Source of the DNA: Dulcicalothrix desertica PCC 7102
Lineage (GTDB): Bacteria > Cyanobacteriota > Cyanobacteriia > Cyanobacteriales > Nostocaceae
Direction of reading: 5' to 3'
DNA length: 64,000 nt
NCBI RefSeq assembly: GCF_003991905.1
Contig: NZ_RSCL01000003.1
Coordinates: 153,092 to 217,091, forward strand
Shown here one piece after another: positions 1 to 64,000 of the stretch (the stretch's first letter is position 1; each line of letters begins with the position of its first letter). Position numbers and translations under genes: made by a program. The notes under the pieces are model-generated. The model saw nothing but the letters and a program-made list of their open reading frames with translations, was not told the origin of the DNA and did no database searches.

Positions 1-2
1 TC

Positions 3-80
3 GTACTAAACGATATTCCTTCAGAGTCAACTGCTGTAGGTATTCCCGCAAAAGTTATTCAGAAATCACTCGTCAATTAG
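3..80 (+). CDS. C-terminal end of a hexapeptide-repeat acyltransferase (5' end outside window)
   Basis: Only the last 25 codons are present, open from the window edge. The reading contains AVGIPAKVI, the usual closing motif of left-handed beta-helix (hexapeptide) O-acetyltransferases, which fits a polysaccharide cluster. The TAG stop is the first three bases of a TAGAAACCGGGTT repeat unit, so the repeat supplies the stop codon. The family is inferred from a short tail only; the acceptor substrate cannot be told. Confidence 0.6.
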   Translation, partial: VLNDIPSESTAVGIPAKVIQKSLVN

Positions 81-235
81 AAACCGGGTTCCTTACGAGA
101 ACTTAAAATTCTTACCCAAGTTTTTCACAGGAACCCGGTTTCTTGGATAAAACTCGTCAATTAGAAACCGGGTTCCTTACGAGAACTTAAAATTCTTACC
201 CCAGTTTTTCATAGGAACCCGGTTTCTTGAGTAAT
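68..235. repeat. Two tandem 84-bp units, each an inverted repeat of the AGAAACCGGGTT family
   Basis: Two near-identical units start at 68 and 152. Each carries GAAACCGGGTTCC and, about 50 bp later, GGAACCCGGTTTC, so each can fold into a hairpin. It lies between a converging stop codon and the next start at 266 and may act as a transcription terminator. Related copies occur near 2716, 10551, 14770, 35518 and 40703. Confidence 0.85.
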
Positions 236-265
236 AAATTTTAGGAAATTTGGAGATTCTCCAAT

Positions 266-1465
266 ATGTATATAAATCAGCTAGTGCATCTATCAATAGA
301 AATAATTCTGCTGATAAGTGCCTTCTTTTTGCTTGTTCTGGGTTCTATTTTACTAATTGAATGCATCGCTGCTCTGTTTCCACTGACTTCCACAACTTCA
401 AAAATTCAGACTAATAAGGTAGCAGTCTTAATTCCTGCTCATAATGAAGAAGCTGTAATTTCAAACACATTAAAAAGCTTAAAATCTACGTTATTACCAC
501 ATCATAAAATTGTGGTAGTTGCTGATAACTGTACAGACGCAACTGCTGAAATTGCGTCACGTGCAGGAGTTACAGTCATAGAAAGACAAGACGAGAATAA
601 GAAAGGTAAAGGATACGCTCTAGACTACGGGTTAAAATTTCTAGAGAATGACCCACCTGAAGTTGTTGTATTTATTGACGCTGATTGTGTAGTTCAAAGA
701 AATACAATAACGCTGTTGACCGAGAAAGCTAATAGTACTGGTAGACCAGCACAAGCAGTCTACTTGATGTCAAAACCTAATCAACCGACTCCTAAAGATT
801 CAATATCAGTCTTTGCATTCAAAGTCAAAAACCTTGTGCGTTCACGTGGTTTAGTACGCATGGGTTTACCCTGTTTGCTGGCAGGTACTGGAATGGCATT
901 TCCCTGGCCAGTTATTCGTTCGGTTGACCTGGCAAATTCTGAAATTGTCGAAGATATGAAACTCGGACTAGATTTAACTATTGCTGGATATCCACCAATT
1001 TTTTGTCCACAAGCAAGTGTGAATAGTAGTCTACCCCAAAACGCGAAAGCAGCTAAAAGTCAACGTACTCGTTGGGAACATGGTCATATTCAAACTTTGC
1101 TTACTTATGTACCTAAGTTAATTACTAATGGAGTACGTCAAAGAAGATTAGACTTGTTTTTCAGCGCACTTGATTTGTGTATTCCACCCCTATCGCTGTT
1201 TGTAGCAATTTGGTTCGGGTTGATGTGCATATCACTTATATTCGCATTTGTAACATCTATATCTACTCCAGCATCAGTAATTGCTATCGCTGGTGTATTT
1301 ATCTTGACTGCTATTTTGATTGCTTGGAGTAACTTCGCACGTTCTGATTTACCATTGTTAGAACTACTAGCTGTACCATTCTATATATTGTGGAAAATCC
1401 CTTTATATTTCAAATTTCTGATTCAACCCCAAAAAACCTGGATTCGTACCGAACGCGATGTGTAA
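266..1465 (+). CDS. Membrane-bound family 2 glycosyltransferase (processive type)
   Basis: A 399-residue protein with an N-terminal membrane helix (about residues 10-38), a cytosolic GT-A domain and hydrophobic helices after about residue 295. Visible GT2 motifs are VLIPAHNEE (54-62), the metal-binding DAD (138-140), the ED acceptor motif (229-230) and QRTRW (266-270, the QxxRW signature). This architecture is that of cellulose/hyaluronan-synthase-like enzymes that polymerise or transfer sugar at the membrane. It is first in a run of polysaccharide genes. Sugar and acceptor are unknown. Confidence 0.88.
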   Translation: MYINQLVHLSIEIILLISAFFLLVLGSILLIECIAALFPLTSTTSKIQTNKVAVLIPAHNEEAVISNTLKSLKSTLLPHHKIVVVADNCTDATAEIASRAGVTVIERQDENKKGKGYALDYGLKFLENDPPEVVVFIDADCVVQRNTITLLTEKANSTGRPAQAVYLMSKPNQPTPKDSISVFAFKVKNLVRSRGLVRMGLPCLLAGTGMAFPWPVIRSVDLANSEIVEDMKLGLDLTIAGYPPIFCPQASVNSSLPQNAKAAKSQRTRWEHGHIQTLLTYVPKLITNGVRQRRLDLFFSALDLCIPPLSLFVAIWFGLMCISLIFAFVTSISTPASVIAIAGVFILTAILIAWSNFARSDLPLLELLAVPFYILWKIPLYFKFLIQPQKTWIRTERDV

Positions 1466-1527
1466 CGCACCATAAATATTTGTTACAATCATGATTCAGC
1501 GCATAAAGCTAAAATCGAAGTTATCAC

Positions 1528-2718
1528 ATGTCCAAACAACTGCGGATTGTATACACTATTGGACCAGAAGACGTTATTGAGTCATACAAGTGTTGGAAAA
1601 ATGGCGAAGATACCTCTTCTCAAGTTTCGATGACTTTCTCAGGTCATTTCTACGATGTGTGTACAGCTTTGGATGCTTTTGGATATGTTATTGCCGAAGC
1701 AAGCTCTAAAGAAGTTATTCGTGACGAACGCTTTATCGTTGAACGGCGCCTTCTTCCATTTAACTATTCTACGGGTGTATTCTATCATTTACGGCAAATT
1801 ATACGAGGATTACAATTATTTGTTTCGGCTACTAAATTTGGCGCCAATGTGGTAATTGCTGATAGTGGTACAACTCATTGGTTTACTTTATTACCTTTAA
1901 CTTGGATTGGCATCAAAGTAATTCCATCGCTGCAATGTACCTTGTGGCCCAAGTACTCTAAGCAAACTCTTGGAGAAAAAATTAACCTGAAATTGAGTCG
2001 AAGTTTATTTAAAACAGCGTGTCATAGTATACATGCTGTTTCTCATGATATTTCAGAACAAATTTCACAGCTAACAGGAGGTATACACCCACCTATTCAC
2101 GAATTTTTACCGATGTACAGAAGACACGACTTCGCGAATATCACTGCTCCCTCAGATGTTCGCACCCCTTTACGAATTTTGTTTGCTGGTCGAGTCGAAT
2201 ATGATAAAGGCGCCTTTGACTTACTAGAAATTGCTAAAATATTGCTTGCAAATGGTTTGAAAGATATTGTTTTTGATATTTGTGGAGATGGTACAGCTAA
2301 TCAACCGCTACAAAAGTCTGTACAACTCGAAGGTGTCGAAGAATTTTTTGTATTTCATGGATATTGCATTAAACAGCAAATGCGAGAAATGTTCGCAAAG
2401 TCCCACGCTGTAATTGTACCAACTCGTACCGATTTTATCGAGGGGTTCAATCGAGTTGTCGCTGAAAGCATTTTATCTGGTCGTCCCGTCATTACTTCCG
2501 CTGTCTGTCCCGCTTTGTCTTACGTGCGTTCCGCTGTTGTTGAAGTTCCTCCTAATGATATCCCAGCATATGCGGCAGCTATACATCAAATATATACTGA
2601 CCACAATCTTTACGAGCAAAAGCAACTAGCTTGTTTAAAATTACAAGAACAATTTTACGATATCAACAATAGTTGGGCAGCCGCACTAAATAAAAGTCTT
2701 TCTACCATCAAATCCTAG
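1528..2718 (+). CDS. Family 4 glycosyltransferase, copy 1 of a duplicated pair
   Basis: A 396-residue GT-B fold enzyme. The C-terminal domain shows FAGRVEYDKGAFDLL (about 215-235) and the retaining GT4 signature EGFNRVVAE (E305/E313, the EX7E pair). It closely resembles the protein at 5365-6567 over its whole length, and the two genes also share bases just before the start codon. A truncated third copy follows at 2765-3166. The TAG stop is the first three bases of an AAACC-type hairpin repeat. It probably transfers a nucleotide-activated sugar to a growing lipid-linked repeat unit. Confidence 0.88.
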   Translation: MSKQLRIVYTIGPEDVIESYKCWKNGEDTSSQVSMTFSGHFYDVCTALDAFGYVIAEASSKEVIRDERFIVERRLLPFNYSTGVFYHLRQIIRGLQLFVSATKFGANVVIADSGTTHWFTLLPLTWIGIKVIPSLQCTLWPKYSKQTLGEKINLKLSRSLFKTACHSIHAVSHDISEQISQLTGGIHPPIHEFLPMYRRHDFANITAPSDVRTPLRILFAGRVEYDKGAFDLLEIAKILLANGLKDIVFDICGDGTANQPLQKSVQLEGVEEFFVFHGYCIKQQMREMFAKSHAVIVPTRTDFIEGFNRVVAESILSGRPVITSAVCPALSYVRSAVVEVPPNDIPAYAAAIHQIYTDHNLYEQKQLACLKLQEQFYDINNSWAAALNKSLSTIKS

Positions 2719-2741
2719 AAACCCAGAAACCGGGTTTCTTT
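2716..2741. repeat. AGAAACCGGGTTTCT hairpin repeat at the GT4 gene end
   Basis: The stop codon TAG of the preceding gene starts this element, which continues through a near-perfect palindrome, AGAAACCGGGTTTCT. It separates the intact GT4 gene from a truncated copy of the same gene and may mark the recombination point. Confidence 0.75.
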
Positions 2742-2764
2742 ATTGACAAGAAGTTACGAATTAT

Positions 2765-3166
2765 CGCTTAGAGGCAAATTATCAATGTCATGGTCACTGC
2801 TCAAAACCCAAAATGCAGTCTATATTAAGTGACTCACACGTGATAATAGTTCCAACACAAACTAAATTTGTTGAAGGTTTTAATCGAGTTGTTGCCGAAA
2901 GTGTTTTAGCGGGTCGTCCAGTAGTTACTTCCGCAGTATGTCCCGCGATTTCTTACGTGCGTTCTGCTGCAATTGAAGTACCTCCAAACGATGTCACAGC
3001 ATACGGTGATGCTTTGATTAATTTATACAAGAATCAGTCACTATATAAACAAAAGCATCTTGCTTGCCTGAAATTACAAGAACAGTTCTATGATGTAAAT
3101 AGAAGTTGGGGCGCCTTATTAAAGTCTATACTCGTAGAAATTCAAGCTATAAATGCAGTTACGTGA
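2765..3166 (+). pseudogene. Truncated third copy of the family 4 glycosyltransferase (C-terminal third only)
   Basis: The frame matches the C-terminal part of the GT4 proteins at 1528 and 5365: HGHC, VIIVPT, EGFNRVVAES, GRPVVTSAVCPA and LKLQEQFYD are all recognisable. Everything N-terminal to about residue 265 of the full-length paralogues is missing. Similarity starts shortly after the repeat at 2716-2741. An ATG at 2813 could still give a 117-residue product, but it would lack the acceptor-binding domain and half of the donor domain, so a gene remnant is more likely. The end overlaps the start of the next gene by 14 bp. Confidence 0.85.
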
Positions 3167-4016
3167 TTTTTGTATAGTTACTCCAAGTTATGCACCTGAC
3201 TATTATCGCTGTCAGCTGCTGGCTTGGAGTATAGAAGCATTTGCGCCCGAAAAAACGAAGCATTATATAATAGTTCCAAACTGTGATTTACGTCTTTTCC
3301 GTCAAATCAAATATAGAAACACAGAAATAATCACCGTTGAATCAATTTTACCAAGTTGGGTTCAACTACCTTTTATTGACAGTTGCTGGTTTAACTTCAA
3401 GCATTTAGTCGTGCGAGGATGGATAATTCAACAAATTATCAAACTCGCAGCAGCAGAATATATAACCGAACAGGTATTTGTATTTGTAGACTCTGACGTT
3501 GCTTTTATTCGTCCTTTTGACTGGGACTTTTTTATTCGTGATGGTCGAGTACGTTTGTATCGCATTCCTGGAGAACTTTCGCCACAGGCGCCGATTGGTG
3601 AAAAATGGAATTATAATGCTCGTCGTTTACTCAATTTACCGGGTGGTGATATTCCTGTCACAGGTTATATAAGTCAAGTTATGACGTGGAGAAGTGATAA
3701 TTTAAAGCTACTGTATAAGCATATCGAAAAGGTGTCAGGACGTAGATGGATTGAGGCTGTATGCAGTAATTGGGATTTATCAGAGTATGTAATATATGGT
3801 CTTTTTGTCGAAGAAGTACTCAAAGCATCTGGACATTACTTCGATTCTGAGTGCATTTGTCATGAATATTGGTTTAATCGACAAATGTCTGATATTGAGT
3901 TGCAAGACTTCTTTGCTCGTACCCCAAGAGAATATATTGCTGTTATGATATCAGCCAAATCAGGTATGAGAGTGCAGCAATACGAGAATTTGGTCAAAAA
4001 CTTTCTAACTATTTGA
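3153..4016 (+). CDS. Putative glycosyltransferase with DSD motif (DUF6492-like)
   Basis: A 287-residue protein with a GT-A-like pattern: VTPSYAPDYY near the N-terminus, where GT-A enzymes bind the nucleotide, and VFVDSDVAFIRPF with D113-S-D115 as the likely metal site. No signal peptide or membrane helix is seen. I assign DUF6492 from memory of the motif layout, so the family is likely and the activity inferred. The gene lies between GT4 genes and its stop touches the next start, so it is probably co-translated with it. Confidence 0.7.
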   Translation: MQLRDFCIVTPSYAPDYYRCQLLAWSIEAFAPEKTKHYIIVPNCDLRLFRQIKYRNTEIITVESILPSWVQLPFIDSCWFNFKHLVVRGWIIQQIIKLAAAEYITEQVFVFVDSDVAFIRPFDWDFFIRDGRVRLYRIPGELSPQAPIGEKWNYNARRLLNLPGGDIPVTGYISQVMTWRSDNLKLLYKHIEKVSGRRWIEAVCSNWDLSEYVIYGLFVEEVLKASGHYFDSECICHEYWFNRQMSDIELQDFFARTPREYIAVMISAKSGMRVQQYENLVKNFLTI

Positions 4017-5231
4017 ATGCGAATTGGCTATTTAATTCCTGAATTTCCGGGACAAACACACATTTGGATTTGGCGAGAAATTACCCATCTATATGAGTGG
4101 GGAATTCAAATTGAGATTTTTTCCACTAAATATCCTTCCCCCCATATTAAAGCTAAACACGATTTTGCTGATACTGCACAAACTTACTATCTGTGGAAGC
4201 AAAATATTTTCCATAATATAATTGACATTTTTGTTAGTTTATGCTGGTCATTAACTCACCCTATTGGTTTATTTAAAGCAATAAAACTAGCTTTAACTAT
4301 AAATGTAGAGGCGCCACGTTGGCATATTATCGCTTTAGTGCCAATGGCTTGTATATTAGCTCGTTGTTGTGTAGCACGTAGTATAGAGCATATGCACTGT
4401 CATAGCTGTGGAAATTCAGCAATATTAGCAATAATGCTCAAACAGATAACTGGCATTTCATACTCACTAACGTTAAACGCGAATTTGGAATGGTGGGGAG
4501 GTGGTATGACGGCAAAGTTTACTAATGCAGCTTTTATTATTGCTATCACCAAAAAGCTAGAAGCAGAAGTACGACGTAATTATCCAGTACAAGAAAACCA
4601 AGTGCTGCTAGGACGTATTGGTGTAGACACAGCTAAATGGAATCGACAGCTTTATAAATTAAATAATAACAACAATCTGACCTTTCAAATTCTCACCGTT
4701 GGGCGCCTACACACAAGCAAAGGTCACGATACTCTAATTCAATCTGTAAAATGCCTTGTTGACGCTGGTAAATTAGTTCATCTTACAATTGTTGGCGCTG
4801 GTTTGGAGTTAGACAACTTAAAAGCATTGGCAGCAAAATTAGAAATATCCAATTCAATCGAATTCACAGGCACTTTATCAGAAAACCAAATTATCGAAAA
4901 AATGTGTCGTGTAGATGCATTTGTACTTGCTAGTCATTGTGAACCTCTAGGTGTAGTTTACATGGAAGCAATGGCAATGTCCGTAGCAACAATTGGCACT
5001 AATTCGGGTGGTGTTCCTGAAATAATTACTGATGGTCAAGACGGATTATTGGTTGCACCGAGGGATGTTACAGCTTTGGCATCTGCCTTGATGCGACTAA
5101 TAGAAAATCCTGCGCTTAAAACACAACTAGGACGCAGTGGACGCTCTACGATTATTGAACATTTTGATAGCCGAATTGGCGCCGCAACATTAAAGACGCA
5201 AATCATAAGTCAAATCAATTCGGGTGTATAA
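4017..5231 (+). CDS. Family 4 glycosyltransferase (WcaL/colanic-acid type)
   Basis: A 404-residue GT-B enzyme. The N-terminus IGYLIPEFPGQTHIWIWREI is typical of the WcaL-like branch of GT4. The donor domain has ILTVGRLHTSKGHDTL (about 225-240) and E309-E317 in EPLGVVYME as the EX7E pair. The ATG follows the upstream TGA directly, which indicates translational coupling. Likely role: adding a sugar during assembly of an exported polysaccharide repeat unit. Confidence 0.88.
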   Translation: MRIGYLIPEFPGQTHIWIWREITHLYEWGIQIEIFSTKYPSPHIKAKHDFADTAQTYYLWKQNIFHNIIDIFVSLCWSLTHPIGLFKAIKLALTINVEAPRWHIIALVPMACILARCCVARSIEHMHCHSCGNSAILAIMLKQITGISYSLTLNANLEWWGGGMTAKFTNAAFIIAITKKLEAEVRRNYPVQENQVLLGRIGVDTAKWNRQLYKLNNNNNLTFQILTVGRLHTSKGHDTLIQSVKCLVDAGKLVHLTIVGAGLELDNLKALAAKLEISNSIEFTGTLSENQIIEKMCRVDAFVLASHCEPLGVVYMEAMAMSVATIGTNSGGVPEIITDGQDGLLVAPRDVTALASALMRLIENPALKTQLGRSGRSTIIEHFDSRIGAATLKTQIISQINSGV

Positions 5232-5364
5232 GTGATATTTTATATCAAGCAACTTGCTTGATTCTAGCTTTACCATGTAATAAATATATTAAAGTTTCAG
5301 TAAATATACGAGAAATGAATATAATCGTATCATTAACTCTTATGTACAAAACCGAAGTTATAAA

Positions 5365-6567
5365 ATGTCCAAGCAACTGCGGATAGTATACGCAATTGGT
5401 ACGGAAGATGTAATTGAGGCATATAAATGTTGGAAAGAAGGTTCGGATGTGGGGTCACAGGTTTCGATGACCTTTTCAAGTTATTTTTATTCGGTCTGTA
5501 CAGCGTTAGATGCTGTTGGGTATGTAATTGGGCTAGCGAGAAAAACAGAGGTTGTTTATGACGGTCGTTTTATAATTGAACGGCGCCGAGTATTGTTGTA
5601 TGGTGCCAAAGGTGTGTTTTATCATGTCAAGCAGATTTTACAAGGAATACAGCTATTTATTTCGGCAATTAGTTTTGGCGCCAATGTGGTAATTGCAGAT
5701 AGTGGTACAACTTACTGGTTTATGTTGTTGCCATTGTCTTGGATGGGTATAAAAGTAATTCCGTCACTGCACTGTACGTTGTGGCGTAAATATTCTAAGC
5801 AAACTCTAGGAGAAAAAATAATTCTTAACTTGAGTCGTGATTTGTTTTACTCAAGATGTCATAGTATACACGCGGTTTCCCATGATATCACGGAACAAAT
5901 TACTGTATTAACAAATGGGGTACACCCACCAATTTATGAATTTTTACCTATATATAAAAGAAGTGACTTCGCGGATATTGCACCTCCACCTCAACAACGT
6001 CTACCGTTACGAGTATTATTTGCGGGTCGAGTCGAGTATGATAAAGGCGCCTTCGATTTACTGCTCATAGCCAAACGAATTGCTGCTACTGGCATAAAAA
6101 ATATAATTTTTGATGTTTGTGGAGATGGTGCAGCACTAAAACCACTACAAGCATCTGTAAAAAAAGAGGGTGTAGAAGACTTCTTCGTATTTCATGGGTA
6201 TTGTGGCAAGCAAAAAATGCGTTCCATGTTCGGTAAAGCACACGTTGTTATAGTACCAACACGAACTGATTTTATTGAAGGGTTTAATCGCGTGGTGGCA
6301 GAAGGTGTATTATCAGGTCGTCCTGTAATAACAAGTGCTGTTTGTCCAGCATTATCTTACGTGCGTGAAGCTGTAATTGAAGTGTTACCGAATGATATAG
6401 AAGCATATGTAACAGCTATACTTCAAATATATAATGACCCAATCATTTGTGAACAAAAGCGACTTGCGTGTTTTGAGTTACAAGAACAGTTCTACGATAT
6501 CAACAAAAGTTGGGCTACTGCATTAACGTCCAGTCTTAGCGCTATCGGTGGAACTATTATCTGTTGA
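5365..6567 (+). CDS. Family 4 glycosyltransferase, copy 2 of the duplicated pair
   Basis: A 400-residue paralogue of the 1528-2718 product, nearly collinear with it. Shared landmarks are the start SKQLRIVY, SQVSMTFS, FAGRVEYDKGAFDLL and EGFNRVVAE (about 305-313). The 20 bases before both starts are also similar (CGAAGTTAT), so the duplication included the translation-initiation region. Two other glycosyltransferase genes separate the copies. Both copies keep their catalytic residues and may now use different acceptors or sugars. Confidence 0.88.
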   Translation: MSKQLRIVYAIGTEDVIEAYKCWKEGSDVGSQVSMTFSSYFYSVCTALDAVGYVIGLARKTEVVYDGRFIIERRRVLLYGAKGVFYHVKQILQGIQLFISAISFGANVVIADSGTTYWFMLLPLSWMGIKVIPSLHCTLWRKYSKQTLGEKIILNLSRDLFYSRCHSIHAVSHDITEQITVLTNGVHPPIYEFLPIYKRSDFADIAPPPQQRLPLRVLFAGRVEYDKGAFDLLLIAKRIAATGIKNIIFDVCGDGAALKPLQASVKKEGVEDFFVFHGYCGKQKMRSMFGKAHVVIVPTRTDFIEGFNRVVAEGVLSGRPVITSAVCPALSYVREAVIEVLPNDIEAYVTAILQIYNDPIICEQKRLACFELQEQFYDINKSWATALTSSLSAIGGTIIC

Positions 6568-6614
6568 GCAGCCTAAAATTCTAGCTTAGATTAGTATTAT
6601 TACCATTTATTACT

Positions 6615-7811
6615 GTGTTTAATATTACTTTTTTTGAAAAAATATTTGTGATTATTGGGGTGCTATTTTTTTCTGGAGCTTTTTCAGAATTATTTGCAGG
6701 GGCGCCGATAACGTTGCTACGCTATTTTGTATGGGGTGGTGCAACAGTTTTAGCTTGTTTACGTTGGAAAGATTCGCTATTGGTAATAAAATCAGATATA
6801 TTTCTAACTTTTTTAACTATCATCGCATTCGCATCATTCTTATGGTCAGATGTATTTATTAGCACATTAAAAGACAGTCGTGAAGTTTTGCAGATGACAT
6901 CATTTGGGTTGTATATTGCTGCACGCTTTACAGTTAGAGAGCAAGTAGAAATTTTTGGCATCGCTTTTTTTATTGGGGAATTAATGAGTTTGGGTGTAGC
7001 TGCTGTAATGCCCGCGCTTGGTATTCATGGCATTGACCACCCAGGCGCCTGGAAAGGGGTATTTGGGTATAAAAATTTACTTGGTGCCATAATGGTAATA
7101 AGTTCATTTACATTTTTTTTGTTACCGACGAGTGGTAATAAACTACAGCAAATTTATAAATGGACTGGTTTTGTGTTTGGGATAATACTGATGTTGCTAT
7201 CAACATCAAAAACTTCGCTAGTAGTATCAGCAATATTATTTTTAGCTCTGTTTTTCTACCGTTATTTTCGTTTTGTAGGTAAAACTACGGTTATTTTTAT
7301 CGATTTGGTGATATTAGTAGTTGGTGCGGTCATGACGGTTGTATTGAGTAATTGGACAGAACTTTTAACATCTCTTGGTAGAGACCCAACATTGACAGGA
7401 AGAACACCAATGTGGGGTATTGCGCTGTCACGACTTATGGATAGACCATTACTTGGTTTTGGACGTGGTGCTTTTTGGGCGCCAGGTAGTCCATATGCAC
7501 TAGAAGCAGGTAAAGCAGTGGCGTCAGGTTTTGTGCCTCCGCACGGGCATAATGGATTTGTAGATTTAGCGCTTGATGTTGGGTTAATTGGAATTTTGCT
7601 ATTCGCGATTAGTTTTATTATTGCTTACTTAAGAGCCTTAAAGTTAGCATATGCCACAAAGGCGCCGGAGAAGATGTGGTATTTAGCCTTTCTGATGTTT
7701 TTTTTCATGAACAACATGACAGAAAGCTTCATGTTATTCAAAACCAACATCTATTGGACACTATACATTACATCAACCTTATCCCTAGGAAAAAAGAACT
7801 GCTCCTCGTAA
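6615..7811 (+). CDS. O-antigen ligase/polymerase family protein (Wzy-like)
   Basis: A 398-residue polytopic membrane protein with about ten hydrophobic segments. The large periplasmic loop has TGRTPMWGIALSRLMDRPLLG followed by GFGRGAFW (about 263-290), a pattern typical of the Wzy_C family, and a conserved His in PPHGHNGF. It begins with GTG. Such proteins polymerise lipid-linked repeat units or ligate the chain in the periplasm. With the Wzx-like flippase at 13382 it suggests a Wzx/Wzy-dependent export route. The TAA stop lies inside the left 24-bp inverted repeat. Confidence 0.85.
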   Translation: MFNITFFEKIFVIIGVLFFSGAFSELFAGAPITLLRYFVWGGATVLACLRWKDSLLVIKSDIFLTFLTIIAFASFLWSDVFISTLKDSREVLQMTSFGLYIAARFTVREQVEIFGIAFFIGELMSLGVAAVMPALGIHGIDHPGAWKGVFGYKNLLGAIMVISSFTFFLLPTSGNKLQQIYKWTGFVFGIILMLLSTSKTSLVVSAILFLALFFYRYFRFVGKTTVIFIDLVILVVGAVMTVVLSNWTELLTSLGRDPTLTGRTPMWGIALSRLMDRPLLGFGRGAFWAPGSPYALEAGKAVASGFVPPHGHNGFVDLALDVGLIGILLFAISFIIAYLRALKLAYATKAPEKMWYLAFLMFFFMNNMTESFMLFKTNIYWTLYITSTLSLGKKNCSS

Positions 7812-7830
7812 TAAGCACTTCAGTGCTTAA
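7807..7830. terminator. Left 24-bp inverted repeat and hairpin bounding the tandem array
   Basis: This 24-bp sequence is the exact reverse complement of 8416-8439. It also holds its own short hairpin, AAGCACT-TC-AGTGCTT. It overlaps the TAA stop of the Wzy-like gene and probably terminates it. Confidence 0.8.
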
Positions 7831-8415
7831 AATCTGACTTTTACCCAAAAATTTTGGCGCCATCTGCTATTTTAACTAGAGGATATATCTATAATCTACT
7901 TTTACCCACAAATTTGGCGCCATCTGCTATTTTACTAGAGGATATATCTATATCTGAGTTTTACCTAGAAATTTTGGCACCATCCGAGGATTTTTCTAGA
8001 GAAAATGACTTTTACCTAGAAATTTTGGCGCCATCTGAGGATTTTTCTAGAGAAAATGACTTTTACCTAGAAATTTTGGCGCCGTCTGCTATTTTACTAG
8101 AGGATATATCTATAATCTGAGTTTTACCTAGAAATTTGGCGCCATCTGAGGATTTTTCTAGGGAATATGACTTTTACCTAGAAATTTGGCGCCATCTGCT
8201 ATTTTACTAGAGGATATATCTATAATCTGAGTTTTACTTAGAAATTTGGCGCCATCTGAGGATTTTTCTAGAGAATATAACTTTTACCTAGAAATTTTGG
8301 CGCCGTCAGAGGATTTTTCTAGAGAATATAACTTTTACCTAGAAATTTGGCGCCGTCTGCTATTTTACTAGAGGATATATTTATAATCTGAGTTTTATCT
8401 AGAAATTTGGCGCTA
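7831..8415. repeat. Eleven-unit tandem repeat array, units of about 50 or 60 bp centred on GGCGCC
   Basis: GGCGCC or a one-base variant recurs at 7856, 7916, 7976, 8027, 8078, 8138, 8188, 8248, 8299, 8349 and 8409, giving spacings of 60, 60, 51, 51, 60, 50, 60, 51, 50 and 60. Two unit types mix: a longer one with CTGCTATTTTACTAGAGG and a shorter one with CTGAGGATTTTTCTAGAG; both end in TTTTACCTAGAAATTT. The third and last units have degenerate cores (GGCACC, GGCGCT). The array lies between two converging genes. A + strand frame happens to stay open over part of it but is just the translated repeat. Confidence 0.95.
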
Positions 8416-8439
8416 TTAAGCACTGAAGTGCTTATTACG
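8416..8439. terminator. Right 24-bp inverted repeat and hairpin bounding the tandem array
   Basis: Exact reverse complement of 7807-7830, again with an internal hairpin (AAGCACT-GA-AGTGCTT). It lies 26 bp past the stop of the minus-strand gene at 8466 and would serve as its terminator. Confidence 0.8.
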
Positions 8440-8465
8440 GGGGGTTTTGTGCGTGGTTGGTATAG

Positions 8466-9530
8466 CTATGTCCATTTGTTGGAAATTGGACGGTATCCGT
8501 GAATACGATGATAGTCAGCGTCACGTACTGCTAGTTTTTGGTTGACTGCTCGCACAGCAAAATTAGCAATTTTATTTATAGAACTGCGTTTACACCAGTT
8601 TGAATATGATGAAGCAACTTGTGTAGATAAAACTTTGTGCCAACGTAATGCTATTTGTTCTGTTGAAAATTCCAACGCGCGTTTTTGCCCGTTGATAAGC
8701 ATTTGTTCATATAGACTGGGGTCAGTCATTAGGCGCCGAATTGCTGAAAGTGCTGACTCTGGTGTTTTAATTTCGATATAATCTAGATGCGATTGTCGCA
8801 GTTGTTGAAATGCTGGTTCTGGACCTAATAGTGCTGGTACCCCCGCTATCCAAGCGTTGATTAATTTACTTGCTGGTTTTACTAAAGCGTCTTTCTCAGT
8901 TAAGTCTCGTACAGCTAATACTAAATCAGCTTCACTGTAATCATGCCATTGTAATAGTTTATCTGTATTTATACCATTAATTTGTAAGCAGGCGCCAAGA
9001 TTTTCTAGTTCCCGAACAAACTCTGGTGAACGAAATGCTTCATATAAATTCAACTCAGAACCTTTGAAAACTACGTTAGTTATATGATTACCACGCGCAC
9101 TGTCTCGTTTTATTAAACCAGGTTGTGGCCAATGAGGTATAAATATATCTGTACTCGACTTGATATTTGCTTGATTTTGAACAATTGCAATATCACACAA
9201 AGCAGGCCTTGGACCATCCGAACGACAACCAACGACAAATGATGAGAAAGTTTTTTGCTTAATTCCAAAATCTAAAGCGCTAGCAACACATATACTACCT
9301 TGAACAAATTTATTAGATAAATACACATTCAGGTTTCTTCGCTTTAAATGTAAATAAGTCATAATAATCCAGCATTCTTCGTTTGTGACTATTCGTTCAG
9401 GAATTGTATTTGGGTCAGGAAGCTGGGTATCATTAGATAATAAATCTGACCATTTTTCCCAATAGCGACACACAAACGTAACTGGATAAGGCAACGCAGT
9501 GAATTTTGTTTCTAACTGTTCAGATTGCAT
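8466..9530 (-). CDS. Putative GT-B glycosyltransferase
   Basis: A 354-residue protein with a GT-B-like C-terminal half: SEADLVLAVRDLTEKDAL, then KLINAWIAGVPALLGPEPAF (about 218-240) resembles the nucleotide-sugar-binding region in which an Asn/Glu and a GVP turn hold the donor. The N-terminal half is not recognisable by eye. No membrane helix is seen. The start lies 6 bp after the stop of the upstream minus-strand gene, so the two form an operon. The specific family is uncertain. Confidence 0.7.
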   Translation of the reverse strand: MQSEQLETKFTALPYPVTFVCRYWEKWSDLLSNDTQLPDPNTIPERIVTNEECWIIMTYLHLKRRNLNVYLSNKFVQGSICVASALDFGIKQKTFSSFVVGCRSDGPRPALCDIAIVQNQANIKSSTDIFIPHWPQPGLIKRDSARGNHITNVVFKGSELNLYEAFRSPEFVRELENLGACLQINGINTDKLLQWHDYSEADLVLAVRDLTEKDALVKPASKLINAWIAGVPALLGPEPAFQQLRQSHLDYIEIKTPESALSAIRRLMTDPSLYEQMLINGQKRALEFSTEQIALRWHKVLSTQVASSYSNWCKRSSINKIANFAVRAVNQKLAVRDADYHRIHGYRPISNKWT

Positions 9531-9536
9531 TAGTTT

Positions 9537-10523
9537 CTAGTAGCTTTGACAATGTTTACAAAAAGCCAACTCTTGCTGTTTTCTAAAATAATCTAACGTT
9601 TTTTTCATGACTCGTGATGGCATTGGTGCTTGACTTTTCATTGGTCCAATCATAGCTAACCATTCACCCACTTGAGGATGACTATCATTAACAGATTTAT
9701 AGAAAGTATCCCAAAACCAGTGCCACATTGAATCATGGTAGTGAATAATTTTAGCAGTTTGAATATGTGTGTTATCATACCAAGGTTCTGGAACGCATGT
9801 CCCGATAGCAAAATTATGCGAATACGAAAGTGTGTCCCAACGAATTCCCATTTTTGCAACAGTTAACCCTAATGCAACTTGGTCGTTGAAAAAGATTCCT
9901 GTTTTTTTAGACATAACTTGGCAATCACACAATTGTGTAAAAGTGTCTAAGTAATGTTGAGCAAAATTTGTGCTGCGACGATAAACAAAAACACCACTAT
10001 TAAAGCAGAAACGCATTGGTGAATGCTGTGGTTCGCTTTTTACCCAAGGTAGTGCTTCTATATCTATATCAAGACATTTACATATTTGGCGCCAGTAAGG
10101 GTCATTTGGGTCGTCTGCTCCAGAAGTTTCGTTACTCAATTTATCAGCAGGACAAGCAACAAAGCTAAAATCCTCCTTCATCATAAATTCACTTGGCTCA
10201 TTCACCACAAGTAAATCGCTGTCTAACCAACTAATAAATTCAGTTTCAGCAATTTCTTCCACTGCTTTCAATGCCATTAGTTTGTTCAAAAACTTATTCC
10301 ATGAATATTTATGTTGATTACTAAAACTAATGTACTGAACTTGAAGTTGTTCTAATTGAATACGTGTGTTTTTAGAGATAGGTGGTCCAAAGCGAGGTGT
10401 AACGGCGTATACTGGACAAGAAGCATAGGCTCCTCCCCATCGACGTAAGCTTTCAATCATGCGTAGTGTTTGAACTTCGAGCCATCCAGATTCTATACAG
10501 CAAACAAAAGTAATGGGCGCCAT
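9537..10523 (-). CDS. Putative GT-A glycosyltransferase with DSD motif
   Basis: A 328-residue protein whose N-terminal sheet and ISWLDSDLLVV motif (D101-S-D103) match nucleotide-diphospho-sugar transferases of the GT-A fold (GT8-like). A second conserved patch, FCFNSGVFVYRR, and FFNDQVALGL fit the acceptor side of such enzymes. It is the first gene of a two-gene minus-strand operon that diverges from the GT2 gene at 10777. Sugar specificity is unknown. Confidence 0.72.
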   Translation of the reverse strand: MAPITFVCCIESGWLEVQTLRMIESLRRWGGAYASCPVYAVTPRFGPPISKNTRIQLEQLQVQYISFSNQHKYSWNKFLNKLMALKAVEEIAETEFISWLDSDLLVVNEPSEFMMKEDFSFVACPADKLSNETSGADDPNDPYWRQICKCLDIDIEALPWVKSEPQHSPMRFCFNSGVFVYRRSTNFAQHYLDTFTQLCDCQVMSKKTGIFFNDQVALGLTVAKMGIRWDTLSYSHNFAIGTCVPEPWYDNTHIQTAKIIHYHDSMWHWFWDTFYKSVNDSHPQVGEWLAMIGPMKSQAPMPSRVMKKTLDYFRKQQELAFCKHCQSY

Positions 10524-10776
10524 ATTAGCTATTTTTGAAGATGATAAACCAGAAACCCGGTTAATTAAAGAGGGTTTCTATTGATTATTTTGCATAAAAA
10601 TATTATTTTTTTAAAATAGCATACAAAATCTATCTTAAGTATGATGTTTTACTCAGAAGGTGGAAAGTGAAAAAATATGGAAAAATGTTAAGGGAAAGGG
10701 CTGTTATCCTTTATTCCATGATGTTTGGGTGTTTTGAATAATTGTTCTGTGGTTTTGTGTTGCAGGGGGTTTGGAT
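10524..10776. promoter_or_regulatory. Divergent intergenic region between two glycosyltransferase genes, with one hairpin repeat
   Basis: The 253-bp spacer must hold promoters for both the minus-strand pair and the plus-strand GT2 gene. It carries an imperfect AGAAACCC...GGGTTTCT inverted repeat (10551-10579). AGGGGG at 10764-10769 is a ribosome-binding site for the ATG at 10777. I cannot place the promoters with confidence. Confidence 0.5.
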
Positions 10777-11775
10777 ATGCAGTCGATAGGGGTGGTAGTC
10801 ATAGGCAGAAACGAAGGGAAACGTCTCGAACGGTGTTTACTTTCGATATTATCAGAAGGGGTGATTATTACGTATGTTGATTCTGGTTCTACCGATGGAA
10901 GTGTCGCAATGGCTAGTGCGTTGGGTGTATATGTTGTAGAACTTGATTTAACAATTCCATTTACAGCAGCACGCGCTCGCAATGCAGGTTTTGATAAACT
11001 TTTAAAATTGGCGCCAAATTTAGAATACGTCCAATTTGTTGATGGAGACTGTCAAATAGCACAAAATTGGTTGAATGTAGCGGCAAAATATCTTGATGAG
11101 CATCAAGAAGTAGTTGTCGTGTGCGGTCGGCGCCGAGAAAGGTTTCCGTCAGAATCGATATATAATCGGTTGTGCGATATCGAATGGGATACACCAATAG
11201 GAGAAACCAAAGCTTGTGGTGGAGACTCGATGATGCGTGTTAGTGCATTGAAAGCAGTAGGTGGTTTTAACCAAGCTTTAATTGCCGGAGAAGAACCAGA
11301 ATTATGTCTACGACTTCGTACTAATAAAGGTGTAATCATGCGTATTAATGAAGAAATGACGCACCATGATGCACAAATGACAAATATTGGTCAATGGTGG
11401 AAGCGTTCTTTACGTGCAGGTCATGCTTATGCACAAGTAGCTCAAATGCATAGTCATAATTCTGAACGATATTGGGTAAAAGAATCTCGTAGCATTTGGC
11501 TATGGGGATTTATATTACCATCAATTGCGATTGCTACCAGTTGGCTTACATACGGGTTTAGCTTCCTAATACTTACATCATTATATACGTATTTATTTTA
11601 TCGAATCTATCAATATGGAAGAGCAACTGGTCTAACAGCAGAGGATGCTAGACTATATGCTTTATATTGTGTTTTAAGTAAATTTCCTCAAGCACAAGGT
11701 CAAATTAAATTCCACTTATCACGTTTACTCAAACGTCAACCGACGTTGGTTGAATACAAAAATGCCACGTCTTAA
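10777..11775 (+). CDS. Family 2 glycosyltransferase with C-terminal membrane segment
   Basis: The protein has 332 residues from the ATG at 10777, chosen over an upstream TTG at 10771 because AGGGGG lies 7 bp before it. The GT2 domain shows VVVIGRNEGKRLERCL, YVDSGSTDGS and VQFVDGDCQ (D89-G-D91). GEEPELCLRLR is the likely catalytic-base region. Two hydrophobic stretches near residues 240-275 anchor it in the membrane. It follows a divergent promoter region in the polysaccharide cluster and probably starts or extends a repeat unit. Confidence 0.87.
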   Translation: MQSIGVVVIGRNEGKRLERCLLSILSEGVIITYVDSGSTDGSVAMASALGVYVVELDLTIPFTAARARNAGFDKLLKLAPNLEYVQFVDGDCQIAQNWLNVAAKYLDEHQEVVVVCGRRRERFPSESIYNRLCDIEWDTPIGETKACGGDSMMRVSALKAVGGFNQALIAGEEPELCLRLRTNKGVIMRINEEMTHHDAQMTNIGQWWKRSLRAGHAYAQVAQMHSHNSERYWVKESRSIWLWGFILPSIAIATSWLTYGFSFLILTSLYTYLFYRIYQYGRATGLTAEDARLYALYCVLSKFPQAQGQIKFHLSRLLKRQPTLVEYKNATS

Positions 11776-12121
11776 ACTATGGATGGGATTTAATACGAGT
11801 TATATATGTACCTCAGATATCTGCATTCAGATAGAGGTTGTACGCATAAATTTATTAAATCCCCCCAACTTGACTTATCTTTACAATAACTTCACAAAAA
11901 AACAAGAAATTTAAAGATTAACTTCACATAAGTAATTGATTTTAGATAAAAAAAATATTAATTTTACAAGTAATAAAGTGGCAACTCCGTGCAGTAAAAC
12001 GCTCCTTAGCGTCATTCTAAGCTTCCCCAAGTATACAAACGCGCACAATATTAAAGATGGTTGGTTTAATTTTATTAGCTAGCCAATTGTTTTGAAAAAA
12101 TGTGGTGCATTATAAGTAACA
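11776..12121. other. 346-bp non-coding spacer, AT-rich
   Basis: No gene is supported here. The spacer has AACTTCACA repeated twice (around 11889 and 11931) and long A/T runs, as expected upstream of a promoter for the next gene. No clear terminator or operator was recognised. Confidence 0.5.
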
Positions 12122-13375
12122 ATGAAAGTAGCATACTTAGTCAATAAATACCCGAAGGTAAGCCATAGCTTTATTAGGCGTGAAATAGCGGCCCTTGAAG
12201 CTTTGGGTATATCGGTGACTCGATTTTCGATTCGTTCTTGTGTCTCGGAATTGGTTGACCCAGAAGATAAACTAGAATTCGAGAAAACGCGGGTAATACT
12301 AGATATCGGAGTATTGAATCTACTATTATCATTGATTAGTTTTGCGATTTTCAAACCAGCAGCATTGCTCAGGGGTTTATTATTAGCTCTTAAGGTTGGC
12401 ATAAAATCCGATACGGGAATTTTGCACCATATTATATATCTAGCGGAAGCTTGCACTTTACGACGCTGGCTTGTAGAGTGTGAAGCGACTCATCTCCATG
12501 TCCATTTCGGAACTAATTCGACGACTGTAGCAATGTTATGTCATGCTTGTGGTGGTCCCGAATACAGCTTTACAGTTCATGGACCAGAAGAGTTCGACCG
12601 TGCGGTTAATATAGCTTTAACAGAGAAAATCAATCGTGCAAAGTTTATTGTGGCAATTTGCTCTTTTGGTTTAAGTCAGTTGTATCGTTGGTGTAGTTAC
12701 GAGCAGTGGCAAAAAATCCATGTTATTCACTGTGGAGTTGATGATGAGTATTTCAACAAACCACAAACAGATATTCGCACTGGTAGTAATTTAGTTTGCG
12801 TAGGAAGGTTATGCGAACAGAAGGGTCAAATCCTGCTATTAAATGCAATTAAACAACTTTGTGATGAAGGTTGGGATTTGCAGTTAACGTTAGTAGGTGA
12901 TGGTGAAATGCGAAGTCATCTTGAAGCACTTATCCACGAATATAATTTGCACAACTTCGTAAAAATTACGGGATGGGCAACTGGTTTACAGGTACAACAA
13001 TATATAAGTAATGCTCGTGCTTTAGTCTTGCCGAGTTTTGCTGAAGGTTTGCCAGTGGTGCTTATGGAAGCGTTTGCGCTTTCTAGACCTGTAATTAGTA
13101 CTTATGTTGCGGGTATTCCCGAATTAGTTCAATCGAATATTAATGGTTGGTTAGTACCAGCAGGTTCAGTTGAAGCTTTGACTACTGCGATGCGTGAATG
13201 TTTACGAATGCCTCCTGAAATTTTAACTCAAATGGCAACGTCAGGCGCCCAATCGGTGATAGAACAACATTCGGTTGCGGTAGAAGCGAAAAAGCTAGCA
13301 GTTTTATTTAGTCAGTCCAACGACCAGAATAATAACCAGGTGTCTGAACCAAAGTTATTGTTGACAACACAGTAG
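12122..13375 (+). CDS. Family 4 glycosyltransferase (WcaL/colanic-acid type)
   Basis: A 417-residue GT-B enzyme starting MKVAYLVNKYPKVSHSFIRR, the hallmark of the WcaL-like GT4 branch. The donor domain shows LVCVGRLCEQKGQILLL (about 224-240) and E308-E316 in EGLPVVLME, with FTVHGPEEFD in the N-terminal domain. It ends 6 bp before the flippase gene, so the two are probably co-transcribed. Confidence 0.9.
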   Translation: MKVAYLVNKYPKVSHSFIRREIAALEALGISVTRFSIRSCVSELVDPEDKLEFEKTRVILDIGVLNLLLSLISFAIFKPAALLRGLLLALKVGIKSDTGILHHIIYLAEACTLRRWLVECEATHLHVHFGTNSTTVAMLCHACGGPEYSFTVHGPEEFDRAVNIALTEKINRAKFIVAICSFGLSQLYRWCSYEQWQKIHVIHCGVDDEYFNKPQTDIRTGSNLVCVGRLCEQKGQILLLNAIKQLCDEGWDLQLTLVGDGEMRSHLEALIHEYNLHNFVKITGWATGLQVQQYISNARALVLPSFAEGLPVVLMEAFALSRPVISTYVAGIPELVQSNINGWLVPAGSVEALTTAMRECLRMPPEILTQMATSGAQSVIEQHSVAVEAKKLAVLFSQSNDQNNNQVSEPKLLLTTQ

Positions 13376-13381
13376 ATATGA

Positions 13382-14761
13382 GTGAGAGTACTTTTACCCC
13401 AACCCATGACAACCCTAAAAAAACCGACTCTAAAAAAGCTTGCTATTCGTGGTGCAATGTGGACGATTATTGGTTACGGCGCCAGTCAATTTGCGCGATT
13501 AGTAGCTAATATCATATTGACTCGGTTATTAGTGCCAGAGTTTTTTGGGTTGATGGCAGTAGTGAATACGCTGCTGATGGGTATAGAATTATTTTCAGAC
13601 CTAGGTATCGGTCAAAGCATTATTCAAAACAAACGTGGTGAAGAACGAGAATTTTTCAACACTGCATGGACACTACAAGCAACACGGGGGTTTTGGGTAT
13701 GGTTCATTTGTTTAGCGATTACATATCCCGCAGCACAATTTTATAATGAACCGCGACTGTTATGGTTAGTCCCAATTATGGGATTAACATCTATTATCCT
13801 TGGATTCGCCTCACCGGCGCCTGCACTACTCAACCGTCGCATGGAAGTTGGTAAAGTCATAATGTTTGACTTTATCGTGCAAATACTATCACTAATAGTA
13901 TTGATAACTTTAGCTTGGTGGTTACGCAGTTTGTGGGCATTCGCAATTAGTGGACTGATTGGAGGTACAATTCGTGCGATTGGTAGTTTCTTCTTAATTC
14001 CAGAACAAAGACCAAAATTTTCTTGGGACAAAGCAGCACTCAAAGAACTTCTATCTTTTGGTAGATGGATGTTCATAGCAACAGCAATTATGTTCTTAGC
14101 AGAGCAATCTGACCGATTAATATTAGGTAAGTTACTATCATTTCAAACGGTAGGTGTGTATACTATCGCAGCGACACTAGCAAATATGCCGCGTGAAGTA
14201 ATAAAAACCCTAAGCTATCGAGTCATATTCCCAACAATATCCAATCAAACCGACTTACCAAGAGAAACCTTACGAGCAAAAATAGTTCGTCAACGTCGGT
14301 TGATAGTATTTGCATGTGGAGTATTGTTAGCAATACTAGTAAACATTGGAGACTTTGTTATTGCTAGACTCTATGACCAAAGGTATGCAGAAGCAATATG
14401 GATGATGCCAATACTTAGCTGCGGTGTATGGTTCTCAATCTTGTATTACACAACAAGTCCAGCTTTATTAGCGCTTGGGAAACCATTATACTCTGCCCAA
14501 AGTAATTTACTAAGATTTTTATTGATAAGTATTGGTATGCCATTAGCGTTTACTACACAAGGAATATTGGGAGTAATTGTTGTGATAGCACTTTCAGACT
14601 TTCCATTGTATCTTGGAAACCTTTACGGTTTATGGTGCGAAAAACTTTTTTGTTTCATTCAAGATGTGCAAGCAACCATATTGTTTGTGGCAATGTTAGC
14701 TTTGTTCGTTTTAATTCGTAGTTCTCTCGGTTTCGGAACTCCATTTCAAATTTTTATGTAA
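13382..14761 (+). CDS. Polysaccharide flippase, Wzx-like (MOP superfamily)
   Basis: A 459-residue membrane protein with about twelve hydrophobic segments. LAIRGAMWTIIGYGASQFAR and LILTRLLVPEFFGLMAVV near the N-terminus, and SFGRWMFIATAIMFLAEQ-SDRLILG in the middle, are typical of PST/Wzx transporters that flip lipid-linked repeat units across the inner membrane. Two starts are possible: GTG at 13382 or ATG at 13406, the latter removing eight residues. It pairs functionally with the Wzy-like gene at 6615. Confidence 0.88.
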   Translation: MRVLLPQPMTTLKKPTLKKLAIRGAMWTIIGYGASQFARLVANIILTRLLVPEFFGLMAVVNTLLMGIELFSDLGIGQSIIQNKRGEEREFFNTAWTLQATRGFWVWFICLAITYPAAQFYNEPRLLWLVPIMGLTSIILGFASPAPALLNRRMEVGKVIMFDFIVQILSLIVLITLAWWLRSLWAFAISGLIGGTIRAIGSFFLIPEQRPKFSWDKAALKELLSFGRWMFIATAIMFLAEQSDRLILGKLLSFQTVGVYTIAATLANMPREVIKTLSYRVIFPTISNQTDLPRETLRAKIVRQRRLIVFACGVLLAILVNIGDFVIARLYDQRYAEAIWMMPILSCGVWFSILYYTTSPALLALGKPLYSAQSNLLRFLLISIGMPLAFTTQGILGVIVVIALSDFPLYLGNLYGLWCEKLFCFIQDVQATILFVAMLALFVLIRSSLGFGTPFQIFM

Positions 14762-14769
14762 GAAACCGA

Positions 14770-14834
14770 AGAAACCGGGTTTTTAGTTAAATATTTATCT
14801 TAATTACAATATCGATATAAAAAACCCGGTTTCT
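14770..14834. terminator. Long hairpin of the AAACCGGGTTT family after the flippase gene
   Basis: AGAAACCGGGTTTTT pairs with AAAAAACCCGGTTTCT about 50 bp later, forming a 13-15 bp stem that starts 9 bp after the flippase stop. A terminator role is inferred from position. It belongs to the same repeat family as 68-235. Confidence 0.65.
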
Positions 14835-14928
14835 AGTTTTAGCTTTCAGTTTTAATAGCGTTGTATTGAGTTGTGACTTATAGCAACTTAGAAAAAAGCG
14901 CTGTTTGTTCTTTATCGCTTTAAATATC

Positions 14929-15960
14929 ATGTTAAAGACAGCATCTCTTTGGAAGTGGCAATATTCACATTGGAATAAACCAATCGACGAGCGAATTCTT
15001 GGCTATACAGTTTTACTACCGGTTCCAGGTGATTTACCAGTTTTTCTCAAAATTGCTTTAGAAACTTGTTCAAATCAAAAACCAGACGGATTATTTGAAA
15101 CTCTTGTCATACCAGACCAACTTGTGCCAGGTTTTTCTGAACTGCTCGAAGAAACGCGCCATAAGTACTATACATCAATTCGTTTAATTAATCCCAACCC
15201 TTTAGAGCAAATAATTTCCCGTTACCAAAATAATCCTCACAACAACCATTGGTTGCAACTTGTTCGTGGAGTCAGTGCAACTCAAACGACACACGCACTT
15301 TTACATGATGCTGATTTATTTATTACCGAAGATGAATTCATGAAGATTCATTACGAAACTTGTGAATCAGAAAATTTAGCGTGTCTTGGTGTGAGTCCAG
15401 TATGGGATGCTTGGTATAAAGAGAATGGATTGAATCATCTCACCGCAACCTGGGAAATGATGTTTGACGTAGACTGGATAAGAAGTTTTCGACCTTGGGA
15501 ACATCGTGGACATGACGGAGAAATATTAGGTCAAATTCACACATTTGATACAACTCTATATCCGCAATGCAAGACTAAACCAGAGTTGATAAGGTATCAC
15601 CAGCAAGAATGGGGATTTATTCACTTTAATTACGTGATTTGTACTTATAGGTGGTTTCAAAGAAGCAAAACACCATTTGAAGACGAATGCTTCCGAATTC
15701 TTTTAATTCGACTACTCATCGAAGCATTTGACAAATCTGGGTGGAAATATCAAGTCCCTTCTCTTGATGAATTAATCAAAGGTATAACAGACGAAACTAA
15801 CCCTATCACCTACATTCAAGATAAAACAAGGCAAAATTACTCCGATTTTCGCACCAAACTACAAACCCTTATCGACAGTAATCTTTTAGACGAAGAAAAA
15901 ACCTGTATACTCAGTGAAGGCGCCACTAAATTTGATAAAGTATTTGGGTATAGCATGTAA
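14929..15960 (+). CDS. Putative GT-A-type glycosyltransferase with DAD motif
   Basis: I favour the ATG at 14929 (343 residues) over an in-frame TTG at 14905, which has no ribosome-binding site. The N-terminal YTVLLPVPGDLPVFLKIALE and ALLHDADLFI (D127-A-D129) suggest a nucleotide-sugar transferase fold. The rest has no motif I can name. No membrane helix is visible. Its position among transferase genes supports a sugar-transfer role, but family and substrate are not established. Confidence 0.65.
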   Translation: MLKTASLWKWQYSHWNKPIDERILGYTVLLPVPGDLPVFLKIALETCSNQKPDGLFETLVIPDQLVPGFSELLEETRHKYYTSIRLINPNPLEQIISRYQNNPHNNHWLQLVRGVSATQTTHALLHDADLFITEDEFMKIHYETCESENLACLGVSPVWDAWYKENGLNHLTATWEMMFDVDWIRSFRPWEHRGHDGEILGQIHTFDTTLYPQCKTKPELIRYHQQEWGFIHFNYVICTYRWFQRSKTPFEDECFRILLIRLLIEAFDKSGWKYQVPSLDELIKGITDETNPITYIQDKTRQNYSDFRTKLQTLIDSNLLDEEKTCILSEGATKFDKVFGYSM

Positions 15961-15968
15961 CATTGATT

Positions 15969-16003
15969 GTAGGTTGGGTGAAGGAACGTAACCCAACATA
16001 CAT
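15969..16003. repeat. GTTGGGT...ACCCAAC hairpin repeat
   Basis: An inverted repeat, GTTGGGT (15973-15979) with ACCCAAC (15991-15997), 8 bp after a stop codon. Similar GTAGGTTGGGT elements are common in cyanobacterial intergenic DNA. It may terminate the preceding gene. Confidence 0.6.
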
Positions 16004-16044
16004 CGATATGCTAATATCACTTTATAGCTATAAAAGGAGGTACT

Positions 16045-17115
16045 GTGAAGTACCACATCGTCTTAAGTCGTGCATTTGACTTAGAGTCCATAGCTCAAAA
16101 TGCACAAGCAGGTAAATCTCCTTGTCATGTAATGTGGGAAGCAAGTCAAATTTTACAAGCTGAGATACATCAACCAGGCAAATATTCACCTATACAATCA
16201 GATACACTGCGTACATTGTTGATGGGTAACAAAGAACACTGGGCATTAGCGCGTACACTATCACAGCAACTTACAGAAGACTCAGTAGTATTTTGTACAG
16301 GTGAAGACATAGGTATACCAATAGCTAGTTTATGTGGCGCCAACAAAAAGCGTCCAAAAACAGCAGTATTTATTCATAATATTAATAGATTACGTGGGCG
16401 CTTGGCATTGAAAATATTCCAGGTGCAGGACAAAATAGACTTGTTCATGACTTATACATCAGCAAGTGCAGAATTTTTGCGCGACTATTTGAACTTACCA
16501 GAAAGTAAAATCAAATTATTTTTAGAACAACCAACAGATATTACATTCTTCACACCAGGTCAAACATCTCTTACTAAGACACGTCCAATAATAGCGAGTG
16601 CGGGGTTAGAAAAGCGAGACTATCGTACCCTTGCTGCTGCGACTCAAGATTTATTAGATATCGACGTTAAAATTTGTGTAGCATCACCAAATGCCAAAGC
16701 AACAAAACGTGCATTCCCTTTATTGGCGCCAAAAAATATGTCGTGTTGCTATTACAATTGGCAAGAGTTAGTACAATTATATAGAGATGCCGACATTACA
16801 GTAATACCCTTGTTTGAAAATAACTATCAAGCTGGACTGAGTACGATGTATGAAGCGCTAGCGTGTCGGCGCCCGGTTATAATTACAAAATCTCCAGGAA
16901 TAATAACAGAGCTAGAAAAAGCAGGTGCAATTAAAACTGTACCTCAAGGAGATGTTCCTTCCCTACGTCAAGCCATAACAAAACTACTAAACAACCCCCA
17001 AAAAGCAGACAACCTAGCTCAAAAAGGTTATGAGCTAATTTTACAACGCTATAATCACAAATTATATATAGATAACTTTGTTAAAATAATGAATCGATTA
17101 TCATCAGCCAACTAA
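16045..17115 (+). CDS. Family 4-like glycosyltransferase
   Basis: A 356-residue GT-B protein starting with GTG. The strong AAAGGAGGT at 16033-16041 fixes this start. The C-terminal domain has RPIIASAGLEKRDYRTL (about 182-198) and GLSTMYEALACRRPVI (about 272-287), which hold the donor-binding loop of GT4 enzymes. The usual first Glu of the EX7E pair is not obvious, so catalysis may rely on a variant motif. It is the last gene of the polysaccharide cluster before the regulators. Confidence 0.75.
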   Translation: MKYHIVLSRAFDLESIAQNAQAGKSPCHVMWEASQILQAEIHQPGKYSPIQSDTLRTLLMGNKEHWALARTLSQQLTEDSVVFCTGEDIGIPIASLCGANKKRPKTAVFIHNINRLRGRLALKIFQVQDKIDLFMTYTSASAEFLRDYLNLPESKIKLFLEQPTDITFFTPGQTSLTKTRPIIASAGLEKRDYRTLAAATQDLLDIDVKICVASPNAKATKRAFPLLAPKNMSCCYYNWQELVQLYRDADITVIPLFENNYQAGLSTMYEALACRRPVIITKSPGIITELEKAGAIKTVPQGDVPSLRQAITKLLNNPQKADNLAQKGYELILQRYNHKLYIDNFVKIMNRLSSAN

Positions 17116-17418
17116 GCATTTATTCCCAAACGTAAGTCATAATTTTTTACTCCTTTTTGTTGTGAACTGTTTAGTCTTATAATTTGGAGTGACAAACTTA
17201 TGCCGTTTTCTACATGGATAGAACATATGATTAATATAGTATTTATGTATAGAATACATACTATATTTGTATGAGTAATATTTGCACTTTTGTGCCAAAG
17301 CTTTTATCAGTTGTTGCAACCTGTGCCTTTCGGATAGTGATTAAATTGTTGTAATGACAGGCGTGTATTATTCCATAAATGTTAAACGGATACTAAAGTT
17401 AACGAATTTTAACGTAAA
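17116..17418. promoter_or_regulatory. Intergenic region before the regulatory genes, with an inverted repeat
   Basis: The region is AT-rich and has no supported gene. TATGTAT (17244-17250) and ATACATA (17254-17260) form a 7-bp inverted repeat with a 3-bp centre that could bind a dimeric regulator. The promoter for the 17419 gene presumably lies here. Confidence 0.45.
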
Positions 17419-18123
17419 ATGCTTATTATTGGGGAAAAAATAGTAGTAATATTATGTGTTACATCTTTATTTTGGAGCTTTGCTTATCGTTATCAAACGC
17501 AGCAAGCCTTAATTTGGTGGAATGATAGGCTATGGAGACGAATGTGTAGGGAAGGAGAAGGTATTCGTAATGGGCTTTTACAAGAATCTTTTGTAATGCG
17601 GCGCCACTTAGAGTTATCTTCAGAAAATAGCATTGAGAGTCAGCAGCAAGATAAATATTATTTGGCAACAATAGAAAAGTTTCATTATTTACTTAAGGAA
17701 TTAAGTGACTATTTATCTCCTGCACATATTGATGATAGTTTACCACTCACGACTAAGCATATATTAGAGTCATGGAAATCACGAATTCCAGACTTAAATT
17801 TCAATATTAATTCACCAAGTAATTGGCATCAGGAATCTTATAACTTTAGTCGTATTGTTTTGATGGTGTTAGATGAATTGCTACAAATTACTTTATCAAA
17901 CTCCAATATACCATCTATATCTATAAATTTTAAGTCACAGCAGTATTTTAACGAGTGTACGGTTGAAATTATATATTTAGAGTTATTAAGTAAAACAGTA
18001 TCAAAAAATAAAAAAGAATTCAGTTGCCTACAAAATACATTTAAATATTTGACCTGTGGGAAGTGTATGCATAAACGAGACAATAATACAGAAATATGGT
18101 ATTTTAAATGGAAATGCTCATAA
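17419..18123 (+). CDS. Membrane-anchored protein with a histidine-kinase-like helical segment, uncharacterised
   Basis: A 234-residue protein with one N-terminal membrane helix (about 7-20). The segment EGIRNGLLQESFVMRRHLEL (about 47-66) resembles the dimerisation helix of HisKA_3-type kinases, which normally read as an H-D pair followed by LLQ, but the phospho-accepting His-Asp is absent. No ATP-binding domain is seen. It precedes a response regulator and a CHASE2 kinase, so it may be a degenerate partner that modulates their signalling. This role is inference; the sequence itself is unfamiliar. Confidence 0.55.
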   Translation: MLIIGEKIVVILCVTSLFWSFAYRYQTQQALIWWNDRLWRRMCREGEGIRNGLLQESFVMRRHLELSSENSIESQQQDKYYLATIEKFHYLLKELSDYLSPAHIDDSLPLTTKHILESWKSRIPDLNFNINSPSNWHQESYNFSRIVLMVLDELLQITLSNSNIPSISINFKSQQYFNECTVEIIYLELLSKTVSKNKKEFSCLQNTFKYLTCGKCMHKRDNNTEIWYFKWKCS

Positions 18124-18180
18124 TAATTTTGTAAAAAAATTAATTGTTTTTTAAAAAACTATTTCATTGAAAAAGTACTT

Positions 18181-18852
18181 ATGTATCAGCAAGATTTAAG
18201 GCAAAAGAAACTGAAAATTTTAGTGGTTGACGACCATGAGTTAGCTTTGTATGCAACTGTTGACGTAATAAGAAAAGAGTATAACTTAGCAGAAATACTT
18301 CAAGCACAAACTACAGAAGACGCGCTCAAAAGAGCTGGAAGTAACGAACTTAATTTAGCTGTTATTGATTTAAATATGCCAGAAGTGGCAGGTGGAACAG
18401 CCAAAGTTGAAAGTGGGATAGAATTACTTAAAACATTAATGCAATCATATAAGAATTTAAATATTGTAGTGCAAACTGCGACTCCTCGTTCTTTAGTGCG
18501 TTTAAAACCAGCTATTAGTAGTCATGAGGGGGGTTTTACAGTTGCAGACAAAAGCTTACCAATGAATGAAATGTTGACTAAAGTTGATTGGTCACTTAAA
18601 GGTTTAATTTACACTCCCGCAGAAATACGTTCTGGGTTAGAAGTAAAGCCAGAATGGTTAGAAGTACTGCAACTAGCATTTAAAGAAGGTTTACAAGATA
18701 TAGCTATTGCCAAACGAATGAATGTTGCAGAGCGAACTGTAAGACATTATTGGTCAAAAATTTACGATGCATTAAGAGTTTATCCAGATGAAGGTAAAAA
18801 TTTAAGAATTCAAACCGAAATTCGGGCAAGAGAAGAAGGGTTAATTGATTAG
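18181..18852 (+). CDS. Response regulator, REC plus LuxR/NarL-type helix-turn-helix
   Basis: A 223-residue protein. The receiver domain (about 11-135) has the acidic pair D17-D18 in LVVDDHE, the phospho-acceptor D63 in VIDLNMPE, a Thr in VVQTATP and the conserved Lys in ADKSLP (about 124). The C-terminal DNA-binding domain shows EGLQDIAIAKRMNVAERTVR (about 168-187), a NarL/LuxR-type helix-turn-helix. It sits directly before a CHASE2 kinase gene, its likely phospho-donor. It probably controls transcription of nearby secretion or CHAT genes, but no target is proved. Confidence 0.88.
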   Translation: MYQQDLRQKKLKILVVDDHELALYATVDVIRKEYNLAEILQAQTTEDALKRAGSNELNLAVIDLNMPEVAGGTAKVESGIELLKTLMQSYKNLNIVVQTATPRSLVRLKPAISSHEGGFTVADKSLPMNEMLTKVDWSLKGLIYTPAEIRSGLEVKPEWLEVLQLAFKEGLQDIAIAKRMNVAERTVRHYWSKIYDALRVYPDEGKNLRIQTEIRAREEGLID

Positions 18853-18860
18853 TTAGAAGT

Positions 18861-18889
18861 GTAGAGACGGCGATTAATCGCGTCTCTTA
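18861..18889. repeat. GTAGAGACG...CGTCTCT hairpin
   Basis: Near-perfect inverted repeat (AGAGACG, then CGATTAATCG, then CGTCTCT) in the 51-bp gap between regulator and kinase. It is related to the perfect palindrome at 27899-27926. It could cause partial termination or protect the upstream mRNA. Confidence 0.75.
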
Positions 18890-18903
18890 GAAATTAGGAA
18901 TTA

Positions 18904-20802
18904 ATGGGGGACAAGGTGCATATAATTTTTAGTAAAATTAGATTAGGTGTTTTTATCCGGCGCCTTGTTACACTACCAGGAATGACAGCTATTACATTTA
19001 TAGTATTGCTACGTATGGTCGGTTCGCTGCAATTTTTAGAGTGGGCTGCATTTGATACCTTTATGCGATTACGTTCAGAAGAAAAACTGGATGATAGGAT
19101 TCTTATTGTGGGTATTAATGAGAATGATATTCGTGCGAAAGGACATCCAATTCCCGACGGTGATATTGCTTTATTATTAAATAAATTAAACACTTATCAG
19201 CCTGTTGTAGTTGGGCTAGATGTAATTAGAGATTTACCGCGCGCATCAGGACACCAAGAGTTGATTAAAACTTTTAGAAATACTAAAAATTTGATTGGCG
19301 TAGAAAAAGTTTTACCCGACCGTAGCGGTTATACATTTAATCCTCCTCCTAGCTTACCACCAGAGCAGGTAGGTTTTTCTGATGCTATTATTGATATAGA
19401 TGGCAGTCAACGGCGAAGTTTATTAGGAACATCAAATCAAAAACAAGAATGGCGCCTGTCTTTTCCTTTAAAGTTAGCAGAAGAATACTTGAAAACTAAA
19501 GCTGTTAGTTTAGAAAATGTAGAAAATGACCCTTATGGTATGAGGTTTAACTCTACCAAACTTATTCGTGTTCAAACTAATTATGGTAGTTATATTAATA
19601 CAGATGCAGGTGGCAGCCAAATATTAATTAATTTTCGTAATCACCGCAAACCTTTTCGTATTGTATCACTAGAAGAGATTGAAAATAACAAAGTTAACCC
19701 CGATTGGATTCGCGGTAAAATAATTTTGATTGGCATGACTAGTCCAAGCGCTAAAGATTATGTAAATTCAGCGGCAATAAATAGCGAAAACCCAGCATTA
19801 ATCTATGGTGTTGAAGTACAAGCACATGTAGTCAGTCAAATTGTAAGTTCGGTGCTAGATAAGCGACCAATGATTAATGTTTGGATGGATGAATGGGAAT
19901 ATTTATGGATTATTGCTTGGGGTTTTTTGGGTATTAGTTTAGGACGCATTATCCGGTCTCCATCTAAAATTATTCTTTACACGGTTATTGCAGGTTATTT
20001 TCTAATTACTATATGTTATGGATTATTGGTTATTGGGTGGTGGGTTCCACTCGTACCAGCGTTATTGGCTCTGATATTTAATAGTATTGCTTTGGCTGCA
20101 TTTTATCAATATGATGAAGCATTACGCGCACGTGTTGAAGAGCGTCAGCTAGTTATTGACCAAACATTCGATGCTATCCATAGTAATCCATTACAAACAC
20201 TCTCACTATTATTAAGAGAAATTCAAAGCGATAAAGATTTAGAAAATCAAGAAGTTGTAAATAAACTTAACCAACTTAATCAAGAACTTCGGGAAGTATA
20301 TGATTTAGTAAAAAGAGAAGCAATCACTGAGTTAAATAGCTTTTATCTACGACAGTCACAAAAACTTGATATGCAACAACCCCTGCATGAACTACTTCAT
20401 GAAGTTTACGAAGACGTATTAAAACGCGATGACTCTTTTTTTAAAAATATTAAGCTAAAGATATTAAGTTTTGAGTCGATGGATGAGCAAAACTTAAGCA
20501 TTGAACACAAACGGAGTTTATGTCGGTTCTTGGAAGAAGCTTTATGTAACGTTAGAAAGTATGCACAGGGAACCACTAAAATTGAAGTAATTTGCGCGCA
20601 AGAACAAGGTAAGAATATTATTCGGGTAGCAGATAACGGTTCTGGATTTACAACAATTGGTAATTTCTCTTTACACACAGGGTTTGGAACCCGACGAGCA
20701 CAGAATTTAGCAAAACAATTAGGAGGCAAGTTCGAGCGACTTTCTAATTCTCCTGGCGCCATCTGTCAGCTTACTTGGTCTGCTCGAAAGTTTTGGTTTT
20801 AA
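18904..20802 (+). CDS. CHASE2-domain sensor histidine kinase
   Basis: A 632-residue protein. After an N-terminal membrane helix lies an extracellular CHASE2 domain (about 45-330), recognisable from FDTFMRLRS, ILIVGINENDI, VVVGLDVIRD, and GKIILIGMTSPSAKD near its end. Three membrane helices follow (about 333-400). The dimerisation helix has H426 in DAIHSNPLQTL. The ATPase domain shows N549 in EEALCNVRKYA, DNGSGF and GFGTRRAQNLA. It likely phosphorylates the adjacent response regulator in answer to an unknown extracellular cue. Confidence 0.9.
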   Translation: MGDKVHIIFSKIRLGVFIRRLVTLPGMTAITFIVLLRMVGSLQFLEWAAFDTFMRLRSEEKLDDRILIVGINENDIRAKGHPIPDGDIALLLNKLNTYQPVVVGLDVIRDLPRASGHQELIKTFRNTKNLIGVEKVLPDRSGYTFNPPPSLPPEQVGFSDAIIDIDGSQRRSLLGTSNQKQEWRLSFPLKLAEEYLKTKAVSLENVENDPYGMRFNSTKLIRVQTNYGSYINTDAGGSQILINFRNHRKPFRIVSLEEIENNKVNPDWIRGKIILIGMTSPSAKDYVNSAAINSENPALIYGVEVQAHVVSQIVSSVLDKRPMINVWMDEWEYLWIIAWGFLGISLGRIIRSPSKIILYTVIAGYFLITICYGLLVIGWWVPLVPALLALIFNSIALAAFYQYDEALRARVEERQLVIDQTFDAIHSNPLQTLSLLLREIQSDKDLENQEVVNKLNQLNQELREVYDLVKREAITELNSFYLRQSQKLDMQQPLHELLHEVYEDVLKRDDSFFKNIKLKILSFESMDEQNLSIEHKRSLCRFLEEALCNVRKYAQGTTKIEVICAQEQGKNIIRVADNGSGFTTIGNFSLHTGFGTRRAQNLAKQLGGKFERLSNSPGAICQLTWSARKFWF

Positions 20803-20842
20803 AGATTTTAATTCTTAGTCGATTACAAAATCTTTTATACCT

Positions 20843-22345
20843 TTAACGAACAAACTTTAAACTTTCTGCTTTTTGCACGGTAAAATCTGTGAAAATGCTC
20901 ATAATAGTTCGTTTGCGTAATTTGATGTTTGTATTAACTGACATCCCCGACTGCAAAGTAACTTGACGACTATTAATTAATAGCGCTTGTTTGTCTAATC
21001 GTACTTTTGCCGGAAAACGCCAGTATTGATATACTTGATCGGGTGGTAAAGCATCTGAACCAATTTCTATTAATTCGCCTTTGATATCACCGTATTCTTG
21101 AAAGGGAAAGGAATCTATTCTAATATCAACTTTTTGACCTTCTTTAACAAAGCCAATATCTCTATTGGTAATATAAACTTTAGCAACCAGATTATCTACA
21201 GGAACTATCTTCATCATTGGTTCACTAGAGTTAACAACAAATCCTGAAGACTTAGCTTTAATTTCAAAAACTGTTCCATCTACAGGCGAGTTAATTGTCT
21301 GATATTTAATAGTTTCTTTGGCTTGAGCTAATTTACTATCAATATCGCTGACTTGGTTGTTAATTTCTAAAATTCGCTTTTGATTGTCTAAAATTACTTT
21401 ACTTAGCTGGCTGTCAATTTCGGCAATATTTTTATCGTTAATTGTAATTTTTTCTAGTAAATCTTCTTGCGATAATGCAGCACTATTACGAAGCTTTTCC
21501 TTAGATTCAGCCAAAGCTAATTGTAATCGTTGTTCCTCTTTAGTCAATCGGATTACTTCTGCTTTTTTTATACTTATATCTTGCTGCTGTTTAAAATATT
21601 GTAGCTGTGAAATAGCACCTTCTTTGACAAGTGGCTCAAATTTGTTGAGAATTTTTTGATTGATCGTTAATAATTCTGTCGCACTACTTATTTGTGCTTG
21701 GTTTTGTAAAATTTGCTGTTGAATTTGCCCTGTTTCTAACTTTGCAGCTTCTAAACGCGATGCTAATTCTGTTCGACGGTTCTGTAAGCGCAGCTTTTGT
21801 TCCACAGTTAAGTTAATGCTAAAATGAGTCCCATTTAATTGCGTGCGGTAAAGTTTATTTTCATTAGCTATTGCTGTTCTACTTCTAGTTAAGTAAACTA
21901 ATTCTGGCTTAATTATTAGTAAATTAGTCGGTATTGTAACTTCTTGATGAGATATTTGACTTTGAATTTGACTTTGATAAAAATCATTTTCCTGTTTTAA
22001 CGCTAGTTTTTGTTGTAATAGAGATACACGATTTTTCTGTAACGATGTTAACTGTGCTGTTGTTGTAGTTTGTTCTAAACTAATTAATATTTCACCATTC
22101 TTTACTTGTTGACCGTCTTTAACATGAATTTGTTTGACAACACCGCCAACAGAAGCTTGAATTTCTTTAACTGCACCTTTTGGTTCTAACTTACCAGCAG
22201 CAGAAATTGATTCTTCGATTTCAAATACAGATGCCCAAATTAATGTAAAAGCTGTGACTCCAATGATACCCCAAGCAATTAAGCGCGACCAAGTTAGAGA
22301 TTGTTGAAAAAGTACGGGTTGCTCAAATTGATGTTGAATAGTCAT
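20843..22345 (-). CDS. HlyD-family membrane fusion protein (type I secretion adaptor)
   Basis: A 500-residue protein with one N-terminal membrane helix (about 24-45), a lipoyl-like hairpin half (GGVVKQIHVKDGQQVKNGE, about 68-86), a long coiled coil (about 100-345) and a second lipoyl half with C-terminal barrel (SPVDGTVFEIKAKSSGFVV, then IDSFPFQEYGDIKGE). This is the layout of HlyD adaptors that join an inner-membrane ABC exporter to a TolC-like channel. It is the last gene of a minus-strand operon with the ABC exporter. No TolC gene is in the window. Confidence 0.92.
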   Translation of the reverse strand: MTIQHQFEQPVLFQQSLTWSRLIAWGIIGVTAFTLIWASVFEIEESISAAGKLEPKGAVKEIQASVGGVVKQIHVKDGQQVKNGEILISLEQTTTTAQLTSLQKNRVSLLQQKLALKQENDFYQSQIQSQISHQEVTIPTNLLIIKPELVYLTRSRTAIANENKLYRTQLNGTHFSINLTVEQKLRLQNRRTELASRLEAAKLETGQIQQQILQNQAQISSATELLTINQKILNKFEPLVKEGAISQLQYFKQQQDISIKKAEVIRLTKEEQRLQLALAESKEKLRNSAALSQEDLLEKITINDKNIAEIDSQLSKVILDNQKRILEINNQVSDIDSKLAQAKETIKYQTINSPVDGTVFEIKAKSSGFVVNSSEPMMKIVPVDNLVAKVYITNRDIGFVKEGQKVDIRIDSFPFQEYGDIKGELIEIGSDALPPDQVYQYWRFPAKVRLDKQALLINSRQVTLQSGMSVNTNIKLRKRTIMSIFTDFTVQKAESLKFVR

Positions 22346-22351
22346 AAAAAA

Positions 22352-22376
22352 GTTAGAGGTTAGGGGTTAGGGGTTA
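22352..22376. repeat. Heptanucleotide tandem repeat (GTTAGGG type)
   Basis: Three and a half copies of a 7-bp unit (GTTAGAG, GTTAGGG, GTTAGGG, GTTA) in the 40-bp gap between the adaptor and ABC exporter genes. Short tandem heptamers are a known feature of heterocystous cyanobacterial genomes (STRR sequences). Confidence 0.8.
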
Positions 22377-22385
22377 AGAATATAA

Positions 22386-25334
22386 TTAAATTTGTGAATC
22401 TTGCTGTTTGTATAAACAGTAGTAGTAACCTTGGTGAGACATTAACTTTTCGTGAGTTCCTTGTTCGACAACGGCACCAGAGTTCATGACTAATATTGTG
22501 TCGGCATTGCGGATAGTACTCAAACGATGAGTGATAAAAAATACTGTTTTTCCTTGGAATGCTTTGGCTAAATTGCGACAAACTTGGGCTTCAGCGTTAT
22601 AGTCTAAAGCACTAGTAGCTTCATCAAGAATCAGAATTTGAGGATTTTGTAAAACGGTGCGTGCGATTGCGATTCGTTGTCTTTGCCCACCAGATAATGC
22701 TGAACCCCTTTCGCCAACTTGTGTATTGTAACCATTAGGCAAGTTCATAATAAAATCGTGAGCAAATGCCACCTTTGCAGCTGCAATAATTTCCTCATCG
22801 CCAGCATCAGGGCAAGCTAAAGCAATATTTTCTCGCACAGTACCCTCAAAAAGTAATGTATCTTGTAACACTACACCTATTTGACGACGGAGGGAATAAA
22901 GCTCTACTTTGCTAATGTCGTAACCATCAATTAAAATTTTGCCAGATTGAGGTTTGTAGAGACGAGGTAATAATTTTAGCAGAGTGCTTTTACCAGAACC
23001 ACTTTGACCAACAATACCAACAAAGGTTCCAGCAGCTATATCTAGATTAATATTACATAATTGCAATTGATCTTGTTGGCGAAAACTAAAGCAAAGGTTA
23101 TTGTAGCGGACACTACCTAAAATGCTTGGTATGAGAATATTTTGAGCATCGTTTTCAATTTCTTGAGGAGTATCAAGAATGTCGCTAAGACGTTGTAGGG
23201 ATAATGCTGTTTCTTGAAAATTCTGCCATAATTGTACTAGACGTAACAAAGGACTGGTAACATAACCTGAAAGGATGCGAAAAGCAATTAGTTCTCCAAG
23301 AGAAAGTTGTTGATGCAATACTAAATATGCACCTACCCACAACACTAATAAAGTAGAAAACTTATTGAGAAAGCTGCTGATGGAACTGGCTGTCGTCTGG
23401 GTAGAAATAGTTTTGAAACCTGCATTAATATAACGAGTGTAGCGTTCTTGCCATGAATAACGTGACCTCGTTTCTAAGTTTTGTGCTTTGACTGTTTGCA
23501 TTCCTGCCATTATTTCTACTAAATAAGAATGGGTTTCGGCATTACGTTCTGCTTTCGCTTGTAACTGGCGCCGCATTAAAGGAGAAACAAACAAGTTCAA
23601 TAAAGCAAACAAAGGTACTGTTGCAAGTGCAACTATTGTTAATACTGGGCTATATATTGTCATCACTAAAATATAAACAACAGAAAACACAGCATCAATA
23701 ACAACAGTAAGCGCAGTTCCCGTCAAAAACTGTCGGATGTTTTCTAATTCTCCAACCCGCGTTGCTAACTCTCCAACCGGACGGCGTTCAAAATAAGATA
23801 AAGGCAGTCGTAAAAGATGATTAATAACTTCCGAGCCTAAAGATATATCAATGCGGTTGCTTGTATCAACAAATAATTGCGTGCGAATAGCTGTAAGCGC
23901 TGCTTCTGCTACTGACACAACAAGTATAAATATACCAAAAACTTCCAAACTGTCGGGGCTGTTACCAACAATTACCTTATCGATAATTACCTGTGTAGCT
24001 AATGGATTCACTAAACCAAATATTTGTACTACCATTGAAGCAATTAGTACTTCAATTAAGACTTTGCGATAACGTTTTAATGCAGGTACAAACCAATGTA
24101 AACCAAACGGTGATTTTGCTGTATGTTTATTTGGTTGTAACAACAAAACTTCACCATTAATACCCCAAACTTCAGCAAAATCTTTAATTTTACGACGTAT
24201 TACTCCGGTTTCTGGACAGGCTATGATTAAATGTTCGTGATGATTTTGGTAAATAATTGCAAAACTATCTTGCCAAGAAATCATTACTGGCATTTGCAAG
24301 CGAGGAATAGCGCTGGCGGGAACATTTACCATTTGTGTTGTTATACCTAATAGTTCCGCAACGGCGCCGCAAAATCGCAGTGATATTCCACCAGTATGGG
24401 CTAATTTGCCCATAACTTGTCGCAGCATATCTCGCCGCAGAGGAATATGGAAATATTCACTTAGCATTTGGAAGCAAGCAAATACAGCATCTTGACGATT
24501 TTTAGCTGGTGTATAAGGATACTTACTATGGTGCTGCTGGTTAAATTCTAGTTGTGTGGAAACTGAAGCATAAGGAATATTGGTGATGTTAATAGTTGTA
24601 TGTTTAGTAGGAATTGATGTTTGTAATAAAGATTTTGGTAAACCTAGTAAACGTAGTTTTTCATGTTTGAACATGTTAAATTTGGGGACGCTAAATTTTG
24701 CGTCAATTGGGGTACCTATGGGTAAATCTGGATGATAAAGATTGCTAACTAACCACAAAAATTCGGGTTTTAAGTCTTTAGATAAAATTTGTTTTTTATG
24801 TACAGATAAAATTACAGATTTATCAATACACTTGTGAGTAAGAACTATTAAGTCAGTTTCACCATCTGCTCGATGATGAAATTCTTTAACTAATAATTCA
24901 TATATTTCAATTAGACCAGCACGACTATGTAAGCGAAGTGCAAAATCTTTATCGTGCTTTAATAGAAATATAAAATCAGCAATTGGTAAATTCAGACAAA
25001 CAACTTCCGTTGAAGCAATTATAGTTTCACAAGCGACACCACGTATATGAGATACCCAACCTAAAGCTTCACCAGCAGAAAGCAATTTTAAAGTTATAGG
25101 TTCATGAGTATAAGAATCAAAACCTAAAAGACGAGCTTGTCCTTGGTAAATAATACTTATTTGTGTGGGCATAGCTTCTTTTTGCAGAATAGCTTGTCCC
25201 ATACAGTATCGATACACTTGTATTTTCTTAACTAGATTATCTAATACTGTTTGTGATAAATCTTTAAAAGGGAAAATATCGGCAATAAATTCTTTAATAT
25301 CAATAGGTGAATTTTTAACTGTATGAGAAATCAT
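22386..25334 (-). CDS. Type I secretion ABC transporter with cNMP-binding and degenerate C39 domains
   Basis: A 982-residue protein with four parts: a cyclic-nucleotide-binding-like domain (about 10-135), a C39-like peptidase domain (about 270-405), a six-helix membrane domain (about 425-700) and an ABC ATPase (about 735-975). The ATPase is complete: GQSGSGKST, LSGGQRQRIAIAR, LILDEATSALD and the H-loop ITHRLST. In the C39 domain DAVFACFQML stands where active peptidases have the DCG motif, so the catalytic Cys appears to be Ala; the later His is kept. It therefore resembles the C39-like recruiting domain of HlyB. Its start overlaps the upstream PpiC-like gene by 20 bp. The cargo is probably the RTX protein at 26174. 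Confidence 0.92.
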   Translation of the reverse strand: MISHTVKNSPIDIKEFIADIFPFKDLSQTVLDNLVKKIQVYRYCMGQAILQKEAMPTQISIIYQGQARLLGFDSYTHEPITLKLLSAGEALGWVSHIRGVACETIIASTEVVCLNLPIADFIFLLKHDKDFALRLHSRAGLIEIYELLVKEFHHRADGETDLIVLTHKCIDKSVILSVHKKQILSKDLKPEFLWLVSNLYHPDLPIGTPIDAKFSVPKFNMFKHEKLRLLGLPKSLLQTSIPTKHTTINITNIPYASVSTQLEFNQQHHSKYPYTPAKNRQDAVFACFQMLSEYFHIPLRRDMLRQVMGKLAHTGGISLRFCGAVAELLGITTQMVNVPASAIPRLQMPVMISWQDSFAIIYQNHHEHLIIACPETGVIRRKIKDFAEVWGINGEVLLLQPNKHTAKSPFGLHWFVPALKRYRKVLIEVLIASMVVQIFGLVNPLATQVIIDKVIVGNSPDSLEVFGIFILVVSVAEAALTAIRTQLFVDTSNRIDISLGSEVINHLLRLPLSYFERRPVGELATRVGELENIRQFLTGTALTVVIDAVFSVVYILVMTIYSPVLTIVALATVPLFALLNLFVSPLMRRQLQAKAERNAETHSYLVEIMAGMQTVKAQNLETRSRYSWQERYTRYINAGFKTISTQTTASSISSFLNKFSTLLVLWVGAYLVLHQQLSLGELIAFRILSGYVTSPLLRLVQLWQNFQETALSLQRLSDILDTPQEIENDAQNILIPSILGSVRYNNLCFSFRQQDQLQLCNINLDIAAGTFVGIVGQSGSGKSTLLKLLPRLYKPQSGKILIDGYDISKVELYSLRRQIGVVLQDTLLFEGTVRENIALACPDAGDEEIIAAAKVAFAHDFIMNLPNGYNTQVGERGSALSGGQRQRIAIARTVLQNPQILILDEATSALDYNAEAQVCRNLAKAFQGKTVFFITHRLSTIRNADTILVMNSGAVVEQGTHEKLMSHQGYYYCLYKQQDSQI

Positions 25335-26061
25335 GGTTTTTATCCTTGATAATACTTAATATACTTTCAGCTATCCATTGTTCAAATAATTCATTAATTA
25401 ATTTGCGACGCATTACTTCATCAAGCTGAACTGGCAATAACTTTTCTAACCGTAAAATTACATACCATTCACCAATCAAACGCGGCGACCAAAGTTGACG
25501 AGGTTTACTAACAGCAAGTAGTTTACTAATAACTGGATGAGGATTACTTAAAGGAACTGGACCCATAATCCCATTAGTATACGCTTCAAAACCTTGAGAG
25601 TATTCATGGGCTAATTCAGCAAAACATTCTTCCCCCGCTTGAACCCGAAAATATATTTCATGAGCTATTCCTTCGTCTTTATGACGGATAATAGAATAAA
25701 TTACTTGTTCTAAATTAGCTTTACGATTCAAAAAATATGACTCGACTTTATCCCCCCAAGTCGCAGTTTTAAATTTTTCAATTTTCCAAGCCATAATTGC
25801 TAATTCTTGCATTTGTTCAAAAGTCATACACTGATTTTTTAACCAAATTTGACGTTCAATATCTAATGTAATATTATTTTGTTTTTCCAAATCTATAACA
25901 GCAGCTATACACTCGGAATGGTCGCAGTCAATACCAGCTATTGCTTCATCAATAATAAGACCACGCAAAATATACGGCATTACTTGATAACGGTCTAAAA
26001 GTAAAGGAACTTCGTGCGCGTAAATAACTTTTTTACCTACCTGTAAAATTGGTGCATTCAT
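25315..26061 (-). CDS. PpiC/SurA-like peptidyl-prolyl isomerase of a type I secretion operon
   Basis: A 248-residue protein with an N-terminal helical region and a C-terminal parvulin-like part (about 130-215: EIYFRVQAGEECFAELAHEYS, then GPVPLSNPHP, then LWSPRLIGEWYVILRLE), which is the usual pattern of rotamase_C proteins next to cyanobacterial HlyB/HlyD-like genes. No signal peptide is visible, so it may act in the cytoplasm as a chaperone for the exported protein. It overlaps the ABC transporter gene by 20 bp. Confidence 0.8.
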   Translation of the reverse strand: MNAPILQVGKKVIYAHEVPLLLDRYQVMPYILRGLIIDEAIAGIDCDHSECIAAVIDLEKQNNITLDIERQIWLKNQCMTFEQMQELAIMAWKIEKFKTATWGDKVESYFLNRKANLEQVIYSIIRHKDEGIAHEIYFRVQAGEECFAELAHEYSQGFEAYTNGIMGPVPLSNPHPVISKLLAVSKPRQLWSPRLIGEWYVILRLEKLLPVQLDEVMRRKLINELFEQWIAESILSIIKDKNHDFSYS

Positions 26062-26173
26062 TAAATTTGCTCCTTGGATGCAATTAAATTACAAAATATC
26101 AAAAAAGTGATGCGGCTTGAAGTTCCTTCTGCCTTTTATCTTTTTACTATGCCTTATCGCTCAAATTAAATGT

Positions 26174-26839
26174 TTAGACAAAGCGGAAGTCTCTAGATAA
26201 GTTAACATTGGTAGTATCTTGCACCACACCAATTAAATCATTACCAAAATAAATTGCCGTATCATAATTAGAACCACCAACACCGCTTACAGTTCTCAAG
26301 CTATATTGATTAGCAATACCGCGAACAGCGATTTTATCGAAACCAGCAGAGAAATCTGTAATTGTGGCATAACCTGAACCTCTGTAAAAAACTCCAGAGG
26401 AGTTACCTAAAGCAAAAGTATCGGAACCAGAACCACCAGTTAACGTGTCGTATTCTGTTCCTCCACCATAACCAGACAAGTAGTCATTGCCAGCACCACC
26501 ATTCAAACGATTATTTGCAGCGTTACCATAGAGTTGATCATTGCCACTGCTACCAATAATGTTTTCGATACTTACTAAAGTATCAGTTCGTGTAGAATTG
26601 CCTGGAAACCTTACTACACCTGTAGTCAAACTTGCAATAATGCCACCATTATAAAAACCGTAAGAAACAGTATCGTTTCCTGAACCACCATTTAGGTAGT
26701 CAAAACCATAGCCACCATCAATGTAGTCATCTCCCGCACCAGCATAAACTACATCATCACCATCATATGCATAAATGTAGTCGTTACGACTACTTCCATA
26801 GATGGTATTATTGCCATTGTTACCTCTGTATGTAGGCAT
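26174..26839 (-). CDS. RTX-type calcium-binding repeat protein, probable type I secretion substrate
   Basis: The protein has 221 residues from the ATG at 26839. An in-frame TTG 15 bp upstream has no ribosome-binding site, whereas GGAG lies 9 bp before the ATG. Glycine-aspartate nonapeptide repeats fill most of it (GDDVVYAGAGDDYIDGG, GGSGNDTVSYG, GSSGNDQLYGN, GGAGNDYLSGY, GGSGSDTFALG), forming calcium-binding beta-rolls. It has no Sec signal. Its location just upstream of the exporter operon, on the same strand, makes it the natural cargo. It is short and has no recognisable enzyme domain. Confidence 0.88.
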   Translation of the reverse strand: MPTYRGNNGNNTIYGSSRNDYIYAYDGDDVVYAGAGDDYIDGGYGFDYLNGGSGNDTVSYGFYNGGIIASLTTGVVRFPGNSTRTDTLVSIENIIGSSGNDQLYGNAANNRLNGGAGNDYLSGYGGGTEYDTLTGGSGSDTFALGNSSGVFYRGSGYATITDFSAGFDKIAVRGIANQYSLRTVSGVGGSNYDTAIYFGNDLIGVVQDTTNVNLSRDFRFV

Positions 26840-26854
26840 GTGAAAAGTCTCCAA

Positions 26855-27099
26855 TTAATAGACTATTTTTGAATTGCAAACGCCGAATTAACTGCGCTTA
26901 ATTAGTACAATAAAAATTTGGTCAAAGAATTTGCTATCCTTTCCTGTCAAACGCTTGACATTTTCCTGGCTCTTTGGTTGCACTTTTCTGCAAAGAACAC
27001 AGAATAAATATTACAGATTTCTTTAATTTATTCGTTAGTAATGGTCAAAATACTTGAATTCCTGTAATTGTATTCTAAGTACAAGCAGATTACGGTGAC
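26855..27099. promoter_or_regulatory. Divergent intergenic region between RTX and DUF928 genes
   Basis: A 245-bp AT-rich region between two genes on opposite strands, expected to hold both promoters. No clear operator or hairpin was recognised. Confidence 0.4.
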
Positions 27100-27888
27100 A
27101 TGATGTCACTAAATATAGTACTTATGAACGCATCAAAAAACTTGATTAATAAACTATTATTTTGTTCTTTTCTTGCTGCATCCTTTGCGCTAACAAGCAT
27201 AGCTTCAGCGACTTACAGACCACCTGCACAACCATCTAGTCCAAAAGGTCCAACTGGCTCAAATAGTAGCAGAACTAATGGATGTACTGGTAATGCACAA
27301 ACAACTTTAACAGCACTGGCGCCGCTTAGTCATGTTGGATATACTGCTTCTTTTCGACCAACTTTTGCATGGTATGTACCAGATAGTACAACTCGTGAAG
27401 TCGAATTTAGTCTTTACGAATATGGCGCCAATGGTAAAAGCAAGCGCATTCAACGTGCGAAACTACAAAGCACTAACGGTCTCATGAAATTTACCCTTCC
27501 CGCAGAAGCACCTGCATTATCTATTGGACAAAGATATTTTTGGCAAGTTGCACTCCTGTGTAACCCAAACCGTCCTTCGGAAGATTTAATAGTTAAAGCT
27601 GAGTTTGAACCTGTAGCAATGCCATCTAATTTAAAAAACGTACTTACACAAACACAAGAACATCAAAAGCGTGCGGAGTTATTTGCATTAGCAGGATTTT
27701 GGTATGATGCGTTAGGTGAAATAGTCGAAGACCCTATAAATAAAGCCTATAGATTAACTTTATTAGATAAATTGAGAGAATTAGAAACAGAAGGCGCCAA
27801 ATCTCAACAAGGTAAAATAAAGAAGAATTTAGAGCAACAAGCTTCACAGTTGCAGCGAATTATTGCGATTGAACAACAAAAAATTTAA
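27100..27888 (+). CDS. DUF928 secreted protein
   Basis: A 262-residue protein with a signal peptide ending near AFALTSIASA (about 38), a Pro/Ser-rich spacer, then an Ig-like DUF928 domain: LTALAPLSHVGYTASFRPTF, FAWYVPDS, EFSLYEYG and RYFWQVALLC. The C-terminus is helical (ELFALAGFWYDALGEI). An ATG at 27124 would give a more typical signal peptide start. DUF928 genes often lie beside CHAT, CHASE2 and two-partner secretion genes in cyanobacteria, as here. Molecular role unknown. Confidence 0.85.
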   Translation: MMSLNIVLMNASKNLINKLLFCSFLAASFALTSIASATYRPPAQPSSPKGPTGSNSSRTNGCTGNAQTTLTALAPLSHVGYTASFRPTFAWYVPDSTTREVEFSLYEYGANGKSKRIQRAKLQSTNGLMKFTLPAEAPALSIGQRYFWQVALLCNPNRPSEDLIVKAEFEPVAMPSNLKNVLTQTQEHQKRAELFALAGFWYDALGEIVEDPINKAYRLTLLDKLRELETEGAKSQQGKIKKNLEQQASQLQRIIAIEQQKI

Positions 27889-27898
27889 CAATCCGTGT

Positions 27899-27926
27899 GT
27901 AGAGACGTTACATGTAACGTCTCTAC
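27899..27926. terminator. Perfect 28-bp palindrome between converging genes
   Basis: The arm GTAGAGACGTTACA is followed by its exact reverse complement, so the 28 bp form a perfect hairpin. It lies 11 bp after the DUF928 stop and 11 bp before the end of the converging CHAT gene, a position that suits a bidirectional terminator. It is related to 18861-18889. Confidence 0.8.
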
Positions 27927-27936
27927 AATTACGATC

Positions 27937-30525
27937 TTACAACCAATTACCAATCAAAATGAACGGCGCCCAATTAGCGGGGTGAGTATATTTACCTTCA
28001 ATTAAAGCTATTTGAGCAGCTTGCAATGCTTCTGCTTTGCTAATATTACGATTACTGGACAGTTTCTCATAGAATACCTTTGCTATTTCGGCAGTTGGAG
28101 CGTCAGGAATTGACCATAGTGAAGCTAAAGCACTTCTGGCGCCTGCTTGTATTGCAACACCAGCCAATCCTAGTGTAGCACGCTCGTCTCCTCTTGCGGT
28201 TTTACACGCTGTTAATGTTAATAATTCTAATTGTTTATTATTCCTGGTAACACGACGAATCTTTTGTTCTAATTGGTTAAAGTTCAACGTTTTATTTTGA
28301 CGCGACATCAACTCTTTCTCTCCTGTAATAATATAAGTTTCTTCAGGTTCGGCGCCAAATTCTCCGTGTGTGGCAATATGAATAATTGGATAGCTTTGCT
28401 TTTTCAGTTCTGCTTCTAAACGACTTGCTGTAAATTCAGCATTAAGTAGCTTTTTACCAGGTATTTTTTCCAAAATAGCATTAAGTTCATTAGGTACATC
28501 ATCTAAACCTGGAATTACAGCGTTTCTATCTTTGAGAAAAGCGTCTTCACTCAACCCTAATGCTAATATCTTTAAATTTTGACGATTTAAAGGTCTGATA
28601 TCAGTTAGGTTTAAACCAGGAATTGTGGCAATGGCATATTTCTGAATCAGATATTTTTTACTTACACTATCATATAGTGCAGCCATTGGCACGCTTCGCA
28701 AAACACCGTCTTGGCTAAATACTAGCGTTTTAATCTCTTCCGGTTTCAAAAACTCCTCAAAAGGTTTAATTAACCAGTTATATATATCCCCTGCTAACGT
28801 GCTATCAAATTCATCATTATCACGAATAGCTTCTAAACCTTTGCGAAACTCATTAATTTTATTGTTAAATTCTTGACGAGCGACAGGAATAGAGCTATAC
28901 CTATTTTCTCCTCCCGGAAGTGTAAGAATAACTGCAGTCTTATTATTCAAAACAACTGTATTAATAAAAGCAGTTTTGGAGCTTTTATCAGCTATTTCAT
29001 TAATGCTTTCTGTTTGAATCGGTACAATAATACAGTCATCACCGAAGTAATTTTGTAATTCCGCTAGTTTTAACGAGTCAATAGTTCTAAGAATGTAGGT
29101 GAAATTATTGCTTTTATTTTTATTCTCTTTTGACGCAACTGATTTACTCACCGTTTGAATTGGTTGCTCAGTACTTAGTCTTAATGCTACTAATTCCCGA
29201 TATATTGGTTCAACTGTATCACGAAAGTCTAATTGAATATCTCGGTTTGCGGTTAAAAAGTCACTGCGAATGCTTTCTAGGGTTTTGACTGCTTGGTCGT
29301 AAACTGATATTGCTTCGCTAGTTTTTCCCTGTGCTTTTAAAATGCGTGCTGCTTGCCACTCCCATAAATATAGACTATCTTGTGCTTTCAAGCTTTTTTC
29401 GGCGGCAAGTCTTGCAGTTCTCGTTATTTCCATTGCTTTTGGGTAGTCTTGCTGACACTCATATATATGACCTAGTTCTCCTAATGCAAAAGACTCCGCA
29501 CGAAAATCTTGAAGACGTTGACCAATATTAACTGCTTGCAAAAGTAATTCGGTTTTTTGTAAAGACGGTGCCGGACAAGTTATTCTAGATACTGCATCAA
29601 TAGGAGGTTGCAGCAAGTTTGCGAGGTTAATAGTAGCGTAAACGCGCGCTCGTGTTTCTGGTAATTTATCTAGCAGGTTAATTGCTTCAAGCAAACTAGT
29701 TTTAGCTTTGGCTGTCTCATTATTGCGGTAATATAAGGGAATTATCCTTTGTAAAGAGCGCACAATTCCCAAAACATTATTTTGAGTACGAACAATTTCG
29801 AGATTTTGTTGCAGGTAATTAATCGCTTTGCTGTCTTCCTCCTGAGCATCGTTAATAAACGTTGTCCCATCATCTCCTGAAGATGTTACTGAATTTGCCT
29901 GTCGATACTTAACTTGAGCAAGACTGATATGGACATTTCCTAAACCATTTAAAACACCACTCAAGATTGATTTTGGCAAACCTATATTTTTTAGCTTTTG
30001 CGCTTTTTGTAAACTTTGCTCTAAGTAACTAACCGATACTTTATAATCTCCTGCAAGTCTATATGCATCACCCAACGCTCCCATTGCAGCAATTTCGCCA
30101 ATTTCATCTTTGAAAGAGCGTGCTATTTCTATACTACTATCACTGTCACATTTCTTTTCTGTGTCAGGATTACATAACAGTTCAATCGCGTTTCTTGGTT
30201 GTCCTAATCTACTGTACACCTGTGCTTGTTCGATTTTAAGGCGCCCGACTTGCTTATTATTTCCAGCTTGACGGTAATAAGTTATGACTTTTGCCCATTC
30301 TTGAATAGCTTCTTCAAGCTTACCAACTTGCGAATACCCACGTGCTAGGTTTTCTCGTTGGATGATGTTACTTGCATCACGAGACTGCGCTGCTACAAAT
30401 TGCCCGATTGATATCTGCTTAGTACTTAATGATACATTATTAATTAAAAGTAAAAATGTTATAGTAAGCAAAAATAAGGCTTTTTGCCAGCTATTAGAAG
30501 TTTTTTTGCGTTTTTTACTTGTCAT
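27937..30525 (-). CDS. TPR-repeat protein with C-terminal CHAT (caspase-like) domain
   Basis: An 862-residue protein with an N-terminal hydrophobic segment (about 15-32), multiple TPR-like helical repeats (about 50-450) and a CHAT domain (about 560-860). Both catalytic residues are present: His in IHIATHGEF (about 717) and Cys in LTLTACKTARGD (about 772), followed by GLAGVAIQAGARSALASLW. It probably acts as a protease outside the cytoplasm or tethered to the membrane. The genes on either side are DUF928 and a two-partner secretion system, a recurrent cyanobacterial grouping. It starts 182 bp from the divergent TpsA gene. Confidence 0.9.
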   Translation of the reverse strand: MTSKKRKKTSNSWQKALFLLTITFLLLINNVSLSTKQISIGQFVAAQSRDASNIIQRENLARGYSQVGKLEEAIQEWAKVITYYRQAGNNKQVGRLKIEQAQVYSRLGQPRNAIELLCNPDTEKKCDSDSSIEIARSFKDEIGEIAAMGALGDAYRLAGDYKVSVSYLEQSLQKAQKLKNIGLPKSILSGVLNGLGNVHISLAQVKYRQANSVTSSGDDGTTFINDAQEEDSKAINYLQQNLEIVRTQNNVLGIVRSLQRIIPLYYRNNETAKAKTSLLEAINLLDKLPETRARVYATINLANLLQPPIDAVSRITCPAPSLQKTELLLQAVNIGQRLQDFRAESFALGELGHIYECQQDYPKAMEITRTARLAAEKSLKAQDSLYLWEWQAARILKAQGKTSEAISVYDQAVKTLESIRSDFLTANRDIQLDFRDTVEPIYRELVALRLSTEQPIQTVSKSVASKENKNKSNNFTYILRTIDSLKLAELQNYFGDDCIIVPIQTESINEIADKSSKTAFINTVVLNNKTAVILTLPGGENRYSSIPVARQEFNNKINEFRKGLEAIRDNDEFDSTLAGDIYNWLIKPFEEFLKPEEIKTLVFSQDGVLRSVPMAALYDSVSKKYLIQKYAIATIPGLNLTDIRPLNRQNLKILALGLSEDAFLKDRNAVIPGLDDVPNELNAILEKIPGKKLLNAEFTASRLEAELKKQSYPIIHIATHGEFGAEPEETYIITGEKELMSRQNKTLNFNQLEQKIRRVTRNNKQLELLTLTACKTARGDERATLGLAGVAIQAGARSALASLWSIPDAPTAEIAKVFYEKLSSNRNISKAEALQAAQIALIEGKYTHPANWAPFILIGNWL

Positions 30526-30707
30526 GATGCGTTTTACTGTAATTTGATTGACTTATTTATTGAAGTCGATTTAAACAGATTTTGATACTTAACGAAAATT
30601 TTACTTTACTTGAAGAATTTAATCGGGTATATTTACTAATAATCATTAACACAATACTTTGTCAACACAGAAAGTCTTTAAAATCCTTCCTTAATAAACT
30701 GATAACC

Positions 30708-33464
30708 GTGAAAATAAATATCTGGATGCAATGGGGGATAACTTGTTGCTTGTTTTGCCTAGAGACACCAAAATCTGTCTTTGCTCAAAGCAGTAATATT
30801 ATTCCTGATACAACTTTGGGTGTAGAAAGTTCTATAGTCATACCTTTTGATACTCTCGGTTTACCAATAGACACAATTAACGGTGGAGCAGTTCGAGGTG
30901 TGAATCTGCTTCATAGCTTTGAAGAATTTAATGTTAGTGAGGGACGTAGTGCTTACTTTTTTAGTTCAAGTGCTGATATTCAGAATATTTTGGCAAGGGT
31001 GACAGGTAGAAATGCATCATCAATTTTGGGAACTTTAGGGACACTAGAAAACATCAACGGTGCGATTTATCGTTCGAGTGCAAACTTATTTTTAATGAAT
31101 CCGAATGGAATTATTTTCGGTGAAAACGCGCGTTTAGATTTAGCAGGTTCGTTTGTTGCGACTACTGCAAACGCAGTTGAGTTTGGCAACGAAGGAGTAT
31201 TTAGTACTTCTACTCCACAAGTTCCTCAACTTTTAACGGTAAATCCTTCAGCTTTACTATTGAACCAAATTCCGGCGCCTATCATCAATAAATCCAGAGC
31301 AGCAAATAGTGTAATTTCATCATTTGTAGAAGGACTACGAGTAGAGAGTAAGAACTTAGTACTGTTAGGGGGAGATATTAACTTTGATGGAGGAGTGGTA
31401 AATGCTTTTGGGGGAAAAGTTGAAGTAGCAGGATTAGCAGGGGTTTCCAAGGTAGGTTTAGATGTAAACGGGAATAATATCGATTTGAAATTTCCTGAAA
31501 ACATTCGCTATTCAAATATTTCACTCGATAATAATGCTAGTATAATTAATGGGGGGAATGCTGGAAGCGAAATCAAAATATTGGGCAATCAAGTCACACT
31601 TAACAATGGTTCTCAGATTGTTGGAGTGACTACAGGAAATCAAACAGGTAAACCAGTTTCCATCCAAGCATCTAAGTTAAATATCTCTAATGAGTCTAGT
31701 GTAGTTGCAAGTACGCAAGGTTCAGGAAGTAGCGGTGATATTTTAATTAACGCAGAGACTTTGAATATTCAAAATACAGCTATTCTGAGTAATTTAAGTT
31801 CAAATGGCGGAAACACTGGCAAAATTAAGATAGAAGCAAACGATGTCAACTTAGACAATATTGCTGTAATTGGTATTCTTTCATTAGTTACAGCCAGTAA
31901 CATAGATAAAACGTCTGGTGGTAACATTGAGATTGACGCTAAATCTATAAATATACAAAATTCCAGTGGAATAAATAACAGTAGTTTTTTAGGACAGGGA
32001 GTTCCAGGGAATGTAACGCTAACGACAGATTCGATAAATTTATCGAACAGCATAATTTCTGCAACTTCACTGAGTACAGCTTCTGGGGGTAATATTGTGA
32101 TTGATACTCAAAATTTGAATATCAACAGTGGAGGTCAAATAAATAATAGTAGTGTTGACCCTGTAAATCCTGATTTTATTAATTATGTTCAACGAGCCAT
32201 AGTTAGTTTTGACCCAACATTACAGGAAAGAGTACTAGGAGTTTTCCAAAGTTGGGTCAATAGTGACGCGAATGTAAGCAATTTTGGAGAGGGTAATTCC
32301 GGAAATATTGATATTCGTGCAGAAAAATCAATCGTGTTGAGTGGAACTTCACCGACTGGCGCCCTTAATACTATATCAACAGAAACGTTTGGTAGAGGAA
32401 AAGCGGGAAATTTAACTTTAACCACCAGTTCGTTAACTATAACCGATGGGGGAATTTCTACACAAACATCAGGCGCCGGGGATGGGGGAACTCTAAATGT
32501 CAGTGCTGCTAAAATCAACTTGGCAGGGGTTCGTAACCGTAACGGAGAAATTTTCCGCAGTGGTTTACTAACTTCCACAACTAGTAACGGCGCCGCAGGA
32601 AATGCGATTATAAATGCAGGAGACTTGAGCATTAGTGACGGAGCAGAAATAGCAGCTTCGACTTCTGGAACAGGAAAAGCAGGGGATATCATTATAAATG
32701 CATCGGGTGTAGAGTTAAATCGCAATGTTCGGATATTAGCTTCCAGTACAGGTTCGGGTACAGCAGGAAATATAAATTTAACTACTACAGGAAGAATAAG
32801 AGCAACAGACAGTAATATTCAAACATCTTCTCTTAATTCATCTGGAGGCAAAATAGATATAGCAGCAGAAAGAATATTGCTTTTTGGAGACAGCAATATA
32901 CAAACCAATGTATTTACAGGTGCTGGGGGTGGGGGAGATATAACTCTCACCGCTAACTATATTATTGCGCTTAACGATAGTGATATTTTATCTTTCGCGC
33001 GCGATGGTAAAGGTGGAGACATCAGATTTAACACCCTTGGATTTTTCTCTTCTCCCTTATATCGTCCCAATCAAGCAACAAATGCCATACAGGCTTTAAA
33101 TACTAACAACCGTGTTGATGTAAATGCAAGCGGCGCCGTTTCTGGAACAGTTAGCGGTATTCGCGATATCAGCTTTCTGCAAAATAGTCTGGGTGAATTA
33201 CCACAAAATCTTGTCGATACAAATGCACTGTTAGCAAATAGCTGTATTGCGCGACGTAATAATGAAGAAAACGGTACTTTCTTTGTTACAGGTTCAGGAG
33301 GATTACCCGAACGTCCAGGTGATGCTCCAATATCAGATTTTAGTATTAGTAATACTGCCGCGACAACAGGCGCCGTTTCCACATGGAAAATAGGTGATTC
33401 AATAGTGGAACCATCGGGAGTTTATAGACTCCCTAACGGAAAAAGAATTTTAACTAAATGTTAA
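30708..33464 (+). CDS. Two-partner secretion exoprotein TpsA (filamentous hemagglutinin N-terminal domain)
   Basis: A large repetitive exoprotein, 918 residues from the GTG at 30708; an in-frame TTG at 30582 would add 42 residues before the signal peptide, which is less likely. The signal peptide ends near KSVFAQS. The TPS domain is clear: SSIVIPFDTLGLPIDTINGG, NLLHSFEEFNV, NLFLMNPNGIIFGENARLDL. The remainder is a beta-helix of GN-rich repeats (GGNIEIDAKSINIQNS, GKAGDIIINASG, GSGTAGNINLTTTG). Its partner transporter TpsB follows 30 bp downstream. It is probably secreted to the cell surface as an adhesin-like fibre. Confidence 0.9.
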   Translation: MKINIWMQWGITCCLFCLETPKSVFAQSSNIIPDTTLGVESSIVIPFDTLGLPIDTINGGAVRGVNLLHSFEEFNVSEGRSAYFFSSSADIQNILARVTGRNASSILGTLGTLENINGAIYRSSANLFLMNPNGIIFGENARLDLAGSFVATTANAVEFGNEGVFSTSTPQVPQLLTVNPSALLLNQIPAPIINKSRAANSVISSFVEGLRVESKNLVLLGGDINFDGGVVNAFGGKVEVAGLAGVSKVGLDVNGNNIDLKFPENIRYSNISLDNNASIINGGNAGSEIKILGNQVTLNNGSQIVGVTTGNQTGKPVSIQASKLNISNESSVVASTQGSGSSGDILINAETLNIQNTAILSNLSSNGGNTGKIKIEANDVNLDNIAVIGILSLVTASNIDKTSGGNIEIDAKSINIQNSSGINNSSFLGQGVPGNVTLTTDSINLSNSIISATSLSTASGGNIVIDTQNLNINSGGQINNSSVDPVNPDFINYVQRAIVSFDPTLQERVLGVFQSWVNSDANVSNFGEGNSGNIDIRAEKSIVLSGTSPTGALNTISTETFGRGKAGNLTLTTSSLTITDGGISTQTSGAGDGGTLNVSAAKINLAGVRNRNGEIFRSGLLTSTTSNGAAGNAIINAGDLSISDGAEIAASTSGTGKAGDIIINASGVELNRNVRILASSTGSGTAGNINLTTTGRIRATDSNIQTSSLNSSGGKIDIAAERILLFGDSNIQTNVFTGAGGGGDITLTANYIIALNDSDILSFARDGKGGDIRFNTLGFFSSPLYRPNQATNAIQALNTNNRVDVNASGAVSGTVSGIRDISFLQNSLGELPQNLVDTNALLANSCIARRNNEENGTFFVTGSGGLPERPGDAPISDFSISNTAATTGAVSTWKIGDSIVEPSGVYRLPNGKRILTKC

Positions 33465-33494
33465 TGAAGTGTAATTAGTGGAAAGCATCATCAA

Positions 33495-35219
33495 ATGTTG
33501 AATATTCATATTGTACAAAAAGTAGCTGTATTGAGTTTACTAGGAATAACTTTATCAAACAGTAAAATATTAGCTCAATCAACTCCACCGAGTGGAATAA
33601 CCATCCCAGAAAACACACAAGAACGCATAGAACAAACAATACCCACACCTCCTGAGTCACCCTTACCACCTAGCACAACAGAAGAGTCTCCCACACCACC
33701 ATTACAAACACCACCAAAAAATCAGCCATCACCACCAACTCCAACAACCGAGCAATTCAAAATAAAAGATATAATACCCATAGGGAATACTGTATTAAAA
33801 GCAGAAATTAATCAACTAATTCAAGAGTATAAAAAAAAGCAGCAAATCTCTTTTGAAGAGTTAATTACTCTTAGAACTAGCATTACTCAACTATATATAG
33901 ATAATGGTTATACAACATCAGGCGCCTTTATATTAAACGACCAAATAATCGATAATGGTATAATTAAAATACAAATAGTAGAAGGTAGGCTAGAGAGCGT
34001 ACAAATAAATGGACTTAAACGGTTAGAAGACCCATATATACGCAATCGTCTTAAACGTGCAACAGGCATACCATTAAATCAAAAACGTTTAGAAGAAGCT
34101 TTACAATTGCTACAAATTGACCCAATTATACAACGAGTCAACGCCGAATTACTTGCTGGTAGTAGTCCTGGTTTAAATGTACTGCGAGTTCAGGTAGAAG
34201 AGGCGCCTGCGTTACGTGCCGGAATAGTATACGCTAATAATCAATCGCCAAGCATTGGTTCTAATCAAGCTAGTCTATTTGTAGCACATGATAATTTTAC
34301 AGGTTATGGCGACCAAATCAGCCTAGAATATGGTTTTACAGAAGGTTTGGATATATATAATATTAGCTACAAAGTGCCAGTTAATTCACTAGATGGAACT
34401 TTGAGAGTAAGTTATAGTAACAATAATAGTAAGATTATAGAAAGTCCATTTAACGAGTTAGGAATTCGTAGCGACTCCGAGACATTATCTTTTAGTTATC
34501 GTCAACCAATAGTCAAAAAAACGCAAACAGAGCTTGCTCTTGGTATAGATTTTGACGTGCGTCGTAGTCAAACTTATTTATTAGATAATATACCATTTTC
34601 TTTCTCAGAGGGGCCAGAAAATGGAGAATCTAGAGTATCAGCAATTCGTTTTTTCCAAGACTGGACAAAACGTAGCGCAACACAAGTATTATCAGCACGT
34701 TCACAATTTAGTTTTGGAATCGATGCTTTTGATGCGACAGTGAACAATACAGGAGCTGATGGACGTTTCTTTTCGTGGTTAGGGCAATTTCAATGGGTAC
34801 AGCAAGTATCACCAAGAATTTTGTTAATCACGCGCATTGATGGTCAATTAACTCCAGACTCACTGTTATCTTTAGAAAAATTTAGCATAGGAGGCGCCGA
34901 AACAGTGAGAGGGTATCGGCAAAATCAACTTGTAGCAGATAATGGAATATTAGGCACCATCGAATTACGTATACCAATAACAAGAAATCCAAGCACATTA
35001 CAAATAAGACCATTTTTTGAAATAGGAACTGGATGGAATAACCGTGGAGATAACCCAGACCCAAATTTAATAGCTAGTCTTGGTTTAGGTTTAGACTGGC
35101 AAGCGATACCAGGTTTAAATCTAAGTCTCGATTATGGTATTCCCTTAGTTGGTATAACAGATAAAGGCGATTCTTTACAAGATAACGGACTAAACTTTTC
35201 CCTACGCTATCAAATTTAA
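33495..35219 (+). CDS. Two-partner secretion transporter TpsB (ShlB/FhaC family)
   Basis: A 574-residue outer-membrane protein with a signal peptide (about 1-30), a Pro/Thr-rich spacer (about 31-85), POTRA domains (about 88-245; FKIKDIIPIGNTVL, YIDNGYTTSGAFI, IVEGRLESVQINGLKRL) and a C-terminal 16-strand barrel. GGAETVRGYRQNQLVADNG (about 466-484) carries the VRGY/F motif of the L6 loop conserved in the Omp85/TpsB superfamily. It exports the TpsA protein encoded just upstream. Its end overlaps a DUF2085 remnant on the other strand by 4 bp. Confidence 0.92.
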   Translation: MLNIHIVQKVAVLSLLGITLSNSKILAQSTPPSGITIPENTQERIEQTIPTPPESPLPPSTTEESPTPPLQTPPKNQPSPPTPTTEQFKIKDIIPIGNTVLKAEINQLIQEYKKKQQISFEELITLRTSITQLYIDNGYTTSGAFILNDQIIDNGIIKIQIVEGRLESVQINGLKRLEDPYIRNRLKRATGIPLNQKRLEEALQLLQIDPIIQRVNAELLAGSSPGLNVLRVQVEEAPALRAGIVYANNQSPSIGSNQASLFVAHDNFTGYGDQISLEYGFTEGLDIYNISYKVPVNSLDGTLRVSYSNNNSKIIESPFNELGIRSDSETLSFSYRQPIVKKTQTELALGIDFDVRRSQTYLLDNIPFSFSEGPENGESRVSAIRFFQDWTKRSATQVLSARSQFSFGIDAFDATVNNTGADGRFFSWLGQFQWVQQVSPRILLITRIDGQLTPDSLLSLEKFSIGGAETVRGYRQNQLVADNGILGTIELRIPITRNPSTLQIRPFFEIGTGWNNRGDNPDPNLIASLGLGLDWQAIPGLNLSLDYGIPLVGITDKGDSLQDNGLNFSLRYQI

Positions 35220-35404
35220 TCACTACCTTCTATTTTAGCCGCAAAACTTCTGAACCGTGCAATATAGGCATAGTAAAAAAATCGCATGCGAACCCAGTAA
35301 TCAGACCAAACGGTGCCGTTCCAACCGTACTGACTCAACCAGTAAAAACCTTTCCCATTACCCAGTTGATACGTAACTCTATTATCTAAAATAGCGTCTT
35401 GCAT
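35216..35404 (-). pseudogene. Internally deleted copy of the DUF2085 gene at 37229
   Basis: The 62-residue frame starts like the intact gene (MQDAIL against MQGAIL), then jumps to KGFYWLSQYGWNG, identical to residues about 102-115 of the intact protein, and then drifts out of similarity. About 85 residues of the middle, including all early membrane helices, are gone. Sequence similarity between the copies continues upstream of the start (AGCTCAAGAG) and includes the ATGTGAACCA palindrome. Confidence 0.85.
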
Positions 35405-35462
35405 AGCTCAAGAGTAAAAATTTTAATCAATTGTAACAATATTGTAATATATTTTAACACAG

Positions 35463-35487
35463 AAATGTGAACCATTGGTTCACATTT
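35463..35487. promoter_or_regulatory. Palindrome ATGTGAACCA-N-TGGTTCACAT, copy 1
   Basis: A 25-bp palindrome with 12-bp arms (AAATGTGAACCA) around one central base. It lies 59 bp upstream of the DUF2085 remnant. Copies 2 and 3 are at 36650 and 37833. The size and symmetry suit a dimeric repressor site; no regulator gene for it is seen in the window. Confidence 0.75.
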
Positions 35488-35492
35488 TGCAC

Positions 35493-35621
35493 GTACCTCA
35501 CATCTTGCACCAGGCTTAGAAACCGGGCTTCTTGACAAAAATATCGCTATAAACCACTAATTTATCGTAAAGAAGCCCGGTTTATTTTGGCTTGTTGAGA
35601 ATGCTGCAAGATGTAAGGTAC
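35493..35621. repeat. 129-bp nested inverted-repeat element (MITE-like)
   Basis: The outer arms GTACCTCACATCTTGCA (35493-35509) and TGCAAGATGTAAGGTAC (35605-35621) match with one mismatch. Inside them AGAAACCGGGCTTCT (35518-35532) pairs with AGAAGCCCGGTTTA (35571-35584). It carries no gene and lies between the DUF2085 remnant and a small secreted-protein gene. Confidence 0.75.
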
Positions 35622-35663
35622 CCTCAAATATAACAATATTGTAAGTCCTGTTTTTACTCAGTC

Positions 35664-35942
35664 TCACTGATGGGTTTTAGAACTAGTTGAAGTATTTTGC
35701 GGTTCCCCAGTCTGAGGTTCTGGTGTGGGTACAGGTGTTGGTGTTAGTGCTGGTGTTGGTGATGTGTCTGTATTGTTAGATTGGCAATCTCTATTGTTTG
35801 ATTGAACAGTAGCACATAAGCCACGTTTGAACATTTCATCGAGTATTTTTTGGACTTCTATTGCTTGGCTTTTTTGTGGAATGGCAAATATTCCCAATCC
35901 AAGACACAATAACGTAGTAATTAATGCTGCTTTATTCATCAT
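35664..35942 (-). CDS. Small secreted protein with Pro/Thr-rich tail
   Basis: A 92-residue protein with a clear signal peptide (KAALITTLLCLGLGIFA, cleavage probably after SQA at about 28), a short core with two Cys (RGLCATVQSNNRDC) and a repetitive tail of Thr-Pro pairs (TPALTPTPVPTPEP). No family is recognised. It could be a cell-wall or surface protein. The signal peptide and even codon pattern make it likely real. Confidence 0.6.
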   Translation of the reverse strand: MMNKAALITTLLCLGLGIFAIPQKSQAIEVQKILDEMFKRGLCATVQSNNRDCQSNNTDTSPTPALTPTPVPTPEPQTGEPQNTSTSSKTHQ

Positions 35943-36012
35943 TAAAGTTAACCAAATTTAGTAATATGGGAAGGGGAAAGACGTGAAAGCCTTGTCTTTG
36001 CCCCTGAACTGA

Positions 36013-36453
36013 CTATCTACCAATGGGGATAATGTATGAGCTAGAGCAACCGGAAGCAACAGGATTAACGAATGACAAATTAACTTTGTCTTTGAATACT
36101 TCTACTGGTACTTGGTAGTTAAGAGTAAAAGCTCCATGATGATTGGTTACAGTTTGGGTGAGAATTCGTTGCTCTGTCCTTTTGCTGAACTCGTGATAGA
36201 AACTTTCTTGAACTAACACAGGTGTGTTGGCAACTGGGTGTCCATTTTGCCGAACTTCAAAACGAATAGAGAGGTTTGCACCGCGAGGATATCGAGAGCT
36301 GTTTGGCTGAATAGTTAAATTGCACCTGTTACTTCGAGCAACAGCAGGGTTGATTGTTAATTGGCTAAGAATAGCAGCTACAGGTAAAGCTAGAAGAGTA
36401 GTTAGGGCAATAGAAGCTGAACGACGATTCATGGTTAAGTCCTTATTTTTCAT
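36013..36453 (-). CDS. Secreted protein with an Ig-like domain, uncharacterised
   Basis: A 146-residue protein. After the signal peptide (about 8-40; ALTTLLALPVAAILSQ, AVARS) comes one domain of about 105 residues with a beta-sandwich pattern: GANLSIRFEVRQNGHPVANT, then GAFTLNYQVPV. This resembles bacterial Ig-like or transthyretin-like folds. Two Cys (CNLTIQ and SGCSSSY) could form a disulfide joining the ends. The first internal ATG, at MNRRSAS, is an alternative start. Function unknown. Confidence 0.65.
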   Translation of the reverse strand: MKNKDLTMNRRSASIALTTLLALPVAAILSQLTINPAVARSNRCNLTIQPNSSRYPRGANLSIRFEVRQNGHPVANTPVLVQESFYHEFSKRTEQRILTQTVTNHHGAFTLNYQVPVEVFKDKVNLSFVNPVASGCSSSYIIPIGR

Positions 36454-36649
36454 GTACTCAAGAAACCAGTTTTTATCGAAATGCTTATCCGGTAAAGGTT
36501 TCTGCTTAATTAATAGACTAAAAGTTTAGCCAGAATAAATGTCATCTCTTTCTGCCAAAAAAATTACAGTTTTATGCAACGACATCAAAGCTGAGTACTG
36601 TTACGTATACAAAACAAAACTTAAAGCTAGTTGTATTAAATCTAATAAG

Positions 36650-36670
36650 ATGTGAACCATTGGTTCACAT
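36650..36670. promoter_or_regulatory. Palindrome ATGTGAACCA-N-TGGTTCACAT, copy 2
   Basis: Same 21-bp core as at 35463 and 37833, here 179 bp before the MAPEG start and 196 bp before the start of the secreted-protein gene on the other strand. It could serve either gene. Confidence 0.7.
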
Positions 36671-36748
36671 TTTAGTTACGGTGCCAGAGCCAATCTAAGT
36701 AAATATTAGTTAAATAAATTACTTTCCATCAAAATACAATCTCCTTAA

Positions 36749-36763
36749 CGGGGGAAACCCCCG
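36749..36763. repeat. CGGGGG-AAA-CCCCCG hairpin of a cyanobacterial intergenic repeat
   Basis: A perfect 6-bp GC stem with a 3-base loop, followed by GCACGGAGGTGGCTCCCC, another short inverted repeat. Elements of this shape are frequent in Nostocales intergenic DNA. It lies about 85 bp before the MAPEG gene. Confidence 0.6.
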
Positions 36764-36849
36764 CACGGAGGTGGCTCCCCAACCTACAACTGTTGCTAGA
36801 TTATTTTTAAAGTTAATATTGAATATAGTTGAAATAGAGTTACATAATA

Positions 36850-37257
36850 ATGTTAAATATGTTTGCTTGGACAAGTCTTGTTACAACTCTTACGCTTCTG
36901 GTTTATTTGGTATTAACGATAAATGTTGGTAGAGCGAGAGCTAAATATAAAGTACCAGTACCGCAAATGAGTGGAGACGCAAATTTCGAGCGAGTATTGC
37001 GTGTACAGCAAAATACTTTAGAGCAATTAATTTTCTTTTTACCAAGTTTATGGTTGTTTTCTTTTTATGTTAGCCCTTTATGGGGAGCTATTATCGGCGC
37101 CGTTTGGCTGGTTGGTCGTATAGTTTACGCTTGGGGATATTACCAAGCAGCAGAAAAACGGACGCTTGGTTTTGGGATAAGCTCTCTTTCGGGTATGGTT
37201 TTACTTGTTGGCGCCATTATTGGTATAGTTACAAAACTTGTTTCTGGTGGAGTATAG
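36850..37257 (+). CDS. MAPEG family membrane protein
   Basis: A 135-residue protein with four hydrophobic helices (about 4-24, 60-78, 80-98, 112-130). The MAPEG signature is visible: FERVLRVQQNTLEQLIFFLP (about 46-65) and GRIVYAWGYY. MAPEG proteins are trimeric membrane enzymes, often glutathione-dependent transferases or peroxidases. Its 3' end overlaps the converging DUF2085 gene by 29 bp, so each transcript is antisense to the other's end. Confidence 0.88.
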   Translation: MLNMFAWTSLVTTLTLLVYLVLTINVGRARAKYKVPVPQMSGDANFERVLRVQQNTLEQLIFFLPSLWLFSFYVSPLWGAIIGAVWLVGRIVYAWGYYQAAEKRTLGFGISSLSGMVLLVGAIIGIVTKLVSGGV

Positions 37258-37732
37258 GCATAGTAAATAAACCCCATGCTAATCCAGTAATGAAACCAAA
37301 CGGTGTGACAATAAAATTATTAAAGTCCCACCATCCCAACACTTGCACACCTAACTCAAAAGGATAAGCCATCATTAGAATAGCGGCAATCGTGGCGCCG
37401 TTCCAACCGTACTGACTCAACCAGTAAAAACCTTTACCACCTGTAACCGCAAATAAAACGCGCGAAATGAATAAACCAGTAACAGTACCATAACACCGCA
37501 TACACACAGCCATGATAAATGGTGGCGCCATCATGACCCCCATATCTGGCTGTGGACACACATAATGTCCCATAAAATAAATAATATTGGCAATTATCGG
37601 CAACATTGGTAAACCAGACGCAGCAAGGAAAGGAGCAACCACTGGACCAACTACCATCCCCGAAAGCAAAAAGTCTCCAATAAAACTTACCCAGTTGATA
37701 CGTGACTGTTTTTCTAAAATGGCGCCTTGCAT
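37229..37732 (-). CDS. DUF2085 membrane protein
   Basis: A 167-residue protein with about four membrane helices. The motif GHYVCPQPDMGVM, with Cys in a CPQP loop, and AVCMRCYGTVTGLF match DUF2085, whose conserved Cys residues may bind metal. It converges with and overlaps the MAPEG gene. A deleted copy lies at 35216-35404, and the two share upstream DNA including a palindrome 100 bp before this start. Function unknown. Confidence 0.8.
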   Translation of the reverse strand: MQGAILEKQSRINWVSFIGDFLLSGMVVGPVVAPFLAASGLPMLPIIANIIYFMGHYVCPQPDMGVMMAPPFIMAVCMRCYGTVTGLFISRVLFAVTGGKGFYWLSQYGWNGATIAAILMMAYPFELGVQVLGWWDFNNFIVTPFGFITGLAWGLFTMPILHQKQVL

Positions 37733-37832
37733 AGCTCAAGAGGAAAAATTAGAATAGATTGTAAATATATTGTAATATTTAATGAATTAATAAATTAACA
37801 ATACATAAGTATTACTTAAAAATCTAATTACA

Positions 37833-37857
37833 AAATGTGAACCATTGGTTCACATTT
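37833..37857. promoter_or_regulatory. Palindrome ATGTGAACCA-N-TGGTTCACAT, copy 3
   Basis: A 25-bp palindrome identical to copy 1, placed 100 bp before the DUF2085 start and 87 bp before the GTG of the HNH-like gene on the + strand. It lies between divergent genes, the expected position for a shared operator. Confidence 0.75.
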
Positions 37858-37944
37858 CCAATATATTACAAATTGTTTCACAGTTTATTTCACTACCTGT
37901 AATAATCAGCGAAGGGGCGATTTTCTGGGGTTTGGACAGCAAAA

Positions 37945-38553
37945 GTGACAAAATTAAGCAATAATAATATACCTGATGATTTGTGCGTTGGAAGACAAAT
38001 CCAACTTAAAAGCGGAAAGAGCTGGTCAAGAAATATACTACAAGTAACTGAAATACAGCCAGGTGAATTTATAAAAGCGGAAAACCTGCCAGGAGGGTTA
38101 ACAATAAAAGTCCAAATGCCCTTTACACAGTATGGTATAAGTTGGCGCCTTTACAATCCTCTTGCTGGGTATAAAGTCGGAGATGCTTGGGAAGCCATTA
38201 AGAATCTTAATGATTGGAGTGAATTTAGCGATGCTCGACAGACTCTCAATTATCGCTACCACAACTCATTTAAGAATCCGCTAAACAAAGAATGGCATCA
38301 TATACATGAGCGGTGTGCAGGTGGAGCAAACTCTGTAGAGAATTTAGCAGTTACTGATACTATAAACAACCAGAACTTCAATCAATGGTTTGCTAAACCG
38401 CAAATTGGTACTTCAGGAGTGTCAGTGAGACTGTTTCTCAAAAAAGCATCAGCAAAGGAGCATCGTGAATGGGGATGCAAAGCAATTCAAGCTTATGAGC
38501 TAAAATTGATTAAAAGAGACCTAGGTCGGGGTTTATTCCAAGAAATAGTTTAA
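37945..38553 (+). CDS. Putative HNH-type nuclease, possibly a toxin
   Basis: A 202-residue protein starting with GTG. The segment KEWHHIHERC (about 115-124), followed by GGANSVENL (126-134) and NNQNF, has the spacing of an HNH/GHH-like nuclease centre: paired His at 118-119 and Asn at 129 and 133. No signal peptide or delivery domain is present. An adjacent gene starts 16 bp downstream, an arrangement common for toxin and immunity genes. The nuclease call rests on a short motif; the toxin role is inference. Confidence 0.5.
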   Translation: MTKLSNNNIPDDLCVGRQIQLKSGKSWSRNILQVTEIQPGEFIKAENLPGGLTIKVQMPFTQYGISWRLYNPLAGYKVGDAWEAIKNLNDWSEFSDARQTLNYRYHNSFKNPLNKEWHHIHERCAGGANSVENLAVTDTINNQNFNQWFAKPQIGTSGVSVRLFLKKASAKEHREWGCKAIQAYELKLIKRDLGRGLFQEIV

Positions 38554-38569
38554 AAGTAGCAAATTTACC

Positions 38570-39382
38570 ATGAAAACCATTCATCATCTTGAACTTAAGC
38601 TTTACAATTATCATGGAGAGATTACTCCTGGATATGAAGAATTCATCAGTAAGTACGCTCCTTATCGCCACGGTTCTAGCACAAGTTATATTTTTTCAGA
38701 CTCTCAACAGTTAACAGAAGCAATATCTATGTTGACGAAACAAGGATTGCCTGTAGAGCATTTCTACAAATTTGAACTCGCGACAAACGAGTTAGAAACT
38801 TACCCAGCACTGTATTTAGGTGTATATTGCATTTTTGAAGTATTTGGCATTGAGTCAGGCAAAGAAAAAGTAAAGGCTAATATTTTGAATGATTATCAGA
38901 TGGTGCAGGATTATGAAAGTGAAAGGATTGTAGTATCTACAAAAATAAAAAAAATATTAGATGACACGACTAAAGGGTTAAGTTGGGAATCAATAGAAAC
39001 AACGAATGGCGAAGAGTGTTTTATTATAAAAGTAGAGGAAATTCTTCCAGAACCGATTGTAGTACCGTTCCCGGTTAATATTGAACCAGAAGACCCAGCA
39101 CTCACTTTTGCGGTGCGAAGTGATGGACGTTCAGCAATTACTGAGACTAACATTGCCAAATTAGCAGAAGTTGGTATAGCTTTAAGTTTAGATGTAAAAA
39201 CTCCATTGACGGTACTACCGTGGCAGCGTCGTCTTCTCGCATCTGGTAAAGTTATCAAAGCTTTGCAAATAGCAGGTCTAAAAGATATTCTAGAACTTAC
39301 CCAACCTCTGCTTTTAGAGTCACACGTATTAATTGGAGGAACTAATCAATTAACAGAATATCAAACTATAGCAATTGTATAA
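38570..39382 (+). CDS. Uncharacterised protein paired with the HNH-like gene
   Basis: A 270-residue soluble protein with no motif I can name. It is acidic overall (FEVFGIESGKEK, KVEEILPEPIVVPF, NIEPEDPALTF) and lacks membrane helices. The 16-bp spacing to the upstream HNH-like gene suggests an operon, so it may be an immunity protein or a partner. A hairpin at 39402-39432 closes the pair. Confidence 0.5.
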   Translation: MKTIHHLELKLYNYHGEITPGYEEFISKYAPYRHGSSTSYIFSDSQQLTEAISMLTKQGLPVEHFYKFELATNELETYPALYLGVYCIFEVFGIESGKEKVKANILNDYQMVQDYESERIVVSTKIKKILDDTTKGLSWESIETTNGEECFIIKVEEILPEPIVVPFPVNIEPEDPALTFAVRSDGRSAITETNIAKLAEVGIALSLDVKTPLTVLPWQRRLLASGKVIKALQIAGLKDILELTQPLLLESHVLIGGTNQLTEYQTIAIV

Positions 39383-39401
39383 TTTCCGTAAATATCAAAT
39401 A

Positions 39402-39432
39402 GTGTCACGTGAAAACGTAGGTTACGTGACAC
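39402..39432. terminator. GTGTCACGT...ACGTGACAC hairpin
   Basis: Perfect 9-bp stem with a 13-base loop, 20 bp after the stop of the preceding gene. Likely a transcript end, although no long T-run follows. Confidence 0.6.
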
Positions 39433-39544
39433 CATGAAAAAATTTCAACATCATTAAAAGGCTTGTGCATCACGCACCAGTTAAAAGTCGATAACTTTCC
39501 TTTAAAATCAAGGCAAACGCGGCGCTTATAGTCGTACATTTTAG

Positions 39545-39754
39545 TTAGAATGCTTTCCTTGTAGTCAAAAATGTCTGTAATAAAAGCCTAGTGGGGATTT
39601 CACGTTTATATCTATATTCATGTACTTTTGTACCTTCAAAAGAGAGTTTTTTTAATGAATCAATAAGTTCATTTGTATCTTCTCCACAACATAAAATTAT
39701 ATTTTTATCTATATATTCAGGAGTTATTTTCGTATTTGGTGCAATAATAGTCAT
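39545..39754 (-). CDS. Small hypothetical protein
   Basis: A 69-residue protein preceded by an AGGA ribosome-binding site 8 bp before its ATG. It begins MTIIAPNTKITPEYIDKNII and contains ILCCGEDTN and a basic tail. No signal peptide or membrane segment is visible and no family is recognised. It lies downstream of the cupin gene on the same strand, 185 bp away. Confidence 0.45.
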   Translation of the reverse strand: MTIIAPNTKITPEYIDKNIILCCGEDTNELIDSLKKLSFEGTKVHEYRYKREIPTRLLLQTFLTTRKAF

Positions 39755-39938
39755 AATTAAATTCCTAAAAAGGTTATGCAGTCACTGTGGTCGATAAAAA
39801 TTGGCTATTAAATCTGATTGATTTTTTGCAAGTAATTATAAAATATCATGCGATGTGCAGTTTCAAAAAAAGATAAAGCTGTTACCATATCCATAATTTA
39901 TTATGGATTATGGGTCTGGTCATACAGACTAAATAGCC

Positions 39939-40328
39939 CTATTCTGCTTCGTGCGTCACCCAAGCCTCAATGTGAGCTTCCCCTTGATTGGAGGCAAAGC
40001 TACAGAACATGAGGATTGTTACATCCTCTTGGTTGACAACTCCAGAATAAGTAGTGCCCGTCGTGATCAGATACCAGTCTCCTTTGTTATAAGTTTTGGA
40101 ATTTATAGTAACTGAGCCATCCATCACAAAATTAAGGATATCACCAGCATGTGCGTGGCTTTTTATGCTTTTACCTGCTTGAAGTTTCGATTGGTGGAAA
40201 AATCCCAATTTATGGACATTCATGTACACCTTGTAGTCGTATACTTCATCGTTTCCGAGTTCTTGAATTTTCTGACTGGTTACCTTAACTTTGAGTTCTG
40301 TATCTTTATCGAGAATCATGTTGGTCAT
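39939..40328 (-). CDS. Cupin-domain protein
   Basis: A 129-residue single-domain cupin. Cupin motif 1 is SHAHAGDILNFVMDGSVTI (two His and a metal-binding Asp/Glu position, about 58-76) and motif 2 is KGDWYLITTGTTYSGVV (about 83-99). The second motif lacks the usual His, so metal binding may be altered. It could be an enzyme or a small-molecule sensor. It lies near a lanthipeptide locus but nothing shows a direct link. Confidence 0.75.
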   Translation of the reverse strand: MTNMILDKDTELKVKVTSQKIQELGNDEVYDYKVYMNVHKLGFFHQSKLQAGKSIKSHAHAGDILNFVMDGSVTINSKTYNKGDWYLITTGTTYSGVVNQEDVTILMFCSFASNQGEAHIEAWVTHEAE

Positions 40329-40955
40329 CTCCTTTTTTTATGCGCCTATTTTTTGTTCAATCCTACTAATATGAAGGAAAGTTTAGCTTTTTGGCTAGCC
40401 GTTTAGTTTTTTCCTAAGAAAATAGTATCTCTTGCATTTAGACTTGATAATTAATTATTTTTAGTTATTAAGAGAAGAAGTAATTAATTATTTTTCGCTA
40501 GCCGGGGTTTTTGTAAATAATCGGTCTATTACTGTAAGTTCGCTTATTTTTATAGAGGAAGAGAAATTAATGCCTTGACACGAAAGGAATAGGACAGTAT
40601 CCGTCCCTGGAGTTGGTAGAGCAGTTGGATATTCCTTATTTTGCTTCTTATGCTGATAGTGATGCTTTAACCATCGGTGTTGAAAATTCGATACAAAAAT
40701 CCTAGGAACCTGGTTTCTGTGCATAAGTAGCTTTATGCTATTGATGGAAATAAAATACTCAGGAGCAAGCGAAAATTGATGTCTAACTATATAACTTTAA
40801 AATAAAATATAAAGCCAAATTAATATAAGAATTCATCTATTCAACTCATATATAAATATTATTATAATTGTCAATGAAAAATGTTACAATACATCTTGTT
40901 TTCATAATTATGTTTTTGCACGATAAACTTTAATCTCATCAGGAGGTCATAAGAT
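40329..40955. other. Intergenic region before the lanthipeptide precursor, with a LanM gene fragment
   Basis: About 630 bp with no intact gene. It includes the LanM remnant (40607-40705), the AAACC-type repeat that follows it, and a very AT-rich stretch from 40790 that should hold the precursor promoter. Confidence 0.5.
40607..40705 (+). pseudogene. Fragment of a second LanM-type lanthipeptide synthetase
   Basis: The 32-codon frame contains EQLDIPYF, then ADSDALTIGVENSIQ, matching MEQLDIPYF and TDSADLSVGLEQPI of the LanM at 41547-44903 at about residue 635-660. The fragment lies on the opposite strand from that gene. It ends at TAG, the first bases of a GGAACCTGGTTTCT repeat. No further LanM sequence is found on either side, so this is a short remnant. 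Confidence 0.78.
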
Positions 40956-41459
40956 ATGACAAAACAAAGCTTAACGGAATTTTCTCGTTTGCTCCAGAAC
41001 GACCTAAATTTGCAAAAAGAGCTTTCAGCAATTATTGACGAGGAAACTTTTTTTCACCGTGTAGTTAGTCTGGGCGCAGAACACGGCTACAATTTTACGG
41101 CTGAGGACATAGGCAAGGATAGCGTAGTTGAGTTTGCACTGATGGTGAAGAGAGACTCCAACTTACAAGAGCAGTTGAAAGCTGCTGGTGACGAGAAAGC
41201 ATTTTATGAGCTTGCAGTTACTTTGGGCGCAGAACACGGCTTTACATTTACAGATGAAGTTCTAAAACAAAGAATGGCACGTTCAAAAAGGCAAAAAGCT
41301 GCTGCTGGTCGGGGGGAAAACACTTTGATGTGGAATGATTTGGGAGAACAAGCCTTGATGTCTGTGGCTGGCGGAGGCGATATACTGCCTCATTGTAATA
41401 GCCAATTTATGTGTTGTACTAGCAGTGGTGAGTTGCTAGGTGAGTTGCTAGTTCAGTGA
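40956..41459 (+). CDS. Lanthipeptide precursor with tandem Nif11-type leader
   Basis: A 167-residue precursor. Two Nif11-like leader units are visible (about 8-52 and 57-100), with LGAEHGYNFT and LGAEHGFTFT as matching ends. The leader ends at SVAGGG (G139-G141), a double-Gly cleavage site. The 26-residue core follows, with Cys at core positions 6, 12 and 13 and Ser/Thr at 8, 14, 15 and 16, suited to several thioether rings. An AGGAGG at 40941 precedes the ATG. The modifying LanM converges from the other strand. Nif11 leaders direct ProcM-like synthetases and C39 exporters. Confidence 0.92.
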   Translation: MTKQSLTEFSRLLQNDLNLQKELSAIIDEETFFHRVVSLGAEHGYNFTAEDIGKDSVVEFALMVKRDSNLQEQLKAAGDEKAFYELAVTLGAEHGFTFTDEVLKQRMARSKRQKAAAGRGENTLMWNDLGEQALMSVAGGGDILPHCNSQFMCCTSSGELLGELLVQ

Positions 41460-41466
41460 TGGAGCT

Positions 41467-41501
41467 GAAGAGGGAAAATTAGTCTAAAAATTTCCCTCTT
41501 C
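41467..41501. terminator. Bidirectional terminator between precursor and LanM genes
   Basis: GAAGAGGGAAA (41467-41477) and TTTCCCTCTTC (41491-41501) form a perfect 11-bp stem with a 13-base loop, just after the precursor stop and 46 bp past the LanM stop. Adjacent A and T runs make it work in both directions. Confidence 0.8.
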
Positions 41502-41546
41502 AACTATTCAACAAAATAATAATAATAAGTACAGAAGGTTCTGTAT

Positions 41547-44500
41547 TCATTCCCACAACAGCACAGAGGGTAATCTCTCTGGATAAGCCAACCTTAGTAA
41601 CTCGTAACCAATGCCAGAGGTTCCTTGGAAGAAACTGAGGTTAAACACCTGCTTGGGTAAGTCTGTAAAAAGTTCATACGCCCCGATTTGTTCAGCCCTT
41701 GCTATTACACAAGCAGCTCTTTGTTGGGCAATTTCTCGTAATAGCGGACGTGATAGTTTTTGGGCAGCCACCAGCAGCACCTCAAACCTACCAAAATTGC
41801 CGCAGCAAAGGAAGTCCACATCTTGCAAGCTGTGATTTATTGTTGCCTGTAATGCCACTTCCACATCCTGATGGATTTCCTCTGTATTTAAAATAGACAA
41901 TCCACCCAACCGTGCCAAGCCAATTCCAGGGGCGCCATTACACCAACTAGCCATAAACTTGAATTGACCATTTCGTTGAGCAATGGCACGATAGTCTGGC
42001 CAGTTTTGAGCAGCTTTTGAGAAGATACTGTGTTCGTAGGCAATTCCCTCACAAGCCGCCTCTAAATAGTCTTTGTCATGGGTTGTGCCATAGAGATGTA
42101 ACAGGGCTAATGCAATACCAGCCGTTCCATGAGATAAACCAGCAGAAGGCTTTTCTGCAATAGTTTTCCAGGCTCTGGGACAATCATCGATGCTAATTCG
42201 ATTCTTCAGTAGATGCTGACCACAGCATATTGCCTTGTCTAAGACTCCTGGCTCGCCAGTCTGATTATAAAGTGCTAACAACCCTAAAATTCCTCCTGCT
42301 GTACCTGTAGTTACATCAAAACTTTGGTCAGCGGCAATGACTTGAGGTGTAATCAGGTTAGCGAACCGCCGCGCATCTTCGAGAAGTTTTGTATCCGCTA
42401 GGAATTGACTAATTCTCACTAGAGAATAAATCATGGAAGCAACCCCTGTACCTGCACCAATCCCTATTTGCTGAGTTAATCTTTGCAGTGAGTTAGTGTC
42501 AGGTGTGTCTAAAAAATTACGCAATGATTGTAAAGCCCCTAGGACTAAGTCATGGAATTGGGTAGTACCCCTGACGTAATCCAAAGCTGCTAGAAACAAG
42601 GCAATGCCAAAATTACCTTCGTAGATACTATTTCCTAGAGGCTGAAATTGGAACCGTTGAGCATTGATAACGTAGCTCAAGCCAATCCAGTGAATGCTAC
42701 CGTCAGCTCCAACAATCGCATGTTTCTGAATTTCTTGAGCAATGCGGCTAGCCTCTTGGAGCAACTGTTCCTTAGTGAGGGGATTGATTTGTGAGTAATC
42801 TTTATTCCCTTCTTGGCGCCTAGTCTCCTGCGCGCTTTCTGGAGTCTGCGCCACTCTAGCATAAAAAGCCCCTTGAATAATTGCCACCTGTTGAGCTAAA
42901 TCTGTCTCATTGAGCTTTTGTAGCTGGGTAATTACTTCGTTGTAACTGCGTTCTTTTAAATAGTTTTTGATGGGTTGCTCTAGACCAACACTGAGGTCAG
43001 CACTGTCGGTGTTAACCTCAAAGTAGGGAATATCTAACTGTTCCATTGCCCTGGTTTCTGCCTGCAAAATTGCCCAAGCATTGGGTTTATTATCCTGAGT
43101 TACAACAAACGCTCGACTGAGGATGTCTAATTCAATGCTGCGGTCAATGCCATGACGGAGAAATTCGGGAACAAGGGTATTTTGTAAAACAAAACCGTAA
43201 ATATGAGTAGCGCGGAAGATAAACCGCGCTTGAAGACCTTGAAATATTGTTAGAGGACTATCAGTAGCTAGTAGAGCGTCCCGCTTTTCCGTTAAGAAGC
43301 GATACATCTGCTTGAAACCAGAAACCAATTCTTCAAGGTAATCGTTAGGACATAGGGCTACCCCTTTCATAGTGGGCACATTTCCAGCGACTGGCTTTGT
43401 AACTGTCTCGTATACCAGATGCATATCATCTGTATTGACAAACTTTAATCGCTGTGAACGCCAAGGAATTTCCTGTGGGCTAACACTGCCCAAACCGCTG
43501 ATGTCGTAACTAATGCGTTTATCTTTGTCAAAAACCCAGTAGGGTAATAGTCCAGTACGCAAGACTGAGTTTGAGAATATTTCCTTTACAGTAGTGTCAG
43601 CTTCTGTTAGTAGCTGATGATCTGCTATTGGTTTTGCTTGATGCTGCATTAAGGTTTCCATATCCACTAACACCAGATGTTCACCGTTGGCAATTAAATT
43701 CTCATGGTGACAATCATTTGTTCTCAAGGTATATAGTAGACACAGCAACATACCTGCGCGCTGGTAGAAACGTTGCGCCTCTGCTTCTTCTTTACAAGGC
43801 TGCTGCTCCACATATTCAACCCAGCCGTAGTTTCTGCGGTTGAGTACCTTCAGGACTTTAAAAGATAAAGGTATAGCCTGTTGATTGCACCATTCTAATA
43901 GCTTACTATAAGCTACTTCTAATTCTAGGTTTCTGGGTTTGTAGACGAGTTTCATCCCTGACTCAAAGGTGAGGATGATTACAGAGCGACCACAGTTATG
44001 GGGATCGGATAGGGAAAGTTTGATGTCAGTTGCTTTTCCTACCTCTGTAGAGTGATTGTATATTTGCTGAATTTCGCATATGTCAGTTTTTAGTCGTTGT
44101 AGAAACTCCACTGTTGCTTCTACCCAAAAATCAATGACAGTTGCTACTAACCTCCCCAGCACAGGGTATTTCTGGAAAAACGCTAATAATCCATCCTGTA
44201 ACAATTTATCTACAAAGGTATTGTAGTAAACTTTGGTATTGTTACTTTGAACCTCTCCCATCAAAAGCTCAAGCAAACTGTATCCTATAGGACGAGAATG
44301 AGAAAATTCAAATTCTAAAGTTTTTCCACAGAGGTTTATGAGCTTTTGGAGTAAGCTGCGCTCCAGACTGAAGTAAGCTGTTTCTGAAAGCTGTTCCAAT
44401 GGTAAATTACTGGGAGATAATGAACAAGCCCCTAAACGTGTTAGTAATTTTTGCCGCGCCACAGAAATAGCAGGCAACAGAACATCTTCAAAGGGCAACG

Positions 44501-44903
44501 GATTTTCAGGAGTAATGGGAAGTTTAGATTTTAGAATTTCGGTTTGGGAAGGATATTGGGTCACATTTTGAAATTTAAAGCTACTGGTTGTTTGAATAAT
44601 TTCCCTCAAAGTCTCTGCCCAGCTAGGCAGGGCTTGAATATTTGCTTGAGGCTGCCCTCCCAAAACATAACGCACTACCTCAATATCCAACTCATCCCAC
44701 TGCAGTCGAAGCAGAAATTTTTTCCAGTTCCCCTGTGCAACCACCTCACACCAGTGAGCTAAACGTTTAGCGCTGATCTGCTGTTCACTAACTTGAATAG
44801 CATCTAACTTGGATAACTGATTTTGAAGAAGTTCTGAGAAAGAACTGGCCTGAGCAACAATCTGTGCTAATTCGATTTGAGTAACCGTCATTTGCAAATG
44901 CAC
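41547..44903 (-). CDS. lanM: Class II lanthipeptide synthetase LanM (CCG zinc type)
   Basis: An 1118-residue bifunctional enzyme. The N-terminal dehydratase (DUF4135, about 190-600) has a kinase-like region (KLVYKPRNLELE, TNDCHHENLI, LVLVDMETLM) that phosphorylates and eliminates Ser/Thr. The C-terminal LanC-like cyclase (about 740-1118) has GLSHGTAGIALALL, a zinc Cys in SWCNGAPG (about 986) and LCCGNFG (about 1031-1032). The last gives Cys-Cys-Gly where most LanC-type enzymes have Cys-His-Gly, so zinc is probably held by three Cys, as in ProcM, a group known for broad substrate tolerance. It converges with the Nif11-leader precursor gene. Confidence 0.94.
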   Translation of the reverse strand: MHLQMTVTQIELAQIVAQASSFSELLQNQLSKLDAIQVSEQQISAKRLAHWCEVVAQGNWKKFLLRLQWDELDIEVVRYVLGGQPQANIQALPSWAETLREIIQTTSSFKFQNVTQYPSQTEILKSKLPITPENPLPFEDVLLPAISVARQKLLTRLGACSLSPSNLPLEQLSETAYFSLERSLLQKLINLCGKTLEFEFSHSRPIGYSLLELLMGEVQSNNTKVYYNTFVDKLLQDGLLAFFQKYPVLGRLVATVIDFWVEATVEFLQRLKTDICEIQQIYNHSTEVGKATDIKLSLSDPHNCGRSVIILTFESGMKLVYKPRNLELEVAYSKLLEWCNQQAIPLSFKVLKVLNRRNYGWVEYVEQQPCKEEAEAQRFYQRAGMLLCLLYTLRTNDCHHENLIANGEHLVLVDMETLMQHQAKPIADHQLLTEADTTVKEIFSNSVLRTGLLPYWVFDKDKRISYDISGLGSVSPQEIPWRSQRLKFVNTDDMHLVYETVTKPVAGNVPTMKGVALCPNDYLEELVSGFKQMYRFLTEKRDALLATDSPLTIFQGLQARFIFRATHIYGFVLQNTLVPEFLRHGIDRSIELDILSRAFVVTQDNKPNAWAILQAETRAMEQLDIPYFEVNTDSADLSVGLEQPIKNYLKERSYNEVITQLQKLNETDLAQQVAIIQGAFYARVAQTPESAQETRRQEGNKDYSQINPLTKEQLLQEASRIAQEIQKHAIVGADGSIHWIGLSYVINAQRFQFQPLGNSIYEGNFGIALFLAALDYVRGTTQFHDLVLGALQSLRNFLDTPDTNSLQRLTQQIGIGAGTGVASMIYSLVRISQFLADTKLLEDARRFANLITPQVIAADQSFDVTTGTAGGILGLLALYNQTGEPGVLDKAICCGQHLLKNRISIDDCPRAWKTIAEKPSAGLSHGTAGIALALLHLYGTTHDKDYLEAACEGIAYEHSIFSKAAQNWPDYRAIAQRNGQFKFMASWCNGAPGIGLARLGGLSILNTEEIHQDVEVALQATINHSLQDVDFLCCGNFGRFEVLLVAAQKLSRPLLREIAQQRAACVIARAEQIGAYELFTDLPKQVFNLSFFQGTSGIGYELLRLAYPERLPSVLLWE

Positions 44904-44990
44904 CCTTATTTACCTATAACCAATTGCAATTAACCTATAATTTTTAACACATTCAAGTAAAGATAACATAATAGTTCTTTACGTTTAGTC

Positions 44991-45357
44991 TTGTGGTTTA
45001 AATGCAATCCGGTAAGGCGCCTGCGCGATGCTGGAAATTGGCATATTGTGGACTTTCGACCTGGTTTACGACCTTTGTTTAATCTGGCAACTGCCCTTGT
45101 TGACCAGAAAGAAGCCTCTAGTACTGAATACCATCAAAAAGAGTCCGAAGTTACCACATCTGTACTTAGTCGTACAGAACGCTTGCGATAGATAAGAAAC
45201 CTTGCCAGTGACCAAGGGCTGGTGGAAGACATTCTTTCTATTATTAGTGTAGAACCGGGGAATTTACCTTTACTAGAGTTTGCATTGTTTGCAGCTATCC
45301 ACCCGTCTAAAGTTGGAACGGGCAAGGATGCCCATTCCACAACAAACATGGAGAATT
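44991..45357 (+). pseudogene. Remnant of an nSTAND/NB-ARC-type WD40 regulatory protein
   Basis: One frame reads RRLRDAGNWHIVDFRPG, then LFNLATALV, then a TAG stop at 45189-45191. The same frame resumes with DQGLVEDILSIIS and EPGNLPLLEFAL. These are two typical segments of the cyanobacterial nSTAND ATPase domain, normally about 200 residues apart, so the gene has a large internal deletion and an in-frame stop. The right end merges into a GGAACGGGC hairpin repeat. No P-loop or WD40 repeats remain. Confidence 0.75.
45312..45343. repeat. GGAACGGGCAAGGATGCCC hairpin repeat
   Basis: A short imperfect hairpin (GGAACGGGCA / TGCCCATTCC) belonging to a family also seen at 48905, 50251, 53801, 54206 and 54249. 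Confidence 0.8.
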
Positions 45358-45375
45358 AAATTTTTGGAACGTAAA

Positions 45376-47484
45376 TTAGCGTGTGCTTACATAGGGACTG
45401 GTTAGTTTGTCGAGTTGCTGTATTAGCAAACTTAGGAATAAACCTACGTCTGTGACTACACCAACAGACTCTACGGAACCTCTATCACTTAATTTGGTTA
45501 CGACTGCGGGGTTAATATCGACGCAAACCATTTTGACTCCCGCAGGTGTCATGTTACCCACACCTATGGAGTGCAACATTGAGGACAGCATCAATATCAT
45601 TTCGGCGCCGCGAATATGTTCTGTATACTCAACTTGTGCTTTAACCAAATCCATTTGAGTATCAGGAAGAGGGCCATCATCACGAATTGAACCAGCAAGT
45701 ACGAAAGGTACGTTATTTTTAACGCACTCGTACATGATTCCACCTTTAATAATTCCTGCTTCTACGGCTTTCGCGATGCTACCATGACGGCGAATTGTAT
45801 TTATTGCTTTAAGGTGGTGGCGATGTCCTCCTCTTACAGAAACACCGCGTTTCATATCGACACCTAATGATGTTCCCATCATTGACTGTTCAATATCATG
45901 AACCGCGATAGCATTACCACCTAGCAATGCTTGTACATAACCTTCACGAATTAAACGCGATAAATGTTCACCACCACCAGTATGAATTACCACGGGTCCT
46001 GCGGTGACAACTACTTTACCACCTGCATCACGAATTTTACGTAATTCCCAAGCTACCTGTTCTACAACTAATTCTACACGGCGTTCGCTAGAAACACCTG
46101 CTGACATAAAGCTGAATTCTTCGGCATTACGTTTCTCGCGTGATTCGGTTTTACGAATAGTGCGAATACCTAAAACATCAACAACGACTTCTTCACCAAC
46201 TTCTAAATCGCGTAACAATTTACACTTAGCAACAGTACCTTGAGGTGTTCGTGTAATTGCAATGGCGCCATCCATACGTTGGTTTTGCACCTGTATCCAC
46301 TCACCACTAATACGCACTTCAGTTGGGTATATAGTAGTGACATAGAAATCATCAGGCGCCACACCATTTTTCTCAACAGGCTCAAGTTTAGCATCGCGTT
46401 CATCTTGGGGTAAATCTACCGCACCCAAATCAATTAAGTGCGAAAGAATACTTTCCATGACTTCGTGCGATGGTGCAGAAACTTTTACTTCTGCTGCCGA
46501 AGTACTTTGACGCTGTGTACCCAAGTTAAAGTTTAATACTTGGAAGCTACCGCCGTTATCGATAATTAAATCGAGCGCGCGGTTAATTAAACCTGAATCA
46601 AGTAAATGTCCTTCAAGTTTGAGTATACGACTTTCAACGTACACACTTGCATGAACTTCATCGCGTACAGGTTCAGTGGTGCGTAATGTCAAACATTTTG
46701 CGGCGCCACCTGCCTTAAGAAATTCGGTTAATGGAGTTTCGAGTATTTGAAAGCCAACTTCAGATAGTCGTGCTTTTAAAGCATCAGAAGCTTTATTCAT
46801 TACGACAATATGGTCGATGTTAACTGCATTACAAGCAAAGTTAACTGCATCAGCTTCTTCAAGAATAATGCGTTTTTCTGGCGCTACACGCATTTCAATC
46901 ATGCGGTTTGAATATGAATCAAAGGCGCCTGGATAGTAAAGTAAATACCCGTTAGCTAAAGGACAAAAACAGGTATCAAGATGATAAAATCTATCATCAA
47001 TAAGACGTAAAGACAACACCTCAATATCAAGCCACTTTGCTAAATAAGGGTGTGAGTCTAATTCTGAACGAAAACCGTATGCAGCCCAAAGCCAGCGTCC
47101 TTCTCGGTCTAGAAGTGCATCACCGGCGCCTTCAAAAGGTAAATCTTTGGGAAGTTCGTAGACAGTATAACCATTTTGCTCAAACCAAGCTTTGAAAAAT
47201 GGTTCTTCACCCTGCCGTTCTTTGTGTAAAAAGCGACTTAAAACAACATTTTTACCTAGTACTAAGCCAGCATTGGCGGTAAAAACCATATCAGGCACAC
47301 CTTTTTCGGGCGCCACCAAATCTACAATTGCGTGTTCTTTGAGTATATGGTGTAAACCCTGCCACTGTTCAACAGCTTTATCGCGCGAAGACTTATGGAT
47401 ATTTCCCTCCATCCAAGGGTTAATCACATAGTCCACATCATAGTGGTCAGGAGCGCACATCAAAAACTTAATTCGAGGAGTCAT
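45376..47484 (-). CDS. agrE: Bifunctional arginine dihydrolase / ornithine cyclodeaminase-type enzyme (ArgZ/AgrE)
   Basis: A 702-residue protein, the usual length of the family. The N-terminal guanidine-modifying domain (about 1-280) has FTANAG (N71), YHLDTCF (H168) and the nucleophile C264 in AGGAAKCLTL, all at the positions known for cyanobacterial ArgZ/AgrE. It converts arginine to ornithine with release of ammonia and CO2. The C-terminal TIGR00300/LOR-SDH-like part (about 285-690) includes VVVTAGPVVIHTGGGEHLS and, in the Anabaena enzyme, makes proline from ornithine. It links cyanophycin-derived arginine to nitrogen supply. Confidence 0.93.
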   Translation of the reverse strand: MTPRIKFLMCAPDHYDVDYVINPWMEGNIHKSSRDKAVEQWQGLHHILKEHAIVDLVAPEKGVPDMVFTANAGLVLGKNVVLSRFLHKERQGEEPFFKAWFEQNGYTVYELPKDLPFEGAGDALLDREGRWLWAAYGFRSELDSHPYLAKWLDIEVLSLRLIDDRFYHLDTCFCPLANGYLLYYPGAFDSYSNRMIEMRVAPEKRIILEEADAVNFACNAVNIDHIVVMNKASDALKARLSEVGFQILETPLTEFLKAGGAAKCLTLRTTEPVRDEVHASVYVESRILKLEGHLLDSGLINRALDLIIDNGGSFQVLNFNLGTQRQSTSAAEVKVSAPSHEVMESILSHLIDLGAVDLPQDERDAKLEPVEKNGVAPDDFYVTTIYPTEVRISGEWIQVQNQRMDGAIAITRTPQGTVAKCKLLRDLEVGEEVVVDVLGIRTIRKTESREKRNAEEFSFMSAGVSSERRVELVVEQVAWELRKIRDAGGKVVVTAGPVVIHTGGGEHLSRLIREGYVQALLGGNAIAVHDIEQSMMGTSLGVDMKRGVSVRGGHRHHLKAINTIRRHGSIAKAVEAGIIKGGIMYECVKNNVPFVLAGSIRDDGPLPDTQMDLVKAQVEYTEHIRGAEMILMLSSMLHSIGVGNMTPAGVKMVCVDINPAVVTKLSDRGSVESVGVVTDVGLFLSLLIQQLDKLTSPYVSTR

Positions 47485-47810
47485 AATAGTTACCAGCGTT
47501 TAGATGCCTAGAGCCTGTATTATATAGACCTGCAAACGTTATCGTACCTGAAATAGCAAAAAACGTCTGCTTTTTAATTTTGATTAAATAGCTTGGCAAC
47601 GGATGCAACGGATGTAACGGATAGTTCTCTAGTTGCATCCGTTACATCCGTTACGTAATCCGTTGCCAAGGGCGCCTAAGAGCGAAACTACTACATCTAA
47701 TTGGGTAAAATCCGGTATGCTCGGTAATTAGGGCAAGTATTATTATAAGAAGTATAGATATAGCAACGCTTCTGCTACAAGCTTGAATACAACTCAATAT
47801 AAGACTAATT
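47485..47810. other. Divergent intergenic region with a long hairpin
   Basis: The 326-bp spacer lies between agrE (minus) and the SplB-like gene (plus) and must hold both promoters. Its main feature is the inverted repeat at 47591-47669. No gene is supported. Confidence 0.5.
47591..47669. repeat. 79-bp inverted repeat built of ACGGATG-type short units
   Basis: CTTGGCAACGGAT at the left end pairs with ATCCGTTGCCAAG at the right; inside are repeated GATGCAACG / GATGTAACG units and their complements. The whole can fold into one long hairpin. A partial copy lies at 49259-49290 at the broken end of another gene. Confidence 0.85.
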
Positions 47811-48875
47811 ATGATGCTTGCCGATAAAGTTAGTACGGATAGCACCGAACTGCGTCCAGTTAAGTTATGGATGCCAGAACGAGTAGTGTTTACACCCGCA
47901 GCGCTTGATGAACCTTGGGGACAGAAGATTAAGCAGCGTATAGAAGCGCTCAATTTACCTATTGAGGAGTTGCCACGTAACCGTCTTACTGGTTTACGCG
48001 GAGAAACTGAGCGCGAGACTTATGATATTTCTAAGCGTACTCTTGCTGTAGTAACGGCGCCACCAAGTCAGTTTAAGCTTAGTCCTATTCCACCTTCTGC
48101 TGACTGGCAGTTCCATTTAGCTGAGGGTTGTCCAGCACATTGTCAATATTGTTACCTAGCTGGCAGTTTAAGTGGGCCACCAGTAATTAGAGCATATGCT
48201 AACTTACCGCAAATCTTAGATAATTTAGCTAAATATGAGCAACCTGGAAAGGCTACTAGTTATGAGGTTAGCTGTTATACCGACCCGCTTGGTATTGAGC
48301 ATTTAACGGGTAGTTTAGCTGAGTGCATTCGTTATTTTGGTACTCGCGAAGATGGTTATTTACGTTGGGTATCGAAGTTTGATGCTGTGGAACCACTTTT
48401 AGATTTACCACATAACGGACATACTCGTTGTCGAGTTAGTGTAAATGCGGCGCCTATTTCTGGTAAGTTTGAAGGTGGTACTGCGTCAGTGGCATCTCGA
48501 TTAATGGGACTTAGAAAGTTAGCATTGGCAAAGTACCCAGTTGGGCTAGTAGTGGCACCAATTATGCCAATGGAAGATTGGGAAATACACTACAGTAATT
48601 TGTTTGACCAAATTAGCAACGCATTAGACTTTGAATGTGATTTAACTTTCGAGTTAATATCGCACCGCTTTACACCTGGTTCCAAAGAAGTATTACAAAG
48701 CTGGTATCCACACTCAAAATTAGATATGGATGAAGAAAAGCGCAGCGTTAAGCGTAACAAATTTGGTGGTACCAAGTATGTGTACGATAACGATATTATG
48801 AAGACACTACGCCGCTTCTTTGAAGGTGAAATTGGGCGCCGTTTTCCCAATGCCAAAATCCTATACTGGACTTAA
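47811..48875 (+). CDS. Radical SAM protein of the spore photoproduct lyase (SplB-like) family
   Basis: A 354-residue protein. The radical-SAM cluster motif is C107-x3-C111-x2-C114 in EGCPAHCQYCYLAG. Next come EVSCYTDPLGIEHL, RCRVSVNAAP and VGLVVAPIMP, typical of SplB-like proteins. Non-sporulating cyanobacteria carry this family; the substrate may be a DNA photolesion but is not shown here. The gene diverges from agrE. Confidence 0.88.
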   Translation: MMLADKVSTDSTELRPVKLWMPERVVFTPAALDEPWGQKIKQRIEALNLPIEELPRNRLTGLRGETERETYDISKRTLAVVTAPPSQFKLSPIPPSADWQFHLAEGCPAHCQYCYLAGSLSGPPVIRAYANLPQILDNLAKYEQPGKATSYEVSCYTDPLGIEHLTGSLAECIRYFGTREDGYLRWVSKFDAVEPLLDLPHNGHTRCRVSVNAAPISGKFEGGTASVASRLMGLRKLALAKYPVGLVVAPIMPMEDWEIHYSNLFDQISNALDFECDLTFELISHRFTPGSKEVLQSWYPHSKLDMDEEKRSVKRNKFGGTKYVYDNDIMKTLRRFFEGEIGRRFPNAKILYWT

Positions 48876-48904
48876 GAACTCCAAAAACTAAATTAACTAT
48901 AAGA

Positions 48905-48932
48905 GTGGAATGGGCATCCTTGCCCGTTCAAC
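48905..48932. repeat. GGAATGGGCATCCTTGCCCGTT hairpin repeat
   Basis: Same family as 45312-45343. Its right end contains the TGA stop codon (on the minus strand) of the MBL-fold remnant that follows. Confidence 0.75.
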
Positions 48933-49258
48933 AAACAATTTTACGTTTACTGGCTGAATAAACACATGTTCTAGTCACTTCTGTACAAACAAATTTTTCC
49001 AACTTTTTAGATTTATCATCTTTTTGATCCAACAAAAGTTTAAATAGCTCTGGGACAACATGTCCATATGTATTGGTACTGCCTACAGATAGAACAGCCA
49101 GTTCCGCATCAATTTTTTCGAGCAAATCCTTAAGGTCATCTCCATTCTTTGGGTATGCTCCATGATGCGGAATTTTTACAATATTGGCGTTTAATTCATC
49201 TGGTTGGCAAATTTCAATACATTCTTTTAGTCCGGCGCCTTCAAATAACGAATCAACT
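48928..49258 (-). pseudogene. Remnant of an MBL-fold hydrolase (ComEC C-terminal-like)
   Basis: Read on the minus strand, the open frame has DSLFEGAGLKECIEICQPDE, ANIVKIPHHGAYPKNG and AELAVLSVGSTNTYGH. The PHHG and SVG-N-YGH motifs are those of ComEC/competence-like MBL-fold proteins. The first part of the protein, including the HxHxDH metal motif, is missing. The broken 5' end abuts a CATCCGTT-type repeat (49259-49290), and the stop lies inside another hairpin repeat. It cannot encode an active enzyme. Confidence 0.78.
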
Positions 49259-49290
49259 ATCCGTTACATCCGTTTCACATCCGTTGCCAA
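49259..49290. repeat. Partial copy of the ATCCGTTACATCCG / CCGTTGCCAA element
   Basis: Matches the right arm of the 79-bp inverted repeat at 47591-47669. It sits exactly at the 5' break of the MBL-fold remnant. Confidence 0.75.
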
Positions 49291-49333
49291 TCTACCCACC
49301 AAAACTTTTGACACAGACCACTAGATTATATAT

Positions 49334-50140
49334 TTACCGTTTAACTCTCTGACTCTCCCAAACCTGTTTAATTACTCTTTTGGTAAATATCGAAAAATTT
49401 GCTTCCATCATCCAGTGGTAGTATCCTGGGTTTTTCAAAAGCACATCTATGACAGGTTGCCCTTTATACTGACCAAAATTGAATATCAAATTACCCTGCT
49501 CGTCGGTAATTATTTTATTAGTAGGGTCAACTAAGTTAAAGGGCGTAAAATCAGCTAAACTATCTATATTATTAGTTACAGGGTAAGAGAAGTTTCCATC
49601 TTTGTCTTCATATGCTACATTTTCATACCGCAAAAGTTGAGCTTTGAGAACTTCGTATGTGGCAACAATATCATTTTCTGCATCATGGGCGCCCACTAAT
49701 TCTTTTCCGCAGTATAATTTATATGCGGCTTTTAGTGTACGAGGTTCCATTTTATGAAATATTGTCATGACATCGATAAATTTTTTGTCTTCAATATTTA
49801 ATTCTATACCCACACGTGAAAATTCTATTATTAGCAAAGGGATATCAAACTTATTAGAATTAAACCCTGCAAAATCACCATCTTTAATATATTCTGCTAA
49901 TTTTACAGCTATTTGGGCAAAAGTCGGTGCCTCTTTTACATCTTCATCATGTATATTATGTATCTTTGAGGCTCCTTCAGGAATAGGAATAGTTGGATTG
50001 AGTAGAAATTTTTTTATTTCCTGAGTTCCGTTAGAATATACTTTTAAAATCGCGATTTGTACAATTCTATCTTGATTTATATCTACACCTGTTGTCTCTA
50101 AATCAATAAACACTAACGGACGTGTTAAACTTAACTTCAC
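49334..50140 (-). CDS. DnaQ-like 3'-5' exonuclease (DEDDh)
   Basis: A 268-residue protein. The exonuclease domain has all DEDDh residues: D13 and E15 in FIDLETTG, D99 in NSNKFDIPLL, and H152 with D157 in AHDAENDIVATYE. The C-terminal part (about 220-262: LIFNFGQYKGQPVIDVLLKN, then GYYHWMM) resembles the DUF3820-type domain often fused to such exonucleases. It diverges from dpdE 260 bp away. It may act with the Dpd island or be a general repair nuclease. Confidence 0.9.
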   Translation of the reverse strand: MKLSLTRPLVFIDLETTGVDINQDRIVQIAILKVYSNGTQEIKKFLLNPTIPIPEGASKIHNIHDEDVKEAPTFAQIAVKLAEYIKDGDFAGFNSNKFDIPLLIIEFSRVGIELNIEDKKFIDVMTIFHKMEPRTLKAAYKLYCGKELVGAHDAENDIVATYEVLKAQLLRYENVAYEDKDGNFSYPVTNNIDSLADFTPFNLVDPTNKIITDEQGNLIFNFGQYKGQPVIDVLLKNPGYYHWMMEANFSIFTKRVIKQVWESQRVKR

Positions 50141-50400
50141 TCGGTATCTACTCCTAATAATTAAGGCTATAGTCGGCGCCTATTTTATTCTAATTTTTAT
50201 AGGTATGGAGTAAATTAGATGATGTCAAAAATGTCACTTTGTATAATAACAGGCAGGGATGCCTGTTCTACAATAATAAAAATGCGATACGTTGCGTTAT
50301 TAAGATTTGTTGAATAGCACGGGTGTGCAAGTTGATTAAGAGTTATTAAAGAGATATCTTATTTAAGGTTTAATGCAAAAGTACATGTGGGACTACCGCT
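50141..50400. promoter_or_regulatory. Divergent intergenic region upstream of dpdE
   Basis: The 260-bp spacer between the exonuclease and dpdE contains a degenerate GGCAGGGATGCCTGTTC hairpin at 50251-50272. The rest is AT-rich and should hold promoters for both genes. Confidence 0.45.
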
Positions 50401-53400
50401 ATGATTCAAATTGGTTCACTAGTACGTTCGCTTGATAATGAACTAGGTACGGGAAAGGTAGTTCAACATAGTAATCAAGACGTAGTAGTTGAGTATTTCT
50501 GCTCAGTAGGGCAATGTATTGAGGAAACAGTACCTTTAGGTGAGTTGCGTCGGGTAACACTTCAGCGTCAAACTCGTTGCTACGTAAAGTCAGAGAGTGA
50601 TAGATGGTTGATAGGAAGAGTTTTTGGTTGGGATGAAAATCACGGCGCCTATCAAATTGATTTGCCTGACAGTAAAACTTTGTTTGCTAGGGAGCGGGAT
50701 GTATATGTTCGCTGCAATTTGCCTATCGAAGACCCTATCGATATATTGACGTATAAGGGTCAAGAAACGCCTTATTTCCACCAAAGACGTTTTGCGCTGG
50801 TGAAAAACCTAACTTCGCAACGCGCGGTTAGTCGAGGAATGACGGGGTTAATTTCTGCGAATATTGAGTTGCTGCGTCATCAGGTTGAAGTTGTGCGTCG
50901 GGTACTTGAAGACCCTATTCAACGGTATTTGTTAGCTGATGAGGTCGGACTAGGAAAAACGGTTGAAGCAGGCGCCATTTTGCGTCAATATTTACTCGAT
51001 GACCCAGAGAGACGTGCGATAGTATTGGCGCCGCAGTATTTACTCGAACAGTGGCGTACTGAGTTGAAGAATAAGTTTTATCTGTCGCATTTTCCCGATA
51101 GGGTAGTATTAGCAGCGGTTGAGGATGTTCACAAAGTTAATGCAAAAGCTGATATTGGGCTAATAATTATAGATGAAGCTCACCACGTAGCAGCGATGGC
51201 AAGGTCAACGGATGCAGTAAAGCGCAGCAGCTTTGGAGCTTTTAAAAAGCTTGCTCACCAGTCAGAGCGGTTGCTACTACTTTCTGCGACTCCTGTCGTC
51301 AACAACGAGGAAGATTTTTTGTCAATGTTGCATTTGCTCGACCCGACAAATTATAAATTAGATGATTTGGAAGGTTTCCGTGACCGGGTGGCAAAGCGTC
51401 AAGATATTGGTCGAGTATTATTGTCGTTTCAAGAGGGTGCAAATCCTTTCGTCCTCAAAAATCAGGTTACACAACTTTGCAGTTTATTTCCCGAAGATAA
51501 ATACTTATCAGATTTGGCAGAAAAGCTACAAAATTCTTTACAAGAAAAAACTGGTAACGAAAATAAAATAGTTAGAGCGATTCGGACTCATATTAGCGAT
51601 ACATATAGACTTTACCGTCGAATGCTGCGTAATCGTCGCGCTTCTGTGGAGGATGTAATTTTTGACAGGAATGTGGCGCCGAAAGCTGAGTATGATTTAG
51701 ATGAGCGTGTTTACGACATTCATGAGTTAATGGAAGAATGGCGTGGGTTGGCGCCTGATAACTCAAACTATCACCGCATCTTTTTACTATTGTTCCGTGC
51801 TAGTGGTACTTGGTTAGGAATTTTACAGCAAGTTCTCGAAGCGCGTTTGAAGGGTAGTTTTCCTCAAGTGTTGACGAAAGAGTTTGACACAGACAGTTTG
51901 AATATTCTGACTGAAACTCCCAAATTCGACAAAGAAGAGGAAATTTTACAAGGTTTGCTAAAAATTCTTGAGAAACCCTCAGAAGATGGCGACCGTTTGG
52001 TGTTACTGAGAATAGTAATACTTTACAAGCTCTCAGAAAACTTTAAACTCCAATCGTTCCGTAGTAATTTACCTAAGTTACTCGAACAAGTGCAATTACG
52101 GTTAAGAAGACCAATACCTGGAGATAAGCTACCAAAAATAGTGATATTTACCAGTTATGTACAAGTTTGCGCTCAAATCATCAAGTTTTTGCGAGATAGT
52201 TTTGGAGAATCATGTATTGCGAGTCATTTACTTGGAGAACCACGAGCGCAAGTAGAAAAGAGTCTTGATAGATTTAAAAATGACCCTAACTGCTTTATTC
52301 TCGTTTGCGACTATTCGGGTGAAGAAGGTCGTAATTTGCAATATGCTGACTCGATGATACATTTTGACTTGCCTTGGTCGCCAAATCGTTTAGAGCAACG
52401 AATTGGTAGAATTGACCGTATTGGGCGCCAGTTGAATGTAGAATTTACGGTATTTGCAGGCGCCGAGATAGATGACAGTCCCCACGATGCATGGTATCAA
52501 TTGTTGAAAGATGGATTTAATATCTTTGAGCAGTCGATAGCAAGCTTCCAGTTTTATGTTGATGGGAAACTGCCACAGCTAGAAGCAACTTTGTTTAAAT
52601 CTGGGGCAAATGGGCTTTTAGAAAGTGTAGAGCAAGTTAAACAAGAAATAGGCGCCGAGCTTGTTAAAATAGACGAGCAAAACACCTTAGATGAAATTAA
52701 CGCTCTCGATGAAATCGCTAGCGAGTACTTTGAAAGCTTAGATAACTTTGATGCTCAACATCAAGAAATCGAGCGAGTTACCGAAGACTGGTTATGTAAC
52801 GCTTTACGATTAAAGCAGCTAAACGACCCAAATGTCTCAGCAGCACAGCGTTATGAACCAACACAGAAAACCCTAATACCCATTGACGATTTGAGAACTT
52901 ACTTCGTGGGGTTAACAAACGATACAGGTACATATAACCGAAGAGTTGCCAATCAAAAACCCAACGTCAACCTGTATCGAATTGGTGAAGGTTTAATCGA
53001 CTCATTATCATCTTATATACATTGGGATGACCGAGGTCAAGCATTTGCCATGTGGCGAGTTGACGATAGTTGGGAAAAGAGCGAAGGTGCTGAATGGTTT
53101 GGTTTTAGATTTGACTACATTATCGAAACCGACCTAAGTAGTTATAAAATAGACCCAATCAAGTACAAAACACTACAACGTCGTGCAGATAGCTTATTTC
53201 CACCAATCATCCAAAGTATCTTTATCGACGCACGCAACGAGCCAATGAGCATTGTTGAAGACGAAGCATTGTTAGAAATATTACAACGCCAGTACAAAGG
53301 CAAAGGTAAACCGCCAATTAAACCGCCAATTAAAGCTGCCGATAAAGCTGCCGCCAAAACAGCTAGTAAAACACCTCCAAAAGGCGCCAACAACCAAGAT

Positions 53401-53787
53401 TACAACCTAGCAAAAAGTCGTTTGCCAATACTAGATAACTTTATACACCCAGACGATTGGCAAGATTTTTGTCGCGACGCGCGTAACACATCTGTAGAGT
53501 TACTAATTAGCCAAGATAACTTTATAGAAATGTGTGACAAAACAGCAGCAAGCGCAGAACAAAAACTAGGAAGACGACTCGAACAACTGCGTTTACGTCT
53601 CAACCGCATCAAGCAACAAGAAAAAATGATCGACAAATCACTTACCCAAGAAGTAATAGAAGAAGCCAAACTCAATCAAGCAATAATAGAAGGTATCCGT
53701 CACCCCAATATTCGCCTTGACTCCGTAGGCTTCATTATCGTTTCCGGGCGCCCTCCCATTACTGGAGGAGAAACCGAAGACTGGTAA
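50401..53787 (+). CDS. dpdE: DpdE, SNF2-like helicase of the 7-deazaguanine DNA island
   Basis: An 1128-residue SF2 helicase of the RapA/SNF2 type. Visible motifs are ADEVGLGKTVEAG (about 179-191), IIDEAHH (about 256), LLLSATPV, and GRIDRIGRQL (about 672-681) in motif VI. A KOW-like N-terminal region precedes the helicase. Near residue 970 a low-complexity Lys/Pro/Ala linker (PPIKPPIKAADKAAAK) leads to a coiled C-terminal tail. Gene order E-F-G-H-I-J downstream supports the Dpd assignment; DpdE belongs to the restriction side of that system. A 789-bp gap before dpdF is longer than expected for one operon. Confidence 0.85.
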   Translation: MIQIGSLVRSLDNELGTGKVVQHSNQDVVVEYFCSVGQCIEETVPLGELRRVTLQRQTRCYVKSESDRWLIGRVFGWDENHGAYQIDLPDSKTLFARERDVYVRCNLPIEDPIDILTYKGQETPYFHQRRFALVKNLTSQRAVSRGMTGLISANIELLRHQVEVVRRVLEDPIQRYLLADEVGLGKTVEAGAILRQYLLDDPERRAIVLAPQYLLEQWRTELKNKFYLSHFPDRVVLAAVEDVHKVNAKADIGLIIIDEAHHVAAMARSTDAVKRSSFGAFKKLAHQSERLLLLSATPVVNNEEDFLSMLHLLDPTNYKLDDLEGFRDRVAKRQDIGRVLLSFQEGANPFVLKNQVTQLCSLFPEDKYLSDLAEKLQNSLQEKTGNENKIVRAIRTHISDTYRLYRRMLRNRRASVEDVIFDRNVAPKAEYDLDERVYDIHELMEEWRGLAPDNSNYHRIFLLLFRASGTWLGILQQVLEARLKGSFPQVLTKEFDTDSLNILTETPKFDKEEEILQGLLKILEKPSEDGDRLVLLRIVILYKLSENFKLQSFRSNLPKLLEQVQLRLRRPIPGDKLPKIVIFTSYVQVCAQIIKFLRDSFGESCIASHLLGEPRAQVEKSLDRFKNDPNCFILVCDYSGEEGRNLQYADSMIHFDLPWSPNRLEQRIGRIDRIGRQLNVEFTVFAGAEIDDSPHDAWYQLLKDGFNIFEQSIASFQFYVDGKLPQLEATLFKSGANGLLESVEQVKQEIGAELVKIDEQNTLDEINALDEIASEYFESLDNFDAQHQEIERVTEDWLCNALRLKQLNDPNVSAAQRYEPTQKTLIPIDDLRTYFVGLTNDTGTYNRRVANQKPNVNLYRIGEGLIDSLSSYIHWDDRGQAFAMWRVDDSWEKSEGAEWFGFRFDYIIETDLSSYKIDPIKYKTLQRRADSLFPPIIQSIFIDARNEPMSIVEDEALLEILQRQYKGKGKPPIKPPIKAADKAAAKTASKTPPKGANNQDYNLAKSRLPILDNFIHPDDWQDFCRDARNTSVELLISQDNFIEMCDKTAASAEQKLGRRLEQLRLRLNRIKQQEKMIDKSLTQEVIEEAKLNQAIIEGIRHPNIRLDSVGFIIVSGRPPITGGETEDW

Positions 53788-54576
53788 TAGTCCTGTATTT
53801 GTGGAACGGGCATCCCTGCCCGTTTGTAACATTCAAATGTATGGTGCGGGACGTCACGCACCAACTATTATTTTTTACCACAAAGACACACTCAACACAG
53901 AGAAGAAAAGCAAAGTACGGCGCCTTGAATATGGGCAAAAAGCCATGTACAGCAATACGTTTATAAAAATTATAAGCAATTATCTACTGACATCACCCTT
54001 GTGGCAAAATTACAACAGTACATGTTAGACTCATGGGAATACGATAATTTTTCTTAGCTGCTAGTGCAATTTAAATTTTACTTATTGTTGATAAGCCTGA
54101 ATTAGTACATTTGCCTTATCAAAATAACTGGCGCACCTAATTTTAGTTCCTATAAAATTGTGTATTCCCTATTTTATCTTGTTATCTTATTCATCTTGTT
54201 CTCTTGTGGAACGGGCATCCTTGCCCGTTTGTAATGTTGAAATTTATAGGACGGGCAGGGATGCCCATCCCACAAGATGCATCACAAGATGTATCATAAG
54301 ATGTATAATTACTTCCCAAGATTACTGATTTTATTTTTAAAAATATTAAACTGCTGGCGCCGTTATCATTCTCAAACTATCCAGTATAAGTAGTATTACG
54401 AGTACGAAAAATTACAGTTGGCAATTTTAAAAATAAAATGTTACAAAAAATTTAACTGGAGTTAATCCGGATTTAATATTTTTTTGATGAATATACTTGG
54501 CTAATATTAATCGTATTAGTTAAATTACTGAGATTATATAGATAAATATTATACATAAATGAACCAGTGATGATTT
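53788..54576. other. 789-bp spacer between dpdE and dpdF, rich in repeats
   Basis: No gene is supported. It holds three copies of the GGAACGGGC hairpin family (53801-53828, 54206-54236, 54249-54278), a GGTGCG/CACGCACC hairpin (53842-53863), a CACAAAGACACACTCAACAC stretch, and a short tandem repeat of ACAAGATG units at 54270-54308. The last 100 bp are AT-rich and may hold a separate dpdF promoter. Confidence 0.6.
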
Positions 54577-57114
54577 ATGACAGATTCGTTTGCGGAACTG
54601 CAAGAAATTCTCGAAACAGGTAACGTTCCTGAAGATACAAGACATATTACAGAACCTTGTCATCGGCGCCTTCTCGATGCGTTACTTGATAATGCGGTTT
54701 CTTCGGGAGATATTGCGAGTTTAGTACGTCATGTACTGCGACGAGAAGATGAAAAACAGGGTGGAAGTTCTGCAACTGTTATCAACGTATCTCGTAAACC
54801 TCGTTTTCCAAAGCGTGAAGTTTGGGAAAAAAGTAGTATCAGTATTTACAATGGCGACGATAAAGAATATTACACGATTAGCGCGCGTCCTTGGGAACCA
54901 GAATGGCTAGATATTGTAAATAAACCTCCAGATAAAGCTGTTTTTAAAGAGGAACTTCGGCGAAATTATGATTATGTCGCAGGAGACCCGTTTTTAAAGC
55001 TTATGGGTTTAGATAATTATCGCAGTGTTGGTCAACGAAGTGCGATTCATAGTATTTTGACGGCGCCTGTTGATGCTACTTTGATAATTAATCTACCTAC
55101 AGGTTCAGGAAAAAGTCTTTGCGCGCAGTTACCAGCTTTGCTAAATTCGCAACATAGAGGTGTAAGTATAGTAGTAGTGCCAACAACAGCACTAGCGATA
55201 GACCAGGAAAAAGGATTGAAGTCTATTATTAAGCATGATACGGCGTATTACAGTGATGATAGCCAAGAGGGGAAAGAACGACGTGAGGCAATACGCACAC
55301 GAATTCGTGAAGGTACTCAAAGGATAATTTTTACCTCTCCTGAAAGTTTAATGGATTCACTGGCGCCTGCGTTATACGAAGCAGCAAAGCAAGGAACGTT
55401 AAAGTACTTTATCATCGACGAAGCGCACATGGTCGAGCAGTGGGGAGATGATTTTCGTCCTGCTTTCCAAGAAATTCCAGGTTTGCGAAAAGATTTATTA
55501 CGTCTTGGTTCTTTTACAACACTACTACTAACTGCGACTCTTACTGAATCTTGCCTAGAAACCTTAGAATCATTATTTGGAAAAGACCTGAAAGTAATTT
55601 CTGCCGTACAGTTACGTCCAGAACCTTCGTACTGGTTTAACGAGTGTAGAAACGAAGAAGTTAGGGAAGAAAGATTAATTGAAGCAGTATATAATCTCCC
55701 ACGTCCTTTAATTATCTATGGAACCAAAGTTGAAGATGTTAAAAAATGGAAAAAGCAATTAGAGAAAGCAGGGTTTAAAAGATGTGACTTGATGACAGGT
55801 AAATCGACTTCTAAACAAAGATTAGAGCTAATTGAGAAATGGCGAGATAGAAAAATAGATATAGTAGTGGCAACTTCTGCATTTGGATTAGGTATTGACC
55901 AAGCAGACGTGCGTGCGGTAATTCATGTTTGTGTGCCTGAAACTATTGACAGATTTTATCAAGAAGTTGGTAGAGGTGGAAGAGACGGTAAAGCATCAAT
56001 CTCATTAACGCTGTATACAGAAAACGATATAAAAACTGCTCGTGGAATTAATGAGAAATCAGCAATCACTATTGAAAGAGGTAAAGAGCGTTGGCAAACA
56101 ATGTTTGATAGGAAAAAAAGTATAGGTGATGGTAGATATCGTGTTCCCGTCAATACACCTCCTTCTTTGCGACCAGAAGATATAGATATGGATAGCAAGC
56201 AAAATACAGCTTGGAATATCCGCACTTTAACTTTGATGAGTCGGGCAAAGTTGATTGAAATCGATTTTGAAGAACCACCACTGAAAAAAGACTTTGAGTT
56301 TGAGTCAGAAGCAGCATATGAAAAAGCATGGGAACATTACCGTAATCAGAGAGTAATTCGTATTCGTAATGAATTACATCTAGATAAATCTACCTGGGAG
56401 TCTGAAGTAGAACCAATCCGCAAGCAGCGTCAAAGCAATAGCTACAAAAATATTGAGCTAATGATAGAAGCTTTAAATGCCAAACGATGCATTTCAGAAA
56501 TCTTTCAAGAAGCCTATACAATTTTCCTACGTAATGTGGGAGAAGCAAAAAATAGAGTGAAAGTATTTCGGTCTTGTGGTGGTTGTCATGTTTGTAGGAA
56601 CAATGCGATTGAACCTTTTTCAGGAATCATGCCTGAACCTGGTGTTATATGGCAAAAACCCAATCAGCAATGGGGTGAAGAACTTGAGGGATTGTTGTGG
56701 GGTGAGAAATTGCTACTAATTTTCTATGATTCATTGGAAGAAAAAAATATAAAGCGCCAATTCAATCGAGTTTTTAAATGGTTTTTAGAACAAGGTATTA
56801 AGAACGTAATTATTCTCAAAGAATATCAGGAAAATTTGATGAAGGAGGTTAGTCGAATCCCCAATGCTTTAATTTTTCTTTGGGAAAGTTATCAACCTAT
56901 AAAAATGCCGAGCGAACCCACATTAATTTTTCATCCTCCAGGAAAAAGACTACCATTTAATTATTTATCACAAAAGAGTATGCCACAGGCGCCTAGAATA
57001 ATATTGTTACCTACAGACACTCCTGACCCTAATAGAACCGATAGAAAATTAATTGACATTTTTCCAGGACGGTATTTTAAATTTGAACTCTTCTGTATGG
57101 AGATTGGTATATGA
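54577..57114 (+). CDS. dpdF: DpdF, RecQ-like helicase of the 7-deazaguanine DNA island
   Basis: An 845-residue RecQ-like SF2 helicase. Motifs are NLPTGSGKSLCAQ (from N172), IIDEAHMVEQWGDDFRP (about 277-293), LLLTATLTE, VATSAFGLGIDQADVRAVIH and YQEVGRGGRDGKAS. A zinc-like Cys cluster SCGGCHVCRNN (about 664-676) lies in the C-terminal half. An N-terminal region of about 130 residues with no known motif precedes the helicase. It overlaps dpdG by 4 bp (ATGA), so translation is coupled. Confidence 0.87.
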   Translation: MTDSFAELQEILETGNVPEDTRHITEPCHRRLLDALLDNAVSSGDIASLVRHVLRREDEKQGGSSATVINVSRKPRFPKREVWEKSSISIYNGDDKEYYTISARPWEPEWLDIVNKPPDKAVFKEELRRNYDYVAGDPFLKLMGLDNYRSVGQRSAIHSILTAPVDATLIINLPTGSGKSLCAQLPALLNSQHRGVSIVVVPTTALAIDQEKGLKSIIKHDTAYYSDDSQEGKERREAIRTRIREGTQRIIFTSPESLMDSLAPALYEAAKQGTLKYFIIDEAHMVEQWGDDFRPAFQEIPGLRKDLLRLGSFTTLLLTATLTESCLETLESLFGKDLKVISAVQLRPEPSYWFNECRNEEVREERLIEAVYNLPRPLIIYGTKVEDVKKWKKQLEKAGFKRCDLMTGKSTSKQRLELIEKWRDRKIDIVVATSAFGLGIDQADVRAVIHVCVPETIDRFYQEVGRGGRDGKASISLTLYTENDIKTARGINEKSAITIERGKERWQTMFDRKKSIGDGRYRVPVNTPPSLRPEDIDMDSKQNTAWNIRTLTLMSRAKLIEIDFEEPPLKKDFEFESEAAYEKAWEHYRNQRVIRIRNELHLDKSTWESEVEPIRKQRQSNSYKNIELMIEALNAKRCISEIFQEAYTIFLRNVGEAKNRVKVFRSCGGCHVCRNNAIEPFSGIMPEPGVIWQKPNQQWGEELEGLLWGEKLLLIFYDSLEEKNIKRQFNRVFKWFLEQGIKNVIILKEYQENLMKEVSRIPNALIFLWESYQPIKMPSEPTLIFHPPGKRLPFNYLSQKSMPQAPRIILLPTDTPDPNRTDRKLIDIFPGRYFKFELFCMEIGI

Positions 57115-58019
57115 GTATTTTGAAAGAACCTTTGGCAACTCCTAGTAGAGTTAGAGGAATTTTTAGATATCTGTTACAAGCGAAAGGGCAAAAAGAAAAA
57201 AGAGAAGTATTAGAAAAGCTTTTGTCACCAGATGAACTGGTAAAAGATGCACCCCCGGGCCGTCCAATGTTTCGCAAAACGATTAATCAAATTAAAACTA
57301 GAACAGTAAATGAAAATATTAACATTGGTCTTTTGATTGAAGAAGAAGACGAGATAGCTATAAATCCAAGTCTTCCAGAAGATGCTAGAAATCCTCAAAT
57401 TGGCGACAAATTATTACCTGATACTCTAACTACTCTATTTTTTGCCTCTGATAACGCAGATGAAGAAGACTTTGGTCTTGTTTGCGCTTGGTTTCTAGCA
57501 CAAGATATATACGATGCTCCTGGAAACTGGGAAGCAATACAAAATCAAGTCAACGCGCAAAAAGTAGGTGAGTTGCTAAAAATGACAAACAATTCACTTT
57601 TTGGTCAGATGGATGACTGGATGTGCTATTTAGGGTTGTCTTGGGGTCATGCGTTAGAAGGACAGAAGGTTATTGTACCCGACCCTACACTTTATATAAA
57701 ACGCAATTTAAAGCGTATATTTAATGAGCAGGTCGGTACAAAAATTTTAATTAGAGAATTTATTGATAAATTAGCAGAACAATGTCCTTTATTTGAAACG
57801 GGTAAATTTCGAGATGAGATAGAAATAAATATTGGACGGCGTCAATTAAATTATCTTTCTACAAGTACAGCTTTTGCATTATTTAGATTACGCGATGAAG
57901 GTTATATTGAACTAAAAAGAGAGTCCGATGCTGACTTGATGATTTTACCAAAAGCAAATAATCGAGTTGATAGCGAAGGGCAAATTTCTCATATTATTTG
58001 GCAAGGAGAAAAACTATGA
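57111..58019 (+). CDS. dpdG: DpdG, 7-deazaguanine DNA island protein
   Basis: A 302-residue soluble protein with no enzymatic motif visible. Assignment rests on its position between DpdF and DpdH, its length, and translational coupling at both ends (ATGA overlaps at 57111 and at 58016). It contains an acidic middle (IEEEDEIAINPSLPED). The end (YLSTSTAFALFRLRDEGYIE, about 249-268) looks like a winged-helix-type fold. Function within the Dpd restriction module is unknown. Confidence 0.75.
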   Translation: MSILKEPLATPSRVRGIFRYLLQAKGQKEKREVLEKLLSPDELVKDAPPGRPMFRKTINQIKTRTVNENINIGLLIEEEDEIAINPSLPEDARNPQIGDKLLPDTLTTLFFASDNADEEDFGLVCAWFLAQDIYDAPGNWEAIQNQVNAQKVGELLKMTNNSLFGQMDDWMCYLGLSWGHALEGQKVIVPDPTLYIKRNLKRIFNEQVGTKILIREFIDKLAEQCPLFETGKFRDEIEINIGRRQLNYLSTSTAFALFRLRDEGYIELKRESDADLMILPKANNRVDSEGQISHIIWQGEKL

Positions 58020-61000
58020 GTTTTGAAAACTTTGTTTGCTGGGATTTAGAAAAAGTACGTAGGGTGATGAATGTTGAAGCAATTCAAGCAGATAATCATT
58101 TGTTTTTGGCAACTCATCATCCAATCGCAATGTACCTTCAAGACCTGATAGAGGCGCCATCACGAATTGAATATGATGAGGAGAAGTTTTTAAAAGATTT
58201 TCTTGCAGAAAATAATTTTGCTTTTGTTCCTGTTTTAGGTGGTTCTGGCACAGGTAAGTCTCATTTAATTCGCTGGTTAGCTGCAAAAATCCAATCAACT
58301 TCTAAACGTAAAGTATTATTAATTCCTAAAATTGGTACTAATTTAAAAGATATTATTATTCGCATTCTCGATGGCATGGAGGGACAAAAATTTGATGAAT
58401 ATCGTCAGCGTATCGATAGAACTAGCAATAGTTTAACAGAAATTCAAATTAGAGAAAATCTTTTAAATCAACTTGCCATAGCTATCGGACCGAATGGTCA
58501 GCATGACTATAATAATCTTAATGACAATCAACAATATATTGTTGGTGAAGATGGTTTAGAAACACTTTTATATGACAATTTTTTTCGTAGAAGTTATTGG
58601 CTTAAAGATGGAGGGATTATCCAACAATTAGTTGCTCATATTTTCGGACAAAGTGATACGGTGGAAAATATTGAAGCCAGGAAAGAGTTTTCAGTTAATG
58701 ATTTGCCAAAAAACGTAACAAATTTCAAACAAGCAGGGAGTTCTGCACAAGCATTTTATAGCTACTTGATTAGTAATGATGATATTCAAGTAGAAACTGT
58801 AAAATGGTTGAATAGGCATTTAGACAACGCAATTACAAGAGTATTAGATTTAGGTCGTGAAGACTTACAAAGACTAATGCGAGAAGTGCGCGAAACTCTT
58901 GCAGAACAAGAAATAGAACTAGTTTTATTAATCGAGGATTTCGCTAAGTTACAAGGTATTGACCGAGAAGTATTAGAAGCAGTTTTAGCACGACCCGAAC
59001 AACCAGGAAAAAAACCTTTGTGTGCGATTCGTACAGCTTTAGCTTGTACTACAGGTTATTTCGCAAGTTTTGTTGACACCATCAAACAGCGTATAACTTT
59101 CAGCGTTAATCTTGATGTTGGCACAGTTAATAATAAATCTTTAGTTACACAAGCTGATATCCAAAAATTTGTTGCCAGATATTTAAATGCGGTTCGCTTA
59201 GATGACCAAGCTATTCTTGATTGGGCAAATAATAATCAAGAACAAGATTACAAAAATGAAGCACCAGTTAGTTTTTGTAATGAGTGCAAACATCGTCAAG
59301 CTTGTGACGCAGGATTTGGAAGTATTAATGAAATTGGATTGTATCCTTTTAACAGTGAAGCATTAGAGCAAATGTTAGGTCGAGTTAATAAAGGTACTTT
59401 TAACCCTCGAATATTAATAAAGGATGTATTAAAGTATACTCTTGACAATGGATTAGAAGATATCAGAAAAGGAAGTTTTCCATCTACTAGTTTACGCGCG
59501 CATTTTGGTAATATGCGGTTAAGTGCAATAGCGCAATCAAACATTAAATCAAAAGACCCACAAAACTTTGAGCGACGTGCGGTACTTATTGATTTGTGGA
59601 CTAATAGTCAGGAGCTTTGTAATTTACCTATTGAAGTACACACTGCTTTTAATCTACCTTATATACAGGGCAACATTAATTTTGCAGAAACTAAAACAGA
59701 GCTTAATCAGGTCAGGTATACTACATCGCAATCTCAACCAAGTCAAGTTACGCAAACTCCACGTGCTGTTGAAACTCAAGGAGGGAGAGGTTACAAAGTT
59801 GACTCAAAAACTTCAATAGAAACAACTGAGCAAAGCGAGGCAGAAATTCCAGAAAAGTTACAAGAACAGATAAGAATTTTAGATAACTGGAACAATCAAG
59901 GTATTTTACCTCAAGATTTAGCAGCATATTTACGTGAATTTATTTACCCTGCAATAATTGCCAGAATTCAATGGGATGATGAACTTTTATTAGGAAAGGT
60001 TTTTGCAAGTAGCACTAGCAAATATTTTAAGCAAAGAAATATAGTTTACTATAGTCCTAGAGTAACAAGAGAAACAATATCTGGGGTTAAATTATCGCTT
60101 CCTCTAAACCCTAATGACTCCGATGAGTTTAGAGAAACAGCCATAGCATTTCAAGCTATCTTACAATATAAGTATTATAAGAACTGGAAGTTTCCAGACG
60201 GTGACTACTACTTCCGTATTTACAGCAAGCTACTTGATAAATGGAGTCAGTATGTACTAAATACTATCCGTCTTTACGACCGTGAGTCAGGAGAAGTTTG
60301 GAACCCAGTACCAGCAGCAGTAGAATTATTAGCAATAGCTGCAACAATGGCAGGACACGCAACTAATTCTCTAGAAAACTTGATTAATGCGTTATTTCTT
60401 GATTTAGATAGAGACGATGCAACTCGCAGTCAAAGTTGGAAGAAGCTTTATGATTCTCTTAAAAAACAACGTGATGACTTATTAGAAGTTGTTAGAAGTC
60501 GAATTGCTTGCACAAAAGGTAGTTCACCTCAATTTCAAATTATCGATGTTGTTCAAATTATCGAACCCTTAGAAAAAGTCAGAAAGTCATGGAAACCCCA
60601 ATGCGAAATTCCTTTAGATTTTGGCGATAAATTTCCAGAAATCTCTAAAGCACGTCAGCAGGTAGATCAGTTACTGGAACAAGCAATTCAAGAAGAATAT
60701 GACCGTCAGTTTAAAAGCTATAACTTGTTGATATCCGACTTAGGTGAAGATATTAAGAAAACAGAAGTTCTTGATGCTGTAAAATCAGCATTAGAACATG
60801 CACAAGACGCAGCTGTATTACGTGGTGGTAAAAGCGCTGAGGAATTAACAAAAGTTATCGATCAATTCCGTCGCACTGCAATCACTAAATATCAGGACGT
60901 AATGAAGCGCGTTCAAACAGAGAAAGAAGCAGGGAACGATTCGGGCAAAATATTGCAGCTTCTAAGCGAAGATTTTCAAAAAGTCATTTTCGATTCTTCA

Positions 61001-61162
61001 CAATTTTTGCGGTATACAAATAATTTTCTAGATGCTTCGATTTTAAAAGCGCGAGAGTCTATTAATGATTTAGAGGAATTTGAAGGAGGTTCTATAGAAT
61101 CTTGCTATCAAGGGATTAAAGAAGATTTAGCTGATTTGCAAAGTTTGATTAATGAAATTTAA
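58016..61162 (+). CDS. dpdH: DpdH, large P-loop ATPase of the 7-deazaguanine DNA island
   Basis: The protein has 1048 residues from the ATG at 58016; AAGGAG lies 7 bp before it, and an earlier TTG in frame is less likely. A P-loop LGGSGTGKSHLIRWL (about 74-88) and a Walker-B-like VLLIEDFAKLQG (about 304-315) define an AAA+/STAND-type ATPase. A Cys cluster FCNECKHRQAC (about 420-430) may bind zinc. The C-terminal half is helical with likely coiled coils. It resembles anti-phage ATPases that couple target sensing to other subunits. It is 11 bp from dpdI. Confidence 0.83.
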   Translation: MSFENFVCWDLEKVRRVMNVEAIQADNHLFLATHHPIAMYLQDLIEAPSRIEYDEEKFLKDFLAENNFAFVPVLGGSGTGKSHLIRWLAAKIQSTSKRKVLLIPKIGTNLKDIIIRILDGMEGQKFDEYRQRIDRTSNSLTEIQIRENLLNQLAIAIGPNGQHDYNNLNDNQQYIVGEDGLETLLYDNFFRRSYWLKDGGIIQQLVAHIFGQSDTVENIEARKEFSVNDLPKNVTNFKQAGSSAQAFYSYLISNDDIQVETVKWLNRHLDNAITRVLDLGREDLQRLMREVRETLAEQEIELVLLIEDFAKLQGIDREVLEAVLARPEQPGKKPLCAIRTALACTTGYFASFVDTIKQRITFSVNLDVGTVNNKSLVTQADIQKFVARYLNAVRLDDQAILDWANNNQEQDYKNEAPVSFCNECKHRQACDAGFGSINEIGLYPFNSEALEQMLGRVNKGTFNPRILIKDVLKYTLDNGLEDIRKGSFPSTSLRAHFGNMRLSAIAQSNIKSKDPQNFERRAVLIDLWTNSQELCNLPIEVHTAFNLPYIQGNINFAETKTELNQVRYTTSQSQPSQVTQTPRAVETQGGRGYKVDSKTSIETTEQSEAEIPEKLQEQIRILDNWNNQGILPQDLAAYLREFIYPAIIARIQWDDELLLGKVFASSTSKYFKQRNIVYYSPRVTRETISGVKLSLPLNPNDSDEFRETAIAFQAILQYKYYKNWKFPDGDYYFRIYSKLLDKWSQYVLNTIRLYDRESGEVWNPVPAAVELLAIAATMAGHATNSLENLINALFLDLDRDDATRSQSWKKLYDSLKKQRDDLLEVVRSRIACTKGSSPQFQIIDVVQIIEPLEKVRKSWKPQCEIPLDFGDKFPEISKARQQVDQLLEQAIQEEYDRQFKSYNLLISDLGEDIKKTEVLDAVKSALEHAQDAAVLRGGKSAEELTKVIDQFRRTAITKYQDVMKRVQTEKEAGNDSGKILQLLSEDFQKVIFDSSQFLRYTNNFLDASILKARESINDLEEFEGGSIESCYQGIKEDLADLQSLINEI

Positions 61163-61173
61163 GGAATAATAGA

Positions 61174-61869
61174 ATGCTTTTAGACAAAGCTCAGGAATTT
61201 ATTGAATTATGCGAAATCAAGAAAACTAAACAAAAATTTGCTAGTAATCTTGACACTTTCAAATCGAAACAAAGACAAATAAATGAAGCGGTTAATACTA
61301 TTCGTCCAGTTATTGAAGCTTTAAAAGCTTTCCGTAAACGAGAGATATTAAATGATGTGGCGCCAACAACGAGTGATTTATTAGCTACTATAACCGAAGC
61401 TGAAAAAAAATTTAATGAAAATTCTGATTCAATTATTGATTTTAAAGTCAACACTTTAAAGTCAAGAATCGAAACTCTAAAAAAAATCCTAGAGCAGCAG
61501 TTAATTCAATCTTGGAAAACCTATTTAAATGATAATATGCCTAGTACAAATAATGAAGTACTAAATGTAATGGCAAAATTTGATGAATTCAAACAAACTG
61601 TTAACGAAATTCGGAATTTAGATAAAGAGATAAAGGAAGTTAACTATCCTAAAAACGATGCTGAATTTACCAAACATGAAGGCAAAATCAAACAATTAAA
61701 GCTGTGCTGGGATGTCGAATCAGATAAATTTCCCGAAACAATATTGCAGTTCCTGAAAGATGCAGCTAACCCCAATAAAGGTGCCTCTCTAAATCTTCTC
61801 ACCACCGAGGTTAAAGATTGGATTGAGAAGTATAATATTTCTGATTCGTTAAAAATCCGCTTAACTTAG
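61174..61869 (+). CDS. dpdI: DpdI, coiled-coil protein of the 7-deazaguanine DNA island
   Basis: A 231-residue, highly charged and helical protein (SNLDTFKSKQRQINEAVNTI, then FDEFKQTVNEIRNLDKEIKE), rich in coiled coil. No catalytic motif is seen. It follows dpdH by 11 bp and occupies the dpdI position, so the name is by synteny; direct sequence evidence is weak. It may bridge DpdH and DpdJ. Confidence 0.62.
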   Translation: MLLDKAQEFIELCEIKKTKQKFASNLDTFKSKQRQINEAVNTIRPVIEALKAFRKREILNDVAPTTSDLLATITEAEKKFNENSDSIIDFKVNTLKSRIETLKKILEQQLIQSWKTYLNDNMPSTNNEVLNVMAKFDEFKQTVNEIRNLDKEIKEVNYPKNDAEFTKHEGKIKQLKLCWDVESDKFPETILQFLKDAANPNKGASLNLLTTEVKDWIEKYNISDSLKIRLT

Positions 61870-61878
61870 ATATCTTAT

Positions 61879-61950
61879 GTCATTAGTAGTGTAACGAAGC
61901 ATCTTCTAATTCTCATTATCTCAAAGATTCTTCGCTACGCTACTAATGAC
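61879..61950. repeat. 72-bp imperfect inverted repeat between dpdI and dpdJ
   Basis: GTCATTAGTAGTGTAACGAAGC at the left matches, with few mismatches, the complement of GCTTCGCTACGCTACTAATG at the right (the right arm reads TTCGCTACGCTACTAATGAC). It fills most of the 102-bp gap and could act as an internal terminator or an RNA hairpin that sets dpdJ expression below dpdI. Confidence 0.7.
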
Positions 61951-61971
61951 AATACTTACTTTTTGGGTTAT

Positions 61972-64000
61972 ATGGTTATTGATTGGGATAAGTTAGTTAG
62001 GGAATTTCTCGATACCTTAGAGCGCAAAGAGGTGCAACTTCTCTCGTGGGGTATTGTTGATGGTGGATTTTCTGAAGAAGAAATAGAAGAACTAGCACAA
62101 GAGTTCTTTGATAATAACGATATTGATGAGGATGCTTGGGATTTAGTGGAGTTAATGCTGGAACGGCGCCTTATATTCGATTTTAACATCAGAGGTCGGC
62201 GCCTATACCGCAGTCGCATGGCTGAAGCGGTAAGATTATTCGCGCGTCTTCGTCAACTTTTCCCTAGCAATAATTGGCAAACTGCCCCTACAATGGTTGC
62301 CGATTATCGTTTACAAATTACCCCTAGAGTTTATCCCAGAAGACATATAACGTTACAAACTGTAATTGAGTATTTACAAAATGACAAACAAAATGACAAA
62401 GTATTAACTCCCATACGGCAACAAGCAATTACAGCTATTCTTGATTCCCCTACAAGTGATAATGAAATTTTACTTGCTGATTTTCAATTACGCGCGACGA
62501 GTAGAATGTTGCGCGATTTGAATAGTACAAAAAGTCGGGGGATGATTGTTTGTGCGGGTACGGGGACAGGGAAGACTTTGGCTTTTTACTTGCCTGCATT
62601 GGCACATATTGCGGGTTTGGTTAAAAAAGATGAGTATTGGAGTAAGGGTTTAGCTATTTATCCTCGTAATGAGCTTCTCAAAGACCAATTTTCTGAAACT
62701 TACCAACAAGCACGGCGCCTTGATGCTGTTTTAGGTAACGATAAGCGTAAAATTATTATCGGCGCCTTTTTTGGCTTAACTCCCAAAAGTGCAACTCTAC
62801 AAGATGTACAAGAGAAATGGGAGTCCCAAAGCGGTGGATTTACTTGTCCTTATTTAAGATGTCCAAAGTGTGATTCTGCTTTATCTTGGCAACGTGCTGA
62901 TTTGGAGGCAAAAAGAGAGAAACTTACTTGTTTAAACCCAGATTGCCGCAATATTATTCATGAGTCAGAAGTAATTCTCACGCGCGAGAGGATGGCAAAA
63001 ACTCCTCCTGACCTGGTTTTTACTACGACAGAAATGTTAAATCGCTCGATGAGTGATTCAAAATATGGTCATGTATTTGGAATTAGGGCGCCGAAAACCC
63101 CTCAGATTATATTACTCGATGAGGTACATACTTATACGGGAATACATGGCGCCCAAGTTGCTTATTTACTACGACGTTGGCAATACATAATTCAAAACAA
63201 AGTTCACTTTACTGGACTTTCGGCAACATTAGAAAGTGCAGCAGAATTTTTTAGTCAACTTACAGGTTTAAATTTAGGTTGGATTGAAGAAATATGTCCT
63301 GGTAATGACTTAATTGCTGAGGGGATGGAATATCAACTTGCGCTTAGAGGCGACCCTGTATCTGGCACTACTTTATTATCTAGTAGTATTTTAACGGCAG
63401 TTTTATTAAGGCGTGTGCTAGACCCTAGGGTTGAACCTGCTAGCAAAGACTTTTACGGTTCGCGGGTTTTTGCTTTTACTGATGACCTAGATGTTACTAA
63501 TCGTTTGTTCCATAACTTATTAGATACTGAAGGACTGAATAGTTGGGGGCGCCCAATTAGGAAACGTTTACCTTTAGCAGCTTTACGCGCGCGTAGTAAT
63601 GCTGAGAATAAAGAACGTTTGGTTTATGGTCAATCTTGGTTGATGTGCGAAGAAATTGGTCATGGTTTAGAAATTCCCTTAAATATTGGACGTACAAGTT
63701 CCCAAGATACAGGAGTCAGCTTAGATGCAGATATTATCGTTGCCACTGCATCTTTAGAAGTGGGATTTAATGACCCTGATGTTGGAGGTGTAATTCAACA
63801 CAAAGCACCACGCGACATGGCTTCTTTCCTTCAGCGCAAAGGACGAGCAGGACGAAAAAGAGCTATGCGACCTTGGACTGTGATAGTACTTTCTGACTAT
63901 GGACGTGACCGTATAGCTTATCAAAATTATGATATGCTATTTAGCCCAGTTCTAGAAAAGCGTTTTCTACCTATTGCCAACCGCTATGTAATACGAATTC
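61972..64000 (+). CDS. dpdJ: DpdJ, DEVH-box helicase of the 7-deazaguanine DNA island (3' end outside window)
   Basis: The frame is open from the ATG at 61972 to the window edge (676 residues so far). Motifs are CAGTGTGKTLAFYLPAL (from C194), a zinc-finger-like CPYLRCPKCDSA plus LTCLNPDCRN (about 292-325), ILLDEVHTYTG (about 381-391), FTGLSATLES, and VATASLEVGFNDPDVGG followed by LQRKGRAGRKRAM. This is a large SF2 helicase, as expected for DpdJ in the Dpd cluster. Its C-terminus and any dpdK or modification genes (dpdA, dpdB, dpdC) would lie beyond the window. Confidence 0.85.
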   Translation, partial: MVIDWDKLVREFLDTLERKEVQLLSWGIVDGGFSEEEIEELAQEFFDNNDIDEDAWDLVELMLERRLIFDFNIRGRRLYRSRMAEAVRLFARLRQLFPSNNWQTAPTMVADYRLQITPRVYPRRHITLQTVIEYLQNDKQNDKVLTPIRQQAITAILDSPTSDNEILLADFQLRATSRMLRDLNSTKSRGMIVCAGTGTGKTLAFYLPALAHIAGLVKKDEYWSKGLAIYPRNELLKDQFSETYQQARRLDAVLGNDKRKIIIGAFFGLTPKSATLQDVQEKWESQSGGFTCPYLRCPKCDSALSWQRADLEAKREKLTCLNPDCRNIIHESEVILTRERMAKTPPDLVFTTTEMLNRSMSDSKYGHVFGIRAPKTPQIILLDEVHTYTGIHGAQVAYLLRRWQYIIQNKVHFTGLSATLESAAEFFSQLTGLNLGWIEEICPGNDLIAEGMEYQLALRGDPVSGTTLLSSSILTAVLLRRVLDPRVEPASKDFYGSRVFAFTDDLDVTNRLFHNLLDTEGLNSWGRPIRKRLPLAALRARSNAENKERLVYGQSWLMCEEIGHGLEIPLNIGRTSSQDTGVSLDADIIVATASLEVGFNDPDVGGVIQHKAPRDMASFLQRKGRAGRKRAMRPWTVIVLSDYGRDRIAYQNYDMLFSPVLEKRFLPIANRYVIRI

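Follow-up and report, generated by a model that had tools for sequence, protein, structure and literature searches.

Dpd systems, as described, use 7-deazaguanine in DNA as the mark of self. A 2025 review states, in the excerpted part, that the restriction activity associated with Dpd has not been explored further (PMC12707154). An island with dpdAB and without restriction genes is described for Hydrococcus rivularis in a survey that, as excerpted, required dpdAB, so that restriction-only loci could not be listed there (PMC11888242). For stand-alone DndFGH, the available portion of a further article describes a restriction module that is often decoupled from its modification module (PMC10853773). 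In the open-access papers searched, we found no description of Dpd loci with restriction genes only, of dnd-adjacent Dpd genes or of block exchange; other Dpd literature may mention them. Here, we analysed a stretch of 64,000 nucleotides from Dulcicalothrix desertica PCC 7102 (the window), whose last part carries Dpd restriction genes.

An earlier note, made from the sequence alone, had named six genes dpdE-F-G-H-I-J in this order, and the NCBIfam models bore out the names, with DpdI matched over its full length at a score below cut-off (Table 1). The six genes are adjacent on the same strand in the canonical Dpd order, which is not chance. The ATGA overlaps it had given for F/G and G/H were located by coordinates and sequence at 57111-57114 and 58016-58019, respectively; the second is given by a dpdH start that is likely the ATG at 58016. 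The in-window part of dpdJ spans the first 663 of 1482 model positions, and the gene ends at 66471 in window coordinates, 2.5 kb beyond the window, the whole protein having 1502 aa and scoring 1952 bits (NF041067). We found dpdK and dpdD just beyond window position 64000, both above their family cut-offs, which completes the restriction operon E-F-G-H-I-J-K-D. The absence of dpdD that had been noted thus holds within the window and is otherwise a window-edge effect. Models of PADLOC concurred on E, F, G, H, J, K and D and gave no DpdI match at E<=1e-5. Nevertheless, the Dpd restriction operon dpdD-dpdK is present, since the same seven proteins exceed their NCBIfam cut-offs and dpdI is full length and in place; a DpdI-like gene follows dpdH in cyanobacterial loci whose contig extends that far.

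Table 1. Features of the Dpd restriction locus in the window
Feature	Coordinates	Strand	Description and evidence
dpdE	50401..53787	+	SNF2/RapA-type helicase, 1128 aa; NCBIfam NF041062, 1078 bits (cut-off 500)
dpdE-dpdF spacer	53788..54576		789 bp; common to three Calothrix loci (alignment)
dpdF	54577..57114	+	RecQ-type helicase, 845 aa; NF041063, 986 bits (cut-off 550)
dpdG	57111..58019	+	302 aa; NF041064, 128 bits (cut-off 80)
dpdH	57998..61162	+	AAA-type P-loop ATPase; NF041065, 912 bits (cut-off 450)
dpdI	61174..61869	+	231 aa; NF041066, 35.9 bits, E 7e-9, full length, below cut-off 150
dpdJ, first part	61963..64000	+	YprA-type helicase; NF041067, 1078 bits (cut-off 800)
Apparently exchanged block (C-terminal dpdF, dpdG, dpdH, dpdI)	56050..61940	+	5.9 kb; change points, dS and GC

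The helicase part of DpdF is conserved, residues 142-500 matching the recQ model TIGR01389. DpdH exceeded the cut-off of Pfam AAA_22 and kept G81, G84, G86, K87, S88, E313 and D314 invariant in 49 sequences, and its single match among solved structures, to the 232-aa chain pRLB-519, was weak and confined to a stretch in its C-terminal part. In DpdG, only M1, G175 and D273 were invariant among 58 sequences; a nuclease motif was rejected, with no invariant catalytic residue in this set and no catalytic motif recognised. DpdI is predicted to be a coiled-coil protein, as judged by eye. The spacer between dpdE and dpdF shares 82-97% identity between the window and the Calothrix loci (in 300-base steps), and may hold a promoter for dpdF and the genes after it.

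We then turned to the modification genes. DpdC-DpdA proteins gave no tblastn match at E<=1e-3 in the window, and neither a trace nor a diverged dpdA relic was found by tblastn in the 40 kb downstream (L010, L011). Similarly, a cyanobacterial DGQHR model gave no DpdB-like match at E<=1e-4 in the window, L010 or L011. This agrees with the reported lack of dpdA, dpdB and dpdC in the window, and the suggestion that they might lie past it was rejected for the adjoining sequence, because dpdK and dpdD were found there and A, B and C were not. The model NF041060 found no DpdB in the D. desertica genome at E<=0.1, but it misses cyanobacterial forms, having scored none in G199 and G105, each of which has a DpdB-like protein by the cyanobacterial DGQHR model. 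No DpdA above the cut-off of 200 bits was present in this draft genome, the best match (67 bits) lying on contig C59; the only TGT family members were the C59 protein and an enzyme on contig C14 (516 bits), and one DUF6884 (DpdC-type) gene adjoins polA, outside the island (C1:274376). These results indicate a restriction half rather than the 'DNA modification/restriction island' that had been named, and agree with the alternative offered beside that name, a variant in cyanobacteria that lacks the enzymes of modification. A complete genome lacking any dpdA homologue had been listed as evidence against the assignment; the draft genome comes close to this, with a weak homologue of another subfamily on a plasmid-like contig. 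This near-absence leaves the identity of the restriction genes intact, and suggests that they persist without dpdA.

The restriction-only state extends to other cyanobacteria. DpdA above cut-off was missing from 24 of 34 cyanobacterial assemblies with DpdH (8 of 11 and 16 of 23 in two sets), and its presence changed at least seven times on the tree. Relics point to loss of DpdA, namely dpdC pieces in L071 and, by tblastn, a DUF6884 gene with a 39-aa DpdA piece in a Richelia locus. In cyanobacteria, DpdB-like (DGQHR) genes and second-TGT genes occurred only at DpdA-positive loci (4 and 5 of 10, respectively). Moreover, among 13 cyanobacterial loci without J, K and D for which at least 9 kb downstream was covered, 11 were DpdA-free genome-wide and kept F, G, H and I. 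No conserved substitute modification gene was seen beside the cyanobacterial E-F-G-H-I loci, where most of the neighbours that loci have in common go with a shared insertion site.

Comparison of the window with three Calothrix loci at one site (L072, L086 and L088) revealed a block of about 70% DNA identity, whereas identity outside it was 96.7-97.3% in dpdE, 93-96% in dpdK/D and 85-90% in dpdJ. The left change point fell at 56007-56083 in all three comparisons and the right one at 61927-61961 in two of the three, with log-likelihood gains of 108-147. Synonymous divergence (dS) was 0.99-1.74 in G, H and I, compared with 0.09-0.13 in dpdE; it reached 0.34-0.48 in dpdJ, which is thus itself fairly diverged, so that the block is not the sole difference. 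GC content was 34.8% in the block, compared with 38.3-41.5% in the remaining dpd genes and a window mean of 37.6%. From these sequence comparisons, C-terminal DpdF, DpdG, DpdH and DpdI look as if they had been swapped as a cassette. A comparable step was not seen in other close cyanobacterial groups, neither between L082 and L093, where dS was 0.30-0.72 over all genes, nor between G199 and L057, where the direction was opposite (0.25-0.39 in E-I, 0.62-0.78 in J, K and D). No cassette exchange was seen in E. coli, where 58 of 5426 genomes matched the Enterobacter E-to-D query, all 58 covering at least 80% of it at 90-95% identity, in a megablast-mode search that would miss more distant islands.

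Given the gene content and order, the lack of an above-cut-off DpdA, the DpdA-free relatives with relics, the low dN/dS (see below) and the bounded block, we consider it the best explanation, and a fairly probable one, that this is a complete Dpd restriction operon whose partner modification operon was lost and which has been kept as a stand-alone defence. A first alternative, which we regard as unlikely, is that the C59 transglycosylase, perhaps with the chromosomal DUF6884 protein, supplies the modification in trans by placing a 7-deazaguanine in DNA, the chromosomal operon then acting against DNA that lacks it. This DpdA-like protein (317 aa) is a plasmid-type transglycosylase that aligns with DpdA at DCGA(Y/F), PD, GGL, FDG and CxCxxC-H, which we take to be the catalytic and zinc residues. 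In Deinococcus taeanensis, a relative with 28.6% identity over 343 columns is contained in a DUF6884 protein, whose gene is located just upstream of dpdE-F and dpdH. The D. desertica genome also has QueC (best match 184 bits), so preQ0 is likely made; together with the DUF6884 protein by polA, the C59 protein makes modification in trans possible. However, no DpdA match at E<=1e-4 was found in the genomes of the three sister Calothrix loci, and the C59 type is rare: at E<=1e-10 it occurred in 3 of 386 genomes, one of which gave a partial match (28%), and D. desertica was the only one of the 11 DpdH genomes to have it. Its neighbours are DNA polymerase III delta genes (by Pfam) and an ssb-like gene (by eye), and relatives on two conjugative cyanobacterial plasmids have similar neighbours; none was found in phage records. 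Being rare and unlinked, the C59 transglycosylase was rejected as a regular operon partner.

The operon could also be a decaying remnant, its genes harmless leftovers once dpdA was lost, which we find somewhat less likely still. Broken genes do occur in DpdA-free relatives: dpdJ (1052 aa) and dpdD (260 aa) are damaged in L072; dpdF is split into two ORFs and dpdJ has 723 aa in L086; L071 lacks dpdE, with F-G inverted and J in pieces; only a piece of dpdE, fused to dpdF, is left in G354; and G078 has a stop within dpdH. The DpdA of G199 is itself truncated (profile 1-302 of 406). In contrast, all eight genes of the window genome are open over their whole length, as are those of Calothrix HK-06 (L088), with dN/dS of 0.09-0.31 between the two, and F, G, H and I have been kept at the 11 DpdA-free loci without J, K and D. 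Over all comparisons of the window with Calothrix, dN/dS was well below 1 in all eight genes (0.05-0.31), with no sign of positive selection inside the block versions. A third alternative, in which genes at another place in the genome protect self DNA with a different mark (phosphorothioate or methylation), is very unlikely. In its favour, dnd (phosphorothioation) genes directly follow dpdI in E-F-G-H-I loci of Lachnospiraceae, and some 17 kb downstream of dpdD there is a Dam-family methylase gene (134 bits, cut-off 115), but no Dnd homologue was found at E<=1e-6 in the window or L010/L011, and neighbours of cyanobacterial E-F-G-H-I loci (up to 5 ORFs per side) were common almost only to same-site loci.

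For the stand-alone defence that we favour, DpdF, DpdG, the ATPase DpdH and DpdI might act together as a complex for recognising invading DNA or loading onto it, while DpdE and DpdJ would remodel or translocate this DNA, with the PLD protein DpdK as the putative DNA-cutting component. Since no dPreQ0 or dADG enzyme is encoded beside the operon, 7-deazaguanine is probably not what spares self; recognition would more likely depend on some property of DNA that is invading or being replicated, or on a phage product, with the exchanged block as the best candidate carrier of target specificity. The gene content and the apparent block swap suggest that the DNA-cutting machinery can work without the 7-deazaguanine mark. 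Taken together, the restriction-only loci, the apparent block swap and the dnd-linked loci make the Dpd restriction engine look modular and independent of 7-deazaguanine. More tentatively, C-terminal DpdF, DpdG, DpdH and DpdI might be an exchangeable recognition cassette, comparable to the specificity subunits that are swapped in type I restriction systems. The general restriction engine around it would then not be bound to a single DNA mark: some bacteria would use it with 7-deazaguanine, Lachnospiraceae with phosphorothioate and many cyanobacteria without any mark, and in the latter a cassette swap would alter which invaders are attacked. These three kinds of locus amount to natural experiments in which the components of the system come apart, and bear on the genes responsible for restriction, on the need for a mark and on the part that determines the target.

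Compared with known systems, the locus matches the order and strand of the Enterobacter/E. coli Dpd island, likewise dpdE-F-G-H-I-J-K-D with dpdI annotated there as a hypothetical protein, and differs from it in having no adjacent dpdB-dpdA-dpdC, two additional small genes that separate J from K, and a cyanobacterial host. Plasmid p057_I of Nostoc sp. C057 likewise carries E-F-G-H-I-J ... K-D, and dpdA/B/C are not annotated in the 39 kb covered, but there the genes are plasmid-borne and the J-K interval holds DUF4365 and HNH genes. DISARM, ARMADA and BRIGADE are YprA-family systems (PMC12458937). Weak matches of DpdE, DpdJ and DpdK to the DrmD, DrmA and DrmC models, respectively, were found here, DpdJ scoring 1952 bits as DpdJ and only weakly as DrmA. 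DISARM is defined by a methylase with DrmA-DrmB, whereas the operon proteins here show no methylase match and DpdG and DpdH matched Dpd models only. The DndFGH module, in the available portion of its description (PMC10853773), consists of other proteins; here the module is Dpd, which in Lachnospiraceae itself stands beside dnd genes. Finally, the Hydrococcus rivularis island, as far as the excerpted survey describes it (PMC11888242), likewise represents one half of a cyanobacterial Dpd system, but the opposite one.

In the draft genome of D. desertica (11.4 Mb, 109 contigs), where the window is C3:153092-217091, six plus-strand genes were named dpdE-F-G-H-I-J by NCBIfam models. DpdI was the sole Dpd protein of the window below its cut-off (35.9 vs 150 bits, full length). 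The operon continues past the window edge, with two small ORFs between dpdJ and dpdK. This gap forms an insertion pocket inside the operon; it holds GmrSD_N plus AAA/DUF3696 in G078, DUF4365 and HNH in Nostoc C057, DUF4365 with a weak RT match in G199, and in the window genome a 110-aa ORF, a relative of the G078 pocket ATPase.

Features of the operon and of the loci compared with it (window coordinates unless a locus is named; identity is DNA identity of the window to the three Calothrix loci)
Feature	Coordinates	Identity	Remarks
Spore photoproduct lyase-like radical SAM protein	47811-48875		upstream of operon; 323 bits vs cut-off 400; in a cyanobacterium
dpdE		96.7-97.3%
dpdE-dpdF spacer	53788-54576		789 bp; strongly conserved in Calothrix; repeated motif GGAACGGGCATCC...GCCCGTTTGTAA
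dpdF, whole gene		85-94%
Diverged block, left edge	56007-56083		identity drop inside dpdF, past helicase part; change point in 300-base steps
dpdG		73-76%
dpdH		70-73%
dpdI		68-70%
Diverged block, right edge	61927-61961		identity rise between dpdI and dpdJ, vs L086 and L088; change point vs L072 not usable, its dpdJ start not aligning
dpdJ	ends 66471	84.8-89.5%	end past window
Two small ORFs	between dpdJ and dpdK		no match above any cut-off
dpdK	68075-68584	92.7-95.9%	past window; 210 bits, cut-off 100
dpdD	68597-70849	93.4-95.5%	past window; 536 bits, cut-off 300
dpdJ-dpdK pocket	L010:2716-4125; L040:11156-14523; L057:26868-29701
TGT/DpdA-like protein of plasmid type, C59	L015:2961-3914		near DNA polymerase III delta genes
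Lachnospiraceae	L128:3339-19889		dpdE-F-G-H-I then dndB-C-D-E-A; Pfam and PADLOC
Lachnospiraceae	L143:3357-18716		dpdE-F-G-H-I then dnd C-D-E-A; tblastn
Lachnospiraceae	L144:338-6085		G-H-I then dnd B, at contig end; tblastn
G203 cluster (contig C217)	L067:9958-14920		DUF6884 protein, HerA-like ATPase, 539-aa protein, TGT-like protein
Nostoc sp. NIES-3756 plasmid	L199:4497-23606		715-aa DpdA-annotated protein, second TGT
Calidithermus	L105:3467-13664		dpdE-I; dpdA ~15 kb away

The modification side was then sought in the whole assembly. At E<=0.01 the DpdA model gave a single match, on contig C59 (67 bits vs cut-off 200), no match to the DpdB model was found in the genome, and DUF6884, the DpdC-type domain, occurred once, adjoining polA (named by eye). 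The TGT family comprised the C59 protein and one strong match on C14, which we take as the tRNA enzyme. Contig C59 (25 kb) looks like a plasmid, because Pfam identifies DNA polymerase III delta and delta-prime genes on it and ssb, ParA and ParB genes were recognised there by eye. Relatives of its TGT were found in 19 plasmid records (13 typed as conjugative) and in none of the phage records; on conjugative cyanobacterial plasmids some lie within proteins annotated DUF6884. The C59 protein might protect plasmids from restriction. By gene content, we class the locus as a restriction-only Dpd variant.

Restriction genes without DpdA are a recurrent state in cyanobacteria. Of 386 cyanobacterial genomes sampled, 11 had DpdH above cut-off, and three of these also had DpdA above cut-off, one truncated (G199, profile 1-302 of 406). 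A DpdH alignment detected 154 loci in genome contigs, 80 of which were retained; 50 of these were sent to a genome-wide DpdA search, and 28 had DpdA above cut-off. The 50 included 23 cyanobacterial loci, 7 with DpdA above cut-off and 16 without; several of the 16 are metagenome bins and one (L084, titled Tatlockia) is probably a mis-binned contig, which makes single absences weak evidence. Both samples combined gave DpdA above cut-off in 10/34 cyanobacterial DpdH assemblies. J and K were kept in eight DpdA-free genomes, seven of which also had D, at least partly (G000, L072, L082, L086, L088, L093 and G078); in DpdA-free L071, J is in pieces and the contig ends at K. Thirteen cyanobacterial loci with at least 9 kb downstream lacked J, K and D, and 11 of them had no DpdA genome-wide, the exceptions being L103 and G105, the latter carrying a diverged DpdJ-like helicase; J, K and D were not seen in L080, L087, L096, L107 and G048, but these contigs end too soon to tell. 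DUF6884-DpdA fusions occurred in the DpdA-positive loci G027 (Pfam), G105, L081, L098 and L100 (own models). In the fetched flanks, a second TGT-like gene was found at the loci of 5/10 DpdA-positive cyanobacterial genomes and a DGQHR gene at 4/10, and neither at DpdA-free cyanobacterial loci.

A quick tree was built from concatenated F, G and H (50 rows; LG+G4; branch support by SH-aLRT only; some of its branches long), and on it DpdA presence changes at least seven times. Loss is the simpler reading of direction, because the basal cyanobacterial clade of five is DpdA-positive, 12 of the 15 rows outside cyanobacteria are positive, and relics persist: dpdC pieces in L071 (Nostoc spongiaeforme), and, in the Richelia locus, a DUF6884 ORF with a 39-aa fragment of DpdA after it. 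The window, L071 and three Calothrix loci form one group, in which no genome has DpdA above cut-off (the L071 genome has a 44-bit match). For all eight genes dN/dS against the Calothrix copies was 0.05-0.31 by a simple counting method, whose dS values above 1 are rough; damaged genes in five DpdA-free relatives (L072, L086, L071, G354 and G078) count against constraint.

The window and the Calothrix loci L072, L086 and L088 occupy one chromosomal site, with flanking genes at 88-97% DNA identity where the fetched stretches cover them. Within the operon, the C-terminal part of dpdF to dpdI is a diverged block whose GC content is 34.8%; the other dpd genes range over 38.3-41.5%, and the window mean is 37.6%. 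L072 and L086 share one version (96-98%), the window has a second and L088 a third, so the four genomes carry three versions between them. Protein constraint does not account for high dS in the block together with low dS in dpdE; the most economical explanation is recombination with a diverged version. The window dpdJ returns to 94% in its early part and falls to 77-92% later, and therefore has a separate history of its own. The pair L071/L081 is a second example, with 96% identity in dpdJ and dpdK and 71-82% in F, G, H and I, the step again lying at dpdI/dpdJ; L107 resembles G203 in dpdE and L076 in dpdF-G. No block exchange was seen in E. coli (58/58 islands), L082/L093 or G199/L057. The block may set specificity.

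In three Lachnospiraceae loci dnd genes come directly after dpdI, and a genome-wide search of these genomes gave no DpdA match; they are apparent hybrids of Dpd restriction with phosphorothioation genes of Dnd modification. Deinococcus taeanensis has a DUF6884 protein that includes a C59-like TGT part and precedes dpdE-F and dpdH. Both linkages support a restriction module joinable to different marks, and PMC10853773 offers a precedent, DndFGH decoupled from its own modification genes. Other architectures were also seen. The G203 genome holds dpdE-I and a separate cluster (HerA and TGT named by eye; DpdA match 22 bits). The NIES-3756 plasmid has a further 7-deazaguanine-like arrangement, which also includes two DEAD/DEAH helicases and an ATP-binding protein, together with a LlaJI-type restriction gene. 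Alphaproteobacterial loci (L124, L133-L135, L137-L142, L149) have dpdF and dpdH, in most cases accompanied by G and I, adjoined by a 2.1-kaa DpdJ-like helicase, dpdE being absent.

From family membership, RecQ, SNF2 and YprA helicases and a PLD nuclease would supply the mechanistic steps; DpdJ is described in PMC12458937 as a YprA helicase with its PLD nuclease. Compared with known systems, the D. desertica locus matches Dpd by restriction-gene content, whereas it departs from the Dpd modification-restriction system at DpdA and DpdB. Its E-F-G-H-I-J-K-D order is that of the Enterobacter cloacae plasmid pPOL9A island, where, beyond D, the opposite strand carries B, A and a DUF6884-like gene, and the dpd gene order is likewise the same in an E. 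coli chromosome.
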